Positions 1 to 64,000 of a stretch of 64,000 nt of DNA are shown here, piece by piece; the stretch's first letter is position 1, and each line of letters opens with the position of its first letter. Origin of the DNA: Pantoea vagans (GTDB taxonomy: Bacteria > Pseudomonadota > Gammaproteobacteria > Enterobacterales > Enterobacteriaceae); the NCBI RefSeq assembly GCF_004792415.1, contig NZ_CP038853.1:2170001-2234000 (forward strand), read 5' to 3'. The position numbers and the translations under genes are program-made. Under the pieces are notes generated by a model. The model saw only the letters and a list, made by a program, of their open reading frames with translations, made no database searches and had not been told where the DNA came from.

Positions 1-2
1 TG

Positions 3-719
3 GACCACTACTGCCGTCTGTTTATGCAGCATCAGTCTGAACAGCTGAGCACTAAGGCAGCCGTGCGCCTGCCTGGCGCACTCTGTATCGAATGTGATGA
101 GCAGCGCGAAGCGGAGATCCGTTCGCTGGTCGACCTCATTAATCAGCTTAAGGCCCGGCTGGAGCAGTTGATTACGGTGGACTCCGGCCTGCCGAGCGAA
201 GCGCGTTTTGAGTTCGTCCACCAGCATTTACGCGGCCTGATTACCCTGAATGCCTACCGCACGATCACCCTGCTCAGCGCCCCTGACAGCCTGCGTTTCG
301 GCTGGGCCAACAAGCACATTATTAAGAATCTCAAGCGCGAAGAGGTGATCGCCCAGCTGGAAAAAAGCCTGAAGGCGGGACGCGCGCAGGCACCGTGGTC
401 ACGTGAACAGTGGGCGGAAAAAGTGCAGGAGGAGCTGGCAAGCGTGCGCGCCCTGCCCGCCTCGGCACGGCTGAAAATCAAGCGTCCGGTGAAAGTCCAG
501 CCGGTCGCACGCGTCTGGCGCGCGGACGAAAAAAAACAGACCCAGCTGGCCTGCCCGTCACCGATACTGGTGATCTGCCGCGATCGCAGTCAGGTTCCGG
601 TACTGGGCGAGCTGCTTAATTATGACGCGGATAACATTACGCACCGGCATAAGCCCGCTGCTGAACCACTGAATCTGCTGATACCCCGACTGCATCTGTG
701 GGTCGATTGCCCGATATAA
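3..719 (+). CDS. tus: DNA replication terminus site-binding protein Tus (5'-truncated by window edge)
   Basis: Tus binds Ter sites and stops replication forks in one direction. The frame is open from the first bases of the window, so the N-terminal part (about 70 residues by comparison with the 309-residue E. coli protein) lies outside. The first visible ATG is at 24, but homology runs upstream of it (DHYCRLF precedes it), so it is not the start. The segment [13 protein letters not shown] (about 292-330) holds the Phe and His of the fork-lock region, and [16 protein letters not shown] is the conserved DNA-binding strand region. The C-terminus ends [13 protein letters not shown]. It converges on fumC, an arrangement close to that in E. 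coli. Identity is very secure. Confidence 0.95.
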
Positions 720-742
720 AAAAAGGCCAGCGCATGCTGGCC
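718..742 (-). terminator. Rho-independent terminator of fumC
   Basis: Perfect 7-bp stem GGCCAGC/GCTGGCC (725-731 and 736-742). Read on the minus strand it is followed by seven T residues (718-724). On the plus strand no T-run follows, so it mainly ends fumC transcription. Confidence 0.8.
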
Positions 743-760
743 TCTGACGTCTCTCTGACT

Positions 761-2158
761 TTATGACTTCATGCTGCCGACCATCTCTTCCGGACGGACC
801 CAGGCATCAAACTCCTCTTCAGTGAGATAACCCAGTTTCAGCGCTGAGCCCTTCAACGTCAGCCCCTCTTTATGCGCCTTCTTGGCAATTTCAGCCGCTT
901 TGTCATAGCCGATGTGAGTGTTCAGCGCCGTCACCAGCATCAGCGATTCGTTCAGCAGTTGATCGATGCGCTCACGCACCGGCTCAATGCCGACGGCGCA
1001 ATGATGATTAAAGCTGTCCATGCCATCCGCCAGCAGGCGAATTGATTGCAGGAAGTTATGGATCACCATCGGACGGAAGACATTCAGCTCAAAGTTACCC
1101 GACGCGCCGCCCATGTTGATCGCCACGTCGTTACCCATCACCTGACAGCAGAGCATGGTCATCGCTTCGCACTGCGTTGGGTTAACTTTACCCGGCATAA
1201 TGGAGCTGCCGGGTTCGTTTTCCGGAATGGCGATTTCGCCAATGCCGCAGCGCGGGCCGGAAGAGAGCCAGCGCACGTCGTTGGCGATTTTCATCAGTGA
1301 AGCAGCCAGCCCTTTCAGCGCGCCATGCGCATGCACCAGCGCATCACAGGTTGCCAGTGCCTCAAACTTGTTTGGCGCAGTGACAAATGGCTGCTGCGTC
1401 AGATCGGCCAGCGCCTTCGCCACGCGCACCGCATATTCCGGATGGGTGTTCAGACCGGTGCCCACTGCGGTTCCTCCCAGCGCCAGCTCCGCCACGTGCG
1501 GAATGCTCTGTTCGATATGCTTGAGGTTGTGCTCCAGCATTGCCACCCAGCCGGAAATCTCCTGGCCCAGCGTCAGCGGCGTCGCATCCTGCAGGTGAGT
1601 ACGGCCAATCTTAACGATGTCTTTAAAAGCGTCAGACTTCTGGCTAAGCGTCTTTTTCAGTACCTGGATCTGAGGGATTAACTGTTCGCGCAGCGCGATA
1701 ACGGCGGCAACATGCATCGCCGTCGGGAAGACGTCGTTGGAGCTCTGGCTCTTGTTCACATCGTCGTTGGGATGGACCAGGCGCGACATCCCGCGCTCAC
1801 CGCCAAGAATTTCACTCGCGCGGTTTGCCAGCACCTCATTCATGTTCATATTGGTCTGGGTGCCGGAGCCGGTCTGCCAGATCGCCAGCGGGAACTCATC
1901 CGCATGTTTATCCGCCAGCACTTCATCCGCCGCGCTGACAATCGCATCGGCACGATCGGCGGGCAGCAGTCCCAAATCGCGGTTTACGCTGGCCGCGGCG
2001 CGCTTGGTCAGTGCCAGCGCATGCACCAGCGCGGTCGGCATTTTTTCGGTTGAGATACGGAAGTGTTCCAGCGAGCGCTGCGTCTGCGCGCCCCACAGTT
2101 TGTCTGCCGGTACATCGATGGGGCCCATTGAATCTTTCTCAATGCGGTTGCCTGCCAT
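761..2158 (-). CDS. fumC: Class II fumarate hydratase FumC
   Basis: Iron-independent fumarase, interconverting fumarate and L-malate in the TCA cycle, cytosolic homotetramer. The 465-residue length is typical. The superfamily signature [11 protein letters not shown] lies near residue 317, with [11 protein letters not shown] (catalytic His region) near 185 and the substrate-site stretch [12 protein letters not shown] near 97. The ATG at 2158 is preceded by AAGGAGAC, a strong ribosome site. It is divergent from manA. E. coli has fumA upstream of fumC; here no fumA is present and manA follows directly on the other strand. In E. coli fumC is SoxS-induced under oxidative stress; I did not identify a clear soxbox in the 195-bp gap. 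Confidence 0.97.
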
Positions 2159-2214
2159 GAATACGTCTCCTTCACCTTGTTTTTAAAAGAATGACCGCCA
2201 GGTCGTTACAATCA

Positions 2215-2227
2215 ACTGTCGGACAGT
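2215..2227. promoter_or_regulatory. Small palindrome in fumC-manA divergent promoter gap
   Basis: ACTGTC-G-GACAGT is a perfect 6-bp inverted repeat about 60 bp upstream of fumC. Spacing does not fit a LexA box (CTGT-N8-ACAG). It could be an operator, but the regulator is unknown. Confidence 0.25.
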
Positions 2228-2353
2228 CAGGATAGTAATACACAATAATTTAACATTATCAGAGCTTAGCGTCCTTTTGCGCTGGATATGTATTTTTACC
2301 GGTAGTTTCTGCTTTAATAGCCGCAATAATTTCCCGTGATAAAGGGTTAAACA

Positions 2354-3529
2354 ATGCAAAAAATGAACAATTCGCTGCAAAATTACGCATGGGGCAGCAA
2401 AACGGCGTTGACTGAGCTTTATGGTATTGCCAATCCCGAGGGTCTGCCGATGGCAGAGCTGTGGATGGGCGCACATCCGAAAAGTCCCTCAACTGTGATG
2501 GAACAAGGCAGCGCGCGTTCTTTACGAGACGTGATTGATGCGGCGCCCGCCGCGATGCTGGGTGACGCGGTAGCACAGCGCTTTGGTGAACTGCCGTTCC
2601 TGTTCAAAGTGCTGTGCGCCGATCAGCCGCTGTCGATTCAGGTCCATCCCAGCAAACGTGCGGCCGAAGTGGGCTTTGCCCGTGAGAATGCAGCGGGAAT
2701 TCCGCTGACAGCCGCCGAGCGCAACTACAAAGATGCAAACCACAAGCCGGAGCTGGTCTATGCGCTGACGCCGTTCCAGGCAATGAATGGCTTTCGCACG
2801 CTGACGCAGATGGTCTCCCTGCTGGAGCCGGTTGCGGGTGCACATCCTCAGATTGCCCATTTTTTGCAACATCCCGATCAGGAGACACTTGCTGCGCTGT
2901 TCTCCACCCTGCTGTCACTGGAGGGTGAAGCGAAATCGCTGGCGCTGGGCGTGCTGAAATCCGCGCTTGATGCGCAGCAGGGCGAGCCGTGGGAAACCAT
3001 CCGCATGATTGCGGCTGAATACCCTGACGACAGCGGCCTGTTTTCACCGCTGCTGCTGAATGTCATCACCCTGCAGCCCGGCGAGGCGATGTTCCTCTAC
3101 GCGGAAACCCCGCACGCGTATCTGAAAGGCGTGGCGCTGGAGGTGATGGCCAACTCTGATAACGTATTGCGGGCCGGTTTAACCCCGAAATATATCGATA
3201 TCGACGAGCTGATGGCCAACCTGAAGTTTGATGAAAAACCTGCCAGCTCGCTGCTGACGGAGCCAGAGCAACAGGGTCATGCGCAGCGCTTTCCGATTCC
3301 GGTGGAAGATTTTGCCTTTGCCATCCATAACCTGAACGCAGAACCGCAATCGCTGGCGCAGCAGAGCGCCGCCCTGCTGTTCTGCATCGAAGGCCAGGCG
3401 GTTATCGCCAAAGACGATCAGCAACTGACGCTGAAACCGGGTGAATCCTGCTTCATTGCCGCCAGCGAATCGCCGCTAACAGTCGCCGGTACGGGCCGGC
3501 TGGCGCGGGTATTTAACGACTTAGGGTAG
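2354..3529 (+). CDS. manA: Mannose-6-phosphate isomerase, class I
   Basis: Zn-dependent isomerase linking fructose-6-P and mannose-6-P, feeding GDP-mannose and polysaccharide synthesis or allowing mannose use. At 391 residues it is the normal length. The start MQKMNNSLQNYAWGSKTAL aligns with the E. coli N-terminus, which supports the ATG at 2354. Zinc-site motifs are visible: QVHPSKRAAE (about residue 96), HKPELVYAL (about 133) and ETPHAYLKGVALE (about 255). Followed by a clear terminator and then ydgA, as in E. coli. Confidence 0.97.
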   Translation: MQKMNNSLQNYAWGSKTALTELYGIANPEGLPMAELWMGAHPKSPSTVMEQGSARSLRDVIDAAPAAMLGDAVAQRFGELPFLFKVLCADQPLSIQVHPSKRAAEVGFARENAAGIPLTAAERNYKDANHKPELVYALTPFQAMNGFRTLTQMVSLLEPVAGAHPQIAHFLQHPDQETLAALFSTLLSLEGEAKSLALGVLKSALDAQQGEPWETIRMIAAEYPDDSGLFSPLLLNVITLQPGEAMFLYAETPHAYLKGVALEVMANSDNVLRAGLTPKYIDIDELMANLKFDEKPASSLLTEPEQQGHAQRFPIPVEDFAFAIHNLNAEPQSLAQQSAALLFCIEGQAVIAKDDQQLTLKPGESCFIAASESPLTVAGTGRLARVFNDLG

Positions 3530-3581
3530 AGCGGCTGACGGAATCTCTGTTAACTGCTATTATTTCAACCTATTAGCTTTT

Positions 3582-3603
3582 AAACGCCTGCGGGCGTTTT
3601 TCT
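3582..3603 (+). terminator. Rho-independent terminator of manA
   Basis: Stem AAACGCC/GGCGTTT (3582-3588, 3593-3599) with loop TGCG, followed by TTTTTC. Confidence 0.85.
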
Positions 3604-3661
3604 TCGGTCGCTGGGGTAAACCTGCGGCATAAGCGGACTCAAGGATAAGGACGAATCAGCA

Positions 3662-5161
3662 ATGAAAAAGACCAATGTTGCCGTAGGTGTCATCATCGCA
3701 CTGGGCGTAGTCTGGACTGGCGCGGCGTGGTTCACCGGCAAGCAAATTGAAAGCCACAGGGATGAGCTGGTGCAGAACGCCAATGCACAGCTGAACGCTT
3801 ATGCCCCTAACAGCCGACTGAAGATCAGCTATCAGGACTATCAGCGCGGCGTGTTCAGCAGTAAGGTGAATCTGGTGGTTCAGGCCAATTCGCAGACGGA
3901 AGATAACCCGCTGCTGAAGCCGGGTCAGAGCATCATCCTGAATGAAACCATCGGTCATGGCCCTTTCCCGTTTGCGCAGCTGAAGCATTTCAACCTGATC
4001 CCGAGCATGGCATCTGTTCATACCGAGCTGGCTAACACCGATGCGGTGAAGAAGCTGTTTGAGCTGACCGGCAATAAATCGCTGATTAACGCAGATACCC
4101 GCATTGGTTACAGCGGCGCTACCGATACCGCGCTGCGTGTCCTGCCGGTTGACTATCAGAATGCGCAAACCGGCGAGCGTTTTGCCACCAATGGCGGCAC
4201 CTTCAACGTCAGCGCCGATAATAAAGGCGATAAAGTGTCGCTGGACAGCGATGTGGATAGCCTCGCGCTGACCAGTAAAAACGAGATGGGCCAGCCGGTA
4301 CTGTTCACTGTTAATGGTCTGAAACTGAGCGGCAACACGCATCTCAGCCCGGAAGGCGTGCGCATCGGCGATCAGTCGGTGGACATTGAGAAGGTGAATG
4401 CCAGCATCAATGGTCAGGACGCCCTGACGCTGCATAAAATGAAAGGCACCTCCTCTTTCGATAACAGCGCCGGTAAAATTGGCGGCGATATTGATTACAA
4501 AGTGGAAAGCGTTCAGCTGCAGAAGCAGGACTTCGGTCAGGCTGCGCTGAAGATGAAGCTGTCACAGTTTGATGCGCAGGCGGTCAAAGCCTTCTCCGAT
4601 CGTTACAACGCGCAGATGCAGGAGCTGCTGACACAGCCTGGCGTTGCGGAAGATCCTATTCGCTATCAGGCAGGCGTGCATCAGATTCTGATGGCCAATC
4701 TGCCTTTGCTGCTGAAAGGCTCGCCATCCATCAGCATTGCTCCGCTGAGCTGGAAGAATGACAAAGGTGAAAGCACCTTTAATCTGACGGCCAGCTTCAA
4801 CGACCCGTCAGCCGTCACCGGTGAAGCCCAGACTCTGAGCGCTATGGTTGACCGGGTACTGAAAAGCCTGGACAGCAAGCTGGTGATCAATATGCCGATG
4901 GCAACCGAAACCATGCACAAAGTGGGCCTGGCTGAAGGTTATCAGGCGGATGACGCCCAGAAGCTGGCGGATCAGCAGGTGAAAGGTCTGGCAGCGATGG
5001 GTCAGATGTTCCGCCTGACTCAGCAGCAGGATAACAACATCGTGACCAGCCTGCAGTATGCTAATGGTCAGGTGAACATGAACGGCGACAAGATGACGCT
5101 GGAACAGTTTATGTCCCGCTATATGCTGGGTATGCCGACCAGCGAAGGCATGCCGCAGTAA
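3662..5161 (+). CDS. ydgA: YdgA family protein (DUF945)
   Basis: Inner-membrane-anchored protein of the DUF945 family, 499 residues (E. coli YdgA is about 502). The N-terminus MKKTNVAVGVIIALGVVWTG is a single membrane anchor; the rest is a large hydrophilic, presumably periplasmic, domain rich in beta-type repeats (DNKGDKVSLDSDVDSLAL and similar). Molecular function is not established for the family. Its position directly after manA is the E. coli arrangement. The upstream stretch has AAGGACGAATCAGCA before the ATG. Confidence 0.92.
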   Translation: MKKTNVAVGVIIALGVVWTGAAWFTGKQIESHRDELVQNANAQLNAYAPNSRLKISYQDYQRGVFSSKVNLVVQANSQTEDNPLLKPGQSIILNETIGHGPFPFAQLKHFNLIPSMASVHTELANTDAVKKLFELTGNKSLINADTRIGYSGATDTALRVLPVDYQNAQTGERFATNGGTFNVSADNKGDKVSLDSDVDSLALTSKNEMGQPVLFTVNGLKLSGNTHLSPEGVRIGDQSVDIEKVNASINGQDALTLHKMKGTSSFDNSAGKIGGDIDYKVESVQLQKQDFGQAALKMKLSQFDAQAVKAFSDRYNAQMQELLTQPGVAEDPIRYQAGVHQILMANLPLLLKGSPSISIAPLSWKNDKGESTFNLTASFNDPSAVTGEAQTLSAMVDRVLKSLDSKLVINMPMATETMHKVGLAEGYQADDAQKLADQQVKGLAAMGQMFRLTQQQDNNIVTSLQYANGQVNMNGDKMTLEQFMSRYMLGMPTSEGMPQ

Positions 5162-5179
5162 GCGCTGTCGTCCATCTAT

Positions 5180-5203
5180 AGCGACCTTCGGGTCGCTTTT
5201 TTT
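5180..5203 (+). terminator. Rho-independent terminator of ydgA
   Basis: AGCGACC-TTCG-GGTCGCT (5180-5197), a UUCG tetraloop hairpin followed by a T-run to 5203. Confidence 0.9.
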
Positions 5204-5341
5204 ATGCCTGAACGCTGATTTGCCCACCGGTTATGGGTAATTAAGCAGCATCCGGCGCGGCTGTTGCGCAAATAGCTGGCGCTGTTGCGCAAGATATTTT
5301 TATAATGCTCTGCACTTCACCGACAACTCAGCGAGTGCGCC

Positions 5342-6337
5342 ATGATCGATTCTAAAATTCCTCTGACTGATATTCACCGCCACCTTGATGGCAACATTCG
5401 TGCACAAACCATTCTCGATTTAGGCCGCCAGTTTAATCTTGCCCTGCCCGCCTCAACGCTGGAGACGCTGCGTCCGCATGTGCAGGTCGGCCAGAATGAA
5501 CCTGATCTGGTGAGCTTCTTGCAGAAACTCGACTGGGGCGTGAAAGTGCTGGGCGATCTGGATGCCTGCCGCCGCATTGCGCAGGAAAATGTTGAAGATG
5601 CCGCGCGCGCGGGCATTCATTATGCTGAACTGCGTTTTTCGCCCGGTTATATGGCGATGACCCACAACCTGCCGATTGCCGGTGTGGTTGAAGCAGTCAT
5701 TGACGGGGTACGCGCTGGCCGTCAGCAGCACGATATCGACGTGCGTCTGATTGGGATTATGAGCCGTACCTTTGGCGAAGATGCCTGCCTTGCCGAACTG
5801 GAAGGTTTACTGGCCCATCGCGATCACATCACCGCGGTCGATCTGGCGGGTGATGAGCTGGGCTTCCCGGGCAGCGAGTTCCTGAGTCACTTTACCCAGG
5901 CGCGCGATGCTGGTTTCCGGGTTACCGTGCATGCGGGCGAAGCGGCCGGTCCGGAGAGCATCTGGCAGGCGATTCGTGAGCTCGGCGCTGAGCGTATCGG
6001 TCACGGCGTGAAAGCGATTGAGGATCGCGCGCTGATGGATTTCCTGGCGGAGCACCATATTGGTATTGAATCCTGCCTGACCTCCAATATCCAGACCAGC
6101 ACCGTGCCTTCACTGGGGCAGCATCCGCTGAAGACCTTCCTGGAGCATGGCATTCTGGCGACCATCAATACTGATGATCCGGCGGTTCAGGGCATTGAAC
6201 TGGCGCATGAGTATCATCATGCCGCACCGGCTGCCGGCCTGAGTGCCGCGCAGATCCGTCAGGCGCAGGAAAATGGTCTGACCATTGCCTTCCTCAGCGA
6301 CGCTGAGAAAGCGGCTATTCGCGCCCGCGTGCAGTAA
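5342..6337 (+). CDS. add: Adenosine deaminase
   Basis: Hydrolytic deamination of adenosine and deoxyadenosine to inosine forms in purine salvage; cytosolic Zn enzyme. 331 residues, typical. Zinc and catalytic motifs: HRHLDGN near residue 12, HAGEA near 197, [10 protein letters not shown] near 243 and TDDPAVQG near 277. The ATG at 5342 follows directly after GCGCC and no strong Shine-Dalgarno is seen, but the start [17 protein letters not shown] matches the family. Neighbouring ydgJ on the opposite strand repeats the E. coli order. Confidence 0.96.
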
Positions 6338-6355
6338 TCCGCTCGTTGCAGCCAT

Positions 6356-6386
6356 AAAAAACGGGCCGGATATCCGGCCCGTTTTT
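6356..6386. terminator. Bidirectional terminator after add
   Basis: Perfect 22-bp palindrome formed by ACGGGCCGGAT and its complement (6361-6382), with an A-run before and a T-run after, so it can act on both strands. Confidence 0.9.
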
Positions 6387-6437
6387 ATAGTGCGTGTGCG
6401 AGGTCTGACACCTTCGCTGCAGGACCGAGACTGCGCA

Positions 6438-6539
6438 AAGAACACGGTCAGATCGGAAAGACGCAAAAGCCGCCATCCCTGGCAGGCTCGGCCCGCGCCG
6501 TCCTGGCGCGGGACGCTTTCCTCTTCTGACCGCGTTCCC
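6438..6539. repeat. Palindromic ~100-bp intergenic repeat, family P1 copy 1
   Basis: Outer arms GGTCAGA...TCTGACC extend to AACACGG and CGCGTTCC ends, enclosing two inner hairpins: GCCA-TCCC-TGGC and CGCGCC-GTCCT-GGCGCG. It is a near copy, in inverted orientation, of 56196-56297, and shares its core with 16642-16746. It lies between the add terminator and the end of ydgJ, in a convergent junction. No coding capacity seen. It fits a MITE- or REP-like non-autonomous element. Confidence 0.8.
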
Positions 6540-6592
6540 TGCGAATTAAACTATTTAATCGCTTTTTGCTTACTGCGGTAAGCTCTCACCCA

Positions 6593-7639
6593 TTAAACGC
6601 GCTTCAGCGACAGCGTCTGGCGTTTCTCGGCGGATTGCAGACCCAGTTCGATCAGCTCCATCACCTGAATCGCCTCTTCCGCCGTCACCGGATTATTACC
6701 GCGTCCGGCAATGGCATCGCGGATGCCCGCATAGTAAGCAGGATAGTTGCCCGGCTGGGTCAGCTGCGTGGTTTCGGTCAGGGCGTCGCCATCAACCAGC
6801 GTCAGCGTGCCGTCGCGCATGTCATAGCCCCAGTCCTCCTGCGGCGGGAAGTCGCCCGACTTCAGGCGATCTTCCTGCGGATCCAGACCATATTTAACGT
6901 AGCTGCCGCGCGTGCCGTGGACGGTGTAACGGGCGGATTCTGCCGCCACCAGCATGCTGGCGTGCAGCACTACGCGGCGCTGCGGATAGGTCAGGGTGGC
7001 GTGGAAGTAGTCGGTAGTCTGCGCGCCCGGACGCATTTCAGCCAGATCGACATTGATGGCGACCGGCGGGCCAAACAGCTGCAGCGCCTGGTCCAGCAGA
7101 TGCGGCCCCAGGTCATACCAGATTCCGCTGCCTGCGCCCTTCATTTCACGCCAGCGATTGCGCACTTCCAGACGGAAACGGTCAAAATGCGATTCGAAAT
7201 AACGCACTTCACCCAGAGAGCCCGCTTCAAGCAGGGATTTCAGCGTCAGGAAATCGCTGTCCCAGCGGCGGTTATGGAATACCGACAGCAGCAGCCCCTT
7301 GGCTTTCGCCAGCGCATCCAGCTCGCGCGCCTGTGACAACGTCACGGTAAACGGCTTATCGACCACCACATGTTTACCGGCATTCAGCGCCGCTTTAGCC
7401 AGCGGGAAGTGGGTGTCATTAGGGGTAGGAATAACAATCAATTGCAGAGTCGGGTCGTCCAGCAGCGCCTGAGGATCGGCCACCACCTTCACGGCAGGCC
7501 AGTCGGCGTGGACTTTGCTGGCATCGCTACTGGAAATGGCGGCCAGTTCGACGTCCGGCGTTCCCGCAATCAGCGGAGCATGAAACGTTTTACTGGCAAA
7601 ACCGTAGCCGATCAGACCAACACGTAATTTATCGCTCAT
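6593..7639 (-). CDS. ydgJ: Gfo/Idh/MocA family oxidoreductase YdgJ
   Basis: NAD(P)-dependent dehydrogenase-like protein of 348 residues. N-terminal Rossmann fold begins LRVGLIGYGFASKTFHAPLI (GxGxxS-type variant GYGFAS), the family's signature Lys is in VVVDKPFTVT near residue 95, and the C-terminal substrate domain includes WYDLGPHLLDQAL near 175, with the conserved Asp/His of the active site. The substrate is unknown. The ATG has AGAGGA upstream. Located downstream of the araC end and convergent with add, as add and ydgJ are in E. coli. Confidence 0.9.
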   Translation of the reverse strand: MSDKLRVGLIGYGFASKTFHAPLIAGTPDVELAAISSSDASKVHADWPAVKVVADPQALLDDPTLQLIVIPTPNDTHFPLAKAALNAGKHVVVDKPFTVTLSQARELDALAKAKGLLLSVFHNRRWDSDFLTLKSLLEAGSLGEVRYFESHFDRFRLEVRNRWREMKGAGSGIWYDLGPHLLDQALQLFGPPVAINVDLAEMRPGAQTTDYFHATLTYPQRRVVLHASMLVAAESARYTVHGTRGSYVKYGLDPQEDRLKSGDFPPQEDWGYDMRDGTLTLVDGDALTETTQLTQPGNYPAYYAGIRDAIAGRGNNPVTAEEAIQVMELIELGLQSAEKRQTLSLKRV

Positions 7640-7652
7640 TTGGATTCCTCTC

Positions 7653-7673
7653 AGAGCCTGCCTGGCAGGCTCT
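7653..7673. repeat. Perfect hairpin between araC and ydgJ
   Basis: 10-bp arms AGAGCCTGCC/GGCAGGCTCT separated by one base, just ahead of the ydgJ ribosome site on the minus strand. No T-run, so a weak terminator or an mRNA-structure element rather than a clear terminator. Confidence 0.45.
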
Positions 7674-7740
7674 TAGTTGATAACCTGATTGATTTAAGAC
7701 TATTAACCAGGTGAGGACAAGGCGGAATCCCCCGAAAAAA

Positions 7741-8658
7741 CTAAGAGATAGCACTTCGCGCCAGGGGCCAGGCCGTCTGCGCCGCCAGGCTGTCGTGCGC
7801 GTCCTGATTGCGGCGGCGGAAGTCGCTTGGACTGACGCCAACACGCTTGCGGAATACCCGTGAGAAGTAAAGCTGGTCGTCGTAACCCACTTCACGCCCT
7901 ACCGAGGCGATCGGTTCCTGAGTGGTCTGCAGCAGCAGTTTCGCGCGGATAACGCGCTGATCTTCACGCCAGCGCAGCAGGTTGACACCCATCTGCTCGC
8001 GGAACAGGTGCGCCAGTCGCGACGGTGACAGGCAGACGTGACGCGCCACCTCTTCAATCTTGACCTCGCTGGCGAGATGGTTGGTGACATACTGACAGGC
8101 TTCGATGACGCGCGGGTCGCGGATCAACTGATGGCTGCGCGGATCCTCTTCAACGGCACGCAGCAGCAGCCGTTCCAGCAGGTTCATTGCCAGCTCTTCC
8201 GCAAAGCGCCGGCCGGAGTTGTGGGTCTGTTCGATACTGGCAAACAGGCGGTCAAATTCACCGCGCAGCGATTCCGGCAGCAGCAGTCGTCCCACGCCCT
8301 CCTGCTCATCCTGCCAGCGCAGCCAGTCGTGCCAGTAGGCGCGCGGACGGAAATAGACCCAGCGGTGGAACCACTGCGGGCTGTCCGGCGCGCGGCCATA
8401 GTAGTGAGCGGTTTTTGGCTGAAACAGCAGCATTTCGCCCGGTTCGCAGTCAAATGCCCGCTCGCCGTCGAATACCCGCCCTTTGCCTTTAATGGTGAGG
8501 TTCAGAATGTAGCCTTTCATGCCGTGCGGGCGATCGATAAAGAAATCGAGCGGGCCATCAGCGGTGATGGGCGTCAGCCCCGCCACCAGCCAGGCATTGA
8601 ATGAATAGCCCGGCAACAAGGGGTTTTGCTGCTCGGCCGGTAATTCGCGGTGATACAT
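7741..8658 (-). CDS. araC: Arabinose operon transcriptional regulator AraC
   Basis: L-arabinose-responsive activator and repressor, 305 residues. The N-terminal cupin arabinose-binding and dimerisation domain begins [20 protein letters not shown] and carries [15 protein letters not shown]. The C-terminal double helix-turn-helix contains [20 protein letters not shown] and [21 protein letters not shown]. Both halves are close to E. coli AraC, including the N-terminal arm with the Pro near residue 13. The ATG is preceded by GAGGTCACT. Unlike E. coli, where araC is divergent from araBAD, here it is the last gene of a minus-strand araF-araG-araH-araC series, so transport and regulator may be co-induced. 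Its C-terminal tail is longer than in E. coli. Confidence 0.95.
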
Positions 8659-8691
8659 AGTGACCTCACTCAGTCTGTTAGTGTTCGGATA

Positions 8692-8719
8692 GCCCGCAGA
8701 GGCGTTTGCTTCTGCGGGC
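8692..8719. repeat. Hairpin between araH and araC
   Basis: Arms GCCCGCAGA (8692-8700) and TCTGCGGGC (8711-8719) around a 10-base loop; no T-run. It could be a processing or stability element within the operon mRNA. Confidence 0.45.
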
Positions 8720-8734
8720 CAACGGCTCCATCAG

Positions 8735-9718
8735 TCAGGCTTTTTTCTGTTTGTAACGGTCAAAAATCACCGCAGCTAACAGTATCAGACCGCGCACCAC
8801 ATACTGTGAGAATGGCGAGATATTCAATAAATTCATCGCATTCTCGACGGTGCCAAGAATTAATACCCCTGCCACCACGTAGGAAATCTTGCCGATGCCG
8901 CCCTTGAGCGACACGCCGCCCAGTACGCAGGCAGAAATCACCACCAGCTCATAGCCGATGGAGGTCATGGGCTGACCGCTGGTCATACGTGACGCCAGGA
9001 TGATGCCTGCCGCCGCCGAAACCAGCCCGGAAAGAATGAAGATGATGATGCGGGTTCGCACCACCGGCACACCGGCCAGTCGCGCCGCCTCTTCATTGCC
9101 GCCAATCGCCAGGGTATTACGGCCAAAAGTGGTTTTGTTGAGCAGGAAACCGAAGATCAGCATGGTCGCCAGGGTCAGCCAGATGGGTGCTGGCACGCCA
9201 AGCCAGTTGGCAAAGCCCAGCTCAAAGAAGCGCTCATCTTCAATTCCGACCGCTTTACCGTCCGAGAAGATATAGGCCAGGCCGCGCACGATCTGCATGG
9301 TCGCCAGCGTGGTGATCAGCGCATTGATCTTGAGTCGGGCAATCACAAAGCCGTTGATAAAGCCGGTGATCATGCCGAGCACCAGACCGGCTACCACACC
9401 AATCCACAGGCTTTCGGTCATGTTGATCACCACGGCGGTCACCACACCCGCGCAGGCGATAACGGACGCAACCGACAGGTCAAAATCCCCGGAGGCCAGA
9501 CAGAACAGCATGCCGCAGGCGACCATGCCGGACATCGACATCGCCAGCCCTAAGCCTTTCATATTGATAAATGAACCAAAGTTCGGCACAAAAATCGCAC
9601 AGACAATAAACAGCAGCGCAAAGACAACCAGCATGCCGAAGTTGTCCCAGATGCGACCTAACTGCAGGCCGCCGCGTGAAGCGGGCTGCGGCGTATTTGA
9701 GGTCGTGGATGAAGCCAT
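8735..9718 (-). CDS. araH: L-arabinose ABC transporter permease AraH
   Basis: Inner-membrane permease of the high-affinity arabinose importer AraFGH, 327 residues with about ten hydrophobic segments. BPD_transp_2 hallmarks: CLASGDFDLSVASVIACAG near residue 74 and the cytoplasmic coupling loop FGRNTLAIGGNEEAARLAGV near 202. The ATG has AGGAGATCATC upstream. Only 12 bases separate it from araG. Confidence 0.95.
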   Translation of the reverse strand: MASSTTSNTPQPASRGGLQLGRIWDNFGMLVVFALLFIVCAIFVPNFGSFINMKGLGLAMSMSGMVACGMLFCLASGDFDLSVASVIACAGVVTAVVINMTESLWIGVVAGLVLGMITGFINGFVIARLKINALITTLATMQIVRGLAYIFSDGKAVGIEDERFFELGFANWLGVPAPIWLTLATMLIFGFLLNKTTFGRNTLAIGGNEEAARLAGVPVVRTRIIIFILSGLVSAAAGIILASRMTSGQPMTSIGYELVVISACVLGGVSLKGGIGKISYVVAGVLILGTVENAMNLLNISPFSQYVVRGLILLAAVIFDRYKQKKA

Positions 9719-9730
9719 GATGATCTCCTG

Positions 9731-11251
9731 TCAGGCCACGGCGGCCGCTTGAGTGGTTTTGGGCATCGCCAGGCTCAGCGTCTGCTGCTCCGTGGCGTCG
9801 TCGTGCAGCAGTTCACCGGCTATGGCACCTTCACGCATCACCACGATGCGATCGGCCAGGCCCATGACTTCCGGTAAATCGCTGGAGGCGAACAGCACCG
9901 CAATGCCCCGGTTCGCCAGCTGATAAATCAGGTTATAAATTTCATGTTTGGCACCGACATCGATGCCGCGCGTAGGCTCATCCAGCAGGATCACTTTCAT
10001 ATCCTCGGAGAGCCAGCGTCCCAGAATCGCCTTCTGCTGGTTACCGCCGGAGAGGTTCATGATCAGCTGGTCGGCGCTGGGCGTTTTGATGTTCAGTGAG
10101 CGGATATGGCTGTCTGCGTTTTTGTTTTCCCAGCCATTTTTAATCAGGCAACCGGCGGTAAGATTGTGACGACGGGCGCTGATGTTGATGTTGTCGCGCA
10201 CCGAATGCACCGGAATAATGCCCTCGGCTTTGCGGTCTTCCGGGCAAAGCATGATGCCCGCACGGATAGCGTCGATGGGTTCGCGCAGCGGCAGCGGTTT
10301 GCCGTCCAGAATCACCTGACCGCCACGCAGCCGCGTGCCGCCAAATAACCCTTTCAGCAGTTCACTGCGTCCGGCTCCGACCAGTCCAAACAGCCCGACG
10401 ATTTCACCAGCATGGACTTTCAGCGAAATCGGCGTCCGCACGCCCTTTGCTTCGACCTTGTCCAGTTCAAGCCGCACGTCGCCTTTAGCGCGTGGTGAGT
10501 AGCCATAGATATCACCCAGGTTACGGCCCACCATCGCCTGCACCAGATCGTCGTGATGGGTGTTAGCCATGTCAGTAAAGGTCCGCACGTAGCGGCCATC
10601 TTTAAAGACGGTGATGGCGTCACTGAGGGCGAAGATCTCTTCCATGCGGTGTGAAACGTAAAGCACCACCCGGCCCTCCTCGCGGAGCTGACGGATAACG
10701 CGGAACAGGTTGTCGATTTCACGCGCCGACAGCGAGCTGGTTGGCTCATCAAAGGCGATAATGCGCGCGTTACGCGCCAGCGCTTTGGCAATCTCTACCA
10801 TCTGCCACTGCCCCAGCGACAGGTATTTCAGCGGCATATCAGGGTCGATATCCATGCCGAGATTTTTCAGCTGCAGGCCCGCCTCAAAGCGCATCAGCTT
10901 ACGATTGACCAGCCCATGTTTGTGCGGAATCTGACCGAGGTAGATGTTCTCCGCCACGCTCATTTCCGGCACCAGATGCAGTTCCTGGTAAATAATGGCG
11001 ACGCCCGCGTCCAGCGCATCTGTGGTGCGCTGAAAGCTCATCGGCTTGCCTTTAATACGAATCTCACCGCCGCTCGGCTGATAACTGCCGCTGAGTATTT
11101 TTAACAGCGTCGATTTGCCTGCGCCGTTCTCGCCCATCAGCGCATGGACTTCACCGCCCCGGCAGTCAAAGGAGATATCCTGCAACGCTTTCACGCCAGG
11201 GAAGGTTTTACTGATGCCATGAAACGACAGAAATGCTGAATCAGTGTTCAT
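9731..11251 (-). CDS. araG: L-arabinose ABC transporter ATP-binding protein AraG
   Basis: Double-cassette ATPase that powers arabinose import, 506 residues. First cassette: Walker [10 protein letters not shown], signature [15 protein letters not shown], Walker [11 protein letters not shown]. Second cassette: signature [15 protein letters not shown] and Walker [11 protein letters not shown], with the usual degenerate second Walker A (GLVGAGRSE). The frame extends to a GTG at 11263, but the ATG at 11251 is correctly spaced behind TGAGGACC and is chosen. The 99-bp gap to araF contains a hairpin. Confidence 0.95.
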
Positions 11252-11320
11252 GTTGGTCCTCACTCTTTCGCGCCACCGGCCTGTCAGGGCGGGCGGCGCG
11301 AAATCGGCTATTAAGGATGC

Positions 11321-11338
11321 CGGGCTGCGGACAGCCCG
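11321..11338. repeat. Hairpin in araF-araG intergenic region
   Basis: CGGGCTG-CGGA-CAGCCCG. On the minus strand it immediately follows the araF stop. Such stems after binding-protein genes commonly protect the upstream mRNA and lower expression of the ATPase and permease; that role is inferred here. Confidence 0.55.
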
Positions 11339-11350
11339 ACAGGCTCAGGG

Positions 11351-12334
11351 TTACATCAGTCCTTTTTTCGCCAGTTCAGTTTTGAAGTTGTCACGGGTAA
11401 TCAGCACCACATCGGTAACTTCGGTGAATTTCGGTGGCTCTTCACCTTTGCTGACCCAGTTGTAGAGCATCTGGCTGCTTTTGTAGCCGTGGATATCCGG
11501 GCTTGGCAGCAGCGAACCGTAGAAGCCGGTCGCTTTGTCTTTTGACAGTTCACTGATGGCATCGACGCCGTTGATGCCGATGCCGATGACGTCAGCCGCT
11601 TTGAAGCCCTGTCCTTCGGTGGCACGTACGCCGCCCAGCACGGTGTTGTCGTTCATGCCGACAACCAGCCAGTGTTTGACTTCAGGATGCTGAACCAGCA
11701 GGGAGTTACCGGCGTCAAATGCGCCAGGGATATCGTTAGATTTGGTGGGAACCTGGTAGATCTGGGCTGCCGGGAAGCCTGCGGCTTTGATCGCGTCCAT
11801 TGAGCCGCCGGTACGACGACGTGCGGTATCAAGTTCGTTCGCGGTTATCGCCATCACGCCGGTGGTTTTTACATCCCAGCCGCGTTTCTGCATCTCTTTA
11901 TAGAGTTCCTGACCCTGGCGCTCACCAATTTTAGTAGCCGCCATCATCACCAGCGGCACGGTGTCCATTGGCTTGCCTTTGGCGGTGACGAACTGGTCAT
12001 CCACGGCGATGACTTTCAGACCGTAGCCACGTGCTTTCGCCATGATGGCCGAGCCGAGTTTCGGATCGGGGGTACAGATGACAAAACCTTTCGCGCCGTT
12101 GGCCGCCAGGCTGTCGATGGCATTCAGGGTTTTTTCACCATCCGGCACGGCAATTTTGATGACATCAAAGCCAAGATCTTTGCCCGCTTTGTCGGCGAAT
12201 TTCCATTCAGTCTGGAACCAGGGTTCCTCTGGTTGCTTGACTAAAAAACCCAGCTTCATGGTCTCGGCGATAGCGGATTGTGACATAACCGCTGCCAGGC
12301 CGATGGCCGCGAATGCTTTAGTGAATTTATGCAT
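11351..12334 (-). CDS. araF: L-arabinose-binding periplasmic protein AraF
   Basis: Periplasmic receptor of the AraFGH importer, 327 residues. A signal peptide is visible (MHKFTKAFAAIGLAAVMS, cleavage after SAIA before ETMKLGF). Mature protein motifs KLGFLVKQPEEPWFQTEW, ANELDTARRRTGGSMD and VGMNDNTVLGGVRATEG match the family. The ATG follows GGAGAGCATC. First gene of the minus-strand transport operon; its promoter lies in the 365-bp gap shared with araB. Confidence 0.96.
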   Translation of the reverse strand: MHKFTKAFAAIGLAAVMSQSAIAETMKLGFLVKQPEEPWFQTEWKFADKAGKDLGFDVIKIAVPDGEKTLNAIDSLAANGAKGFVICTPDPKLGSAIMAKARGYGLKVIAVDDQFVTAKGKPMDTVPLVMMAATKIGERQGQELYKEMQKRGWDVKTTGVMAITANELDTARRRTGGSMDAIKAAGFPAAQIYQVPTKSNDIPGAFDAGNSLLVQHPEVKHWLVVGMNDNTVLGGVRATEGQGFKAADVIGIGINGVDAISELSKDKATGFYGSLLPSPDIHGYKSSQMLYNWVSKGEEPPKFTEVTDVVLITRDNFKTELAKKGLM

Positions 12335-12699
12335 GATGCTCTCCGGTACCAGGTTATTTTTCGCTGCTAATAACGAATCGGTGTAAACGCTACCAGTTAA
12401 TTTTCTTATGTGGGTACAGCCATAAATCAGTGCGTTAGGCTGGCATGTGCTGACAGACTGTCCAGACGCTGGGCTAGTTTTAGCGGTATTAGCGAAGAAA
12501 AATGTAGAGCGGTATCACACATTAAAATCACGACAAAATGATCCATATATTCAGCAAATTTAACCGGAGCGTAACTTTTGCAATGGATCACAAAATCACT
12601 GCCGATGACAGAAAAGTGCATATTGTCAGCCAGCGATGACTAACTGTTCCGGCGCGCTGAACCCAGGATACAGGAGTTAACTAACTACAGGAGATTCCG
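12335..12699. promoter_or_regulatory. Divergent araF / araB control region
   Basis: This 365-bp gap separates two divergent arabinose transcription units. It contains an AraC-like half-site (separate entry), an inverted relative (AATGGA near 12571), TAGCG repeats around 12480-12495, and TATCACA near 12513, which could be a CRP half-site. No protein-coding frame looks real. AraC and CRP control is inferred from the neighbouring genes; individual sites are not proven. Confidence 0.6.
12531..12547. promoter_or_regulatory. Candidate AraC half-site
   Basis: CGACAAAATGATCCATA resembles the E. coli araI1 half-site TAGCATTTTTATCCATA: the TCCATA box is exact and the A box is degenerate. Lies about 150 bp from the araB start. 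Confidence 0.35.
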
Positions 12700-14403
12700 A
12701 TGCGTGCTGGAGCCATCACACTTGGGCTAGACTTTGGTAGTGATTCGGTGCGTGCGCTGGCCGTGGATTGTCATAGCGGCAAAGAGCTGCAGAGTGCGGT
12801 GTGCAGCTACCCGCGCTGGCAGCAGGGCTTATACAGCGATCCGCACATGAACCGTTTTCGTCACCATCCACAGGATTACATCGACGCCATGGAGCAGGCG
12901 CTGCTCGGCGTGCTGAATGCACTGAGCGACGATCAACGCGCCGCCGTGATCGGCATTGGCGTTGACAGCACCGGTTCAACCCCGGCGCCCATCGACCGCG
13001 ACGGCAACGTGCTGGCGCTGCGCCCGGAGTTTGCGGAGAACCCCAACGCGATGTTTGTGTTGTGGAAAGATCACACGGCGATAGAAGAAGCCGAAGAGAT
13101 TAATCAGCTGTGCCACAGCGGCCGCTTCCAGGATTACAGCCGCTATATCGGCGGCATTTATTCTTCGGAGTGGTTCTGGGCCAAGATTCTGCACGTGTCA
13201 CGTGAAGATGCGGCCGTGCGTGAGGCCGCCGTTTCCTGGGTCGAGCTGTGCGATTGGGTACCTGCCCTGTTAAGCGGCACGACCGCGCCAGATAAGCTGC
13301 GCCGTGGTCGCTGTGCGGCCGGGCATAAAGCGCTGTGGCACGGCGACTGGAACGGCCTGCCCGATGTCGATTTCCTTAATGCACTCGACCCGCTGTTAAC
13401 CCAGCAGCTCGACTCCCCGTTATTCACAGAGACCTGGACCGCGGATCTGCCGGTCGGCACGCTCAGCCCCGAGTGGGCGCAGCGTCTGGGCCTGACGCAG
13501 ACCGTCACGCTTTCCGGTGGCGCATTTGACTGCCATATGGGCGCAGTCGGTGGCGGAGCTAAACCTTATACGCTGGTGAAAGTGATCGGCACCTCCACCT
13601 GCGACATCCTGATTGCTGACACAGAAAAGGTCGGCGATCGCGATATTAAAGGCATCTGTGGTCAGGTCGATGGCAGCGTCGTGCCCGGCGCTATCGGGCT
13701 GGAGGCCGGTCAGTCTGCCTTTGGTGATATCTACGCCTGGTTCAGCCGTTTACTGGGCTGGCCTTTACAGCTGGCGGCGCAGCAGCATCCGGAGCTGAAG
13801 CCTCAGCTGGCGGAGATGCAGAAAAACCTGATTAAAGATCTGACCGAAGCCTGGGCCGCCAATCCGCAGCTCGACCATCTGCCGGTGGTGCTGGACTGGT
13901 TTAACGGTCGCCGCACGCCAAACGCCAATCAGCGTCTGAAAGGGGTAATTACCGACCTGAATCTGGGCACCGATGCACCCGCGCTGTTTGGCGGTCTGGT
14001 CGCGGCAACCGCGTTTGGCGCACGCGCCATTATGGAGTGTTTCGAGCAGCAGCAGATCCCGGTCGAGAGCATTCTGACCCTCGGCGGCATTGCGCGGAAA
14101 TCTCCGGCGATTATGCAGGCCTGCTGCGATGTGATGAACCGGCCACTGGATATCGTCGCCTCTGACGAGTGCTGTGCGCTGGGTGCGGCCATTTTCGCCG
14201 CCGTCGCCGCCGGTGTTCACGCCAGCGTGCCCGATGCACAGCAGGTCATGGCCAGCCCGATTGCCGTGACGCTGCAGCCCGATCCGGCGCGCGTCGCACG
14301 CTATCAACAACTTTATCAACGCTATCAACAATGGTGCGTGACGGCAGAACCGCAATACGCCGCCCGCCCCGCTTCCGCTACGAGCCTGGCCCAACAGGCG
14401 TAA
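12700..14403 (+). CDS. araB: Ribulokinase AraB
   Basis: ATP-dependent phosphorylation of L-ribulose to L-ribulose-5-phosphate, second step of arabinose catabolism. FGGY-family kinase, 567 residues. N-terminal phosphate-binding motif [28 protein letters not shown] near residue 89, [10 protein letters not shown] near 184, the FGGY region [15 protein letters not shown] near 270 and the C-terminal adenine-binding motif [18 protein letters not shown]. The ATG has AGGAGATTCCG upstream. araA follows after a 202-bp gap filled by a palindromic repeat. Confidence 0.96.
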
Positions 14404-14406
14404 TTG

Positions 14407-14560
14407 TTGCAGGCAGTCTGGACACGGACAGCGCGAAACAGCCAGCGTACACGGAGTACGTGAGGATTACTCGCTGTGCTCGCCCCTTCAGGGCCGCACT
14501 TCAGGGCGTTCAGGTTGCTAAAGCAGCCTGTGTGAGCACTGCCCGGGTTCAGACTGACAA
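14407..14560. repeat. Palindromic intergenic element between araB and araA
   Basis: Imperfect terminal inverted repeats CAGTCTGGACACGG (14414-14427) and the complement of CCGGGTTCAGACTG (14543-14556), 12 of 14 positions identical. Inside is a hairpin CGTAC-ACGGA-GTACG. No coding potential. It separates two genes that in E. coli lie only a few bases apart, so it looks like an inserted non-autonomous repeat or an mRNA processing element. Confidence 0.65.
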
Positions 14561-14605
14561 ATAAATTAGCCTGCTAAGGTAGGCGCTAAGTAAAGGAGTG
14601 GTTTT

Positions 14606-16105
14606 ATGGAACAGTCAAACAGTTACAGCGTGTGGTTTGTCATCGGCACGCAGCACCTCTATGGGCCGGAGACGTTACGCCAGGTTGAACAGAATGCACG
14701 TCAGGTCGTTGAGGGGTTGAATCAGGCCGGTTTACCCGTGCGTCTGGAGCTGAAACCGCTGGTGAAGTCACCGGATGAAGCGCTGGCCCTGTGTCGCGAC
14801 GCCAACTATGACAAGCAGTGCGCCGGGATCATTACCTGGCTGCATACTTTCTCTCCAGCAAAGATGTGGATTGGCGGCCTGAGCGTGCTAAATAAGCCGC
14901 TGCTGCAATTCCATACCCAGTTCAATGCGGAGATCCCGTGGGACAGCATGGACATGGACTTTATGAACCTGAACCAGACCGCGCACGGCGGCCGTGAGTT
15001 CGGTTTCATCGGCGCGCGCATGGGCCTGCAGCACAGCGTGGTGACCGGTCACTGGAAAGATAGCGCCAGTCAGCAGCGTCTGGGTAACTGGATGCGTGCA
15101 GCGCTGGCAAAACAGGCCAGCCAGCAGCTGAAAGTCGCCCGTTTTGGCGACAACATGCGTGAAGTGGCCGTGACCGAAGGCGATAAGGTTGCCGCACAGA
15201 TTCAGTTCGGCTATTCAGTGAATGGCTGGGGTGTAGGCGATCTGGTTGAGGTGATCAATGGCGTCAGCGATGGCGACGTAAATGCGCTGATCGACGAGTA
15301 CGAAAGCCTGTATCGCTTTACCGATGTTGCTGCATCTGGCGGCGAAAAACGTCAGAACGTGCTGGATGCCGCGCGCATTGAGCTGGGTCTGAAGCGTTTC
15401 CTGGAAGCGGAAGGCTGCCACGCTTTTACCACTAACTTCCAGACGCTGCACGGCATGACACAGTTGCCCGGTCTGGCGGTTCAGCGTCTGATGGGTCAGG
15501 GTTATGGCTTCGCCGGCGAAGGTGACTGGAAAACCGCTGCGCTGCTGCGCATTTTCAAAGTGCTGGCTGGCGACCGTAAAGGTGGCACCTCATTTATGGA
15601 GGATTACACCTATCACTTCTCACCGGGCAACGATCTGGTGCTGGGCTCGCACATGCTGGAAGTCTGTCCGTCGATCGCCATTGAAGAGAAGCCGTTGATT
15701 GATGTGCAGTTCCTCGGCATTGGCGATAAAGCCGACCCGGCGCGTATGATTTTCTCAACACCAGCGGGTCGCGCGGTTAACGCCAGCGTGATTGATATGG
15801 GTGACCGTTTCCGTCTGCTGGTTAACGTGGTGGATGCTATCGAGCAGCCAAAACCGCTGCCGAAGTTGCCGGTTGCTCGCGCACTGTGGAAAGCGCAGCC
15901 TTCACTGGCGACCGCTTCCGAAGCGTGGATTCTGGGCGGCGGTGCGCACCATACCGTGTTCAGTCAGGCGCTCACGCTTGAGGATATGTATCTGTACGGT
16001 GAGATGAACGATATCGAAGTGCTGGTGATTGATGAGCACACCACCTTGCCAGCGTTTAAAGATGCGCTGCGCTGGAATGAAGCGTATTACCGGTTGAAAC
16101 GTTAA
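14606..16105 (+). CDS. araA: L-arabinose isomerase AraA
   Basis: Mn-dependent interconversion of L-arabinose and L-ribulose, first catabolic step; cytosolic hexamer. 499 residues, as in E. coli. Active-site stretches are present: [20 protein letters not shown] near residue 328 and [18 protein letters not shown] near 347, with a catalytic His in [14 protein letters not shown] near 446. The ATG follows AAAGGAGTGGTTTT. araD does not follow; the downstream 790 bp hold only repeats. Confidence 0.96.
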
Positions 16106-16118
16106 TAGGTGATTAAGC

Positions 16119-16175
16119 GGCGCTTTAGGGGTTCTGAAAAGATACTGCTTCAGGATTGATAAAGTGCCGTTTTTT
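16119..16175 (+). terminator. Probable terminator of araBA
   Basis: Outer stem GGCGCTTT (16119-16126) pairs with AAAGTGCC (16161-16168), one G-T pair, enclosing an inner CTGAA/TTCAG stem, and is followed by GTTTTTT. A long but plausible Rho-independent terminator 14 bp after the araA stop. Confidence 0.5.
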
Positions 16176-16194
16176 AGAAAATAAGTGCTATTCA

Positions 16195-16385
16195 GTCGGG
16201 AATGGCGGGCGTTCCGTAAAGTCGCCGTAAATACATCCCTGTAGGCTCGGCCGCCGGACTACTCGCCTCATCCATGAGGCTCGCCCGCAAGCGGGCCAAC
16301 GCTTCGCGTTGTTCAAAAACGCTCCCGGCGTTTTTGTCCATGCGGCGGACGCTTTACTCCACTGCCCGCCATCCCCTCCTTTTTG
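16195..16385. repeat. Long imperfect palindromic element
   Basis: Left arm GGAATGGCGGGC with GTAAAGTCGCCG and right arm GCGGACGCTTTAC with GCCCGCCAT are inverted versions of each other with small gaps. Internal hairpins include GCCCGCAAGCGGGC and AAAAACGC/GCGTTTTT. Non-coding. Its right arm is part of the direct repeat listed next. Confidence 0.6.
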
Positions 16386-16502
16386 TGATACCTGAGCGAA
16401 AATTTTCAAAGTTCAAAACATCTAGTCTGTAAGCAAAACCTCCTGCGGCGGACGCTTTACTCCACTACCCGTCATCCCCTCCTTTTTGTGGCACCTGAGC
16501 GA
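16341..16502. repeat. Two 59-bp direct repeats, 103-bp period
   Basis: Units 16341-16399 and 16444-16502 both begin TGCGGCGGACGCTTTACTCC and end ACCTGAGCGA, differing at four positions by eye. The second unit carries only the right arm of the palindrome, so part of the element seems to have been duplicated. Confidence 0.75.
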
Positions 16503-16641
16503 TTTGTTTTAAGGCTCCGACCATTCCTGGCAGCAATTAAAAATCTCATGTACCAGACGCCTTACTTCACTGCTGATTTTAGCCTGCTTAATCTCAACTT
16601 TGCGTTCGCACGTTTAATTACAGCAATGATCAAGCCCAACC

Positions 16642-16746
16642 GGGAAGGAATGGTATGCCTGAAGAGCAAAGCGTCCGCGCCAGGGATGGCGCGGCCGATC
16701 CGCATGGATGCGGGAACCCTTTGCGATCAGGCATACCTTTCCTGAC
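16642..16746. repeat. Palindromic ~100-bp intergenic repeat, family P1 copy 2 (divergent arms)
   Basis: Outer arms GGTATGCCTGA/TCAGGCATACC; inner hairpins GCGCCA-GGGA-TGGCGC and CCGCAT-GG-ATGCGG. The core (CTCTTC-type arm, GACGCTTT-type arm, CGCGCC..GGCGCG, TCGGCC) matches copies at 6438 and 56196 while the outer arm sequence is different but still pairs. Confidence 0.75.
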
Positions 16747-16892
16747 CTTACACCTGAGTCCCATAGCGATTGTTTTCCCGGTAATACATAAGAGCACCGG
16801 TCTCTTTGCTAAAACTCAACTCTTTCATCATCTTGCACTTTCCTCCACCAGCCTGTATTGCTATATACCTGATAAAAAAAGGTTAAAGCGCC

Positions 16893-17360
16893 ATGCAAAT
16901 TGCCGATCTGAACCAGCATCCCGACTACGCCTCACAAACTGCACAACTGCTGCATACAGAATGGTCACATCTCCCTGCATGGTCGGATCAGCCCACTCTC
17001 CTTACGCGTTTAACAAAACGGAATCAGACCGGCTCGTCGGAATTTACCCTCGTCGCCACATCGGACGGCGAAAAGGTTATCGCGACCTGTAGCGTCATCC
17101 GTTTTGAACTGGACGACATCGCGGCAAGGGAATACTGGATTGGCGAAGTGGTGACGGATAAAAAATTCCGGGGCCGGGGCGTGGCGAAAGCCTTGATCCA
17201 GCAGGCGATTGCCCGGGCAAAACAACAGCAGATTGGCGAGCTCTGGCTCTATACCCCCGATCAACAGGCATACTATCAGCGTTCAGGATGGCGGGCGGTG
17301 GAACAGCGGCAGGTAGCGGGTGAAGACGTCACGGTGATGGTGCTGCATCTGGCACAATAA
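16893..17360 (+). CDS. GNAT family N-acetyltransferase
   Basis: Predicted acetyl-CoA-dependent acetyltransferase, 155 residues, substrate unknown. The acetyl-CoA-binding motif A is clear: VVTDKKFRGRGVAKALIQQA (about residues 85-104), preceded by the beta-4 strand and followed by WLYTPDQQAYYQRSGWR, the usual motif B ending. The N-terminus MQIADLNQHPDYASQTAQLL is helix alpha-1 of the fold. The ATG at 16893 follows a weak AAAGCGCC. Convergent with yjfF. Confidence 0.85.
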   Translation: MQIADLNQHPDYASQTAQLLHTEWSHLPAWSDQPTLLTRLTKRNQTGSSEFTLVATSDGEKVIATCSVIRFELDDIAAREYWIGEVVTDKKFRGRGVAKALIQQAIARAKQQQIGELWLYTPDQQAYYQRSGWRAVEQRQVAGEDVTVMVLHLAQ

Positions 17361-17397
17361 ATGGCGGCTCCTGAGAGCCGCCATTCAGCCATTTATT
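17357..17397. terminator. Bidirectional hairpin between GNAT gene and yjfF
   Basis: ATGGCGGCTC-CTGA-GAGCCGCCAT (17361-17384), with AATAAATGGC also able to pair with GCCATTTATT further out. Lies exactly between two convergent genes. No long T-run, so efficiency is uncertain. Confidence 0.6.
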
Positions 17398-18383
17398 CAG
17401 CCAGGGATTCGCTTAACCGGTGCGTTCTGCTGACGATCCCAGATCACCGTCAGTAACCGCTGCAGCGCGATAAATGCGAACAGCAGAATCCCGATGGCGA
17501 TCTTGGTCCACCACGAACTCAACGTGCCGTCAAAGTTAATCCAGGTCTGGATCAGCCCCTGAATCAACACACCAAACAGCGTGCCCAGCACCGTCCCAAC
17601 ACCACCCGACAGCAACGTGCCACCGATCACCACCGACGCAATCGCATCCAGCTCCACACCCAGCCCGGCCAGCGCATATCCTGCCGAGGTATAGATCGAG
17701 AACACGATGCCAGCCAGCGTCGCCAGCGTGGTGGAAAGCATATAAATCTTGATGGTTGTGGCTCGGGTCGAAACGCCCATCAGCTGAGCCGATGTCATAT
17801 TGCCGCCGATGGCGTAAACCCGGTTACCAAACCGCGTACGGTGCGCCAGAATAATCCCGCCTAACACCACCACCAGCATAATCACCGCCAGCAGACTGAG
17901 ACGCCCTCCGCCCGGCACTTTCCACGCCAGACTGGACAGCAGGGTGTAAAACGGATGATCGATGGGAATCGAATTCTCGGACACCAGATAAGAACAGCCG
18001 CGCAGGAAAAACATCCCCGCCAGCGTAATGATAAAGGCCGGGATCTTCAGGGCATCAATCAGCCAGCCCATCATGGCACCGAACAGCGCACCCAGTGACA
18101 GAATCAGCGCAAACGCCAGCAAGGGATTGATATGGAAATCACCAATTGCCCGCGCCAGAAAAACGCCGGTAAAGGCGATCACCGCGCCAACCGACAGATC
18201 GATACCACCCGACAAAATCACAAAGGTCATGCCGACGGCGATAATCCCGAGGAAGGCGTTATCGGTCAGGATATTGCAGATGACCCGGGTTGAGGCAAAG
18301 CCCGGGAACTGACTCAGACAAAACAGGTAACCCGCCACAAACACCAGCAGCGTGATCATCAGCGGAAGATGACGTTTAATCAT
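17397..18383 (-). CDS. yjfF: Galactofuranose ABC transporter permease YjfF
   Basis: One of two permeases of the YtfQRT-YjfF importer, 328 residues, multiple membrane helices. Begins MIKRHLPLMITLLVFVAGYL like E. coli; the frame extends 20 residues upstream but this ATG overlaps the ytfT stop as ATGA, the classic coupled arrangement, and is preferred. Family motifs VILSGGIDLSVGAVIAFTGV near residue 57 and FGNRVYAIGGNMTSAQLMGV near 182. Confidence 0.93.
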   Translation of the reverse strand: MIKRHLPLMITLLVFVAGYLFCLSQFPGFASTRVICNILTDNAFLGIIAVGMTFVILSGGIDLSVGAVIAFTGVFLARAIGDFHINPLLAFALILSLGALFGAMMGWLIDALKIPAFIITLAGMFFLRGCSYLVSENSIPIDHPFYTLLSSLAWKVPGGGRLSLLAVIMLVVVLGGIILAHRTRFGNRVYAIGGNMTSAQLMGVSTRATTIKIYMLSTTLATLAGIVFSIYTSAGYALAGLGVELDAIASVVIGGTLLSGGVGTVLGTLFGVLIQGLIQTWINFDGTLSSWWTKIAIGILLFAFIALQRLLTVIWDRQQNAPVKRIPG

Positions 18384-19396
18384 GTCGGGCGTCTCCGTTT
18401 CAACATCGCAATAAAGCGCGGTGACTGCAGCAACAGCACACACATCACCACCACCGCTTTCACCACCTGATTCAGCTCCGGCGGGAAGCCGGAGAGCAGA
18501 ATCCCGGTATTCATCGACTGAATAATCAGTGCGCCAATCAGCGACAACACCAGATTAAAGCGGCCACCCATCAGCGATGCACCACCAATCACCACGGCGA
18601 GAATCGCATCCAGCTCCAGCCATAAACCGGCGTTATTGGCATCCGCGCCGCGAATATCGGCCGCGACAATCAGACCCGCAACGGCGGCACAGACGCCACT
18701 GATCGCATAAGTCGACATCACCACCAGCCAGCCGGTTACCCCCGCGTTGCGGGCCGCACGCAGGTTAATCCCCACCGCTTCGATAAACAGACCCAGCGCG
18801 GTCTTGCGCGTCAGCAGCCAGACCGCCAGCGCCACCACCAGCGTGATCCAGACCGGCACCGGCAACATCCACAGCGAGCCGTTACCAAACCAGCCAAGGC
18901 TGTCACTGTCGAACGTCACAATCTGCCCCTGCGTAATCAGCTGCGCGATACCGCGCCCGGCGACCATCAGAATCAGCGTGGCAACAAACGGCTGAATACG
19001 CAGCAGCGCCACCAGCACCCCATTCCACAAACCACAGGCTAAACCGGTTCCCAGCGTGCAGAGAATAATAAACGGCACACCGTGTCCGGCGACGGTCAGT
19101 GTGGCGGCGGTCGCGCCCGCTATCGCCATCACCGCCCCGACGGAAAGATCGATGCCGCCGGTCGCGATCACCAGCGTCATGCCAATCGCCAGCAGGGCAA
19201 CCGGGGCCGCACGGTTAAGAATATCGATCGGGCTACCGAACAGACGCCCATCCTGCAGGTGCACGGCAAAAAAGTTATTGGCTACCAGACTGTCGATCAG
19301 CAGCACCAGCAGCAGCGCGGCAATTTGCGGCATCCCTGGCGGGAACTTCAGCTTACGACGTGGAGGTTTTTCAGATGTCATAGGAGACTCAAACAT
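18380..19396 (-). CDS. ytfT: Galactofuranose ABC transporter permease YtfT
   Basis: Second permease of the galactofuranose importer, 338 residues. Motifs VIATGGIDLSVGAVMAIAGA near residue 75 and LFIEAVGINLRAARNAGV near 202, and ADIRGADANNAGLWLELDAI near 257 are nearly as in E. coli. The chosen ATG at 19396 sits inside the end of ytfR (8-bp overlap) behind GGAGGAGCTAAAC; the longer frame would lack this ribosome site. A downstream ATG at 19381 is a less favoured alternative. Confidence 0.92.
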   Translation of the reverse strand: MFESPMTSEKPPRRKLKFPPGMPQIAALLLVLLIDSLVANNFFAVHLQDGRLFGSPIDILNRAAPVALLAIGMTLVIATGGIDLSVGAVMAIAGATAATLTVAGHGVPFIILCTLGTGLACGLWNGVLVALLRIQPFVATLILMVAGRGIAQLITQGQIVTFDSDSLGWFGNGSLWMLPVPVWITLVVALAVWLLTRKTALGLFIEAVGINLRAARNAGVTGWLVVMSTYAISGVCAAVAGLIVAADIRGADANNAGLWLELDAILAVVIGGASLMGGRFNLVLSLIGALIIQSMNTGILLSGFPPELNQVVKAVVVMCVLLLQSPRFIAMLKRRRPT

Positions 19397-20909
19397 GTTT
19401 AGCTCCTCCGTCCGCGATAGCATTGACGATCGACGCCACCGAAAGCTGCTCCAGCGGAATTTCGGCCACCTGCTTCAGATCGCGCATGATCAACACCCGA
19501 TCGGCATAACCGACCAGCTCTTCGAGTTCAGAGGAGATCACCAGCAGCGCCAGACCATCGGCGCAGAGGGATTCAATTAAACGGATAATCTCGGCGTGTG
19601 CGCCTACATCAATGCCGCGCGTCGGTTCGTCGAGGATTAAAAACTGCGGTTTAGTCACCAGCCAGCGCGACAGCAACACCTTCTGCTGGTTGCCGCCCGA
19701 TAACAGCTCCACCGGCTGCTCGGCGTGCGGCGTGCGAATACCCAGGCTCTTAATAAAACGATCGGCAATCGCCTGCTGCTCGCGCTTCTTAATTGGCCGT
19801 AACCAGCCGCGCTGCGCCTGCAAGGCCAGAATAATATTTTCGCGAACGGAGGCCGCGCCGATAATCCCATCCGTCTTCCGATCTTCCGGGCAAAACCCCA
19901 TGCCGAGCTGCGAGGCTCTCGCCGGATTAGTAATCTTCTGCACTTTACCTTTGATCTTCGCGGTCCCGCGATCGGCCCGACGAATACCAAACAGCACTTC
20001 AGCGGTCTCGGTGCGGCCTGAACCCAGCAGACCGGCCAGGCCGACGACTTCACCGGGACGCACCGCCAGGTTAAAGGGTTCGATGGTCCCCTTCCTGCCG
20101 TAATCTTCAAACGACACCACCGGCTGATTACTGCGCAGCGTGCTGCCCTGACGCTGTAATGCAGTCTCCAGCAGCTCACGACCCAGCATCAGCTTAATCA
20201 GTTCAATCTGCGGCAGCGTGGCGGTATCGCGAGTGGCGATAAACTGCCCGTTACGCAGCACGGTAATCCGGTCAGTAATGCGGTAAACCTGGTCGAGAAA
20301 GTGGGTCACAAAAATCAGGCTCATCCCTTTGGCTTTCAGCTGCGCCATCAGGGTAAACAGCATTTCGACTTCGCTGGCATCCAGGCTGGCTGTCGGCTCA
20401 TCGAGGATCAGCACCTGGGCCGAAAGATCCACCGCGCGACAGATGGCAACAATCTGCTGCATCGCCACCGAGTAGTGACCCAGCGGACGTGTCACGTCGA
20501 GGGCAAACCCGTAGTTTCGCATCAGCGCATCGGCATCACGCACCATGCGGCGACGGTCGATCATACCAAAGCGACGCGGCTCTCGACCAATATAGAGGTT
20601 ATCTGCCACCGACATGTTCGGCAGCATATTCACTTCCTGATAAACGGTCCCGATGCCCATCTCCTGCGCCTGCGCGGTGTTATGCGGGGTAATCGGCTCA
20701 CCATTCAGGGTAATCGTGCCGGCATCACGGCTGTAAACGCCGGTCAGCACCTTAATCAGGGTCGATTTGCCAGCACCGTTTTCCCCCAGCAGCGCCATAA
20801 TCTCCCCTTTGCGGATATCAAAGGAAACATTGCTCAGCGCTTTAACGCCGGGAAACCCTTTGCTGACGCCGCTGATGGATAACAGCGGTATTTCATTTTG
20901 CGTCATCAT
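19389..20909 (-). CDS. ytfR: Galactofuranose ABC transporter ATP-binding protein YtfR
   Basis: Two-cassette sugar-import ATPase, 506 residues. First cassette: Walker [11 protein letters not shown], Walker B VLILDEPTASLD. Second cassette: signature [15 protein letters not shown] and Walker [28 protein letters not shown] is typical of the family. Frame opens at a GTG (20918), but GGAG is spaced correctly for the ATG at 20909 (another ATG follows at once). Confidence 0.93.
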   Translation of the reverse strand: MMTQNEIPLLSISGVSKGFPGVKALSNVSFDIRKGEIMALLGENGAGKSTLIKVLTGVYSRDAGTITLNGEPITPHNTAQAQEMGIGTVYQEVNMLPNMSVADNLYIGREPRRFGMIDRRRMVRDADALMRNYGFALDVTRPLGHYSVAMQQIVAICRAVDLSAQVLILDEPTASLDASEVEMLFTLMAQLKAKGMSLIFVTHFLDQVYRITDRITVLRNGQFIATRDTATLPQIELIKLMLGRELLETALQRQGSTLRSNQPVVSFEDYGRKGTIEPFNLAVRPGEVVGLAGLLGSGRTETAEVLFGIRRADRGTAKIKGKVQKITNPARASQLGMGFCPEDRKTDGIIGAASVRENIILALQAQRGWLRPIKKREQQAIADRFIKSLGIRTPHAEQPVELLSGGNQQKVLLSRWLVTKPQFLILDEPTRGIDVGAHAEIIRLIESLCADGLALLVISSELEELVGYADRVLIMRDLKQVAEIPLEQLSVASIVNAIADGGAKHV

Positions 20910-20934
20910 TCTGCTCACTCCGCCTTACGTCATG

Positions 20935-20956
20935 AAAAACCGCCCCGGGGGGCGGT
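20935..20956 (-). terminator. Hairpin-T-run between ytfQ and ytfR (attenuator-like)
   Basis: On the minus strand ACCGCC...GGCGGT forms a GC-rich stem followed by TTTTT right after ytfQ. In an operon this would reduce read-through so that the binding protein is made in excess over the ATPase and permeases. Confidence 0.65.
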
Positions 20957-20985
20957 CTGCGGCTGGTCTGGGGCGGGTCTGCGGA

Positions 20986-21942
20986 TCAGTAACCCATACC
21001 ATTTTTCTTATCCAGCTCCGTCTGCGCGTCAGCAGGCAGGAACAGCTTTGACTCGGTCTTGATGACTTTAGGTGGCAGCGTGCCATCTTTTTTGAATTTC
21101 TCCAGGGCATCAAACGCCGGGCCAGCCATGTTCGGCGTCAGCTCCACGTTAGCGTTGGCTTCACCTGCCAGCATCGCTTTGTAGATATCCGGCACACCAT
21201 CAATTGAGCCGGTCAGAATATCTTTGCCCGGTTTCAGGCCCGCTTCTTTAATCGCCTGAATGGCACCGATCGCCATATCATCGTTATGTGCGTAAACCAT
21301 GCAGATGTTTTTGCCGTTGTTCTCAGCCTTGATAAAGCTCTCCATCACCTCTTTACCCTTGCTGCGGGTAAAGTCACCGGACTGCGAGCGGATCACTTTA
21401 ATGTTTGGATGGTTGCTGATCGCTTCAGCAAAGCCTTTCTTACGATCGATTGCCACGCTGGCCCCGACGGTGCCCTGCAGTTCCACCACGTTACACTGCT
21501 TGTCGCCCACGGTTTTCACCAGCCAGTCGCCAATCAGTTTGCCTTCCAGAACGTTGTCCGCCGTCACCACGGCCTGATAGAGCGATTTGTCTTTCACCAC
21601 GATGGCGCGGTCCAGCAGGTAAACCGGGATTTTGGCGTCTTTGGCTTCTTCCAGCACCGGCTCCCAGCCGGTCTGTACGACTGGCGCGATGAAAATGGCA
21701 TCAACGCCCTGGGCAATAAACGAACGTACTGCCTTGATCTGATTCTCTTGTTTCTGCTGCCCGTCGGCGATTTTCAGGGTGATTCCGCGTTTTTTGGCTT
21801 CGCTTTTCGCCACGCTGGTCTCAGCCGAACGCCAGCCAGATTCCGAACCGACCTGCGAGAAGCCGACCGTCATATCTGCAGCGAGCACCGGGCCGGTTAA
21901 CGCGGCGCTGACCAGCGTGGTCAGAAGTAAACGTTTCCACAT
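20986..21942 (-). CDS. ytfQ: Galactofuranose-binding periplasmic protein YtfQ
   Basis: Solute-binding protein of the importer, 318 residues, exported: signal peptide MWKRLLLTTLVSAALTGPVL with cleavage after VLA before ADMTVGF. Motifs FSQVGSESGWRSAETSVAKS, KIADGQQKQENQIKAVRSF and MVYAHNDDMAIGAIQAIKEA are near-identical to E. coli YtfQ. The frame extends 35 residues further upstream, but homology, the signal peptide and AGAGGATTAAAAACT support this ATG. It leads a four-gene minus-strand operon; operator-like sites lie upstream. Confidence 0.95.
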   Translation of the reverse strand: MWKRLLLTTLVSAALTGPVLAADMTVGFSQVGSESGWRSAETSVAKSEAKKRGITLKIADGQQKQENQIKAVRSFIAQGVDAIFIAPVVQTGWEPVLEEAKDAKIPVYLLDRAIVVKDKSLYQAVVTADNVLEGKLIGDWLVKTVGDKQCNVVELQGTVGASVAIDRKKGFAEAISNHPNIKVIRSQSGDFTRSKGKEVMESFIKAENNGKNICMVYAHNDDMAIGAIQAIKEAGLKPGKDILTGSIDGVPDIYKAMLAGEANANVELTPNMAGPAFDALEKFKKDGTLPPKVIKTESKLFLPADAQTELDKKNGMGY

Positions 21943-22171
21943 AGTTTTTAATCCTCTGAAAGGCGTTTGCTGTTTAGGGTAGAGAGCCTGCTTAGACTGG
22001 ACTAAAAAAGCGTGCATAATGGCGACACACTTCACAAAACAGAGCAATTTAAAGGAGTTACGTGAAGCCGGACGGGTTCGCTGGCTCGCGCGTTATGGAT
22101 AAAACGGCTGAGTAATAAAACAACGCTAGTTAAATAATTGTAATAAACAGAATCGCTTATGCTTAACGTCA

Positions 22172-22187
22172 CTGGAAACGATTACAG
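22172..22187. promoter_or_regulatory. GalR/GalS-type operator upstream of ytfQ
   Basis: CTGGAAACGATTACAG matches the GalR/GalS pattern (GTGGAANCGNTTNCAC-like, central CG, AAAC-G-ATT halves). It lies 230 bp upstream of ytfQ. The regulator assignment is inference from sequence pattern and substrate (galactofuranose). Confidence 0.5.
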
Positions 22188-22238
22188 ACAGGCGTACAAA
22201 ATGGGTTATCCGGTCTGCGATGAACAAAAAATGGGTTT

Positions 22239-22254
22239 TGTGATTGCCCGCACA
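22239..22254. promoter_or_regulatory. CRP-like site between two GalR-type palindromes
   Basis: TGTGATTGCCCGCACA fits TGTGA-N6-TCACA with one mismatch. Placed between the two LacI-family palindromes at 22172 and 22281. Confidence 0.5.
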
Positions 22255-22280
22255 GTCGTTCACGCGTGCTGATTGGGCGC

Positions 22281-22290
22281 GAAACGTTTC
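22281..22290. promoter_or_regulatory. Second LacI-family operator-like palindrome
   Basis: GAAACGTTTC, a perfect palindrome with central CG, whose centre is 106 bp from that of the site at 22172. It is weaker than the first in the outer bases. Confidence 0.4.
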
Positions 22291-22562
22291 TATGCGTGTG
22301 GTTTCAAAAGGATTAATTTTTCTGCCCTGAAATTGTCACAAAGAAGGCACTGACGCAGCGGCTGGCATGAAGGGACGAAAAATGATATTTAAGATGCGCG
22401 TTTAACGCTGCATTCCGGCATGGATATCTGTGAGCTGGTACGCTGTTTAAAAGCATCGCGCGGGCAGGCTGGCAGAGACAGCATTGAAAATAGGAGATTT
22501 GGACTTTTAGCGGCTGATAAGGTGCTTTAGTCTGATTTTCGCTTTTTTTAACCCGTCCGATC

Positions 22563-22590
22563 TGGACAGCCCTGGCTTGCCCCCTATACT
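22563..22590 (+). promoter_or_regulatory. Sigma-70 promoter of cnu
   Basis: TGGACA (22563-22568), 16-bp spacer, TATACT (22585-22590). Predicted start near 22597, giving a ~30-base leader. Confidence 0.6.
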
Positions 22591-22626
22591 GAGCACTCCT
22601 TTGTACTTCTATCTGTTATGGCAATG

Positions 22627-22842
22627 ATGACTGCGCACGATTACCTGCTTAAATTCCGCAAAGTAAATAATTCAGACAGTCTGGAAAAGCTTTTCGATCA
22701 CCTTAACTACTCCCTTACAAATGATATGGAAATCATCAATATGTATCGGGCTGCCGATCATCGTCGTGCCGAACTGGTTTCTGGCGGACGGTTATATGAT
22801 CTTGGCTGTGTCCCTAAAACGGTGTGGCGCTACGTGGTCTGA
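22627..22842 (+). CDS. cnu: Hha-family nucleoid-modulating protein Cnu (YdgT)
   Basis: Small Hha/YmoA-family protein that partners H-NS/StpA in silencing horizontally acquired genes and also binds the oriC-associated cnb site. 71 residues from this start. [40 protein letters not shown] and VPKTVWRYV follow E. coli Cnu closely. The frame also has ATGs at 22618 and 22624; 22627 gives the family's usual N-terminus ([12 protein letters not shown]), but no strong ribosome site separates them. Located just upstream of ydgK and rsx as in E. coli. Confidence 0.93.
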
Positions 22843-22951
22843 TTTCCGGCTGATTAATCGCTCTCTTTACCTCTGACCTTGTCCGGATGGGCGTGCCCCT
22901 CTGGACATGTTATTCTGCTGCGCTTCGATTCCCCGAGACAGGAATAACCAC

Positions 22952-23395
22952 ATGAATGAACAGGTTGCTGCGCCGCGTATTGGTGGCTGGCTTTTGCTGC
23001 CGCTGGCCTGGCTGATAATGACCCTGTTAACCACCGTTCTGGTGCTGGCGATGTATCTGACCCCCCTCTTTAATCCGGAATGGCGTGTGGCGCTGTTTTC
23101 ACACGGCAGCACTCTGCTCTCTTACTGGGCCATTTCGCTGCTTACCGCCGTGGCGGTCTGGGCCTACAGCCTCTGGATCAGCTGGCTTTTCTTTAAGCGC
23201 TCGCGCCGTTTGCCGCGCCACTATCTGCTCTGGCTGCTGATAACCGTGCTGCTGGCGCTGAAAACCTTTGCCTTCACGCCGGTTGCCGATAGCCGTGCTC
23301 TCCAGACGTTACTGCTGTCACTGCTCGCGGCGGCGATATTTGCGCCCTATTTCAAACGCTCAAAGCGGGTAAAAACCACCTTTATCGCGCCGTAA
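22952..23395 (+). CDS. ydgK: DUF2569 inner-membrane protein YdgK
   Basis: 147-residue membrane protein with four hydrophobic segments; RIGGWLLLPLAWLIMTLLTT opens the DUF2569 domain and the end YFKRSKRVKTTFIAP matches E. coli YdgK. Function unknown. The start MNEQVAAP is chosen because ACAGGAATAACCAC lies before it; the frame opens 15 codons earlier without a ribosome site. Precedes rsxA by 123 bp. Confidence 0.9.
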   Translation: MNEQVAAPRIGGWLLLPLAWLIMTLLTTVLVLAMYLTPLFNPEWRVALFSHGSTLLSYWAISLLTAVAVWAYSLWISWLFFKRSRRLPRHYLLWLLITVLLALKTFAFTPVADSRALQTLLLSLLAAAIFAPYFKRSKRVKTTFIAP

Positions 23396-23518
23396 CGCTG
23401 TGAGTTATGTCAGGAATTTAATTCTGAGTGCGGTCTGCCGCCTTGCGGGAGGCGCGGGTGTTGAGATACGCCGCGCTATCAATGATAATAAGCCGCTTTC
23501 CGGCTCCCAGGCGAAAAA

Positions 23519-24100
23519 ATGACCGATTATCTGCTTCTCTTTGTTGGCACCGTGCTGGTGAATAACTTCGTATTAGTGAAGTTTCTCGGCCTCTGTCCTT
23601 TTATGGGCGTTTCCAAAAAACTGGAAACGGCGATTGGCATGGGCCTCGCCACGACATTCGTGATTACGCTGGCCTCTATCTGCGCGTGGCTGGTCAACCA
23701 TCTGATCCTGCTGCCGCTGGATCTGGTCTATCTGCGCACCATGGCCTATATCCTGGTGATCGCTGTCGTCGTACAGTTCACCGAAATGGTGGTGCGTAAA
23801 ACCAGTCCGTCGCTCTATCGTTTACTGGGTATCTTCCTGCCGCTGATCACCACCAACTGTGCGGTGCTGGGCGTGCCTCTGCTGAGCGTTAACCTCAACC
23901 ACACCTTTATGCAGGCCGCGCTGTATGGTTTCAGTGCCTCTATCGGCTTCTCGCTGGTGATGGTGCTGTTCGCCGGGATGCGTGAGCGTCTGGTGCTGGC
24001 CAATGTGCCTGCCCCGTTTAAAGGCAACTCCATTGCCCTGATTACCGCGGGCCTGATGGCGCTGGCGTTTATGGGCTTCAGCGGTCTGGTGAAATTCTGA
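23519..24100 (+). CDS. rsxA: Electron transport complex subunit RsxA
   Basis: Integral membrane subunit of the Rsx (Rnf-like) complex, which uses NAD(P)H-derived electrons to re-reduce SoxR and so switch off the SoxRS response. 193 residues, six membrane helices. [20 protein letters not shown] near residue 14 and [17 protein letters not shown] near 105 hold the two conserved Cys that coordinate an intramembrane [2Fe-2S] cluster in this family. First gene of rsxABCDGE-nth; its stop overlaps the rsxB start by one base. Confidence 0.97.
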
Positions 24101-24678
24101 TGACCGCGATCTGGATTGCTGTTGCCGTATTAAGTGCCCTGAGCCTGGTGTTCGGCGCCCTGCTGGGTTACGCCTCGCGCCGCTTTGAGGTCGAAGAAGA
24201 CCCTATCGTTGAGCAGATTGATGCCATTCTGCCGCAGAGCCAGTGCGGCCAGTGCGGCTACCCTGGCTGCCGTCCCTACGCTGATGCGGTCGGCAACAAC
24301 GGTGAAGCAATCAATAAATGCGCGCCGGGCGGTGAACAGACCATGCTCAAGCTGGCTGCGCTGCTTAACGTTGAACCGCAGCCGATTGATGGCGATGAAA
24401 CGGCAAAAGAGCCGGTGCGTACTGTGGCGTTTATCGACGAAGCCAACTGCATTGGCTGCACCAAATGTATTCAGGCCTGTCCGGTGGATGCGATTGTCGG
24501 CGCAACCCGCGCCATGCACACCGTGCTGAGCGATGTCTGCACCGGCTGCGATCTCTGTGTCGCACCCTGCCCGACTGACTGTATTGAAATGCGTCCGGTC
24601 GCCACCACGCCAGCTAACTGGAAGTGGGATTTGAATACCATTCCTGTACGGGTGATCCCGGTAGAAACTCATGCTTAA
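24100..24678 (+). CDS. rsxB: Electron transport complex subunit RsxB (ferredoxin-type)
   Basis: Membrane-anchored multi-iron-sulfur subunit, 192 residues. N-terminal anchor ([20 protein letters not shown]), then a [4Fe-4S] motif [12 protein letters not shown] near residue 49 and two ferredoxin motifs [12 protein letters not shown] near 113 and [12 protein letters not shown] near 143. Overlaps the rsxC start by 8 bp, so translation is coupled. Confidence 0.97.
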
Positions 24679-27523
24679 TCTGTTTAACTTCCTGAAAAAA
24701 GAGAAGGTCTGGGATTTTCAGGGCGGTATCCATCCGCCGGAAATGAAAACCCAGTCCAACGGCACGCCGCTTAGCGAACTGCCGCTGCCGCACCGGTTTA
24801 TTATCCCGCTGAAACAGCATATCGGCCATGAAGGTGAGATCTGCGTTGCGCCCGGCGAGAAAGTGCTGCGCGGTCAGCCCCTGACCTTTGGTACCGGCCG
24901 CATGCTGCCGGTCCATGCGCCCACCTCTGGCGTGATTGAGGATATCGGTCAGCATATGACCGCGCACCCGTCGGGCCTGTCCGAACTTTGCATCTTCCTG
25001 ACGCCGGATGGTGAAGACCGCTGGATGCCGCTCGATCCGCTGCCAGACTACCGTCAGCATCCGCGCGCCGACATCGTGCAGCGAATTCACGATGCGGGCA
25101 TTGCGGGTCTGGGCGGCGCGGGCTTCCCGACCGCCACCAAACTGAAAGGCGGCCTGCGCGGGGTTAAAACCCTGATTATCAATGCGGCAGAGTGTGAACC
25201 TTACATCACCGCTGACGATCGCCTGATGCAGGACTACGCCGCCGAAGTGCTGGAAGGCAGCCGCATTCTCGCCTGGGTTTTACAGGCTGAGCGGGTGTTG
25301 ATTGGCATTGAAGATAATAAACCTGAAGCGATCGCCGCGCTGAAACAGGCGCTGGGTAGCGAGCGCGATCTGCAAATCAGGGTGATCCCGACCAAATATC
25401 CTTCCGGCGGTGCCAAGCAGTTGACCCGCATTCTGACCGGCATGGAAGTGCCACACGGCGGACGCTCAACCGATATCGGCGTGCTGATGCAGAACGTCGG
25501 TACCGCCTGGGCCGTTAAGCGGGCCATCATCAACGGTGAACCGATCACCGAACGCGTGGTGACACTGACCGGCGAGGCGATTGCCCAGCCGCGTAACGTC
25601 TGGAGTCGTCTTGGCACGCCAATCAGCCATCTGCTGCATCAGGTCGGATTTACGCCTGCGCCGCGTCAGATGGTGATCATGGGCGGTCCGCTGATGGGCT
25701 TTACCCTGCCATCGCTGGATGTGCCGGTGGTGAAGATCACCAACTGTATTCTTGCGCCCTCTGCCAGTGAGATGGGCAACAATGACGAAGAGCAGTCCTG
25801 CATACGCTGTTCCGCCTGTGCCGATGCCTGTCCGGCCAAACTGCTGCCGCAGCAGCTTTACTGGTACAGCCAGGGCGGCGATCACGATAAAGCGCGTGCC
25901 CACCATATCGATGACTGCATCGAATGCGGTGCCTGTGCCTATGTCTGCCCGAGTAATATCCCGCTGGTGCAATATTACCGTCAGGAAAAAGCGGAACTGC
26001 GCGCCATCGATCTGGAAGCGAAACGCACGCTGGAGGCCAAAGCCCGCTTCGAAGCGCGTCAGGCGCGCCTGGAGCGTGAAAAACAGGCCCGTGAAGCGCG
26101 TCATGAAGAGGCGAAACAGCGAGTTGCCCGCACCGATACCAGTGAGCTGGCAGCAGCCAAAGCGCGGGTGAAAGCCCGTCAGGCCGCTAAACCGGATGAA
26201 GCGACGCTTGAAGCGCAGCGTGAAGCCCGCCATGCGCAGGCGCGTCTGCGTCAGGCTGAGGCGCAGGCTGAAACCCAGCCGGTAACGCGTCAGTCAGTCG
26301 ATCCGCGTAAAGCGGCGGTTGAAGCCGCGATTGCAAGGGCAAAAGCGAAGAAAGTCTCACCGGCTGATACAGCAGCTGACGCCAGTGTCGATCCGCGTAA
26401 AGCCGCCGTCGAGGCCGCTGTAGCGCGCGCCAAAGCGAAGAAAGCGGCTCAGGCGGAAAGCACTCATGCGACGGCTCCGGCTGCATCGGAGAGTGTTTCA
26501 GAAGCCGCACCAGACGCCACTGCTGAAACCGACCCGCGTAAAGCCGCGGTTCAGGCCGCTATCGCCCGCGCCAAAGCGAAGAAAGCGGCTAAGGCGGAAA
26601 GCGCTGATGCGACGGCTACGGCTGCATCGATGAGTGTTACAGAAGCCGCCGCCGAAACCGATCCACGTAAAGACGCAGTACAGGCCGCTATCGCAGGTGC
26701 CAAAGCGAAGAAAGCGGCACAGGCTGAAGGCGCTGATGCGACGGCTACGGCTGCACCGGAGAGCGTTACAGAAGCTGCCACTGAAACCGACCCGCGTAAA
26801 GCCGCGGTTCAGGCCGCTATCGCCCGCGCCAAAGCGAAGAAAGCGGCCCAGGCTGAAGGCGCTGATACAACGACTCCGGCTGCATCGGAGAGTGTTACTG
26901 ACGCTTTGCCGGACGCCACTGCTGAAACCGACCCGCGTAAAGCCGCGGTTCAGGCCGCTATCGCCCGTGCCAAAGCGAAGAAAGCAGCTCAGGCGAAAGG
27001 CGCTGATGTGACGGCTCCGGCTGCATCGGAGAGCGTTACTGACGCCGTGCCGGACGCTGCTGCTGAAACCGACCCACGTAAAGCCGCGGTTCAGGCCGCT
27101 ATCGCCCGTGCCAAAGCGAAGAAAGCGGCACAGGCTGAAAGCGCTGATACTGCAGCGTCGCAGAGCGTGACTGACGCCGCGCCGGACGCTGCTGCTGAAG
27201 CTGCACCGGACGCCGCCGTGGAAACCGACCCACGCAAAGCCGCCGTTCAGGCCGCTATCGCCCGTGCCAAAGCGAAGAAAGCGGCGCAGGCTGAAAGTGA
27301 CGCCGATGCCGCTTCGCGTGATGCCGCAGCGCTCGCCACCGCCGCACACTTTGCAGTAGAGAAAGCGGAACAGGCGCAGGAGCAGGCAAATAACGCCAAT
27401 GCTGAACCTGAACAGGCACCTGAACTGAATCAACCTGATGATGCGCGCAAGGCCGCTATTGCCGCCGCCATCGCCCGTGCCAAAGCGCGTAAAGCGCAGT
27501 CGTCTACGACGCTTGAGGATTAA
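24671..27523 (+). CDS. rsxC: Electron transport complex subunit RsxC, with long repeat tail
   Basis: NADH/FMN-binding-type peripheral subunit. 950 residues against about 740 in E. coli. The N-terminal ~500 residues are standard: the NADH/FMN region includes [16 protein letters not shown] near 140, and two ferredoxin motifs [12 protein letters not shown] and [12 protein letters not shown] lie near 377 and 416. The remainder is a low-complexity Ala/Lys-rich tail with eight DPRK(A/D)AVxAAxAxAKAKK units and a ninth degenerate one ([19 protein letters not shown]). The extra length is due to repeat expansion. The repeats keep the frame. Function of the tail is unknown. Confidence 0.96.
26300..27502 (+). 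repeat. In-frame tandem repeats in rsxC
   Basis: DPRK-type units begin at 26300, 26390, 26531, 26660, 26789, 26930, 27071 and 27227, with a degenerate unit near 27440. Central spacings are 129 or 141 bp, always multiples of three. Each unit encodes a predicted helix ([19 protein letters not shown]) plus a variable acidic linker. Such DNA is prone to copy-number change. Confidence 0.9.
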
Positions 27524-28582
27524 ATGGCTTTTCGTATCGCAAGTTCTCCTTATACCCATAACCGCCGCAGTACCGGCAACATCATGCTGCTGGTGGTGCT
27601 GGCGGCGGTGCCAGGTTTTGCTGCACAGTGTTATTTCTTTGGCTACGGCACCGTTTTACAGGTCTTACTGGCGACCCTTACCGCCTGGCTGACCGAGGCG
27701 GCGATCCTGCGTCTGCGTAAAGCACCGGTTGCCAGCACGCTGGCGGATAATTCGGCGTTGCTGACCGCCATCCTGATCGGTATCAGCCTGCCGCCGCTGG
27801 CCCCCTGGTGGCTGGTGGTGATTGGTACGCTGTTCGCGGTGGTCATTGCCAAACAGCTCTATGGCGGACTGGGCCAGAACCCGTTTAACCCGGCGATGGT
27901 TGGCTATGTAGTGCTGCTGATCTCCTTCCCGGTGCAGATGACCAGCTGGCTGCCACCTGACACGCTACAGGCGATTAAACCCGGCCTGATGGACAGTCTG
28001 AGCATGGTGTTCCAGGGCCACACGCTGGCGGGTGACACCATGCAGCAATTGCAGATGGGTGTGGATGGCATCAGCCAGGCGACGCCGCTGGATACCTTTA
28101 AAACCGGCTTACGTGCCGGTCACAGTGCCGAACATCTGCTGGCGCAGCCGATTTACAGCGGCGTGCTGGCCGGGCTCGGCTGGCAGTGGGTGAACGTCGG
28201 TTATCTGGCGGGCGGCCTGTTCCTGCTGTGGAAGAGTGCGATTCGCTGGCATATCCCGGCCGCTATGCTGCTGTCACTGGCGTTCTGCGCCACGCTGGGC
28301 TGGTTCTTCTCACCGGAATCACTGAACAGCCCGCTGATTCATCTTTTCTCGGGCGCCACCATGCTGGGGGCGTTCTTTATCGCTACGGACCCGGTAACCG
28401 CGTCGACCACCAATCGTGGTCGTCTGGTCTATGGCGCGCTGATCGGCCTGCTTGTCTGGCTGATCCGCAGCTTTGGCGGCTATCCTGACGGCGTGGCGTT
28501 TGCTGTGCTGCTTGCCAACATCTGCGTGCCGCTCATCGATTACTACACCCAGCCGCGCGTTTACGGCCATCAGAAGGATTAA
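27524..28582 (+). CDS. rsxD: Electron transport complex subunit RsxD
   Basis: Membrane subunit carrying a covalently bound FMN, 352 residues, about ten helices. [13 protein letters not shown] near residue 185 contains the Thr to which FMN is attached in family members, and [19 protein letters not shown] lies near 280. Starts immediately after the rsxC stop. Confidence 0.96.
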
Positions 28583-28585
28583 GCG

Positions 28586-29218
28586 ATGCTGGAAACGATT
28601 CGCAAAAATGGCGTCACGCTGGCGATTTTCGCCGCGATTACCACGGCCGCTACCGCTGTGGTGAATACGGTCACCAAACCGACGGTAGAGCATCAGACCC
28701 AGTTACAGCAGAAAAATCTGCTGGATCAGGTGGTGCCTGTCGAGCTGTATGACAACAACATCCAGCAGGATTGTTACGTTGTCACAGATACAGCGCTGGG
28801 TAACAGTGCGCCGCATCATCTCTTTCTGGCGCGTAAAGGTGGCAAACCGGTCGCGGCGGCACTGGAGACAACGGCGCCTGACGGCTATTCTGGTGCGATA
28901 CAGATGCTGGTCGGTGCCGATTTCCAGGGTAAAGTACTGGGCGTGCGCGTAATCGAACACCATGAAACGCCTGGCCTGGGCGATAAGATCGAACTGCGCA
29001 TCTCTGACTGGATCAACAGCTTTAATGGCAAAGTGGTTCAGGGTCCGTCTGATAAAGCCTTTGCGGTTAAAAAAGATGGCGGTGACTTCGATCAGTTTAC
29101 CGGCGCCACCATTACCCCACGCGCGGTGGTCAATGCGACGAAACGCACCGCGCTGTTGATGAAAACGCTTCCGGAGAGACTCTCTTCGTTACCGGCATGT
29201 GGAGACACAAATGAGTGA
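28586..29218 (+). CDS. rsxG: Electron transport complex subunit RsxG
   Basis: Periplasmic FMN-binding subunit with one N-terminal membrane anchor ([18 protein letters not shown]), 210 residues. The FMN attachment motif is [12 protein letters not shown] near residue 172; [17 protein letters not shown] near 113 is also conserved. Three bases after rsxD and overlapping rsxE. Confidence 0.96.
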
Positions 29219-29915
29219 AGCTAAAAGTCTGCTGGTTGGTGGATTGTGGAAGAACAACTCGGCACTGGTGCAGCTGCTGGGTCTCTGCCCGCTGCTGGCG
29301 GTCACCGCGACCGCCACTAACGCGCTGGGTTTAGGCCTTGCCACCACGCTGGTGCTGACCCTGACCAACAGTTTTATTTCCGCCTCGCGCCGCTGGGTCC
29401 CATCGGAAATCCGTATCCCGATTTATGTGATGATCATCGCCTCGGTGGTGAGCTGCGTGCAGATGCTGATCAACGCCTATGCCTACGGTCTTTATCAGTC
29501 GCTGGGGATTTTTATCCCGCTGATCGTGACCAACTGCATCGTGGTGGGCCGTGCTGAAGCCGTCGCCTCTAAAAGCAGCATCCCGCTCTCGGCGCTGGAT
29601 GGCTTTGCCATCGGCATGGGCGCAACCTGCGCCATGGTGGTGCTGGGTTCGCTGCGCGAAATTATCGGCAGCGGCACGCTGTTTAACGGTGCCGATCAGC
29701 TGCTTGGCCCGTGGGCGAAATCGCTGCGTATCGAAGTGGTTCATTTCGACTCACCGATGCTGCTGGCCATGCTGCCGCCTGGCGCGTTTATCGGCCTGGG
29801 CATGATGCTGGCGTGCAAATACCTGATCGATCAGAAAATGAAACAGCGTGCAGCGCTAAGTGCTCAGGCGGCTGAAACCGCTGCGCCTCAGAACGCCGTC
29901 GGGAAGCCTGTGTGA
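29211..29915 (+). CDS. rsxE: Electron transport complex subunit RsxE
   Basis: Integral membrane partner of RsxA and homologous to it, 234 residues. [20 protein letters not shown] near residue 13 and [18 protein letters not shown] near 97 mirror the RsxA Cys motifs. The frame opens at GTG 29199, but ATG 29211 is spaced properly behind GGAG and matches the E. coli start MSE. It overlaps the end of rsxG by 8 bp. Confidence 0.96.
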
Positions 29916-30544
29916 ATCATACCAAACGCACCGAAATCCTTCACCGGCTGCAGCAGAACAATCCGCATCCGACCACCGAGCTGAACTTCAGCTCGCCGTT
30001 TGAGCTGCTGATTGCGGTACTGCTCTCGGCGCAGGCGACCGATGTCAGCGTGAACAAGGCCACCGCAAAGCTCTATCCGGTGGCCAACACGCCCGCTGCG
30101 ATGCTGGCGCTGGGCGTGGATGGCGTAAAGGAATACATCAAAACCATCGGCCTGTTTAACAGCAAAGCGGAAAATGTGATTAAGACCTGCCGCATTCTGC
30201 TGGAGCAGCACAACGGCGAAGTGCCGGAAGATCGTGCGGCGCTGGAAGCCCTGCCCGGTGTAGGCCGTAAAACCGCTAATGTGGTGCTCAATACCGCCTT
30301 TGGCTGGCCGACGATTGCCGTTGATACCCATATTTTTCGCGTCAGTAACCGCACGAAATTTGCGCCGGGTAAGAATGTGGAAGAGGTGGAACAGAAGCTG
30401 CTGAAGGTGGTTCCGGCTGCCTATAAGGTTGACTGTCACCACTGGCTGATTCTGCACGGCCGCTACACCTGCGTGGCGCGCAAACCGCGCTGCGGCTCCT
30501 GCCTGATTGAAGACCTCTGCGAGTATCCCGACAAAGTTGAGTGA
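29912..30544 (+). CDS. nth: Endonuclease III
   Basis: DNA glycosylase/AP lyase removing oxidised pyrimidines (base excision repair). 210 residues. Helix-hairpin-helix [13 protein letters not shown] contains catalytic Lys120, Asp138 is in AVDTHIFRV, and the [4Fe-4S] ligands follow C-x6-C-x2-C-x5-C in [17 protein letters not shown]. The start is GTG, overlapping the rsxE stop as GTGTGA. Its place as the last gene of the rsx operon is as in E. coli, joining SoxR reset with oxidative DNA repair. Confidence 0.97.
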
Positions 30545-30555
30545 TTTGATAACTG

Positions 30556-30576
30556 ACCCGCTGCGGCGGGTTTTTT
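30556..30576 (+). terminator. Rho-independent terminator of rsx-nth
   Basis: ACCCGC-TGCG-GCGGGT type stem followed by TTTTTT (30571-30576). Confidence 0.85.
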
Positions 30577-30748
30577 ATTGTCTGCCTGTGCCCGCTGCGT
30601 GACGTCTTCTGCGCGATCCCCCCTTTTCACCACGCTTTCTGACACGAAGGAATACCGGCACAGTTTGTCGGGTTGTTACATTGATGTTGATGATGGAAAA
30701 TCGCCGCCCCTGACGATAAGAAAATGTTATGACACGGTGAGTAACGTA

Positions 30749-31468
30749 ATGAAGAAAAGTCCTTCTGCTGGAAGGTATCCCCTGCGCCTGTTTCTGGCGC
30801 GGCTCTGGCCACATCCGCTGGCAGTGAGTAAAAAGCATATGGTGATCGCCGGACTGGGTGCGGGCATTGGCCTGGTGCTGACCAGCCTGCTGAGCCACTG
30901 GATGCTGGGCGAACTGAACCTCTGGTTTGTCGCCCCGGTTGGCGCATCAGCTGTCCTGCTTTTTGGTTTGCCTGCCAGTCCGCTGGCGCAGCCGTGGGCA
31001 ATCGTTGGCGGCAACAGCCTGTCAGCGCTGGCAGGCGTCACCGTCAGTCAGCTGATACCCGATCCGGCCATCGCCTGCGGCGTCGCGGCCTGTGTGGCGA
31101 TCCTGCTGATGTTCCAGCTGCGCTGTCTGCATCCGCCGGGCGGCGCGGTGGCGCTGACCGCTATTCTGGGCGGGCCATCGGTGCAGCAGCTGGGTTATCA
31201 GTTTGTCCTGACGCCAGTTCTGCTCAACTCACTGACGCTGGCTCTGCTGGCCCTGCTGTTCAACAATCTGGCCGGTCGCCGCTATCCGCATCCGCTGGCC
31301 CCTGAAGAAGTCAAACCCGAGCCGGTTGACGTGCCGGTCCCGCTGACGCGCGCCGATCTGCATCAGGCTTTACAGGGCGGCGAACTGCTGGATATTGACG
31401 AAGATGATTTGCAGGCACTGCTGCTGCGTGCGGAAGAGATTGCCCAGCGTCGTCAGTTTAGCGGCTGA
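30749..31468 (+). CDS. HPP family membrane protein
   Basis: 239 residues from this ATG. The HPP integral-membrane domain spans roughly residues 25-165, with the eponymous motif in LRCLHPPGGAVALTAILGG (HPP at 128-130) and WFVAPVGASAVLLFGLPASP near 59. A hydrophilic ~70-residue tail (LTRADLHQALQGGELLDIDE) follows; it is too short for the CBS pair found in some members. Function is not established for most of the family; plant and cyanobacterial relatives are nitrite transporters. The frame runs far upstream, but the membrane domain begins after this ATG, which has GGTGAG at suitable distance. Confidence 0.82.
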   Translation: MKKSPSAGRYPLRLFLARLWPHPLAVSKKHMVIAGLGAGIGLVLTSLLSHWMLGELNLWFVAPVGASAVLLFGLPASPLAQPWAIVGGNSLSALAGVTVSQLIPDPAIACGVAACVAILLMFQLRCLHPPGGAVALTAILGGPSVQQLGYQFVLTPVLLNSLTLALLALLFNNLAGRRYPHPLAPEEVKPEPVDVPVPLTRADLHQALQGGELLDIDEDDLQALLLRAEEIAQRRQFSG

Positions 31469-31708
31469 AGCCTGCCTGCTGTTGACGCGTCCCGTTCTGC
31501 CGGCACACTCCGCGTGGCCGAATGACACACACAAGGTTGATCGCTGCCACAGTTTTGCTCAGCCGCTTCGCCTCGCCTTTCCGGTAACATCCTGATAACA
31601 CACCCCTCCAGGCCGGACGCCCATCCGGTCCTGGGCGGATGCCTATAGAGCCCGCCTTTTCAGCGCCCTACACTTTGCTCTTCTTTACGTTTCTTATGAG
31701 GAAGAACG

Positions 31709-33052
31709 ATGGATAGCGCCTTGTCCCCGCAGCACGATGAGCTGATCGCCTCCGCCATCAAAAAATTCTTCACCCATATCATCCCGATGCTGGTGGTGAT
31801 GCTGATCATTAATCAGATCGACCGCGCCAACATTGGCTTTATTAAAGCCGAACTGCGTACCGATGCCGGGATCAGCGCCGCCGCCTTTGGTCTGGGTGCG
31901 GGCCTCTTTTTCATTGGTTATGCGCTGTTTGAAGTGCCGAGTAATCTGATGATGAAACGCTTTGGCGCACGCGTCTGGCTGACACGCATCATGATTACCT
32001 GGGGATTGGTGGTGGTCCTGACCGGATTCGTCACCTCACCCATTCAGTTTTACCTGCTGCGCTTCTTACTCGGCGTCGCCGAAGCGGGCTTCTTTCCCGG
32101 CGTGCTGTTCTATTTCCGTCAGTGGGTGCCGAATGCCTGGCGCGGCCGGGCTACCGCGATGGTCCTGAGTGCCACGGCTGGCGCCTTTCTCTTCTCCGGT
32201 CCGATCACGGGTGCCATCCTGATGATGCACAACTTTCTGGGGATAGCGGGCTGGAAATGGGTGATGTTCCTTGAAGGCGGCGCCTCGGTGCTGGTCGGGA
32301 TCCTCGCCGCCTGGGTGCTGGTATCGCGTCCTGCTGATGCGCGCTGGCTGAGTGATGCAGAGAAACAGGCGCTGGTGCAGCAGCTGAACAGTGAAGAGGC
32401 ACAGCGTGACGCGCTTAATCGCGAGCCGGGCAAAATGTCGCTGTTACGCAATCGCAGCCTGCTGTTCTTCTGCGCAATCTTCTTCACCATGACCATGACC
32501 GGTTATACGCTGGTGTTCTGGCTGCCGCAGATTATTCAACGCATTCAGGGATTCAGCAGTTTTGGCATCGGGATTCTCACCGCCGTGCCCTGGCTGTGCG
32601 CCATTATCGCCATCAACCTGCTGAGCCGCTTTTCAGACCGCCACCGTGACAGACTCGATAAAGCGCTGGGCGTTGCCATGCTGGTCGCCGCCTGTGGCAC
32701 CTTTATGGCCACGCTGGGTTCCCCGTGGTTTGGATTCCTTGCGATGATCGTGGCCTGTATCGGCTCCAAAGTCAGCGCCACCTTTTTCTGGCCGATGCCG
32801 CAGGGAGAACTGCCCGCCTCGATTGTCGCACCGGGCATTGCGCTGGTGAATTCTGTTGGCAATCTTGGCGGCTTCTTCGCACCGACGGTGTTTGGCTATC
32901 TGGAGATGAAGACCGGTTCCACTACCGGCGGCCTCTATGCGCTGACCAGCGTTTCGCTGCTGACCGGGCTGTGGCTGCTGCTGCGCCGCAGGCCATCCCC
33001 GCCTTCCCTTGATCCTATGGAGAATCACCATGTCAGACAGTCCAGTCATTAA
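31709..33052 (+). CDS. MFS transporter, ACS (anion:cation symporter) family
   Basis: 447 residues, twelve predicted membrane helices with a central loop (about 200-245). NQIDRANIGFIKAELRTDAG near residue 31 and LLGVAEAGFFPGVLFYFRQW near 119 are typical of the ACS family, whose members import sugar acids and other carboxylates. The ATG is preceded by GAGGAAGAACG. The next gene overlaps its 3' end and encodes a sugar-acid dehydratase-like enolase, so a hexarate-type substrate is a fair inference. Confidence 0.85.
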   Translation: MDSALSPQHDELIASAIKKFFTHIIPMLVVMLIINQIDRANIGFIKAELRTDAGISAAAFGLGAGLFFIGYALFEVPSNLMMKRFGARVWLTRIMITWGLVVVLTGFVTSPIQFYLLRFLLGVAEAGFFPGVLFYFRQWVPNAWRGRATAMVLSATAGAFLFSGPITGAILMMHNFLGIAGWKWVMFLEGGASVLVGILAAWVLVSRPADARWLSDAEKQALVQQLNSEEAQRDALNREPGKMSLLRNRSLLFFCAIFFTMTMTGYTLVFWLPQIIQRIQGFSSFGIGILTAVPWLCAIIAINLLSRFSDRHRDRLDKALGVAMLVAACGTFMATLGSPWFGFLAMIVACIGSKVSATFFWPMPQGELPASIVAPGIALVNSVGNLGGFFAPTVFGYLEMKTGSTTGGLYALTSVSLLTGLWLLLRRRPSPPSLDPMENHHVRQSSH

Positions 33053-34373
33053 AACAATGCGGGTGGTGCCGGTCGCCGGGTATGACAGCATGCTGCTGAA
33101 CATTGGTGGCGCGCATAACTGCTACTTTACCCGCATCCTGGTGATCCTGACCGATTCCGCAGGCCGTACCGGCGTTGGCGAAAGTCCCTGTCACGCTTCG
33201 ACGCTGGCGCTGCTGGCACGTTTTCGATCGCAGATTGAGGGCAGCGAACTGATGCGGCTGAATGCGACGATCGCCACGCTGTTTGCCAGTGACGCACGCC
33301 ATCAGCAGACCGCGCATACCGATGACATCCACATTCCGCAGATGAACCCGGAGAAGTTCTACAACGCCACCGCGGCGATTGAAGCGGCCCTACTTGATTT
33401 GATGGGCCAGCACCTGAATCTGCCGGTTGCCGAATTACTTGCCAGCGGCAGGCAGCGCGATCGGGTGCCGGTGCTCGGCTATCTGTTCTATATCGCCGAC
33501 CGCAACCTGACCAGCATGAACTATCAGACAGGCCAGTCTGGCGGTGATGCCTGGCTGCAACTGCGCCATGAAAAAGCGATGGATGCGCAAGGCGTAGTGC
33601 GGCTGGCTGAAGCCGCAGCGGAACGCTATGGCTTCCGCGACTTCAAACTCAAGGGCGGCGTACACCACGGCGAAGTAGAGGTAGAGACGGTCAACGCCCT
33701 GCTGCAACGCTTTCCGCAGGCTCGCGTCACGGTCGACCCCAACGCCAGCTGGTCGCTGGACGAAGCCATTTATTATGGTAAACAGCTGGCGGGCCGCATT
33801 CCCTATCTGGAAGATCCCTGTGGCGCGGAACAGGGCTACTCCGGCCGGGAAACGCTGGCCGAGTTTAAACGCGCCACCGGTATTCCGGTCGCCACCAATA
33901 TGATCGCCAATGACTGGCGACAGTTGCAGCATGCGTTACAGCTCAATGCTATCGACATTCCGCTGGCCGATCCGCACTTCTGGACGATGCGCAGTGCGCA
34001 TACCGTGGCGCAGCTCTGTCAGGAGTGGGGGCTGACCACCGGCTGCCATTCAAACAACCACTTTGATGTGTCTCTGGCGATGGTGGCGCATCTGGGGGCG
34101 GCTGCACCCGGCGATCGTCTGACGGCCTTTGATACGCACTGGATCTGGCAGGATGGACAACAGCTGACGCAGCATGCGCCGCAGATTCGGGATGGGCATC
34201 TGGAACTGCCAGAGGGGCCTGGGCTGGGTATTACCCTGAATATGGAACGGGTCGAAGCGGCACATGCCCTCTACAATTCGCTGCCGGATAAAAATCGTAA
34301 CGATGCGCTAGGCATGCAGTTTCTGATTGATAACTGGTCGTTTAACGCCAAACGCCCGGCGCTGCTGCGCTGA
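33030..34373 (+). CDS. Glucarate dehydratase-related protein (enolase superfamily, GudX-like)
   Basis: 447 residues; enolase-superfamily acid-sugar dehydratase closest by eye to E. coli GudX/GudD. Second-half catalytic elements are intact: DFKLKGGVHHG (Lys-x-Lys) near residue 207, VDPNASW near 236, LEDPCGAEQGYSGRE near 261, TNMIANDWRQ near 290, CHSNNHFDVSLAM near 340 (catalytic His) and FDTHWIWQDG. The N-terminal lid differs from GudD: GESPCHASTLALL replaces the GEIPGG motif, so the substrate may not be glucarate. The ATG follows GGAGAATCACC and overlaps the transporter gene by 23 bp. Confidence 0.85.
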   Translation: MSDSPVIKTMRVVPVAGYDSMLLNIGGAHNCYFTRILVILTDSAGRTGVGESPCHASTLALLARFRSQIEGSELMRLNATIATLFASDARHQQTAHTDDIHIPQMNPEKFYNATAAIEAALLDLMGQHLNLPVAELLASGRQRDRVPVLGYLFYIADRNLTSMNYQTGQSGGDAWLQLRHEKAMDAQGVVRLAEAAAERYGFRDFKLKGGVHHGEVEVETVNALLQRFPQARVTVDPNASWSLDEAIYYGKQLAGRIPYLEDPCGAEQGYSGRETLAEFKRATGIPVATNMIANDWRQLQHALQLNAIDIPLADPHFWTMRSAHTVAQLCQEWGLTTGCHSNNHFDVSLAMVAHLGAAAPGDRLTAFDTHWIWQDGQQLTQHAPQIRDGHLELPEGPGLGITLNMERVEAAHALYNSLPDKNRNDALGMQFLIDNWSFNAKRPALLR

Positions 34374-34379
34374 AGAACA

Positions 34380-34406
34380 GCAGCCTGTGACAGTGTCACA
34401 GGCTGC
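34380..34406. terminator. Bidirectional hairpin between convergent genes
   Basis: 13-bp perfect arms GCAGCCTGTGACA/TGTCACAGGCTGC around one base, immediately after the gudX-like stop and just before the end of the opposite-strand gene. No T-run. Confidence 0.6.
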
Positions 34407-34413
34407 CCACTTT

Positions 34414-35109
34414 CTAGCGCTGCGCCAGCGCCGCCTGCATCCAGGCAATCACCAGCGGAGACTCTTTTTCCTGCAGCGCAGCGCGTTCTGACTGGAACAG
34501 GGTGGCAACAAAGAAAGGATGATCCGGCAGCTCCACACCGCGTACGTCCCCCGCTTCATCCCAGGCAGTAATACGCAGGGTGTTATCGCCCAGCGCCGCG
34601 CTGAATTCCGGGTTGACGCCAAAGTTACAGTGATAGCCTTCATCGCTGTCCAGCGTGCCGTAGGCCGCAGCAATACGTGAACCGGGTTCGAACCTGACCG
34701 CGCCGCGCTGCTCCACCAGCGAGCAGCTCAGCGGGGCTATGACCATGCGCCCGCCGGTGTCGGTTTCGGCATGACTCGCATCGTGCCAGCCCAGTACATT
34801 GCGCGCATACTCGATGACCGCATACTGGAATCCCCCGCACGACCCCAGGAAAGGCTTTCCGCTTTCCCGCGCCCAGCGAATGGTGTCAAAAACGGCCTCA
34901 TCATTATGGTAGGGACTGCCAGGCACGACCCAGACCGCGTCACTGCGCCTGAGGTCGGATTCAGCGAGTTTTTCGCTGGCAATCCATTCAGCTTCAACCG
35001 TAATGTTCAGCAAGCGGGCAGCACGTTCAATAGCAAGAGGAATGGCCTGATGGGCAACCGCATCGGCGCGGTAGTCACCAGCCAGAGATAAACGCAGGGG
35101 GGACGACAT
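34414..35109 (-). CDS. CTP synthase C-terminal region-related (GATase1-like) protein
   Basis: 231-residue stand-alone relative of the glutamine amidotransferase domain of CTP synthase. IPLAIERAARLLNITVEAEW near residue 23 and VVPGSPYHNDEAVFDTIRWA near 61 follow the family; the nucleophile elbow is GSCGGFQYA with Cys91. Near the C-terminus HPFFVATLFQSER occupies the place of the CTP synthase sequence HPFFVATQFHPEF: Glu207 is kept but the catalytic His is replaced by Gln205, so ordinary glutaminase chemistry is doubtful. Substrate unknown. ATG 35109 has a weak ribosome site (AAGGATCTGTTT). Confidence 0.75.
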   Translation of the reverse strand: MSSPLRLSLAGDYRADAVAHQAIPLAIERAARLLNITVEAEWIASEKLAESDLRRSDAVWVVPGSPYHNDEAVFDTIRWARESGKPFLGSCGGFQYAVIEYARNVLGWHDASHAETDTGGRMVIAPLSCSLVEQRGAVRFEPGSRIAAAYGTLDSDEGYHCNFGVNPEFSAALGDNTLRITAWDEAGDVRGVELPDHPFFVATLFQSERAALQEKESPLVIAWMQAALAQR

Positions 35110-35789
35110 AAACAGATCCTTCTCGGGGAAATTGAGAGGTTACAGGAATGTTAATTTCAAGTCGAGCATCCTGAACGCCGCGTCATAATGCTGCCACTCG
35201 GTACAGAGACCATCACCCCTTCACCAGAGCCTGCTCCCCATTTCTTCTGCGGAAACTTTTTGCCGGTTTATGCTGCCGGCAGGCTTTTCAGCTTCCCTGC
35301 GCAGCAACGCAATCGGTTTCTTGTTTTGCTTTCTGAATTAAATCGCGGGTTTGTGCTCTCGATCAGCAATTGTATGCTTTGCCGCCAAAGGGGACGCGTT
35401 AACGTTTATTTTTTCGTCACATTGCCTGGATAATGGCCTGAAACCTCCTGTAAATGCTGCTGATAAAATCTGCGGCAAACGTTTCATCTGAATTATTCTC
35501 CATTAGCAGTTAATGTTAAATTCATCCAGCGCCTCGCTCGCATTCAGTTGATTTATACTGATATGCTCTTTTTCATCAATATTAAAATCTGATCAACAGT
35601 TTGTTATAAGGTTTTTAACCCTGGATTATCAGCTCAGGCCGGTTGTCAGAAAATTCTTGCCCTGTCGCCCGTAATCAGCCAAATTAGTCGCCGCTTTTCC
35701 CTTCTAATAACAATCTCGCGCATGAAAAACTCACATGACGCGGACTTAATTGCTGTCCCGAAACAGGGTATGAAAAAACTGAGGTACAT
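35110..35789. other. 680-bp gap upstream of dtpA
   Basis: No gene supported; the open frame at 35188-35433 has no homology that I recognise or ribosome site. The part nearest dtpA is AT-rich (35440-35640) and probably holds its promoter and regulator sites; E. coli dtpA (tppB) responds to OmpR, but I could not assign an OmpR site. A small palindrome CTGCCGGCAG lies near 35274. Confidence 0.5.
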
Positions 35790-37271
35790 GTGTCAACTGC
35801 AAACAAACACACTGATGAGGCTGTCAGTCTCAATGCGTTTAAACAGCCGAAGGCGTTCTACTTAATCTTCTCGATTGAGTTATGGGAACGTTTTGGCTTC
35901 TATGGCCTGCAGGCCATTATGGCGGTTTACCTGGTGAAGCAACTGGGATTGTCTGAATCAGACTCCATCACCCTGTTCTCTTCATTCAGCGCGCTGGTTT
36001 ATGGACTCGTCGCCATTGGCGGCTGGCTCGGCGATAAAGTGCTGGGCACCAAACGTGTGATTGTGCTAGGCGTGCTGGTACTGGCACTGGGTTATGCGCT
36101 GGTAGCATTCTCCGGTCATAACGTCAGCATCGTCTATATCGGTATGGCGACCATCGCCGTGGGCAGCGGACTGTTCAAAGCGAACCCCTCTTCGCTGCTC
36201 TCCACCTGCTACGACAAAGATGATCCGCGTATCGATGGTGCCTTCACCATGTTCTATATGTCGATCAACATCGGTTCACTGTTTTCGATGATGCTCACCC
36301 CGTGGTTAGCGGCGAAATATGGTTACAGCGTTGCCTTCTCGCTGTGCGTTATCGGTCTGATCATTACCCTCTTTAACTTCCTGTTCTGCAAACGCATGGT
36401 TAAGGATTACGGTTCTAAGCCCGACTTTGCACCGCTGCAGGTCGGAAAACTGCTGATGACGCTGGTTGGCGTTGTAGTGCTGATCGCACTGGCGAACTGG
36501 ATGCTGCATCATCAGGTCATTGCACGCCTGGTGCTGGCTGTAATTGCGCTGGGTATCGTGCTGGTGTTTGCCAAAGAGGCCTTTGCACTGCAGGGCGCAG
36601 CGCGCCGTAAAATGATTGTGGCCTTCCTGCTGATGGTCGAAGCGATTCTGTTCTTCGTGCTCTATATGCAGATGCCAACGTCACTCAACTTCTTTGCTAT
36701 CCGCAACGTTGAGCACACGATTCTCGGCATTACCTTTGCGCCCGAGCAGTTCCAGGCGCTGAACCCGTTCTGGATCATGCTGGCCAGTCCGCTGCTGGCG
36801 GCGCTCTACAACAAGCTGGGCGATAAGCTGCCGATGCCGCATAAGTTTGCCTTTGGTATGGTGCTCTGCTCCGCTGCGTTCCTGGTGCTGCCGGTGGGCG
36901 CGAAGTTTGCCAGCGATGCCGGTATCGTTTCTGTTAACTGGCTGATCCTGAGTTATGCGCTGCAGAGTATCGGTGAACTGATGATCTCCGGCCTCGGCCT
37001 GGCGATGGTTGCGCAGCTGGTGCCTCAGCGTCTGATGGGCTTTATCATGGGCTCCTGGTTCCTGACCACCGCAGGCGCGGCGGTCATTGCCGGTAAAGTG
37101 GCCAACCTGATGGCGGTGCCTGAAAACGTGACCGACCCGCTGATTTCGCTGGCGACCTACAGCCGCGTATTCCAGCAGATTGGTATCGTAACCGCTGTCA
37201 TCGCTCTGCTGATGCTGATTACGGCGCCGTTGCTGAACCGTATGACGCAGGATCCTGACGCGAAAAAATAA
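35790..37271 (+). CDS. dtpA: Dipeptide/tripeptide permease DtpA
   Basis: Proton-coupled peptide importer of the POT/PTR2 family, 493 residues, about fourteen hydrophobic segments. [20 protein letters not shown] contains the family's ExxERFxYYG-like proton-coupling motif ([10 protein letters not shown]), and [20 protein letters not shown] is the PTR2 signature. The start is GTG (GTGTCAACTGC), as in E. coli, preceded by TGAGGTACAT. It is followed by a terminator and gstA. Confidence 0.95.
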
Positions 37272-37304
37272 CGTGCAGGCGTCATCGCTGCCGTGACACG
37301 AATC

Positions 37305-37328
37305 AGCCGGGCTCTGCCCGGCTTTTTT
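37305..37328 (+). terminator. Rho-independent terminator of dtpA
   Basis: AGCCGGGC-TCT-GCCCGGCT (37305-37323) followed by a T-run to 37328. Confidence 0.92.
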
Positions 37329-37433
37329 TATTGCTGACCCTTTCCCCTCATCGATCCCTGATCCTTATCACTGGTAATTCCACCCTGAGCCTTTACTATG
37401 CTGTGATCCCATTGCAACAAGGAGTACATGGTC

Positions 37434-38039
37434 ATGAAACTGTTTTGCAAAGCAGGAGCCTGCTCTCTTTCTCCCCACATTGTTATGCGCGAATGCGGGC
37501 TGGACTTCACGCAGGTGAGTGTTGATCTGGCCACAAAACTCACTGAACGGGGCGATGATTTCCGCCAGATTAACCCTAAAGGCCAGGTGCCCGCGCTGCA
37601 GCTCAGCGACGGCACCGTGCTGACGGAAGGTGTTGCCATTGTGCAGTACCTGGCAGATCTCAAGCCCGATCGCCATCTGCTGGCACCGGTCGGCAGCCTG
37701 ACGCGTTATCACACCGTGGAGTGGCTCAGCTTCATCGGCAGCGAGCTGCACAAAAGCTTTGGGCCGCTGTTTCGTCCCGGTTACTCCGATGAGGTGAAAG
37801 CACAGACGCGCAGCCAGCTGGAAGCGAAATTCCGCTATGTCGATGCGTCACTGCGCGACAGACAGTGGCTGATGGGGCTGCATTTCAGCGTGGCGGATGC
37901 GTATCTGTTTGTGGTGACGCGCTGGGCAAAAGCGCTGGGACTGGATCTGTCCGGCTTTACGGCGCTGGAGGCGTGGTTTGATCGCGTTGCCGAACGTCCT
38001 GCGGTGCAGGCGGCGCTGAAAGCGGAAGGCTTAGCCTGA
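37434..38039 (+). CDS. gstA: Glutathione S-transferase GstA
   Basis: Beta-class glutathione transferase, cytosolic, detoxification. 201 residues, same as E. coli. The class-specific Cys10 is present in [20 protein letters not shown]; the cis-Pro motif is NPKGQVPAL, with [13 protein letters not shown] closing the N-terminal thioredoxin-like domain. The frame also has an ATG two codons earlier (37428), but GGAG is only 3 bases from that and 9 bases from 37434. Convergent with pdxY. Confidence 0.93.
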
Positions 38040-38045
38040 GTGAAC

Positions 38046-38068
38046 AGGGCCGGTTAACCGGCCCTTTT
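38046..38068. terminator. Bidirectional terminator between gstA and pdxY
   Basis: Perfect palindrome AGGGCCGGTTAACCGGCCCT (38046-38065) followed by TTTT on the plus strand, right after gstA and 4 bp from the pdxY end. Confidence 0.75.
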
Positions 38069-38071
38069 GCA

Positions 38072-38932
38072 TTACAGCTTTTCTGCCGCGAAATGCTGCG
38101 TCGGACTGGCAATGGCATCCTGGGCCGCCACCAGCTGCAGCTCATACTCGCCCATCTGATGGGTTTTCAGCATCACCTCATAGACCGCCGCAGTGACGTG
38201 CTCCAGCGCATCCTGCAATGATTTGCCGTGCAGCAGATTCACCAGCAGCAGACCGCTGGTGAGATCGCCCACGCCGACCGGCTGACGCACACCAAAATCG
38301 ACCAGCGGACGGCTGATGTGCCAGGCGTCTTCCGCCGTTACCAGCAGCATCTCAAAGCGATCGCTGCGACGACCGGCGCGCGCCAGGTGCTTCACCAGCA
38401 CCACGCGTGGTCCCTGGGCAATCAGCGCCCGCGCCGCATCGACTGCTGCGTCGACGTCGGTAACGGTGCGTTCGCTCAGCATCTCCAGCTCAAGCAGATT
38501 CGGGGCGATAATGTCGCTGGCCGGCATCGCCATTTTGCAGTGAAACTCCGCCACGCCGGGTGCCACGATGCAGCCTTTCTCGGGGTGACCCATCACCGGA
38601 TCGCAGAAGTACCAGGCATTCGGGTTAGCTGCTTTGACCTGCCGAACAATCTGCAGAATCTGCTCGCCCTGCTCTGCCGAACCCAGATAGCCGCTCAGCA
38701 CCGCGTCACAGGTCTTCAGGCGGTCAATATCCGCAATACCTTTAACGATGTCGGTTAAATGCGTTGCAGGCATCACCGTGCCGGTCCAGTGGCCATATTG
38801 TGTATGGTTGGAAAACTGCACGGTATTCAGCGGCCAGACGTTTGCCCCCAGGCGGCGCATCGGAAACTCAGCCGCCGCGTTACCGGCGTGACCAAAAACA
38901 ACGTGCGACTGAATCGCTAAAATATTTTTCAC
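38072..38932 (-). CDS. pdxY: Pyridoxal kinase PdxY
   Basis: Phosphorylates pyridoxal in the B6 salvage route; 286 residues. Ribokinase-like fold: [20 protein letters not shown] start, [18 protein letters not shown] near residue 110 and the anion-hole/catalytic region [19 protein letters not shown] near 218 with the Asp base. Third gene of the conserved pdxH-tyrS-pdxY series; a terminator-like hairpin separates it from tyrS. Confidence 0.95.
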
Positions 38933-38957
38933 TTGTTTGCCCTGTCCTGCCTTGCCA

Positions 38958-38982
38958 TAAAAAAGGGCCGGAAACCGGCCCT
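38958..38982 (-). terminator. Terminator/attenuator between tyrS and pdxY
   Basis: AGGGCCGG-TTT-CCGGCCCT on the minus strand followed by TTTTT. Probably partial, so pdxY is read at lower level from the tyrS promoter. Confidence 0.8.
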
Positions 38983-38988
38983 GAAATC

Positions 38989-40263
38989 TTACTGCCAGTT
39001 AATCAGGCAGTAATGTTTCTTGCCGCGACGCAGCAGCGTAAAGCGGTTAAACAGTTTGTCGCTGTCGCTGAAGCGGTATTCCGCATCAGACTGCTTTTCA
39101 CCATTCAGAGAAACGGCATTGGAGCCGATCATGGTGCGTGCCTGACCGCGAGACGGCACCAGCTCAGCTTTCACCAGCGCCTGCTGCAGATCGTCGTCAG
39201 CGCCCAGCACGATAGTGGGCATACCATCCTGCGCCAGCTGTTCAAAATCGGCTTCGGTCATGTCGCTTACGGAGCCTGAGAAGAGGCTGGCCGTAATACG
39301 TTTTGCCGCCGACAGACCCGCTTCGCCATGCACCAGACGCGTTACCTGCTCAGCCAGTACATACTGCGCACGTGGCGCGGTGCCGCTGTTTTTGTCCTCT
39401 TCTTCCAGCGCGTTGATCTCTTCAATGCTCAGGAAAGTGAAGAACTTCAGGAAGCGATAGACGTCAGCATCCGCGGTGTTGATCCAGAACTGATAGAACT
39501 TGTACGGGCTGGTTTTCTTCGCATCCAGCCAGACTGCGCCACCTTCAGTTTTACCGAATTTGGTGCCGTCAGACTTAGTGATCAGCGGAACGGTCAGGCC
39601 AAACACCTGGTTCTGATGCAGACGACGGGTCAGGTCGATACCGGAGGTAATGTTACCCCACTGATCGGAACCGCCAATCTGCAGCGATACGCCGTGACGC
39701 TCGTTCAGGCAGGCAAAGTCATAGCCCTGCAGCAGATTGTAGGAAAACTCGGTAAAGGAGATACCCTGATCGTCACGGTTAAGACGCTGCTTCACCGCTT
39801 CTTTATTGATCATCTGGTTAACGGAGAAGTGTTTACCGATATCCCGCAGGAAGGTCAGCACGTTCATGCTGCCAAACCAGTCGTAGTTGTTGGCGGCGAT
39901 GGCGCTGTTGCTGCCGCAATCGAAGTCCAGGAATGGCGCCACCTGCTGGCGGATCTTCTCAACCCATTCGTTGACGGTGTCGCTGGTATTAAGTTTACGC
40001 TCTGCGGCTTTAAAGCTCGGGTCGCCAATCAGGCCGGTTGCACCCCCGACCAGCGCCACCGGCTGATGGCCGGCATCCTGAAAACGCTTCAGGCAGAGCA
40101 GCGGTACCAGATGGCCCAAATGCAAGCTGTCAGCAGTGGGGTCAAAGCCGCAATAGAGCGAAATTGGCCCCTGCGCCAGTTTCTCTGTTAACGCGTCTTC
40201 ATCCGTCACCTGGGCGATAAGGCCCCTCTCCTGCAATTGTTGTATCAGGTTACTGCTGGTCAT
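38989..40263 (-). CDS. tyrS: Tyrosyl-tRNA synthetase
   Basis: Class I aminoacyl-tRNA synthetase charging tRNA-Tyr; 424 residues, as in E. coli. HIGH-type motif LHLGHLVPL near residue 47, KMSKS-type motif KFGKTEGG near 235, and a C-terminal S4 RNA-binding domain ([20 protein letters not shown]). The frame extends 14 codons upstream, but ATG 40263 with GGAGTCAGTA fits the family start MASSN/MTSSN. Between pdxH (140 bp upstream) and pdxY. Confidence 0.97.
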
Positions 40264-40403
40264 TACTGACTCCAAATTGATCAGACTGCACCTATGCTGG
40301 TACACAGCTTTCCGCTGAGTTGCGGAATCGAAAAAAATGAGGGCTATAGCATAAAGCGCTGACGCCTTCTGTGCCAGCGCTGATAGGGGGAAATCATGCA
40401 GAT

Positions 40404-41060
40404 TCAGGGTGCCAGACGGTCGATTTTCCAGCCGTCGTGATCGCGCTGATAGATGAAACGATCGTGCAGACGATGTTCGCCTCCCTGCCAGAACTCCACG
40501 GTGTGAAATTTCACCCGGTAGCCACCCCAGAAGCTGGGCAGCGGCACGTCGCCCTGCTGGAACTTCTGCTTAAGCTCAAGGAACTTTCCTTCCAGAATGC
40601 CACGGGCCGAAATCCGGCTCGACTGCTTCGACACCCAGGCCCCAATCTGGCTGTCGCGCGGACGGCTGTGGAAATATTTCAGCACCTCCAGCGGCGACAG
40701 TTTCTCCACTTCGCCCAGTACCATCACCTGACGCTCCAGGTAGTGCCACGGGAAGTGCAGGCAAATGCGCGGATTGTGCGCCAGCTGCAGCGCCTTGCGG
40801 CTGCCAAGGTTGGTGTAAAACACCATGCCCTGCGCATCGAAGTGTTTCAGCAGCACGATGCGCTGCCACGGCTGGCCCTGCTCATCCACGGTGGCCACGG
40901 TCATTGCCGTGGGATCGGGCAGTTTTGCTTCACACGCCTGGCTCAGCCACTGTTCAAACAGGGCTATCGGATTATCCGGCAGATCCTTACGACGCAATCC
41001 GCCGCGGGTATATTCGCGCCGCAGATGGGCAATGGTGTGTAGCGTTTCGCTGTCGCTCAT
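40404..41060 (-). CDS. pdxH: Pyridoxamine/pyridoxine 5'-phosphate oxidase
   Basis: FMN-dependent oxidase forming pyridoxal-5'-phosphate, last step of B6 synthesis; 218 residues. Motifs: [20 protein letters not shown] start, [20 protein letters not shown] near residue 65 (FMN site) and the C-terminal signature [17 protein letters not shown]. Upstream of tyrS as in E. coli. Confidence 0.96.
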
Positions 41061-41085
41061 AATGCTCGCCTATTCAGATAAAGAG

Positions 41086-41400
41086 TCAGCTGGCAGGTTG
41101 CAGCTCACAATCGTTCACGACGATTTTATCGTTACGTTCGATAAATGCGCCGTTTCCTTTGGACCAGAACACATAGTTGTTGTCGCTGTAGCGTGCGCCG
41201 GAAGCGGATACCGTCTGCTTCAGCGTCAGCGGCTGGCCATCCATAATGAAGCTCACCTGCTCTTTCGCCTCATCCAGCGTCACGGTCAGGGGCAGGGTTC
41301 CGCAGCGATAGTGCAGGGTCTGCGGCGACGGTGGCTGTTTATGCATCAGGCTACAGCCCGAGAGCAGCAGCACCGCGGCAACGGTTAATCCTTTCAACAT
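41086..41400 (-). CDS. mliC: C-type lysozyme inhibitor lipoprotein MliC
   Basis: Outer-membrane-anchored lipoprotein, 104 residues, protecting cells from host C-type lysozyme. Lipoprotein signal MLKGLTVAAVLLLSGCSLMH with lipobox LSGC (Cys16). The MliC domain follows: LHYRCGTLPLTVTLDEAKEQ, with the loop residues SGARYSDNNYVFWSKGNGAF that insert in the lysozyme cleft. The ATG 41400 has GAAGGAGACCCG upstream; the longer frame has no support. Neighbour of pdxH as in E. coli. Confidence 0.92.
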   Translation of the reverse strand: MLKGLTVAAVLLLSGCSLMHKQPPSPQTLHYRCGTLPLTVTLDEAKEQVSFIMDGQPLTLKQTVSASGARYSDNNYVFWSKGNGAFIERNDKIVVNDCELQPAS

Positions 41401-41589
41401 AAGCGGGTCTCCTTCACGAGTGAAGCTGGCATTATAAGAAGGATTTGGCGCGAAGTAAGTGGGAATCCACGCCAATCTGGTGGATGCTGTCAGGCAGCCT
41501 CAATTATTGCGCGTTTTCAGGCGGTTGTCTGAATGCACAGGCCGCGTTCTCAGGCTACGCTCTATAGATCTTAAGCGAGGAAAACAAAC

Positions 41590-41793
41590 ATGAAATTTGA
41601 TAACGAAGATGCATTTAAGCTGGCCGTGGCGTTTATGAACCACAAAGAGAATGCCACCGTCGCCAGCAGCTACTTTAAAACCTTTATCGACACCTACCAG
41701 AAATTTGACCGCTGGCTGAGCGCATCCGATCCGGTCAGCGCCATGAAAGCGGAAAAAGCGGCAGCCAAAGCCGGCGAAGACTCCCTTCTTTGA
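41590..41793 (+). CDS. Hypothetical small protein
   Basis: 67 residues: MKFDNEDAFKLAVAFMNHKE start, mixed charged helices, Ala/Lys-rich end. No signal peptide or known motif. Good ribosome site GAGGAAAACAAAC. Not a family I recognise; codon use looks like its neighbours. Followed by a GGCCCGATA/TATCGGGCC hairpin (41808-41835). Confidence 0.7.
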   Translation: MKFDNEDAFKLAVAFMNHKENATVASSYFKTFIDTYQKFDRWLSASDPVSAMKAEKAAAKAGEDSLL

Positions 41794-42162
41794 TCCCTTT
41801 CCTTACTGGCCCGATAGTCATCAGGATATCGGGCCTGCGGACATAATCAGCTGTTAACGCGGGTACAGACGATTACCCCAGCGCGACTCTGGCTTTAACA
41901 AAGAATAGCTGTTCCGGCTGCTGTGCTTATTTCCTGCATTGGCGTCACGTTTATTCCGGCCCGGTAATGCCGCTGTTAAAACGGCATAAACAGTCGTGCA
42001 CATTTGCAATAAATGCTATTCCCTGCCGTCATTCCCCAGAATAATCGCTACACCCCCCTTTTTTTGTCTAAAAAACCGGCAGCGAAGCGTGACAGGACCA
42101 GCAAACTCTATAAAGCCGTCTATGCTGTAAACGTCTGGTTATACTTCATGGAGTTGAAAAAA
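41794..42162. other. Gap between the small hypothetical gene and the lipoprotein pair
   Basis: 370 bp without a supported gene. A hairpin with 9-bp arms (41808-41816/41827-41835) sits near the start. The open frame before 42163 lacks homology and is regarded as upstream region. Confidence 0.5.
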
Positions 42163-42396
42163 ATGAAAATGAAATCCCTGTCAGCCATTGCTTTGCTGGC
42201 GCTTTCTTTAGGTACGCTGGCAGGCTGCGCCTCGAATCAGTCGATTAAGACCACTGATGGCCGCACTATTGTCACTGATGGTAAACCGCAGATCGATTCA
42301 GATACTGGCCTGGTTTCTTATCGCGATGCTCAGACAGGAAAAACTGAGCAGATCAATCGCAATGAGATCAGTAATATGAGTGAACTCGACAACTAA
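42163..42396 (+). CDS. YgdI/YgdR-family (DUF903) lipoprotein
   Basis: 77-residue predicted lipoprotein. MKMKSLSAIALLALSLGTLA with lipobox LAGC, then the DUF903 core IKTTDGRTIVTDGKPQIDSD and a basic-acidic segment ending NMSELDN. Start chosen at ATG 42163, spaced behind TGGAG; an in-frame ATG upstream (42148) contains that site. Function unknown; E. coli YgdI/YgdR are small outer-membrane lipoproteins. Followed after 15 bp by a paralogue. Confidence 0.85.
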   Translation: MKMKSLSAIALLALSLGTLAGCASNQSIKTTDGRTIVTDGKPQIDSDTGLVSYRDAQTGKTEQINRNEISNMSELDN

Positions 42397-42411
42397 TATA
42401 AGGTGAATAAG

Positions 42412-42642
42412 ATGAAAAAAGCGCTGATTTTACCTCTCGCCGCATTGATTGGTATGACCGTATTAACCGGCTGCACCCGTACCAGTTATGCGATTCAGAC
42501 TAACGATGGACGCACCATTATTAGTGATGGCAAGCCTTCTGAGTCAGATGCTGGCCTGCTGGCCTACACTGACGCCAATGGCGTGAAGCAACAGATTAAT
42601 AAAGCGGACGTTAAAGCGGTCTCTGAAGTACCGAAGAAATAA
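42412..42642 (+). CDS. YgdI/YgdR-family (DUF903) lipoprotein, tandem paralogue
   Basis: 76-residue predicted lipoprotein, paralogous to its upstream neighbour: MKKALILPLAALIGMTVLTG with lipobox LTGC, then YAIQTNDGRTIISDGKPSES. The ATG at 42412 has AAGGTGAATAAG; the frame also opens at GTG 42403. Both likely come from one transcript that ends at the terminator at 42665. Confidence 0.85.
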   Translation: MKKALILPLAALIGMTVLTGCTRTSYAIQTNDGRTIISDGKPSESDAGLLAYTDANGVKQQINKADVKAVSEVPKK

Positions 42643-42664
42643 ACCGGGCACGCTCGTCCAGTTA

Positions 42665-42695
42665 ATAAAGCCGCCCACGGGCGGCTTTATTTTTG
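42665..42695 (+). terminator. Rho-independent terminator of the lipoprotein pair
   Basis: ATAAAGCCGCCC-AC-GGGCGGCTTTAT (12-bp arms) followed by TTTTT. Confidence 0.92.
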
Positions 42696-43062
42696 CCTGC
42701 GCTTAGCACGGCATGTGGCACGACTGAATTTCCCTTACACCTGCCGATTCTAATCAGAAATATCCGTTATGCTTTGGCAATAATATGGCAGGCAGCATAA
42801 CAATAACCGCGATTCACCTGCCTGTTGCTTATCTGAATTTCAGGCAACCACTATCCTTTTTAACCAGCTTAATAGCTCACGCTGCTTTACCCGTAAAACA
42901 GACATCTTTTTTTATTGTTTTTTATTAGAGACTTATCGCTTCGCTTAAAGGTTCATTTTATTTTTAAAAATTTAAACCGCGTTTATCGGCGGTTTCCGAT
43001 CTTTTAGTCCGGATTGCCTTTAACTAGACTATTCATATCGTTATTCAATCGGGAGGTCGCTG
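42696..43062. other. AT-rich gap upstream of 43063 gene
   Basis: About 370 bp, clearly more AT-rich than its surroundings from 42900 to 43000. Contains AAACCGC/GCGGTTT arms (42976-42997 region). No gene supported. Likely promoter region of the following small gene and perhaps H-NS-type target. Confidence 0.5.
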
Positions 43063-43335
43063 ATGGTTTACCATGATAAAACAATCGGTCATAGGATTCT
43101 TGGTGAAGCCGCAATCAATCTGGCGTTTGAAGAGCAGGAGATTACCCTGGTATCACTGATTCGCCAGCTGAGTGAAATGGCTGAAAACGAACGCAGCGAT
43201 GAGCGCGTCGCGCAGATTGCTGATGCACGCAACTGGCTCAAAGGCTTTATCGAGGCCTCAACGCGCGACCGCGCCGAATTAAACTGGCTGGTCGAGACCG
43301 GACAGGCGCCGGTCTTCCTTAAAGATTATCGTTAA
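43063..43335 (+). CDS. Hypothetical small protein, possibly YmgA-like
   Basis: 90 residues. RILGEAAINLAFEEQEITLV followed by SLIRQLSEMAENERSDERVA and DARNWLKGFIEA. The pattern (helix-SLxxLIxQL-helix, 90 residues) loosely recalls E. coli YmgA, partner of YcgZ and AriR, but similarity is weak by eye. Good ribosome site (GGGAGGTCGCTG). A YcgZ-like gene lies 220 bp downstream, which makes the link more interesting. Function not established. Confidence 0.6.
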   Translation: MVYHDKTIGHRILGEAAINLAFEEQEITLVSLIRQLSEMAENERSDERVAQIADARNWLKGFIEASTRDRAELNWLVETGQAPVFLKDYR

Positions 43336-43354
43336 TGATGGCGCTGTCGGTTCA

Positions 43355-43379
43355 GGGTGCCAGGCCTCGCCTGGTGCCC
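43355..43379 (+). terminator. Hairpin after the 43063 gene
   Basis: GGGTGCCAGGC-CTC-GCCTGGTGCCC, 11 bp with two G-U pairs; weakly T-rich after it. Confidence 0.5.
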
Positions 43380-43498
43380 TTCCGCCTTTCCCTGCACCAC
43401 GCCAGTTTTTGCATTTTTCCTGTTTATCACTGAACGCTATGCAGATAGCACAAAAACTCCCTCTTCTGCGCTGAAATAGCTATACAGGCTCGCTTTTT

Positions 43499-43513
43499 TT
43501 GTATAACTTTGCC
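43499..43513 (+). promoter_or_regulatory. TTGTAYAACTTTGCC motif upstream of ycgZ-like gene
   Basis: TTGTATAACTTTGCC lies 42 bp before the ycgZ-like start. The same word (one base different) is upstream of the ariR-like gene at 48310. TATACA at 43481 forms an inverted partner. May be a MerR-type operator or a -10 element; unproven. Confidence 0.45.
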
Positions 43514-43554
43514 GCGAACCGATCGTTTTTCCATCACCTGACAGGAAATTACCC

Positions 43555-43794
43555 ATGTACCCGAACCAGAGACTGCCGCGGACGGCAGACGATATTGCCC
43601 GTTATTTTAATGCGGCAAGCCTGCCCTCACAGCAGGAAACGCTGGGCCAGGTGGTGGTGGAAATTCTGCATGCGGGCGGGAACGTAAACCGTAAAGCGAT
43701 CTGCACCAAACTTCTTCGTCGGCTGGAAACAGCGTCTACGCTGGAAGATGAGCGCCACTACCGTGCTCTCATCAGCCTGCTGTTTGGCCGTTAA
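43555..43794 (+). CDS. ycgZ: YcgZ-like small regulatory protein
   Basis: 79 residues. LPRTADDIARYFNAASLPSQ and QETLGQVVVEILHAGGNVNR then KAICTKLLRRLETASTLEDE, ending HYRALISLLFGR, which align well with my memory of E. coli YcgZ (about 78 residues; AITRYF, QQETLGEIVTEIL, LCAKLLCRLE, HYNALIGLLF). YcgZ is a blue-light/cold-induced connector that affects the Rcs phosphorelay and biofilm genes; that role is transferred by homology only. The ATG is preceded by CAGGAAATTACCC. Confidence 0.75.
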   Translation: MYPNQRLPRTADDIARYFNAASLPSQQETLGQVVVEILHAGGNVNRKAICTKLLRRLETASTLEDERHYRALISLLFGR

Positions 43795-43824
43795 GCAGCA
43801 AACGCTCTCTGCCAGCGACTTCCG

Positions 43825-43965
43825 TTAGTGCGCCAGCGGTTCCCCGCTTTCTGTCACCTGCTGTTGCAGCGGATGTTTCGCTGCGCGGGTTTCAAATCCC
43901 CCCTGGGCAGCAAAAACAGAGCAGCCAATAGCGGCTACGAGTGTCAGTAAGATTGAGGTTTTCAC
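43825..43965 (-). CDS. Small exported protein (hypothetical)
   Basis: 46 residues from a GTG start: VKTSILLTLVAAIGCSVFAA is a typical signal peptide (cleavage after VFA), leaving a ~27-residue mature peptide that ends ESGEPLAH. AAGG lies 8 bases upstream. The longer frame to 44064 is less likely. A short secreted peptide of unknown role; could be a chance frame, but the signal is convincing. Confidence 0.5.
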   Translation of the reverse strand: MKTSILLTLVAAIGCSVFAAQGGFETRAAKHPLQQQVTESGEPLAH

Positions 43966-44113
43966 GAAGCAGGCCTTAATTATTACGCTACAGAATAAAA
44001 CGTAAAAGCCTGGCACATAAACAGCGCCGGGAAAAGCGCACTGCAGACTTTCTCTGTCCGACAAAACGCGGGCGGAGAAATGCCGGTTTATTGATTGACC
44101 CGCCCCGTAACGA

Positions 44114-44728
44114 TTACCCCAGTACTTTTAATGCCAGCGCCAGCGTCTGCTGTTCGTTGCTCACATCGCTGACCTTGCCTGCCACCCGCATACCGTATGC
44201 AATGCAGAGGATTAGACCGGCTGCCGCTTCACTGTCCAGCGTGTTATCGATTGAACCATCCCGTTGCCCCAGCTCCAGCAGCGAGACCAGGAAGCGCTGA
44301 TTACGCCGGACTACTTCATCAATACGCTGCGCCAGCGCCTGATCCATCGTCTGCAGCGCAATGGCGCTGGCGACGACCAGACAGCCGCGCCGCCCTTCGA
44401 TAGCACGCGCCGAGTCGAGATAGAACTGCAACAGCTCGGTTATTTTTTCCCGTCCGCTGATACAGGGTGCCAGACGACGGCGCAGCTCGGTATTTCTAAG
44501 CAACAGATAACGTTCAAACACCAGCAGAAAGAGCGAGCGCTTATCTTTAAAGGCCTTATAAATGCTCCCTGCGGAGAGGTTCATCGCCTCACCCAGATCG
44601 CTTATTGATGTGGCGTGATACCCTTGTTGGCGGAAAACGATCATGGCGTGATCCAGAGCCTGTTCAATATCGAACTCTCTGGGACGTCCCCGCTCTTTGT
44701 TTTTATGCGCTGTCGCTGTCGTGATCAT
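44114..44728 (-). CDS. TetR/AcrR family transcriptional regulator
   Basis: 204 residues. Helix-turn-helix domain: GRPREFDIEQALDHAMIVFR, then GYHATSISDLGEAMNLSAGS IYKAF in register with TetR members. C-terminal ligand domain with RRGCLVVASAIALQTMD near residue 112, a pattern common to TetR_C-type repressors of oxidoreductases. Ligand unknown. The frame extends 57 codons upstream; MITTATAHKNKERGRPREFD is preferred as start since the HTH begins right after. No single obvious target gene is adjacent. Confidence 0.85.
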   Translation of the reverse strand: MITTATAHKNKERGRPREFDIEQALDHAMIVFRQQGYHATSISDLGEAMNLSAGSIYKAFKDKRSLFLLVFERYLLLRNTELRRRLAPCISGREKITELLQFYLDSARAIEGRRGCLVVASAIALQTMDQALAQRIDEVVRRNQRFLVSLLELGQRDGSIDNTLDSEAAAGLILCIAYGMRVAGKVSDVSNEQQTLALALKVLG

Positions 44729-44826
44729 TGTTACCGGTCTGGGAGGTACGTTCCTGTCAGAATCAGCCCGGATTCTATCCCAGGCACGGGTAACAAGTAT
44801 AGATAGCGGCGATCGGCCAGCGACCT

Positions 44827-44852
44827 GACACTGACGGATGTCCGTTTCTGTC
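44827..44852. promoter_or_regulatory. Candidate operator of the TetR gene
   Basis: Imperfect inverted repeat GACACTGACGGA-TG-TCCGTTTCTGTC (9 of 12 positions symmetric), about 100 bp upstream of the TetR start. The size and core fit TetR-type operators; autoregulation is inferred. Confidence 0.35.
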
Positions 44853-44925
44853 GCCTGATGATCAAGGGAAATAATCAGTTGTGCCCTGCAACCCGACACA
44901 GGTTACAGGGCAAACCGGTCACGAC

Positions 44926-45201
44926 TCATTCAGATAATAACGCGGTCTCTTTGCGGCGATCTGCCCGTTGCTGCCTGCGTTGCTGGGCGTTTATTTTGAT
45001 GAGCCATAACATAAACTGCTTAATAAGCAGGCTGGCGTGGCTCTCATTGTCAGCAAAGCATAAAAAGAGTCGGGTTTTGATATTGCTGTTGTCGTCGACC
45101 GCATAAATCTCATAGTCGTCGTGGTGGCGGGATTGAATGATTGCTGTGAAATGTATTGCAGGCCAGAGCATTACTCCGGCTTCAAACTCTCTGAAATCCA
45201 T
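44926..45201 (-). CDS. Hypothetical protein
   Basis: 91 residues from the ATG with AGGTAAATATA upstream: MDFREFEAGVMLWPAIHFTA start, a central Arg/His/Asp-rich segment RHHDDYEIYAVDDNSN, a hydrophobic helix LLIKQFMLWLIKINA and a very basic end QQRRQQRADRRKE. No recognised family. Lies downstream of umuC, separated by a terminator-like hairpin. Confidence 0.6.
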   Translation of the reverse strand: MDFREFEAGVMLWPAIHFTAIIQSRHHDDYEIYAVDDNSNIKTRLFLCFADNESHASLLIKQFMLWLIKINAQQRRQQRADRRKETALLSE

Positions 45202-45228
45202 TATATTTACCTGGTTATTTTTTAAAAT

Positions 45229-45255
45229 GCCCGATGAAAAACTACTCAATCGGGC
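45229..45255 (-). terminator. Probable terminator of umuDC
   Basis: GCCCGAT/ATCGGGC arms around 13 bases; on the minus strand followed by ATTTTAAAAAAT. About 100 bp after the umuC stop. Confidence 0.5.
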
Positions 45256-45351
45256 CAGGCAAAGCATAACTTCCAGTCACTTTAATCGCGTGATAAAAAA
45301 AGCTTTTAACAGACGCTGCTACGTCAGCAACAGAGGAGGCCGGACCCGCGC

Positions 45352-46620
45352 CTACTTAACCGCCACCACCGGCAAATCCGCTACCCGTGTGGTATAGGCA
45401 GGTGACAGCATCTCGCGCTTCATCGCCCAGACCTTGTTGATCCCCTGCCCGGCAAACCACAGCTTTCCGCTGCCGGTTTTGTTAATTTTATCCATCAGCT
45501 GCATCAGCTCCTGGCTGTTGCGGCGCGGCTGATGCTCATCAAACAGATCAAGCTGGGCCACGCCCTGACTGAAAAAATCCCCCAGCACGATGCCCGCCTT
45601 GATATAGCGATATCCCTTAATCCAGATGTTATCCAGACACGCCATTGCAACGTTGATGATGTCGCGGGTGTCCTGCGTCGGGATCAGCAACTGGCCGGTG
45701 GACTGATTGCCATAAAAGGGTTCGTCAGTTGCGTGCGGGCTGGTGCGCAAAAATACCCCTATCTGACGGCAATACTGGTTCTCACGACGCAGTTTCTCTG
45801 CCGCGCGCTCCGCATAGGCACAGACGGCTTCGCGCATCTGGTCATAATCGGAGATGCGGCTGCCAAACGAACGCGAACACATGATTTGCTGCTTATCCGG
45901 TGTCACTGACTCCAGTTCCAGGCAGGATTCGCCACGCAGTTCCCTGACGGTACGCTCCATCACCACGCTGAACTGTTTGCGAATAGATTCGGTGCTTTGA
46001 TCGGCCAGATCTTTCGCCGTCATAACGCCCATGGCGTTAAGCCGTTTGCCGATCCGGTGCCCCACGCCCCAGACGTCAGCCACATCGATCAGTGCCAGCA
46101 GCTTTTTCTGTCGTTCGGGGTCCGACAGATCGACAATGCCGCCGGTTTTGCTCCACTTTTTGGCCGCAAAATTCGCCAGCTTGGCCAGCGTTTTGGTCTG
46201 TGCAATGCCGACGCCGACGGTCAGATGGGTCTCTTTGCGGATCCGTTCTTTGACCTGACGGCCAAAAGTCTCCAGCGCCATGCAGTTCTGCACGCCGGTG
46301 AGATCCATAAACGCCTCGTCGATCGAGTAGATTTCTACCGAGGGGGCCATCTCTTCGAGGATGGTCATCACCCGATGGCTCATGTCGGCATAGAGCGCAT
46401 AATTTGAGCTGAAGACCTGTACCGCGTGACGCGTCAGCTCTTCGCGCATTTTAAAATAGGGCGCGCCCATTTTAATGCCGGCTTTCTTTGCCTCGGCGCT
46501 GCGCGCAATCACACAGCCGTCATTGTTGGACAGCACCACCACCGGTTTGCCTTTCAGATCCGGCCGGAAAACGGTTTCACACGACGCATAAAAGCAGTTC
46601 ACATCGACCAGCGCGAACAT
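45352..46620 (-). CDS. umuC: DNA polymerase V catalytic subunit UmuC
   Basis: Y-family translesion polymerase, SOS-induced, error-prone bypass. 422 residues as in E. coli. Catalytic acidic residues are all in place: Asp6 in MFALVDVNCFYASCE and Asp101-Glu102 in YSIDEAFMDL. Helix-hairpin-helix region VWGVGHRIGKRLNAMG near 182 and beta-clamp-type C-terminus with VAQLDLFDEH near 355. Starts 2 bases after umuD; one transcript. Confidence 0.96.
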   Translation of the reverse strand: MFALVDVNCFYASCETVFRPDLKGKPVVVLSNNDGCVIARSAEAKKAGIKMGAPYFKMREELTRHAVQVFSSNYALYADMSHRVMTILEEMAPSVEIYSIDEAFMDLTGVQNCMALETFGRQVKERIRKETHLTVGVGIAQTKTLAKLANFAAKKWSKTGGIVDLSDPERQKKLLALIDVADVWGVGHRIGKRLNAMGVMTAKDLADQSTESIRKQFSVVMERTVRELRGESCLELESVTPDKQQIMCSRSFGSRISDYDQMREAVCAYAERAAEKLRRENQYCRQIGVFLRTSPHATDEPFYGNQSTGQLLIPTQDTRDIINVAMACLDNIWIKGYRYIKAGIVLGDFFSQGVAQLDLFDEHQPRRNSQELMQLMDKINKTGSGKLWFAGQGINKVWAMKREMLSPAYTTRVADLPVVAVK

Positions 46621-46622
46621 GG

Positions 46623-47042
46623 TCAGTGCGTCGATTTAATAACAAAGGTCACAACACCAAACACCTCCAGCGCATCTTCAGTCTGGATAGCGATCGGTTT
46701 AAATTTGGTATTCATCGGCATCAGTTGCAGGCAGGGATGAAGCTGAAGACGTTTAACGGTAAATTCACCGTCGACGGCGGCTACCACGATATCGCCGTGT
46801 GAGGCGGTGAGCGAGCTGTCGACCACCAGCATGTCACCATCGTTAATGCCCGCCTCAATCATCGACTCGCCGCTGACGCGAACAAAATAGGTGGCGCTGG
46901 GATGCTGCACCATCAGCGCATTGAGATCGATACGTTGTTCGACATAATCCTGCGCCGGGGAGGGAAATCCACACGGCACACGTTCGATATAAAGCGGTAA
47001 AGGCATAACGGCGCGAATGTCCGCAGGTTTAATGAATTCCAC
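46623..47042 (-). CDS. umuD: DNA polymerase V accessory subunit UmuD
   Basis: LexA-like protein that self-cleaves on RecA filaments to give UmuD', which with UmuC forms Pol V. 139 residues. Cleavage site Cys24-Gly25 in [11 protein letters not shown]; catalytic Ser60 in [10 protein letters not shown] and Lys97 in EFTVKRLQ. All key residues intact. A perfect LexA box is 24 bp upstream. Confidence 0.97.
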
Positions 47043-47065
47043 AATTTCACTCCTTTCTCAGATTA

Positions 47066-47081
47066 CTGTATATAAATACAG
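47066..47081 (-). promoter_or_regulatory. LexA (SOS) box of umuDC
   Basis: CTGTATATAAATACAG, exact CTGT-N8-ACAG with AT-rich centre, very like the E. coli umuDC box. Lies 24-39 bp before the umuD ATG. Confidence 0.95.
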
Positions 47082-47379
47082 TAATAGCTAATCCCCCATT
47101 TAATCAAGTGACACGGAACATTTTTAGGCAAAGGAGTTGATGGTAATGCACTTTTTTACCCCTCTTTTTTCTCACTGCTGTGAGAGTAAGCAGAAACGGG
47201 TTACTTTTGCCGCAGTACGGGAATATCAGCGTTTTTTTCTTTCAGTAACTAATCTTATAAATTCACCCGCTGATTATTTTTACTTAAGGAAAATCTGACA
47301 ACGACTCTGTGGCATTCGCTGAGGTTTGAATATTCAACGCGGGCTGGTTATTCTGCCTTTTTTAAGGCCTGGAGGGGTT

Positions 47380-47631
47380 ATGGCAGACAACGATCGAATT
47401 AAACATCTGGAAGAGGCAGTTGCGCAGTTAACGGTTGAGACCACGGTATTAAAAGCGATACTCGGTCAGCAAATTGCGCTGAATAATCTCAACTACAAAG
47501 GGAAGTTTGACGATGTGCTGGCCGCCCTGGCAAAAGAATATGCCGAACGCGGTCTGGAGGAAGGCAACAATCAGGCAATCCATGACGCCCTGCGCCAGTA
47601 TATTAAATATGAGCCACCCGCAATGGAATAG
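47380..47631 (+). CDS. Hypothetical protein with N-terminal coiled coil
   Basis: 83 residues: MADNDRIKHLEEAVAQLTVE forms a heptad-like helix, then TTVLKAILGQQIALNNLNYK and a second helix KEYAERGLEEGNNQAIHDAL. No membrane segment. ATG 47380 follows GGAGGGGTT; the earlier ATG at 47326 has none. Not recognised. Lies divergent from umuDC and within ~300 bp of its LexA box, but on the far side. Confidence 0.6.
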   Translation: MADNDRIKHLEEAVAQLTVETTVLKAILGQQIALNNLNYKGKFDDVLAALAKEYAERGLEEGNNQAIHDALRQYIKYEPPAME

Positions 47632-47716
47632 GACTTTCCGGCAGCGTCCGCTCACCGGACGTTACCGGCTCCTGAACACTGCCATCCCCTGACCTGCCCC
47701 GTCCCCGGGTTAGGGT

Positions 47717-47941
47717 TTACGCCTGGCTATCACTCTCCAGCGCATCCTGAATCGCATCGGCCAGATTACCAATTTCATTCGCCACGGCCTGCAGGTCCCA
47801 GGAGGCTTTTGAGCCGGTTGCTGACGTTGAAGCGCTGACGGACTCCTTTGCCACTGACAGCGCCGCTGCTACAGCCACTGAACGTTTATGTTGTTCCTGA
47901 GTCACGCCCGCAGGCGGAATCGCAAAATAGTCGTGAACCAT
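47717..47941 (-). CDS. Hypothetical protein
   Basis: 74 residues: MVHDYFAIPPAGVTQEQHKR start, Ala/Ser-rich middle (AVAAALSVAKESVSASTSAT), amphipathic C-terminal helix NEIGNLADAIQDALESD. AAGG is 8 bases before this ATG, while another in-frame ATG (47947) is too close to it. No family recognised. Convergent with the gene at 47380. Confidence 0.55.
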   Translation of the reverse strand: MVHDYFAIPPAGVTQEQHKRSVAVAAALSVAKESVSASTSATGSKASWDLQAVANEIGNLADAIQDALESDSQA

Positions 47942-48300
47942 GATCATTTCCTTGTGATGAATAAGGGCTCAACCTTAGCCTTCTGCATCAGGTGTGGGAA
48001 GTGAATTATGTGGCATGACCTGTCAGGCGGACAGGATTGCAGCAGTCGTATTGCGTTGTCCGTTTTTCCTGCGCCAAAAACCTGTACGGCCTGTACAGGT
48101 TTTTGGCTGAAATGTCTGGCTGAATGGCTATTGTATCGTTTTCGCACGGCGGAAAAAGAGAGGCGTTACGCACCAGCGGCCGCTATCATCCTGCGAAAAA
48201 AATCCTTTAACACCCTGAATTAACTCAGATAAAGACTGAAAACCCGACACACTTCCGTTGTCTGCCTGCCCCTCAACACCTCTGACCAGTGATCTTTTGT
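47942..48300. other. Non-coding gap with strong palindrome
   Basis: No gene supported; the frame on the minus strand at 48128-48388 overlaps the promoter-like region and a terminator and is considered chance. Contains the palindrome at 48073-48107. Confidence 0.5.
48073..48107. repeat. 15-bp-arm perfect palindrome
   Basis: GCCAAAAACCTGTAC (48073-48087) and its complement GTACAGGTTTTTGGC (48093-48107) around GGCCT. A-run in one arm and T-run in the other. It may be a bidirectional terminator without an adjoining gene end, or a protein-binding site. Spacing excludes a LexA box. Confidence 0.65.
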
Positions 48301-48309
48301 CAAATTTTA

Positions 48310-48340
48310 TTGTACAACTTTGCCATTCTTGTATAACTTT
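48310..48340 (+). promoter_or_regulatory. Tandem TTGTAYAACTTT motifs / promoter of ariR-like gene
   Basis: TTGTACAACTTTGCC (48310-48324) and TTGTATAACTTT (48329-48340), starts 19 bp apart. They also read as a promoter: TTGTAC, 16-bp spacer, TATAAC. Same motif as upstream of the ycgZ-like gene. Confidence 0.5.
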
Positions 48341-48384
48341 ATCTCGTGATGTTAAATCACTTGTAACGAAAGGTGCTTTGCACC

Positions 48385-48431
48385 GCATCTGAAGGTGTTG
48401 TGGATTTCCACCTTCAGATGCAATTTTTTTT
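48385..48431 (+). terminator. Terminator in leader upstream of ariR-like gene
   Basis: GCATCTGAAGGTG/CACCTTCAGATGC, 13-bp perfect arms around 11 bases, followed by AA and eight T. It is 45-60 bp downstream of the promoter-like element and 63 bp before the next start codon, so it would yield a short RNA of about 85-90 nt or attenuate the gene. Confidence 0.75.
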
Positions 48432-48493
48432 GCGTCAGCCGGTTACCGGATCTGAATCAACGCATACTCCCCCAATTTCTTATGAGGCCTGAC

Positions 48494-48751
48494 ATGCAAA
48501 CAACGATGAATACAGAGTCTCAGATTTCTGATTACTTCATGAACTCTGGTACAGCGCTGACGACTGAAAAACAGGTTATCGCCGCGGTCCATGCTGAACT
48601 CGCACGAGCCAAAGCCCATGTCTCCGATAAAGACATCGTGCTGGGCCTGATTCACCACCTGGAGAGCGAGCGCGACGTGGTTAAGCAGGATATTTACCGT
48701 CAGGCTCTTGAACATGTTCTGCAGCGTGCAACGGCTACCAGCGAAAGCTAA
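48494..48751 (+). CDS. YmgB/AriR-family biofilm/acid-resistance regulator
   Basis: 85 residues. Core MNTESQISDYFMNSGTALTT, then EKQVIAAVHAELARAKAHVS and KDIVLGLIHHLESERDVVKQ with DIYRQALEHVL matches the YmgB/AriR fold (compare E. coli [20 protein letters not shown]). E. coli AriR controls biofilm and acid resistance as a dimer; regulatory action here is inferred. Start ATG behind GAGGCCTGAC; the frame to 48395 runs through the terminator and is not coding there. Confidence 0.8.
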   Translation: MQTTMNTESQISDYFMNSGTALTTEKQVIAAVHAELARAKAHVSDKDIVLGLIHHLESERDVVKQDIYRQALEHVLQRATATSES

Positions 48752-48812
48752 AAACCTGTGTCTGTTATGACGGAACGCGAATTAGCACGGATGCTTTTCC
48801 ACTTCGGAATCG

Positions 48813-48836
48813 GCCCCTTTTAAAGGGGCTTTTTTA
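48813..48836 (+). terminator. Rho-independent terminator of ariR-like gene
   Basis: GCCCCTTTTAAAGGGGC palindrome (48813-48829) followed by TTTTTT. Confidence 0.88.
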
Positions 48837-49040
48837 TTGCTGCTGCACTGCATCACCCGCCTCTTTTTTACCTCCCGCATTGCCTGCCCTGCCGGACCAC
48901 ATATAGCGCTACTATTTACCGTTTTTGCCGCTTATTTCACCTTAAATTGCGATTAATTGCTCTCGGTTCGCTTTATTTATCCAATATCTGTGTCCAGGCT
49001 TTTTCTGCATCCACTGCAAACACAGACGAGGAAAATAATC

Positions 49041-49889
49041 ATGTTTCATCATTCATCAAAACTTCAATTCCCGGTTCGTGTAGAGAAGCCCGATCCAGAG
49101 TTTGCCATGCTGTTACAGCAGGCAATCGGCGGCGTCGAAGGTTAGATTCGTGTAGCGATGCAATACTTTTTCCAGGCGATGGGCGCGCGGGGCGATGCGC
49201 GGATTCGGGATCTGCTGATCTCGACCGCCACCGAAGAGCTGAGCCATATCGAAATGCTGGGCTACGCCGTAGCGCTGAACCTTGAAGGCGCGCCGCTCTC
49301 TTACCAGGAAGCGTCAGCGAAAGATCCGGTCGTTAATGCAATTCTGGGCGGCATGAATCCGCGCCATATCCTCTCTTCCGGTCTGGCGGCAATGCCGGTG
49401 AACGCCAACGGCATGCCGTTCGACATGAGCCACATCTACGCCTCTGGCAACGTGGCGGCCGATATGCTGGCTAACGTCACCGCAGAAGCCACCGGCCGCG
49501 TACTGGCTACCCGCCTCTACAACATGACCGAAGACAAAGGCATGAAGGATTTCCTCTCCTTCCTGATCGCCCGTGACACCATGCACCAGCAGCAGTGGCT
49601 GGCGGTAATCGAAGAGATGGGTGGCCTGAACGCGTCACTGCCGATCCCGAACAGTTTCCCGCAGGAACATGAGGCGCAGGAGCACTCTTACTACTGCCTG
49701 AATACCTCGCTGGATAAACCGCTGCCGGAAGGACGCTGGAGCAGTGGCCCGGCTTACGATGGTCATGGTCAGTTCAGCGCGAAACAGCAGCCCGAGATTC
49801 TGGGTGATGAGCCGCTGCTCGGCAATGCCCGTCCCGGCTCCGGTGCGCAGTCAGAGCAGATTGACGGCGTTACGCCACCGAAACCTTAA
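49041..49889 (+). pseudogene. Manganese (non-haem) catalase with in-frame amber codon
   Basis: Dismutes hydrogen peroxide at a di-manganese site. The full frame is 282 codons with one TAG at 49143-49145 (codon 35); homology continues without frameshift on both sides (KLQFPVRVEKPDPEFAMLLQ before, AMQYFFQAMGARGDARIRDL after). By the Lactobacillus plantarum numbering the Mn ligands are Glu35, Glu66, His69, Glu148 and His181. Here Glu66 and His69 (TATEELSHIEMLG), Glu149 and His182 are present, and the amber stands exactly at residue 35. A single GAG to TAG change explains it. Likely a nonsense pseudogene; re-initiation at ATG 49158 would lack the ligand. Ribosome site GAGGAAAATAATC. SDR gene follows. 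Confidence 0.88.
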
Positions 49890-49896
49890 TTACCCG

Positions 49897-49928
49897 CCTG
49901 TCAGGGATCGATGCCCTGACAGGTTTTT
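49897..49928 (+). terminator. Terminator between catalase and SDR genes
   Basis: CCTGTCAGGG/CCCTGACAGG arms (49897-49906, 49914-49923) followed by TTTTT. Confidence 0.85.
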
Positions 49929-49954
49929 CCCATCTTTTTTATGGAGGAGACGTC

Positions 49955-50818
49955 ATGTCATCCACTCAGCGTCCACAACCCCCTTTCGAAGAGCAGCAGC
50001 AGACGTGGCCCGGCAGCACCGCCGCGATGCAGCCACAGCCCGATCATGGTGAAGAGAGTTATCAGGGTTCAGGCCGTCTGGCGGGTAAAAAAGCGATTAT
50101 TACCGGCGGCGATTCCGGCATTGGCCGGGCCGTGGCGATTGCTTTTGCCCGGGAAGGGGCTGACGTGCTGATCTCTTATCTTGATGAGCATGAGGATGCG
50201 CAGGATACCGCCCGACTGGTTGAGGCCGCCGGTCAGAAAGCGGTTTTGGTGCCCGGTGACATTACCGATGCGTCACACTGCAACGCGCTGGTCGATAAAG
50301 CCGTTGAAGCCTTTGGTGAAATTAACATTGTGGTGAATAACGCGGCGTATCAGATGACGCGCGAATCGCTGGATGAGATCGGCGACGACGAGTTTGATCG
50401 GACGATGAAGACTAATTTGTACGCGATGTTTTACATCACCAAAGCGGCCACAAAACATATGCCTGCAGGCGGGTCGATCATTAATACGGCCTCGATCAAT
50501 GCTGACCAGCCGAAACCGAAACTGCTCGCCTATTCCGCGACTAAAGCCGCCATCGTTAACTTCTCCGGCGGCCTGGCAGCCCTGCTGGCGGAGAAAGGCA
50601 TCCGTGCCAATGCGGTCGCACCCGGTCCCATCTGGACACCGCTGATCCCGTCGACCATGCCGGTTGAACAGGTGAAAAACTTTGGCAGTGAAGTACCGCT
50701 GCAGCGTGCCGGTCAGCCTGCTGAGCTGGCACCCACCTATGTGATGCTGGCCAGTGATGAAGCCAGCTACATTTCCGGGGCGACCATCGCCGTTACGGGC
50801 GGCGTCGCGATTATTTAA
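49955..50818 (+). CDS. SDR family oxidoreductase (YghA/YdaD-type)
   Basis: Short-chain dehydrogenase, 287 residues. Proline/glutamine-rich ~40-residue N-terminal extension, then the NAD(P) motif AIITGGDSGIGRAVAIAFAR (about residue 48), NNAAYQM, and catalytic Tyr-x3-Lys in YSATKAAIVNFSGG near 192. The extension is typical of the YghA/YdaD stress-induced subgroup. ATG follows GGAGGAGACGTC. Substrate unknown. Its end overlaps the convergent uvsE by 8 bp. Confidence 0.9.
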   Translation: MSSTQRPQPPFEEQQQTWPGSTAAMQPQPDHGEESYQGSGRLAGKKAIITGGDSGIGRAVAIAFAREGADVLISYLDEHEDAQDTARLVEAAGQKAVLVPGDITDASHCNALVDKAVEAFGEINIVVNNAAYQMTRESLDEIGDDEFDRTMKTNLYAMFYITKAATKHMPAGGSIINTASINADQPKPKLLAYSATKAAIVNFSGGLAALLAEKGIRANAVAPGPIWTPLIPSTMPVEQVKNFGSEVPLQRAGQPAELAPTYVMLASDEASYISGATIAVTGGVAII

Positions 50819-51821
50819 CGTCCGCCGATTCCCTGGCCCCTTCGGCCAGGGGATCCTTTAGCAGCTTCTGCGCGACGCCCCACTGCCAGAGCGGTTCCCG
50901 CGCCAGATTTTTCATTTTCACTTCGCACATGATGTCGAAAGCCTGAAACGACAGCGCCCACCCATTCAGCGTCGGATTGAAGAAGAAGTCAGAGTGCGCC
51001 CGCAGTTTGCTTTTGCTCACGCCCAGCTGCTGCTGATCGGGCCAGCCCTCCTGCGGAATAATCCCCTCCTGCGAAATCGAATAGTGAAGCACCGGTCGCA
51101 CGCCGCGCCAGGAGTCGATTACCCTGGCCACACGCGCGTCATCCGGCTGAATAAACTCGCTCTCTTTCACCCAGTGATGGTGGATATCCAGCACAACCGG
51201 ACAGAGGGGGGCCGCCTGCAGCACATCATCCAGCGAGCAGGAGATCTCATCATTCTCCACCGTCAGCATCAGCCGCGCCTCCGGGCTGAGCTGATTAAAC
51301 GACTGCTTAAAGCCGTCGAACCCCGCCTTACCGTTCATATGAATGTTGATTTTAAAATCCTGGAAGGTCTTACCGTAGCCCATCAGACAGGCGCAGAGCG
51401 TGTGATACTCCACATCCTCCAGTGCGCGCACCACCACATCGGGATTATCGGAAGCCAGCACGGTATATTGTCCCGGATGGAAGGAGAGCCGGATATCATG
51501 TGCCCGTGCCAGCTCGCCACAGCGGGCAAACAGCGGATAGAGCTCAGGCAGGAATTCCGCAAACAGCGGCGTCGCTTCGGGCACCGTGTAAAGTGGCAAC
51601 AGATCGCTGCCGATACGCATCATTCGCAGCGGCGGCGGTAAGGTGGCCAGATGCTCAAGCGTCAGATAGAGGTTATTGAGATTAGTAACGGTGATCTCAT
51701 GAACCAGCTGATGACGTTCAGCGTGCGGTAAACTCAGAAATCGTTTACGGGTGGTCGCGCGAAACGGGAAAAACTGTTTGCCATCGCTATTGAGATACTT
51801 ACATGCAAAGCCTAATTTCAT
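50811..51821 (-). CDS. uvsE: UV damage endonuclease UvsE
   Basis: Metal-dependent endonuclease that nicks 5' of UV photoproducts and some other lesions, starting an alternative excision repair. 336 residues. TIM-barrel metal-ligand motifs: MRIGSDLLP near residue 69, LSFHPGQYTVL near 112, VENDEISCSLDDV near 180 and VVLDIHHHWVKE near 203. Start MKLGFACKYLNSDGK agrees with the family. Not a typical E. coli gene; found in scattered enterobacteria and Bacillus. Next to stress genes here. Confidence 0.93.
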   Translation of the reverse strand: MKLGFACKYLNSDGKQFFPFRATTRKRFLSLPHAERHQLVHEITVTNLNNLYLTLEHLATLPPPLRMMRIGSDLLPLYTVPEATPLFAEFLPELYPLFARCGELARAHDIRLSFHPGQYTVLASDNPDVVVRALEDVEYHTLCACLMGYGKTFQDFKINIHMNGKAGFDGFKQSFNQLSPEARLMLTVENDEISCSLDDVLQAAPLCPVVLDIHHHWVKESEFIQPDDARVARVIDSWRGVRPVLHYSISQEGIIPQEGWPDQQQLGVSKSKLRAHSDFFFNPTLNGWALSFQAFDIMCEVKMKNLAREPLWQWGVAQKLLKDPLAEGARESADVK

Positions 51822-51922
51822 GACTGCTCCTGATTAATGCTTATCAGAAGTGTAACAGGCCTCTGGCGACCAGCCAGTCGCGGGCCACAGCAGCAGACTG
51901 AATAATGACAGGGAGAGAGACT

Positions 51923-52288
51923 ATGCAGGGTCACGCGATCCAGCGCATCGCTATCGACGCGGCTGAACGGCTGCCCGCCGCCGAATCAGGCTATCCATTC
52001 GGGCCGGAACATCAGGTTTATAAAGTGTGTGGAAAAGTGTTTTTACTGCTGACCGAACTGCGGGGCGTGCCGATTATCACCCTGAAATGCGAACCACAGC
52101 AGGCGGAGCTGCACCGGGTGATCTATCCCTCCATCACTGCCGGTTACCATATGAATAAGCGCCACTGGATTACGGTGTATCCCGGCGACGGTCTCTCGCC
52201 AGGCCTGATTCAGCAGCTGGTTGAAGAGTCATATCAGCGGGTGGTGCGCGGCATCCCCGCCTCACGCCGCCCGGTGTGGGTGGGATAA
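51923..52288 (+). CDS. MmcQ/YjbR family DNA-binding protein
   Basis: 121 residues. Fold markers: SGYPFGPEHQVYKVCGKVFL near residue 22, LKCEPQQAELHRVIYPSITA near 53, and GYHMNKRHWITVYPGDGLSP near 73. A CyaY-like fold with a double-wing DNA-binding suggestion; function is poorly known. The in-frame ATG at 51905 has no ribosome site, whereas GGGAGAGAGACT precedes 51923. Confidence 0.88.
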   Translation: MQGHAIQRIAIDAAERLPAAESGYPFGPEHQVYKVCGKVFLLLTELRGVPIITLKCEPQQAELHRVIYPSITAGYHMNKRHWITVYPGDGLSPGLIQQLVEESYQRVVRGIPASRRPVWVG

Positions 52289-52394
52289 AGGCGGCGGAGA
52301 GGATGGGCGTTATCCCGCGTCAGCGAGAACGTGTATTTAATGGCAGGGATAATCCAGATCAGGGGCAGAATCGGTTCCTGCCATCATCTGTCGG

Positions 52395-52679
52395 TCAGAG
52401 GGAGATCTGAGGATTTTCAACGCCACAGGCACGGGCATAGCGGGCGAGTGTTTCAACTGTGGCTTTATCTGCGCGGCGTTCGGTGCGTGAAACCGCAGAG
52501 GGACTGACACCGAGAGCCTCCGCGACCTGGGCGCTGGTCATTCCCGCACTTTCACGCCATCTGGCTAACTGCTCGCGCAGATGCTCTGCCCTGACTTCAG
52601 CCTCATAATGCTCACGAACAACCGGATCAGATAAAATTTCTTTGCGGGCCGTCGTCCACGAAACTGATTTCTTACTCAT
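52395..52679 (-). CDS. XRE-family HTH protein, antitoxin-like
   Basis: 94 residues with a C-terminal helix-turn-helix: WRESAGMTSAQVAEALGVSP and SAVSRTERRADKATVETLAR. An N-terminal segment SVSWTTARKEILSDPVVREH resembles HigA-type antitoxins paired with Gp49/HigB toxins. No complete toxin lies upstream; a short open stretch on the same strand ends just after this start codon (HRLEEMLNDE, stop overlapping MSKK) and may be a toxin remnant or chance. Confidence 0.75.
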   Translation of the reverse strand: MSKKSVSWTTARKEILSDPVVREHYEAEVRAEHLREQLARWRESAGMTSAQVAEALGVSPSAVSRTERRADKATVETLARYARACGVENPQISL

Positions 52680-52788
52680 CGTTCAACATCTCCTCTAAAC
52701 GGTGCGCCGCGGCGATCATGACTGCTGAGCTGAGCATAACCGCTCTGTACCCGCTGTGACCAGCGGGTCATCAGCCCCGCCCTGGCAC

Positions 52789-53439
52789 TCAGTGGTGCAG
52801 CATCTCATCCACCACTTGTGCGTTCGTCATCTGGTAAGGGTAATAGGTTGGCCAGTTGTCCATCTCCGCCAGCAGGGCCTGCTGAGACTGGTTGCCCATA
52901 AAAATATGGAAATGGGCGGACTTTCGCGGCCCGATGGTGTGGTCGCTGAACTGCACATATTTCGGCGCCTGACTGCTGGCGTCCTGGCACTCGAACAGGT
53001 AGCGCACCCCTTTCTTCCCGGACGTATAGGTCAGGATTTTGTGGCCTGCATAGTGATAGTGGCAGGCGCTGACCTTATCGCCGACGTGGAACTCCATCAC
53101 GCCATTTTCGATCCCAATGGTTTCGACGTCGGTAGCATAGCCTTTGCGATAATAGGCCTTGTACTGTTCTGCCGTTTTACTGTTGTCCTGCTGCGCTTTC
53201 TTCTGCCAGACCGGGTCCAGTTCGCCGCTCTGCAGCAGCGGATAGACCGACTGCCAGATTCCATCCCAGTCAGAGAGCGGACGATCTTTCACATCGCTGT
53301 CAGCGAAAACCCCTTCAGCCGCCTTCTGCTCCATCGCTGACAACGGTTTTCCATGGGCATGCGTACCATGTGCCAGCGCCTGCTGACTGATTAACAGCGC
53401 GCCGACGATTCCCATCCATTTACCTGCATGATTTTTCAA
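52789..53439 (-). CDS. zinT: Zinc-binding periplasmic protein ZinT
   Basis: Periplasmic Zn/Cd-binding protein aiding zinc uptake with ZnuABC under zinc limitation. 216 residues from a TTG start, the same length as E. coli ZinT. This start gives a proper signal peptide (basic KNHAGK, then [15 protein letters not shown], cleavage before HGTHAHG). Lipocalin-like calycin domain: [20 protein letters not shown] and metal His in [18 protein letters not shown]. No ATG start earlier than residue 8 is plausible. A Zur box lies 30 bp upstream. Confidence 0.92.
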
Positions 53440-53468
53440 AGCCCGATCCCCGATTAATGTAACAGCCA

Positions 53469-53491
53469 GAAATGTTATGATATAACATTTC
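53469..53491 (-). promoter_or_regulatory. Zur box of zinT
   Basis: Perfect 10-bp arms GAAATGTTAT/ATAACATTTC around GAT, matching the enterobacterial Zur consensus. Predicts repression when zinc is sufficient. Confidence 0.9.
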
Positions 53492-53826
53492 ACAATTCAA
53501 CCCTGATGAACACTTCCCGGCATTAATTTTATTTAATGGTCAGGGGCCTCTTCTGGTACATCCCACTCACCGGTAACAAGCGGAACTGTCGTGACATAAA
53601 AGTGGGTTGTTACTATAGCGGGCGCGGACTGACAGGCCGCTAAGCCAGACGGCACAAGGCGTGAATAAGCGAAGCGATAATGAGGGCTGAGAGATAAGCG
53701 TGCGTTTTGAACCCGATAAAAAAGGCGCTGCGGGGTGGTTTAAATCGCGGATTTAACCTCAGCATTGTTCAGGTTGTTCTATATTTAGTGTCGCCGAACG
53801 TAAAATAACAGCTGGAGCATGGATTA
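53492..53826. other. Gap between zinT and katE
   Basis: 335 bp without a gene. The proximal part has the zinT promoter; the distal part has a katE promoter candidate. GGCGCTGCGGGGTGG and other GC tracts near 53725 have no assigned role. Confidence 0.5.
53779..53785 (+). promoter_or_regulatory. Candidate RpoS-type -10 element of katE
   Basis: CTATATT lies 42 bp before the katE start; RpoS-dependent promoters favour CTATACT. E. coli katE is a classical RpoS target. Confidence 0.45.
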
Positions 53827-56091
53827 ATGTCGAAAGAAACCGAGAAGAAACCCCTGAGCGAACGCGCGCCGACCACCGGCCCGGAATCATCAGAGCCGGG
53901 GCTGGGATCGCTGGCACCGAAAGATGGTTCACATCAGCCCCCAGCCGAACCGACCCCGCCAGGCAAACAGCCTACCGCCCCGGGCAGCCTGAAAGCGCCA
54001 CAGACACACAACGCCAAACTTGACCAGCTTGAAGCCAGCCGCAAAAACGGCACCGACCGCCCTCTGACCACCAACCAGGGCACACGCATCGCCAACGATC
54101 AGAACTCACTGCGTGCCGGTTCGCGTGGTCCGACCCTGCTGGAAGACTTTATTATGCGTGAGAAGATCACGCACTTTGACCATGAGCGTATCCCGGAGCG
54201 TATCGTGCACGCCCGTGGCTCTGCCGCACACGGCTATTTCCAGCCTTATCGCTCCCTGAAAGATCTGACCAAAGCGCAGTTCCTCAGCGATCCCGAGCAG
54301 ACCACCCCCGTCTTCGTGCGTTTCTCCACGGTTCAGGGCGGCGCAGGTTCTGCCGATACCGTGCGAGATATCCGCGGTTTCGCCGCCAAGTTCTACACCG
54401 AAGAGGGTGTGTTTGACCTGGTCGGCAACAACACGCCTGTGTTCTTTATTCAGGATGCGCACAAATTCCCTGACTTTGTGCACGCCGTGAAGCCAGAGCC
54501 GCACAACGAAATCCCGCAGGGCCAGAGCGCCCATGACACCTTCTGGGATTACGTCTCTCTGCAGCCGGAAACCATGCACAACGTTATCTGGGCGATGTCT
54601 GACCGCGGTATTCCGCGCAGCTATCGCACCATGGAAGGCTTTGGTATTCACACCTTCCGCCTGATCAACGCCGAAGGCAAAGCGACCTTTGTCCGCTTCC
54701 ACTGGAAGCCGGTGGCCGGTAAAGCCTCGCTGCTGTGGGATGAGTCGCAGAAACTGACCGGTCGCGATCCCGATTTCCATCGCCGCGATCTGTGGGAAGC
54801 GATTGAAGCGGGTGACTTCCCGGAATATGAACTGGGTCTGCAGCTGATCCCGGAAGAAGATGAGTTCAAATTCGACTTCGATATTCTGGATGCCACCAAG
54901 CTGATCCCGGAAGCGCTGGTGCCGGTAGAGATCGTCGGCAAGATGGTGCTTAACCGTAACCCGGACAACTTCTTTGCCGAAACCGAGCAGGTGGCGTTCC
55001 ACCCAGGTCATATCGTGCCGGGTCTGGATTTCTCCAACGATCCGCTGCTGCAGGGTCGTCTCTTCTCCTATACCGACACGCAGATCAGTCGTCTGGGCGG
55101 ACCGAACTTCCATGAGATCCCGATCAACCGTCCGACCTGCCCGTACCATAACTTCCAGCGTCAGGGCATGCATCGTCAGGATATCGACACCAATCCGGCA
55201 AACTACGAGCCGAACTCGATCAACGACAACTGGCCGCGCGAGACCCCACCTGCTGCAACCGGTGGCGGCTTCGAGAGCTATCAGGAGCGGGTTGAAGGTC
55301 ATAAAGTGCGCGAGCGCAGCCCGTCGTTCGGTGAATATTATGCGCAGCCGCGTCTGTTCTGGAACAGCCAGACAGAGGTTGAGCAGCAGCACATCATTGG
55401 TGCCTACTCGTTTGAGCTGAGTAAAGTGGGTCGCGCCTATATCCGTGAGCGCGTGGTCGATCATCTGGCACGCATCGATACTAAGCTGGCGCAGGGCGTG
55501 GCGGATAACCTTGGACTTGCGCTGACTGATGAGCAGCTTAATATCCAGCCGCCGGCAGCGGTGAACGGCCTGACCAAAGATGACAGCCTGAGCCTTTATG
55601 CCATCCCGGATGGTGAGATTAAAGGTCGTCAGGTGGCGCTGCTGCTGAGCGATGGCGTGAAAGCCGCTGATGTGCTGGCGATTCTGCAGGCACTGAAAGC
55701 GGAAGGTGTGCACACCAAACTGCTGGCACCGCATATGGGCCAGGTGCGCGCGGATGACGGTTCAGTGCTGCCGGTTGATGCCACCTTTGCCGGTCTGCCT
55801 TCTCTGACCTTTGATGCGGTCATTGTGCCAAATGGCAATATCGATGCTCTGCTGCTAAGCGGCGATGCCCGTTACTTCCTGCTGGAAGCCTATAAACACC
55901 TTAAGGTGATTGGTCTGGTGGGCGACGCACGTCGCTTTAAAGCGCAGTTCGGCCTGGAAGATGCCGATCAGGAAGAAGGCATTGTGCAGGGCGACTCCGC
56001 TGAGATCGCGCTGATGTCGGAGTTCACGCAGGCGATGAAAGCGCACCGCGTCTGGTCCCGCAGCCAGAAGGCACAGTCCGTTCCGGCCTGA
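53827..56091 (+). CDS. katE: Catalase HPII
   Basis: Large-subunit haem catalase, 754 residues (E. coli 753). Long N-terminal arm; distal haem His128 in [14 protein letters not shown], same number as E. coli; proximal Tyr in [20 protein letters not shown] near 415. C-terminal flavodoxin/GATase-like domain [20 protein letters not shown] to the end, as in large catalases. Stationary-phase peroxide defence. The GGAG before it is 9 bases from the ATG; a two-codon ATG-GAT-TAA frame overlaps the start as TAATG. With the Mn catalase disrupted, katE would be the main catalase in this region. Confidence 0.97.
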
Positions 56092-56107
56092 TGCGTTGAG
56101 TAAATAA

Positions 56108-56134
56108 AAAACCGCCTCCAGGGGCGGTTTTTTT
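56108..56134 (+). terminator. Rho-independent terminator of katE
   Basis: AACCGCC/GGCGGTT arms with an A-run before and TTTTTTT after. Confidence 0.9.
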
Positions 56135-56195
56135 ATGGCTGCTGATAAACCTGAATCAGGGTAAATCTGGCAGCAACGGCCAGACTCAACGCGCT

Positions 56196-56297
56196 GGGAA
56201 CACGGACAGAAGAGGAAAGCGTCCCGCGTCAAGGACGGCGCGGGCCGAGCAGTCATGGATGACATCTTTTGCGTCTTTCCGATCTGACCGTGTTCCC
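56196..56297. repeat. Palindromic ~100-bp intergenic repeat, family P1 copy 3
   Basis: Inverted copy of 6438-6539: outer arms GGGAACACGGACAGA/TCTGACCGTGTTCCC, inner hairpins GTCAT-GG-ATGAC and a GCGTC...GGCGC stem. Sits between the katE terminator and the end of the convergent chemoreceptor gene, the same position type as copy 1. Confidence 0.8.
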
Positions 56298-56342
56298 AGT
56301 ACAGGCACGATCACACAGCCAGAAATCGGTTCACCCTTATTA

Positions 56343-58001
56343 TCAGAAGGTCTGCCAGTTCTCATTGTCTGTCACAGCGACAGGCTGACGTTTTGGCACA
56401 GCAATCGCCTTCGCAACCGGCGCGGCAGAGAACGCTGCGTGCAGCGTGCCGGTTTTGAATACCGACACCGTTTTACGCAGGTAGCTCGCCTGCTCTTCCA
56501 GCGAGGCGGCGGCAGTGGCGGACTCCTCCACCAGCGCGGCGTTCTGCTGCGTCACCCCATCCATTTCTGAGACCGCAATGCAGACCTGCTCAATGCCCCG
56601 CGTCTGTTCGGTCGAGGAGGCCGCAATCTCTTCAATCAGCTGCGTCACACGACTCACCGACTTCACAATGCTCTCCATCGCGGTGCCCGCCTGTGCAGCA
56701 TGACCGGCACCGGTTTTGATCCTCTCCGCTGAGCGGTCAATCAGTCCGCGAATTTCCTGTGCGGCGCTGGCGCTGCGTCCGGCCAGCGAGCGCACCTCAC
56801 CCGCCACCACCGCAAATCCACGCCCCTGTTCACCGGCACGCGCGGCTTCAACCGCAGCGTTCAGCGCCAGAATATTGGTCTGGAAGGCGATGCTGTCGAT
56901 AATGGCGATAATACCGGCGATCTGATTCGAGCTTTCGCTGATCTGATCCATGTTGGCAATCACCCGGGCAACGGTCTCACCGCCCTGCAGTGCCGTAGCT
57001 GACGCCTCTTTCGACACCGTGGTCGCCTGCTGTGCATTGTCTGCGTTGAGCTTCACCGTCGAGGTGAGCTGCTCCATGCTGGCGGCGGTCTGTTCCAGCG
57101 CGGCTGCCTGCTGCTCGGTACGGGAGGAGAGATCGGTGCTGCCAGCAGAAATTTCCGCGGCACCGGTGAAAATAGAGCGGGTGGCGTCATCGACCGAAGT
57201 AATGGTCACGACCAGCGCATCACGCATCTGCTGCAACTCCTGAATCAGCTGGCCCATCTCGTTGCGGCCCTCATGCTGAATCGCAGAGGTTAAATCCCCG
57301 GCCGAGATAGCGCGCATGTGAGCGGTCAGTCTGGCCAGGGGGTTAATCAGCAGCTTCTGCAGCCCCACCCAGACTGCCACCCCAATCACGCCGGTGATAA
57401 GGCCGATGGCCAGCAGCGCCCAGAGTGCATCCGTCAGGCTGCGCTGGTTGTGCAGAGAGGTATCTTTCATCAGCTGGATGTTCACTGCACGCCAGGCCTC
57501 ATAGGCCGTGTCGAGCTGATCCTGTGCCGCCTGCGCTTCAAGGTTGCCATAGGCCGGGTAGTTGCCCTGCTTCAGAAAGGTGACAGAGGCCAGCATGGTG
57601 TCACGCATCTGCTGATAAGCAGTCTGAACCTGCGTCGACTGGGCTTCACTCTGTCCTGCTTTACGCGGCATCGCCTGCCACGCTTTAAAATCTGCATCCG
57701 CCTTTTCCGCTGACTGACCCGCCTGCTCCAGCAGCGCCGCCATCGCCGCCAGCGATTTAGGGTCCTGCTGATTTTTCAGGAAACGGATCGCCACGCGGTT
57801 GATGGTGACGCGGGTTTTAATCAGGGTTTTCACCGCATCACTCAGGTGCTGCTGCTGCAGCGTCAGCTGCTCGGCCGCCACGAAGTTTTTGTCGGCTTTT
57901 GACACACCGTTGTAGAACAGAAATCCGGTCAGGGTCAGTAACGTAATAAAGACGGCCAGCACCGCCAGAATACCGTGAGTTATTTTAAGATTTTTAAGCA
58001 T
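56343..58001 (-). CDS. Methyl-accepting chemotaxis protein
   Basis: 552-residue Tar/Tsr-type chemoreceptor. N-terminal membrane helix ([20 protein letters not shown]), periplasmic four-helix sensor (about 35-190), second membrane helix ([20 protein letters not shown]), HAMP domain, then a cytoplasmic coiled-coil signalling region with the tip [34 protein letters not shown]. The C-terminal pentapeptide NWQTF is the CheR/CheB tether (NWETF in E. coli), so it is a major, methylated receptor. Ligand not predictable. ATG behind a sigma-28 promoter candidate. Confidence 0.94.
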
Positions 58002-58034
58002 GTCCGCAGACTCATATCAGAGAAGATAAAGCTG

Positions 58035-58061
58035 TTATCGGCCAGCGAGGAATTTATCTGA
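58035..58061 (-). promoter_or_regulatory. Candidate sigma-28 (FliA) promoter of the chemoreceptor gene
   Basis: Minus-strand GCCGATAA (58042-58035) is the exact FliA -10 word, 34 bp before the ATG. The -35 at the usual distance is weak (CTCAGATA-like). Confidence 0.55.
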
Positions 58062-58225
58062 GCGCAGTCGCAGAGAAGCCTGCTCTCCGCACCACACCGG
58101 ATGCTGCCAGCACGTCGTACTGCGCTGAAAAAAGGGTGTGACGCCGCCTGAACGCATTCGGCGCTTAACAAGCGACCCCGTGCTGTGGTTGAATTCGCCC
58201 CTTACATTTTTCGCACGTGGTTAAC

Positions 58226-59482
58226 ATGCATTACATTCAGAGTCTGATGAGTTTTATTGAGGGAAACCGGGTGCTGTCGATCGGCTTCAGCCTGCTGCTG
58301 CTGATCATGGCCGGAATGGTCACTCACCTGATCTGCAAATTTTTCATCGTCAAAGTGATCAGGAAGGTCTTTTTCAGCAGTCATAAAAAAGACGTTCCGC
58401 TGGATAAAGATGTCCGCCTCTCTCAGAAGCTGTCAAATTTTGTGCCGGTGATTGTGGTCTACAATTTCCTGCAATTTATGCCCGGCCTGCCTGAAAATCT
58501 GAAAGTGGCGATTCAGACCATCTGCGGCATTCTGTTTTTTGTCTATCTGTCGATCTTCTTCAACGAAGTGCTGGAGATTGTTAACAACTCCTACTCGCGC
58601 AAATCGAAGCGTAAGAATCACTCGATCAAAGGCTATATCCAGATTGGCAAAATCCTGGTGCATATCATCGCCGCGATCATGATTCTGGCGATTATGTCCA
58701 ACAAGTCGCCCGCGATTATTATCTCCTCGCTGGGTGCGGTCGCTGCGGTACTGATGCTGATCTTCCAGCATACACTGCTGTCGCTGGTGGCGAATATTCA
58801 GCTCTCCTCCAACGATGTCCTGCAACTGGGCGACTGGATTGAGATGCCGGACAGAAACATCAGCGGCGAGGTGATCGATATTGCGCTGCATACCATCACC
58901 ATCCGCAACTGGGACAACACCATCTCGCGCATTCCGACCAAGAACTTCCTGACCGAAACCTACACCAACTGGCAGGCGATGTTCTCCTCGGGCGCGCGCC
59001 GCATCATGCGCAGCTTTTATCTTGATCAGAAGTCGATCACCTTTGTGAATCAGGAGATGCTGCAGGCGATGAGCCAGCTCCGCCTCGCGGGCGAAACGAT
59101 CACTGAGCTGCTGGATGGACGGGATATCAATGCCGTCGGCGACCGCTGGTTTATGGAGAACGGCATCACCAATCTGATGGTGTTCCGTAAATTCCTGAGT
59201 GCCTGGCTGGCCCAGCGCGATGACATTATGAAAGAGATGTATATCGTGGTGCGGCCGCTGAAGCCGTCGCCGGATGGGCTGCCGGTGGAGATCTACTGCT
59301 TCACCTCATCCATTTTCTGGGCCGATTATGAAAATACTCAGGCGGCGATTTTTGAGTATATCTATGCCATGTCCCGGTTCTTTGAACTGCAGATTTACCA
59401 GCATCCGGCCGGGTCTGATTTCGCCCGTCTGGCGCAGCCGCGTCCCGTCAGCGGAGAGGCAGAGCCAAACGGCATGCCGTAA
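58226..59482 (+). CDS. ybdG: YbdG-type mechanosensitive (MscS-family) channel
   Basis: 418 residues from this ATG. N-terminal membrane helices (IGFSLLLLIMAGMVTHLICK, ILFFVYLSIFFNEVLEIVNN, ILVHIIAAIMILAIMS), then the pore/beta domain SSLGAVAAVLMLIFQHTLLS, VANIQLSSNDVLQLGDWIEM and DNTISRIPTKNFLTE. The inserted region and 415-residue length of E. coli YbdG (MscM-like, low conductance) match. The frame also allows a GTG at 58217; neither has a clear ribosome site. Protects against hypo-osmotic shock. Confidence 0.85.
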   Translation: MHYIQSLMSFIEGNRVLSIGFSLLLLIMAGMVTHLICKFFIVKVIRKVFFSSHKKDVPLDKDVRLSQKLSNFVPVIVVYNFLQFMPGLPENLKVAIQTICGILFFVYLSIFFNEVLEIVNNSYSRKSKRKNHSIKGYIQIGKILVHIIAAIMILAIMSNKSPAIIISSLGAVAAVLMLIFQHTLLSLVANIQLSSNDVLQLGDWIEMPDRNISGEVIDIALHTITIRNWDNTISRIPTKNFLTETYTNWQAMFSSGARRIMRSFYLDQKSITFVNQEMLQAMSQLRLAGETITELLDGRDINAVGDRWFMENGITNLMVFRKFLSAWLAQRDDIMKEMYIVVRPLKPSPDGLPVEIYCFTSSIFWADYENTQAAIFEYIYAMSRFFELQIYQHPAGSDFARLAQPRPVSGEAEPNGMP

Positions 59483-59540
59483 ACCGTGACCTGCTGTGGC
59501 GGTCCCGCACCGCCACGGTAGCTCGCTGTGGCTCAGATCA

Positions 59541-59837
59541 TTAACTTTTACTCAGCGCATAGTTCAGCACTTTGTCATTCTTCATCTGCACGGTCAGCGT
59601 CTGCCCTTCGGTAGTGTTCAGGGTGCGCGCCTCACTGTAGGTCCACTTCAGCAACCGCTGACCGTCCGGGTAAGGCGTCTCACTGTCAGGCTGACCAAAC
59701 AGCGAAATCAGCTGGGCTTTGGTCGTCTGACCGGCATGAATGTGCTGCAGATTACGGTTGTCCAGCCGGTGTCCGACCCGGTTAGAACAGGCGGAAATCA
59801 ACAGCAGCAGCGTGACTAACAGAACGCGTTTCCTCAC
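59541..59837 (-). CDS. BamE/SmpA-OmlA domain lipoprotein
   Basis: 98-residue lipoprotein from a GTG start (AAAGGATATTAC upstream). Signal VRKRVLLVTLLLLISACSNR with lipobox ISAC. Then HAGQTTKAQLISLFGQPDSE, the SmpA/OmlA motif, and TLTVQMKNDKVLNYALSKS. A beta-lactamase-inhibitor-like BamE fold; probably outer membrane. Not BamE itself by context. Divergent from treZ. Confidence 0.75.
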   Translation of the reverse strand: MRKRVLLVTLLLLISACSNRVGHRLDNRNLQHIHAGQTTKAQLISLFGQPDSETPYPDGQRLLKWTYSEARTLNTTEGQTLTVQMKNDKVLNYALSKS

Positions 59838-60265
59838 GTAATATCCTTTTGAAATGTTCAGCGCCGCAGATCCTCCAGCGTGACCTGCGCGATCGCGCTT
59901 AAGCTTATAGCGAATCCGCGCCATCCGGCAGGATTTTCTGGGCCTGCCCCCCATGATTTCCCCCGGTCAGAGGCCGATTCAGAGCAATTAACGCAAATTA
60001 ATGCGCCTGAACGGCCTGCCGCCCTGCGACTGCAACATCTTAGTCTATGATTACTCTCTGTATGCCGCGTGGAAGCGGTCTCACTTTTTCCTTCCCGCCG
60101 CATCACGCTGAATACCAGTCCAGCTTCCTGGCTGAAGAGGCGCGCCAGCCCACCTGGCATCCGGGTCTCACTGATTGCTTTACGATTTTTTGACGCTTAC
60201 GTCATCGACATCCTATTCGCGCGGTGGTCACCATCGCGTATTTCCAGGCTAAATGAGGCAACTGA
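59838..60265. other. Gap between the BamE-like lipoprotein and treZ
   Basis: 428 bp with no supported gene. CTATGAT near 60045 and CTATTCG near 60213 are weak RpoS-type -10 candidates that could drive treZ, expected of trehalose genes; not assigned further. ORFs through this part are shadows. Confidence 0.45.
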
Positions 60266-62050
60266 ATGGAATCCAAATCTTTTTCTAAAAGTTGGGGCGC
60301 TGAACGGGTTGCCAGTGACGAGGTGCGTTTCCGCCTCTGGGCAACCGGTCAGCAACGCGTGACGCTGCGTCTCGCCGGTAAAGATATTGAGATGACACCG
60401 CAGGCTGACGGCTGGTTTGAAGCCCAGGTTACCGGTGTGGCGGCGAATGCCGAATATGATTTTGTGCTGGCGGATGGCACGGCCGTGCCCGATCCCGCCG
60501 CCCGCGCCCAGAAAGCGGAGGTTAACGGTCCCTCACTGGTGATCGATCCTGACGCGTATCAGTGGCAGAACACCGGCTGGAAGGGTCGTCCGTGGACGGA
60601 GTCAGTGGTCTATGAACTGCACATCGGCACCTTTACCCAGGAAGGCACCTTCCGGGCGGCGATAGAGAAGCTGCCGATGCTGGCCGAAACCGGCATCACC
60701 ATGATTGAAGTGCTGCCGGTATCGCAGTTTGGCGGCAATCGCGGCTGGGGCTACGATGGCGTGCTGCTCTATGCACCGCATGCGGCTTACGGTTCGCCGG
60801 ATGATTTTAAAGCCTTTATCGATGCGGCACACGGTCTCGGCCTGTCGGTGGTGCTGGATATCGTGCTGAACCATTTCGGCCCGGAGGGCAACTATCTGCC
60901 GCTGCTCGCGCCGGACTTCTTCCATAAAGAGCGCCAGACGCCGTGGGGCGCCGGTATCGCCTATGACGTTGATGCGGTGCGCCGCTATATCGTGGAAGCG
61001 CCGCTCTACTGGCTGCAGGAGTTTAATCTGGATGGCCTGCGCTTTGATGCCATCGATCAGATTGACGATCCCAGCGAAAAGCATGTGCTGATTGAGATTG
61101 CCGAGCGCATCCGCGCTACCATTACCGATCGCCCCATTCACCTCACTACCGAAGATTGCCGAAACGTCACCTTCCTGCATCCGCGCGACGACAACGGAGA
61201 TGCTCCGCTGTTTAACGGCGAATGGAACGATGACTTCCATAACGCCGTACATGTGCTGGCAACCGGTGAAACCCACGCCTACTATCAGGACTTCGCTGAC
61301 CAGCCGGCGCAGCGGGTAGCGCGGGCGCTGGCAGAAGGCTTTGTCTATCAGGGCGAAGTCTCAGCACAGTCGGGCGAGCCGCGCGGCGTGAAGAGCAGCA
61401 GTCAGCCGCCGGTCGCCTTTGTCGACTTCATCCAGAACCATGACCAGACGGGCAACCGCGCGCAGGGCGAAAGGCTGGTCTCGCTGGCAGGGGCAGAGCG
61501 GACGCAGGTGCTGCTGGCCATGCTGCTGGTCTCGCCACACATTCCGCTGCTGTTTATGGGCGAAGAGTATGGCGAAACCCGACCATTCCTGTTCTTCACC
61601 GATTTCCACGGCGATCTGGCTAAAGCGGTGCGTGAAGGTCGCGCCCGGGAGTTTGAAGGCCATGCCGGTCACGGCGAAACGGTGCCGGATCCTAACGATG
61701 TCACCACCTTTGAACAGTCGAAACTCGACTGGCAGCGCACAGAAACGCCGGAAGGTCAGCAGTGGCTGGCACTGACGCGTCATCTGCTGGCGCTGCGTCA
61801 GGAACATATCGTGCCGCTGCTGCAGACCGCTGGCGGTGATGCCGGTCAGGTGGTGAAAACCGCAGACGATTTCCTGGCGGTGCGCTGGGACTTCCCGCAG
61901 GGCACGCTGTCACTGGCGTTGAACGTCGGCGACAGCACGCAGCCGATTCCCGATTTGCCGGGTGAAACGCTGTTTGCCTGGCCGCAGACCGCAACCGAAC
62001 TGATTCCCAACGCTATCGTGGTGCGTCTGGCTAAGAGAGAAGCAGAATGA
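60266..62050 (+). CDS. treZ: Malto-oligosyltrehalose trehalohydrolase TreZ
   Basis: Releases trehalose from maltooligosyl-trehalose made by TreY. GH13-family, 594 residues. N-terminal beta-domain (SKSWGAERVASDEVRFRLWA), then the (beta/alpha)8 barrel: VVLDIVLNHFGPEGNYL near 195, nucleophile Asp in DGLRFDAIDQI near 256, acid Glu in LTTEDCRNVTF near 293 and FIQNHDQTGNRAQG near 390. ATG preceded by GAGGCAACTGA. Ends ATGA-overlapped with treY. Confidence 0.95.
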   Translation: MESKSFSKSWGAERVASDEVRFRLWATGQQRVTLRLAGKDIEMTPQADGWFEAQVTGVAANAEYDFVLADGTAVPDPAARAQKAEVNGPSLVIDPDAYQWQNTGWKGRPWTESVVYELHIGTFTQEGTFRAAIEKLPMLAETGITMIEVLPVSQFGGNRGWGYDGVLLYAPHAAYGSPDDFKAFIDAAHGLGLSVVLDIVLNHFGPEGNYLPLLAPDFFHKERQTPWGAGIAYDVDAVRRYIVEAPLYWLQEFNLDGLRFDAIDQIDDPSEKHVLIEIAERIRATITDRPIHLTTEDCRNVTFLHPRDDNGDAPLFNGEWNDDFHNAVHVLATGETHAYYQDFADQPAQRVARALAEGFVYQGEVSAQSGEPRGVKSSSQPPVAFVDFIQNHDQTGNRAQGERLVSLAGAERTQVLLAMLLVSPHIPLLFMGEEYGETRPFLFFTDFHGDLAKAVREGRAREFEGHAGHGETVPDPNDVTTFEQSKLDWQRTETPEGQQWLALTRHLLALRQEHIVPLLQTAGGDAGQVVKTADDFLAVRWDFPQGTLSLALNVGDSTQPIPDLPGETLFAWPQTATELIPNAIVVRLAKREAE

Positions 62051-64000
62051 CTATTCCAACCGCAACGTACCGCATCCAGTTCCGCAACGGCATGACCTTT
62101 GACCGTGCGGCGGCGCTGGTGCCCTACCTGAAACAGCTGGGCATCAGCCATCTTTACGCCTCGCCGATCTTCAGCGCCACCGCTGAATCAACCCACGGCT
62201 ATGACGTGACCGACGTAAACCAGATCGAGCCATCGATTGGTGGCCGGGAAGGTTTTGACCGCATGGTGGCCGCGCTGAAAGCGGCCGGGCTGGAGCTGAT
62301 CCTCGACATCGTGCCGAATCATATGGCCGCCTCGCTGGAGAACCCGTGGTGGCACGACGTCATTGAACATGGCGAACAGAGTCGCTATGCCACTTATTTC
62401 GATATCGACTGGTCTCGTCGCCTGACGCTGCCGTTCCTCGGTGACACCTTTGAGGCGGTGCTGGAAAACGGTGATATCAGCGTGCAGCGCGATCCGCAGA
62501 CCGGCAAACCAGCGCTGGCCTACTTCGACAATTTCTATCCGCTGAAACCTGAGACCTGGCAGGATCGCGAAGAGGCGGTGCTCGCCCTGCGCGACGCCGC
62601 AGAGATCGCCGAGCTGCACGACCAGCAGCCGTGGCGACTGATGTCCTGGCGCGATGCGCCCAGCGACCTCTCCTATCGCCGCTTCTTTGAAGTGACCGGT
62701 CTGGTCGGCGTGCGCGTGGAAGACAAAGCCGTCTTTGATGCCGCGCAACAGCTGATCCTCGAACTGGTCCACAGCGGCGCGGTGCAGGGATTGCGCGTCG
62801 ACCACGTGGATGGTCTGGCCGATCCGCGCGGCTATCTGGAGCAGTTACGCCAGGCTGCCGGTCCCGACTGCTATCTCACCGTGGAGAAAATTCTTGGTGA
62901 CAATGAACAGTTACCGGACGAATGGCCGGTTTCCGGCACCACCGGCTATGAGTTTATGGCCGCGCTCGCCAATCTGCTGGTCGACAGCGCTCGCCTGAGC
63001 GGACTGCGTAAAGCCTATCAGGCCGTGATTGGCAAAACCGTCGACATGAAAGCGGAGCTGCGTGCCGCCAAGCTGCTGATGGCGAACCGCAACTTTGCCG
63101 GTGAATTTAACCGCTTACTGCAACTGGCACTGAAGATTGCCGCTGCAGAGGGCACGACTCAGCCGGAAGCGGAGCTGAAAAATGCGCTGCGTGAGCTGCT
63201 GGTCGCCTTCCCGGTTTACCGCACTTATGGCACGCCACAGGGCCTGACGCCCGCCGATACCGCGCTGCTGGACCAGGTGGTCAGCGAAGTGAAAGCCAGC
63301 GACCACGCGCCGGACACGCAGGCGCTCGATTTCCTGACCCGCATTCTGCGTGCAGAGCTGGGCGATTCCGCCCGTGACGATGCCACGCAGTTCCGCACCC
63401 GCTTCCAGCAGCTGACCGGCCCGCTGATGGCGAAATCGGTCGAGGACACCCTCTTCTTCCGCCAGCACATGGCGCTGGCGCTGAATGAAGTCGGCGCTGA
63501 ACCGCTGGCACGCCACTTCTCGCTGGATCAGTTCCATTCAGAGATGCAGGCGCGGCGCGAACATCAGCCCGATGCGCTGTCGGGTACCTCAACGCACGAC
63601 ACCAAGCGCGGCGAAGATGCCCGTGCGCGGCTCTATACCCTGACCGAAGCGCCACAGCGCTGGGCGGAGTGCGTCAGCCGCTGGCGGGAGATGAACAAAG
63701 ATCACGTCGTACGCCTGAAAGATGGCCCGGCACCGGAACCGGCCGTGGAGTGGATGCTGTATGAAGCGCTGGCCGGCGTCTGGCCGACCACCCTGCAGCC
63801 GCAGGATGCGGAAGGTCTGGCGGCGCTGGAAGCCCGCTTTGTGGTCTATGTTGAGAAAGCGATGCGTGAAGCCAAACTGCGCACCGACTGGGCCGACAAT
63901 AACGATGACTATGAAGAGGCGGTGCTGAGCTATGCGCGTCATCTGCTTGCGCCTGGCAACAGCGCCTTCCTGAATGATTTCTGCCAGTCGCTGCAACCCT
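62047..64000 (+). CDS. treY: Malto-oligosyltrehalose synthase TreY (3'-truncated by window edge)
   Basis: Converts the reducing end of maltodextrin or glycogen branches into an alpha,alpha-1,1 trehalosyl unit, which TreZ cuts off. The frame stays open for 651 codons to the window end; the full protein would be about 700-850 residues. GH13 motifs: LDIVPNHMAASLENPWWHDV near residue 93, LRVDHVDGLADPRGYLEQ near 249, TVEKILGDNEQLPDEWPVSG near 278 and GTSTHDTKRGEDAR near 515. Start overlaps the treZ stop (ATGA), so translation is coupled. Other glg/tre genes are probably outside the window. Confidence 0.94.
   Translation, partial: MTIPTATYRIQFRNGMTFDRAAALVPYLKQLGISHLYASPIFSATAESTHGYDVTDVNQIEPSIGGREGFDRMVAALKAAGLELILDIVPNHMAASLENPWWHDVIEHGEQSRYATYFDIDWSRRLTLPFLGDTFEAVLENGDISVQRDPQTGKPALAYFDNFYPLKPETWQDREEAVLALRDAAEIAELHDQQPWRLMSWRDAPSDLSYRRFFEVTGLVGVRVEDKAVFDAAQQLILELVHSGAVQGLRVDHVDGLADPRGYLEQLRQAAGPDCYLTVEKILGDNEQLPDEWPVSGTTGYEFMAALANLLVDSARLSGLRKAYQAVIGKTVDMKAELRAAKLLMANRNFAGEFNRLLQLALKIAAAEGTTQPEAELKNALRELLVAFPVYRTYGTPQGLTPADTALLDQVVSEVKASDHAPDTQALDFLTRILRAELGDSARDDATQFRTRFQQLTGPLMAKSVEDTLFFRQHMALALNEVGAEPLARHFSLDQFHSEMQARREHQPDALSGTSTHDTKRGEDARARLYTLTEAPQRWAECVSRWREMNKDHVVRLKDGPAPEPAVEWMLYEALAGVWPTTLQPQDAEGLAALEARFVVYVEKAMREAKLRTDWADNNDDYEEAVLSYARHLLAPGNSAFLNDFCQSLQP

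Follow-up and report, generated by a model that had tools for sequence, protein, structure and literature searches.

The Mn catalase locus

The DNA analysed here (hereafter the window) comprises 64,000 nucleotides of the chromosome of LMG 24199T, the type strain of the plant-associated bacterium Pantoea vagans, in a genome whose replicons measure 4,050,173, 559,692 and 180,464 bases. Between 45352 and 56091 it contains a run of stress-type genes: a umuDC-like pair, YmgB, an Mn catalase, an SDR gene, a UvdE-type UV endonuclease, ZinT and katE. The Mn catalase frame spans 282 codons and is open throughout, except for a single in-frame TAG that replaces codon 35 and thus lies far ahead of the end of the family match (Table 1). 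Translation of the whole frame revealed no frameshift, and despite the internal TAG the frame scores 261.4 bits against the PF05067 profile (cut-off 27). Both results bear out the initial annotation, which had described a frame intact apart from this codon. A Pfam Mn_catalase search of the whole genome returned the window locus alone, and hence no second copy by family. A segment of the Mn catalase gene has an 84% identical counterpart of 43 bases on the smallest contig (G000:C3:13319-13361). For a 12,000-base portion of this contig, the best match, at 97.2%, is a P. vagans plasmid.

Table 1. Features of the Mn catalase locus and its surroundings, in window coordinates
Feature	Position	Strand	Basis or remark
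Mn catalase gene, PF05067, with internal stop; probable nonsense pseudogene	49041..49889	+	frame translation and Pfam search
In-frame TAG at codon 35; Glu in 80/80 named loci	49143..49145	+	translation and locus alignment
Open frame of 34 residues, up to the amber	49041..49145	+	translation
GAGG, likely ribosome-binding site of the original start	49028..49031	+	inferred from bases read by eye
Open frame of 243 codons from the ATG at codon 40, nearest possible restart	49158..49889	+	lacks residues 1-39
Hairpin and T run, intrinsic-terminator-like, directly 3' of Mn catalase	49896..49928	+	-20.8 kcal/mol, z -4.66
katE, haem catalase HPII, intact	53827..56091	+	open frame and Pfam

The hairpin that follows the catalase gene lies 26 bases ahead of the SDR start. 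In a search with a short pattern, the same hairpin was recovered in three of five relatives (L113, L114 and L115; not found in L116 and L119). A simple scan found no promoter-like site, and the same scan did not list the hairpin either. The position of the hairpin between the two genes raises the question of where the SDR promoter lies. A polar effect of the amber on the SDR gene was set aside in view of this strong hairpin and T run after the catalase stop.

Besides the Mn catalase gene, the genome encodes two further catalases. The katE frame is open and without stops, as the initial annotation had stated, and a KatG frame of 750 residues, likewise without stops, is located at C1:1484565-1486388.

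Codon 35 corresponds to a conserved Glu

The full-length orthologue P0004 aligns with the Lactobacillus plantarum enzyme 1jku from residue 1 and without gaps until about residue 91; codon 35 therefore corresponds to Glu35 of 1jku, which we take to be an Mn ligand. The proposal that the TAG sits at the first Mn ligand is thereby upheld as far as the position is concerned, with the ligand role of Glu35 itself being presumed. Farther along the same alignment, residues 149 and 182 of the window protein match residues 148 and 181 of 1jku. In the available text of PMC11796326, the catalytic set of 1JKU is given as EEEEHH (four Glu and two His), with His69 and His181 printed; the portions available of PMC6061251, PMC11796326 and PMC6616624 do not name Glu35 as a ligand of this enzyme. 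The window gene encodes the remaining ligand residues Glu66, His69, Glu149 and His182, whose presence, noted in the initial annotation, was confirmed by alignment, so that position 35 alone is a stop and four of the five ligands are specified.

Relatives of the window protein carry Glu at position 35 without exception where the position can be read. Among the 80 named loci, which are those kept by the scan out of 455 that encode a relative, each of the five ligand positions is invariant (80/80 each). The initial annotation had named a non-Glu residue in relatives as evidence against its claim, and none of the 80 has one. A listing of 120 database proteins, out of 2462 below the search cut-off, gives the same picture: 116 have Glu35, and the remaining four are short entries without the position. 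Short entries starting at Met47 or Met40 (P0009, P0033, P0084 and P0106) may reflect other breaks or choices in start calling.

How much weight the position deserves can be judged from the closest intact orthologue, in which 80 one-base changes, distributed over 63 codons of which 20 encode Glu, would create a stop. Ligand codons account for 3 of these 80 changes and codon 35 for 1; for both His ligand codons, a stop is unreachable in one base step. That the amber falls on a ligand codon is hence weakly unusual, a mild coincidence. As a stop acts by truncation and not by residue replacement, the coincidence has no mechanistic weight: an amber at codon 35 removes everything downstream, whatever residue was encoded there. 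The title of the initial annotation, which presented the amber as placed exactly at a ligand, thus reads too much into the position.

The gene in other Pantoea genomes

Within the genus, 61 genomes were searched, that of the type strain included, and 26 others have a locus that covers the gene (L113-L138). Full-length, intact orthologues are found at 24 of the 26, and the other two are broken in a different manner, L131 near residues 94-103 and L138 near residues 167-186; these frame breaks could themselves be assembly errors. Glu occupies codon 35 at 25 of the 26 loci, and L131 is unreadable there because its frame breaks. At the level of the taxonomic family, 43 of 295 sampled genomes, again with the type strain included, match the Mn catalase family, and among the matches listed a stop lies inside the gene only at the window locus. 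Neither the same amber nor any other stop at this place was seen in another genome, be it among the 80 named loci or the 25 readable genus loci (0/80 and 0/25), in genome collections with a single genome for each species; the proteins searched come from a set clustered at 90%. Two further genomes contain possible remnants: G334 shows two short matches inside the Mn catalase gene on contig 3, and G240 a partial match to the Mn catalase family on contig 10.

The amber is probably recent

The closest relative of the window locus is that of 'Candidatus Pantoea gossypiicola' (G313; L113/L032), from which the window gene differs by 25 synonymous codons, one missense codon and the amber. With codon 35 left out, these differences correspond to a dN of 0.0016 and a dS of 0.143. 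When L114 is used as the outgroup, nine synonymous changes, no missense change and the amber are assigned to the window branch, with four sites ambiguous. Given 643 nonsynonymous and 200 synonymous sites in the gene, ca. 29 missense changes would be expected on a fully neutral window branch, a rough figure that ignores mutation bias, and none is seen. By the same rough measure, any period free of selection spans about one tenth of the branch or less. Judging from these codon changes, the Mn catalase appears to have been under strong purifying selection until recently, and the lack of missense changes on the window branch indicates that the lesion is recent. Among the options that the initial annotation had offered, the young nonsense allele, which it had placed first, is accordingly the best supported. 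Its further suggestion that the intact katE may have relaxed selection on the Mn catalase gene is plausible, yet the history of the gene is strongly purifying up to the amber.

Is the TAG an error in the deposited sequence?

The main rival holds that the strain carries an intact gene and that the deposited chromosome has one wrong base, which creates the TAG. A single substitution in a gene that shows no other decay, and that was under strong purifying selection until very recently, fits such an error as well as it fits a young allele. Further support comes from P0011, a P. vagans database protein with Glu35 whose contig, at 4,050,121 bases, is 52 bases shorter than the chromosome studied here. 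P0011 shows that not all P. vagans database entries share the amber; should it derive from a second assembly of this strain, an error must lie in one of the two sequences. Even so, P0011 comprises 260 residues, the first being Met23, and departs from the window protein at ten other positions: the ligand His69 is replaced by Arg, and nine further changes are missense. P0011 may belong to a different strain in which the gene is decaying, be a noisy sequence, or indeed come from a second assembly of this strain. When P0011 itself served as the query of a further protein search, the 13 hits included no new P. vagans entry.

Two lines of evidence argue against a base error. According to the available text of the genome paper, Illumina and long reads were combined and the scaffolds verified with Illumina data (PMC8307521). 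Moreover, the rest of the window looks clean by comparison with three relatives. For G296, a relative with 95% identity, 63 open frames were taken from the stretch that matches the window; 61 frames have a window match, and 41 are intact, 16 are flagged and 4 lack a match above 75% identity. The corresponding figures are 20 of 21 frames with a window match for G313 (15 intact, 5 flagged) and 42 of 60 for G343 (27 intact, 8 flagged). Pfam was used to test ten flagged frames that contain stops or odd pieces: six gave no match; the stops in the pdxH-like, MliC-like and manA frames lie before or after the domains; and for the YmgB frame, the window's own frame is open across the domain. The stop flagged in katE precedes its start codon. 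Among the flagged frames so tested, a stop inside a domain occurs only in the Mn catalase; flagged frames with stops that fell outside the Pfam test are L207_2982_3302 and the first pieces of L206_5062_5601 and L207_6555_7349. Taken together, these observations make a wrong base in the deposited chromosome unlikely, if still a serious contender.

Restart at codon 40

Translation could conceivably resume behind the amber and yield a stable fragment of 243 residues with another role, or a poorly active protein. Restarts are known after early nonsense mutations in other genes, and here the next in-frame ATG follows the stop by 12 bases. The fragment alone still matches Pfam Mn_catalase with 213.4 bits; on the other hand, this match covers profile positions 40-262, such that the first 39 positions, including that of Glu35, are missing, and with them the beginning of the fold. 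In addition, the bases ahead of the codon-40 ATG, read by eye, contain no well-placed ribosome-binding site. The fragment would be expected to be inactive, and a functional product of this kind is highly improbable.

Readthrough of the amber

Alternatively, UAG might be decoded at a useful rate and give rise to a full-length protein with another residue at position 35, an idea compatible with the entirely open frame 3' of the stop. None of the 79 tRNA genes found by an Rfam tRNA search, all 79 of which were recovered by ARAGORN, has the CTA anticodon that would read UAG (0/79), and a suppressor tRNA was rejected on these grounds. Of the 185 first-look candidates in that search, 150 were scored, and 80 tRNAs are counted in the available text of the genome paper (PMC8307521); one tRNA could thus have been missed. 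The gene for RF1, prfA, contains no stops and scores 571.8 bits against a cut-off of 423.25, with no sign of loss or change. TAG also serves as an ordinary gene end in the window, where it closes 7 of 61 greedily chosen open frames, among them manA (2354-3529, named through a relative) and the umuC-like gene (45352-46620). Since all relatives examined lack the stop, nothing conserved is there to be programmed, and recoding was rejected on the combined grounds of intact RF1, ordinary TAG gene ends and absence in relatives. Any basal readthrough would put another residue at a position that is invariant in the 80 named loci. The initial annotation had rated readthrough as the less likely option; with RF1 intact, no UAG-reading tRNA among the 79 and Glu in every readable relative, it is very unlikely as a working mechanism, and a useful rate of decoding is barely credible.

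Discussion

We conclude that P. vagans LMG 24199T has probably lost the function of its chromosomal Mn catalase gene to a recent single-base nonsense mutation, a reading to which we assign a probability of roughly 0.8. A change of one base would have turned codon 35 into TAG, and translation would end after 34 residues. Were ribosomes to restart at the ATG of codon 40, five codons downstream, they would produce at most a 243-residue fragment devoid of residues 1-39, the Glu35 position among them, in which the two-manganese site would not be expected to form. To judge from the gene content, removal of H2O2 would then be left to KatE, KatG and other enzymes. Mn catalase activity would thus presumably be absent, and without a large fitness cost. 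So regarded, the locus seems to be nothing more unusual than the recent loss of a stress gene, with overlapping functions encoded elsewhere in the genome.

The breaks found in other Pantoea loci, together with the two P. vagans records, allow a broader and more tentative reading, namely that recent losses of the Mn catalase have occurred more than once across Pantoea. At least two routes would then be found within P. vagans: in the type strain the amber that takes the place of the Glu35 codon, and in the second record the replacement of His69 along with other missense changes. This pattern would point to a change of niche that renders the catalase dispensable, which we consider a doubtful though not far-fetched proposal.

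The consequences of an inactivating amber, as favoured above, are chiefly a matter of caution. Provided that the stop is genuine, Mn catalase activity is probably lacking in the type strain of P. vagans, and transferring annotation from this strain or comparing phenotypes with it could lead astray. Should the recurrent breaks in Pantoea be confirmed, the gene would offer a modest natural example of redundancy, with three catalases involved. The literature on Mn catalase, katN and Salmonella, on Pantoea Mn catalase and on Pantoea catalase pseudogenes or nonsense alleles contains, in the parts available, no report of the amber allele, and the accessible portion of PMC3137637 does not mention catalase.

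A related enzyme has been studied in Salmonella. A review states, in the text available, that growth of Salmonella under oxidative stress and shortage of manganese does not seem to require its Mn catalase, and names redundancy as the likely reason (PMC9315381). That enzyme belongs to a different subgroup from the window protein, within the same Pfam family. All 30 of the KatN-type loci (L002-L031), so labelled because their N-termini resemble that of the Salmonella Mn catalase as printed in the accessible part of PMC9037549, encode Glu at the position aligned with residue 35. With identities to the window protein of 28.6 to 37.1%, they form a different subgroup and are not orthologues.

The characterized dimanganese catalases (PF05067; L. 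plantarum 1jku) are members of the same family, and the window gene keeps four of their five ligand positions, the fifth being the amber. In contrast to these enzymes, the window frame is interrupted and would not be expected to yield a full-length product. The general kind to which the locus would belong is that of dispensable bacterial genes turned into nonsense pseudogenes. Like them, it combines one substitution and no further decay with overlapping functions kept elsewhere in the genome; unlike usual examples, it bears its stop on a metal-ligand codon.
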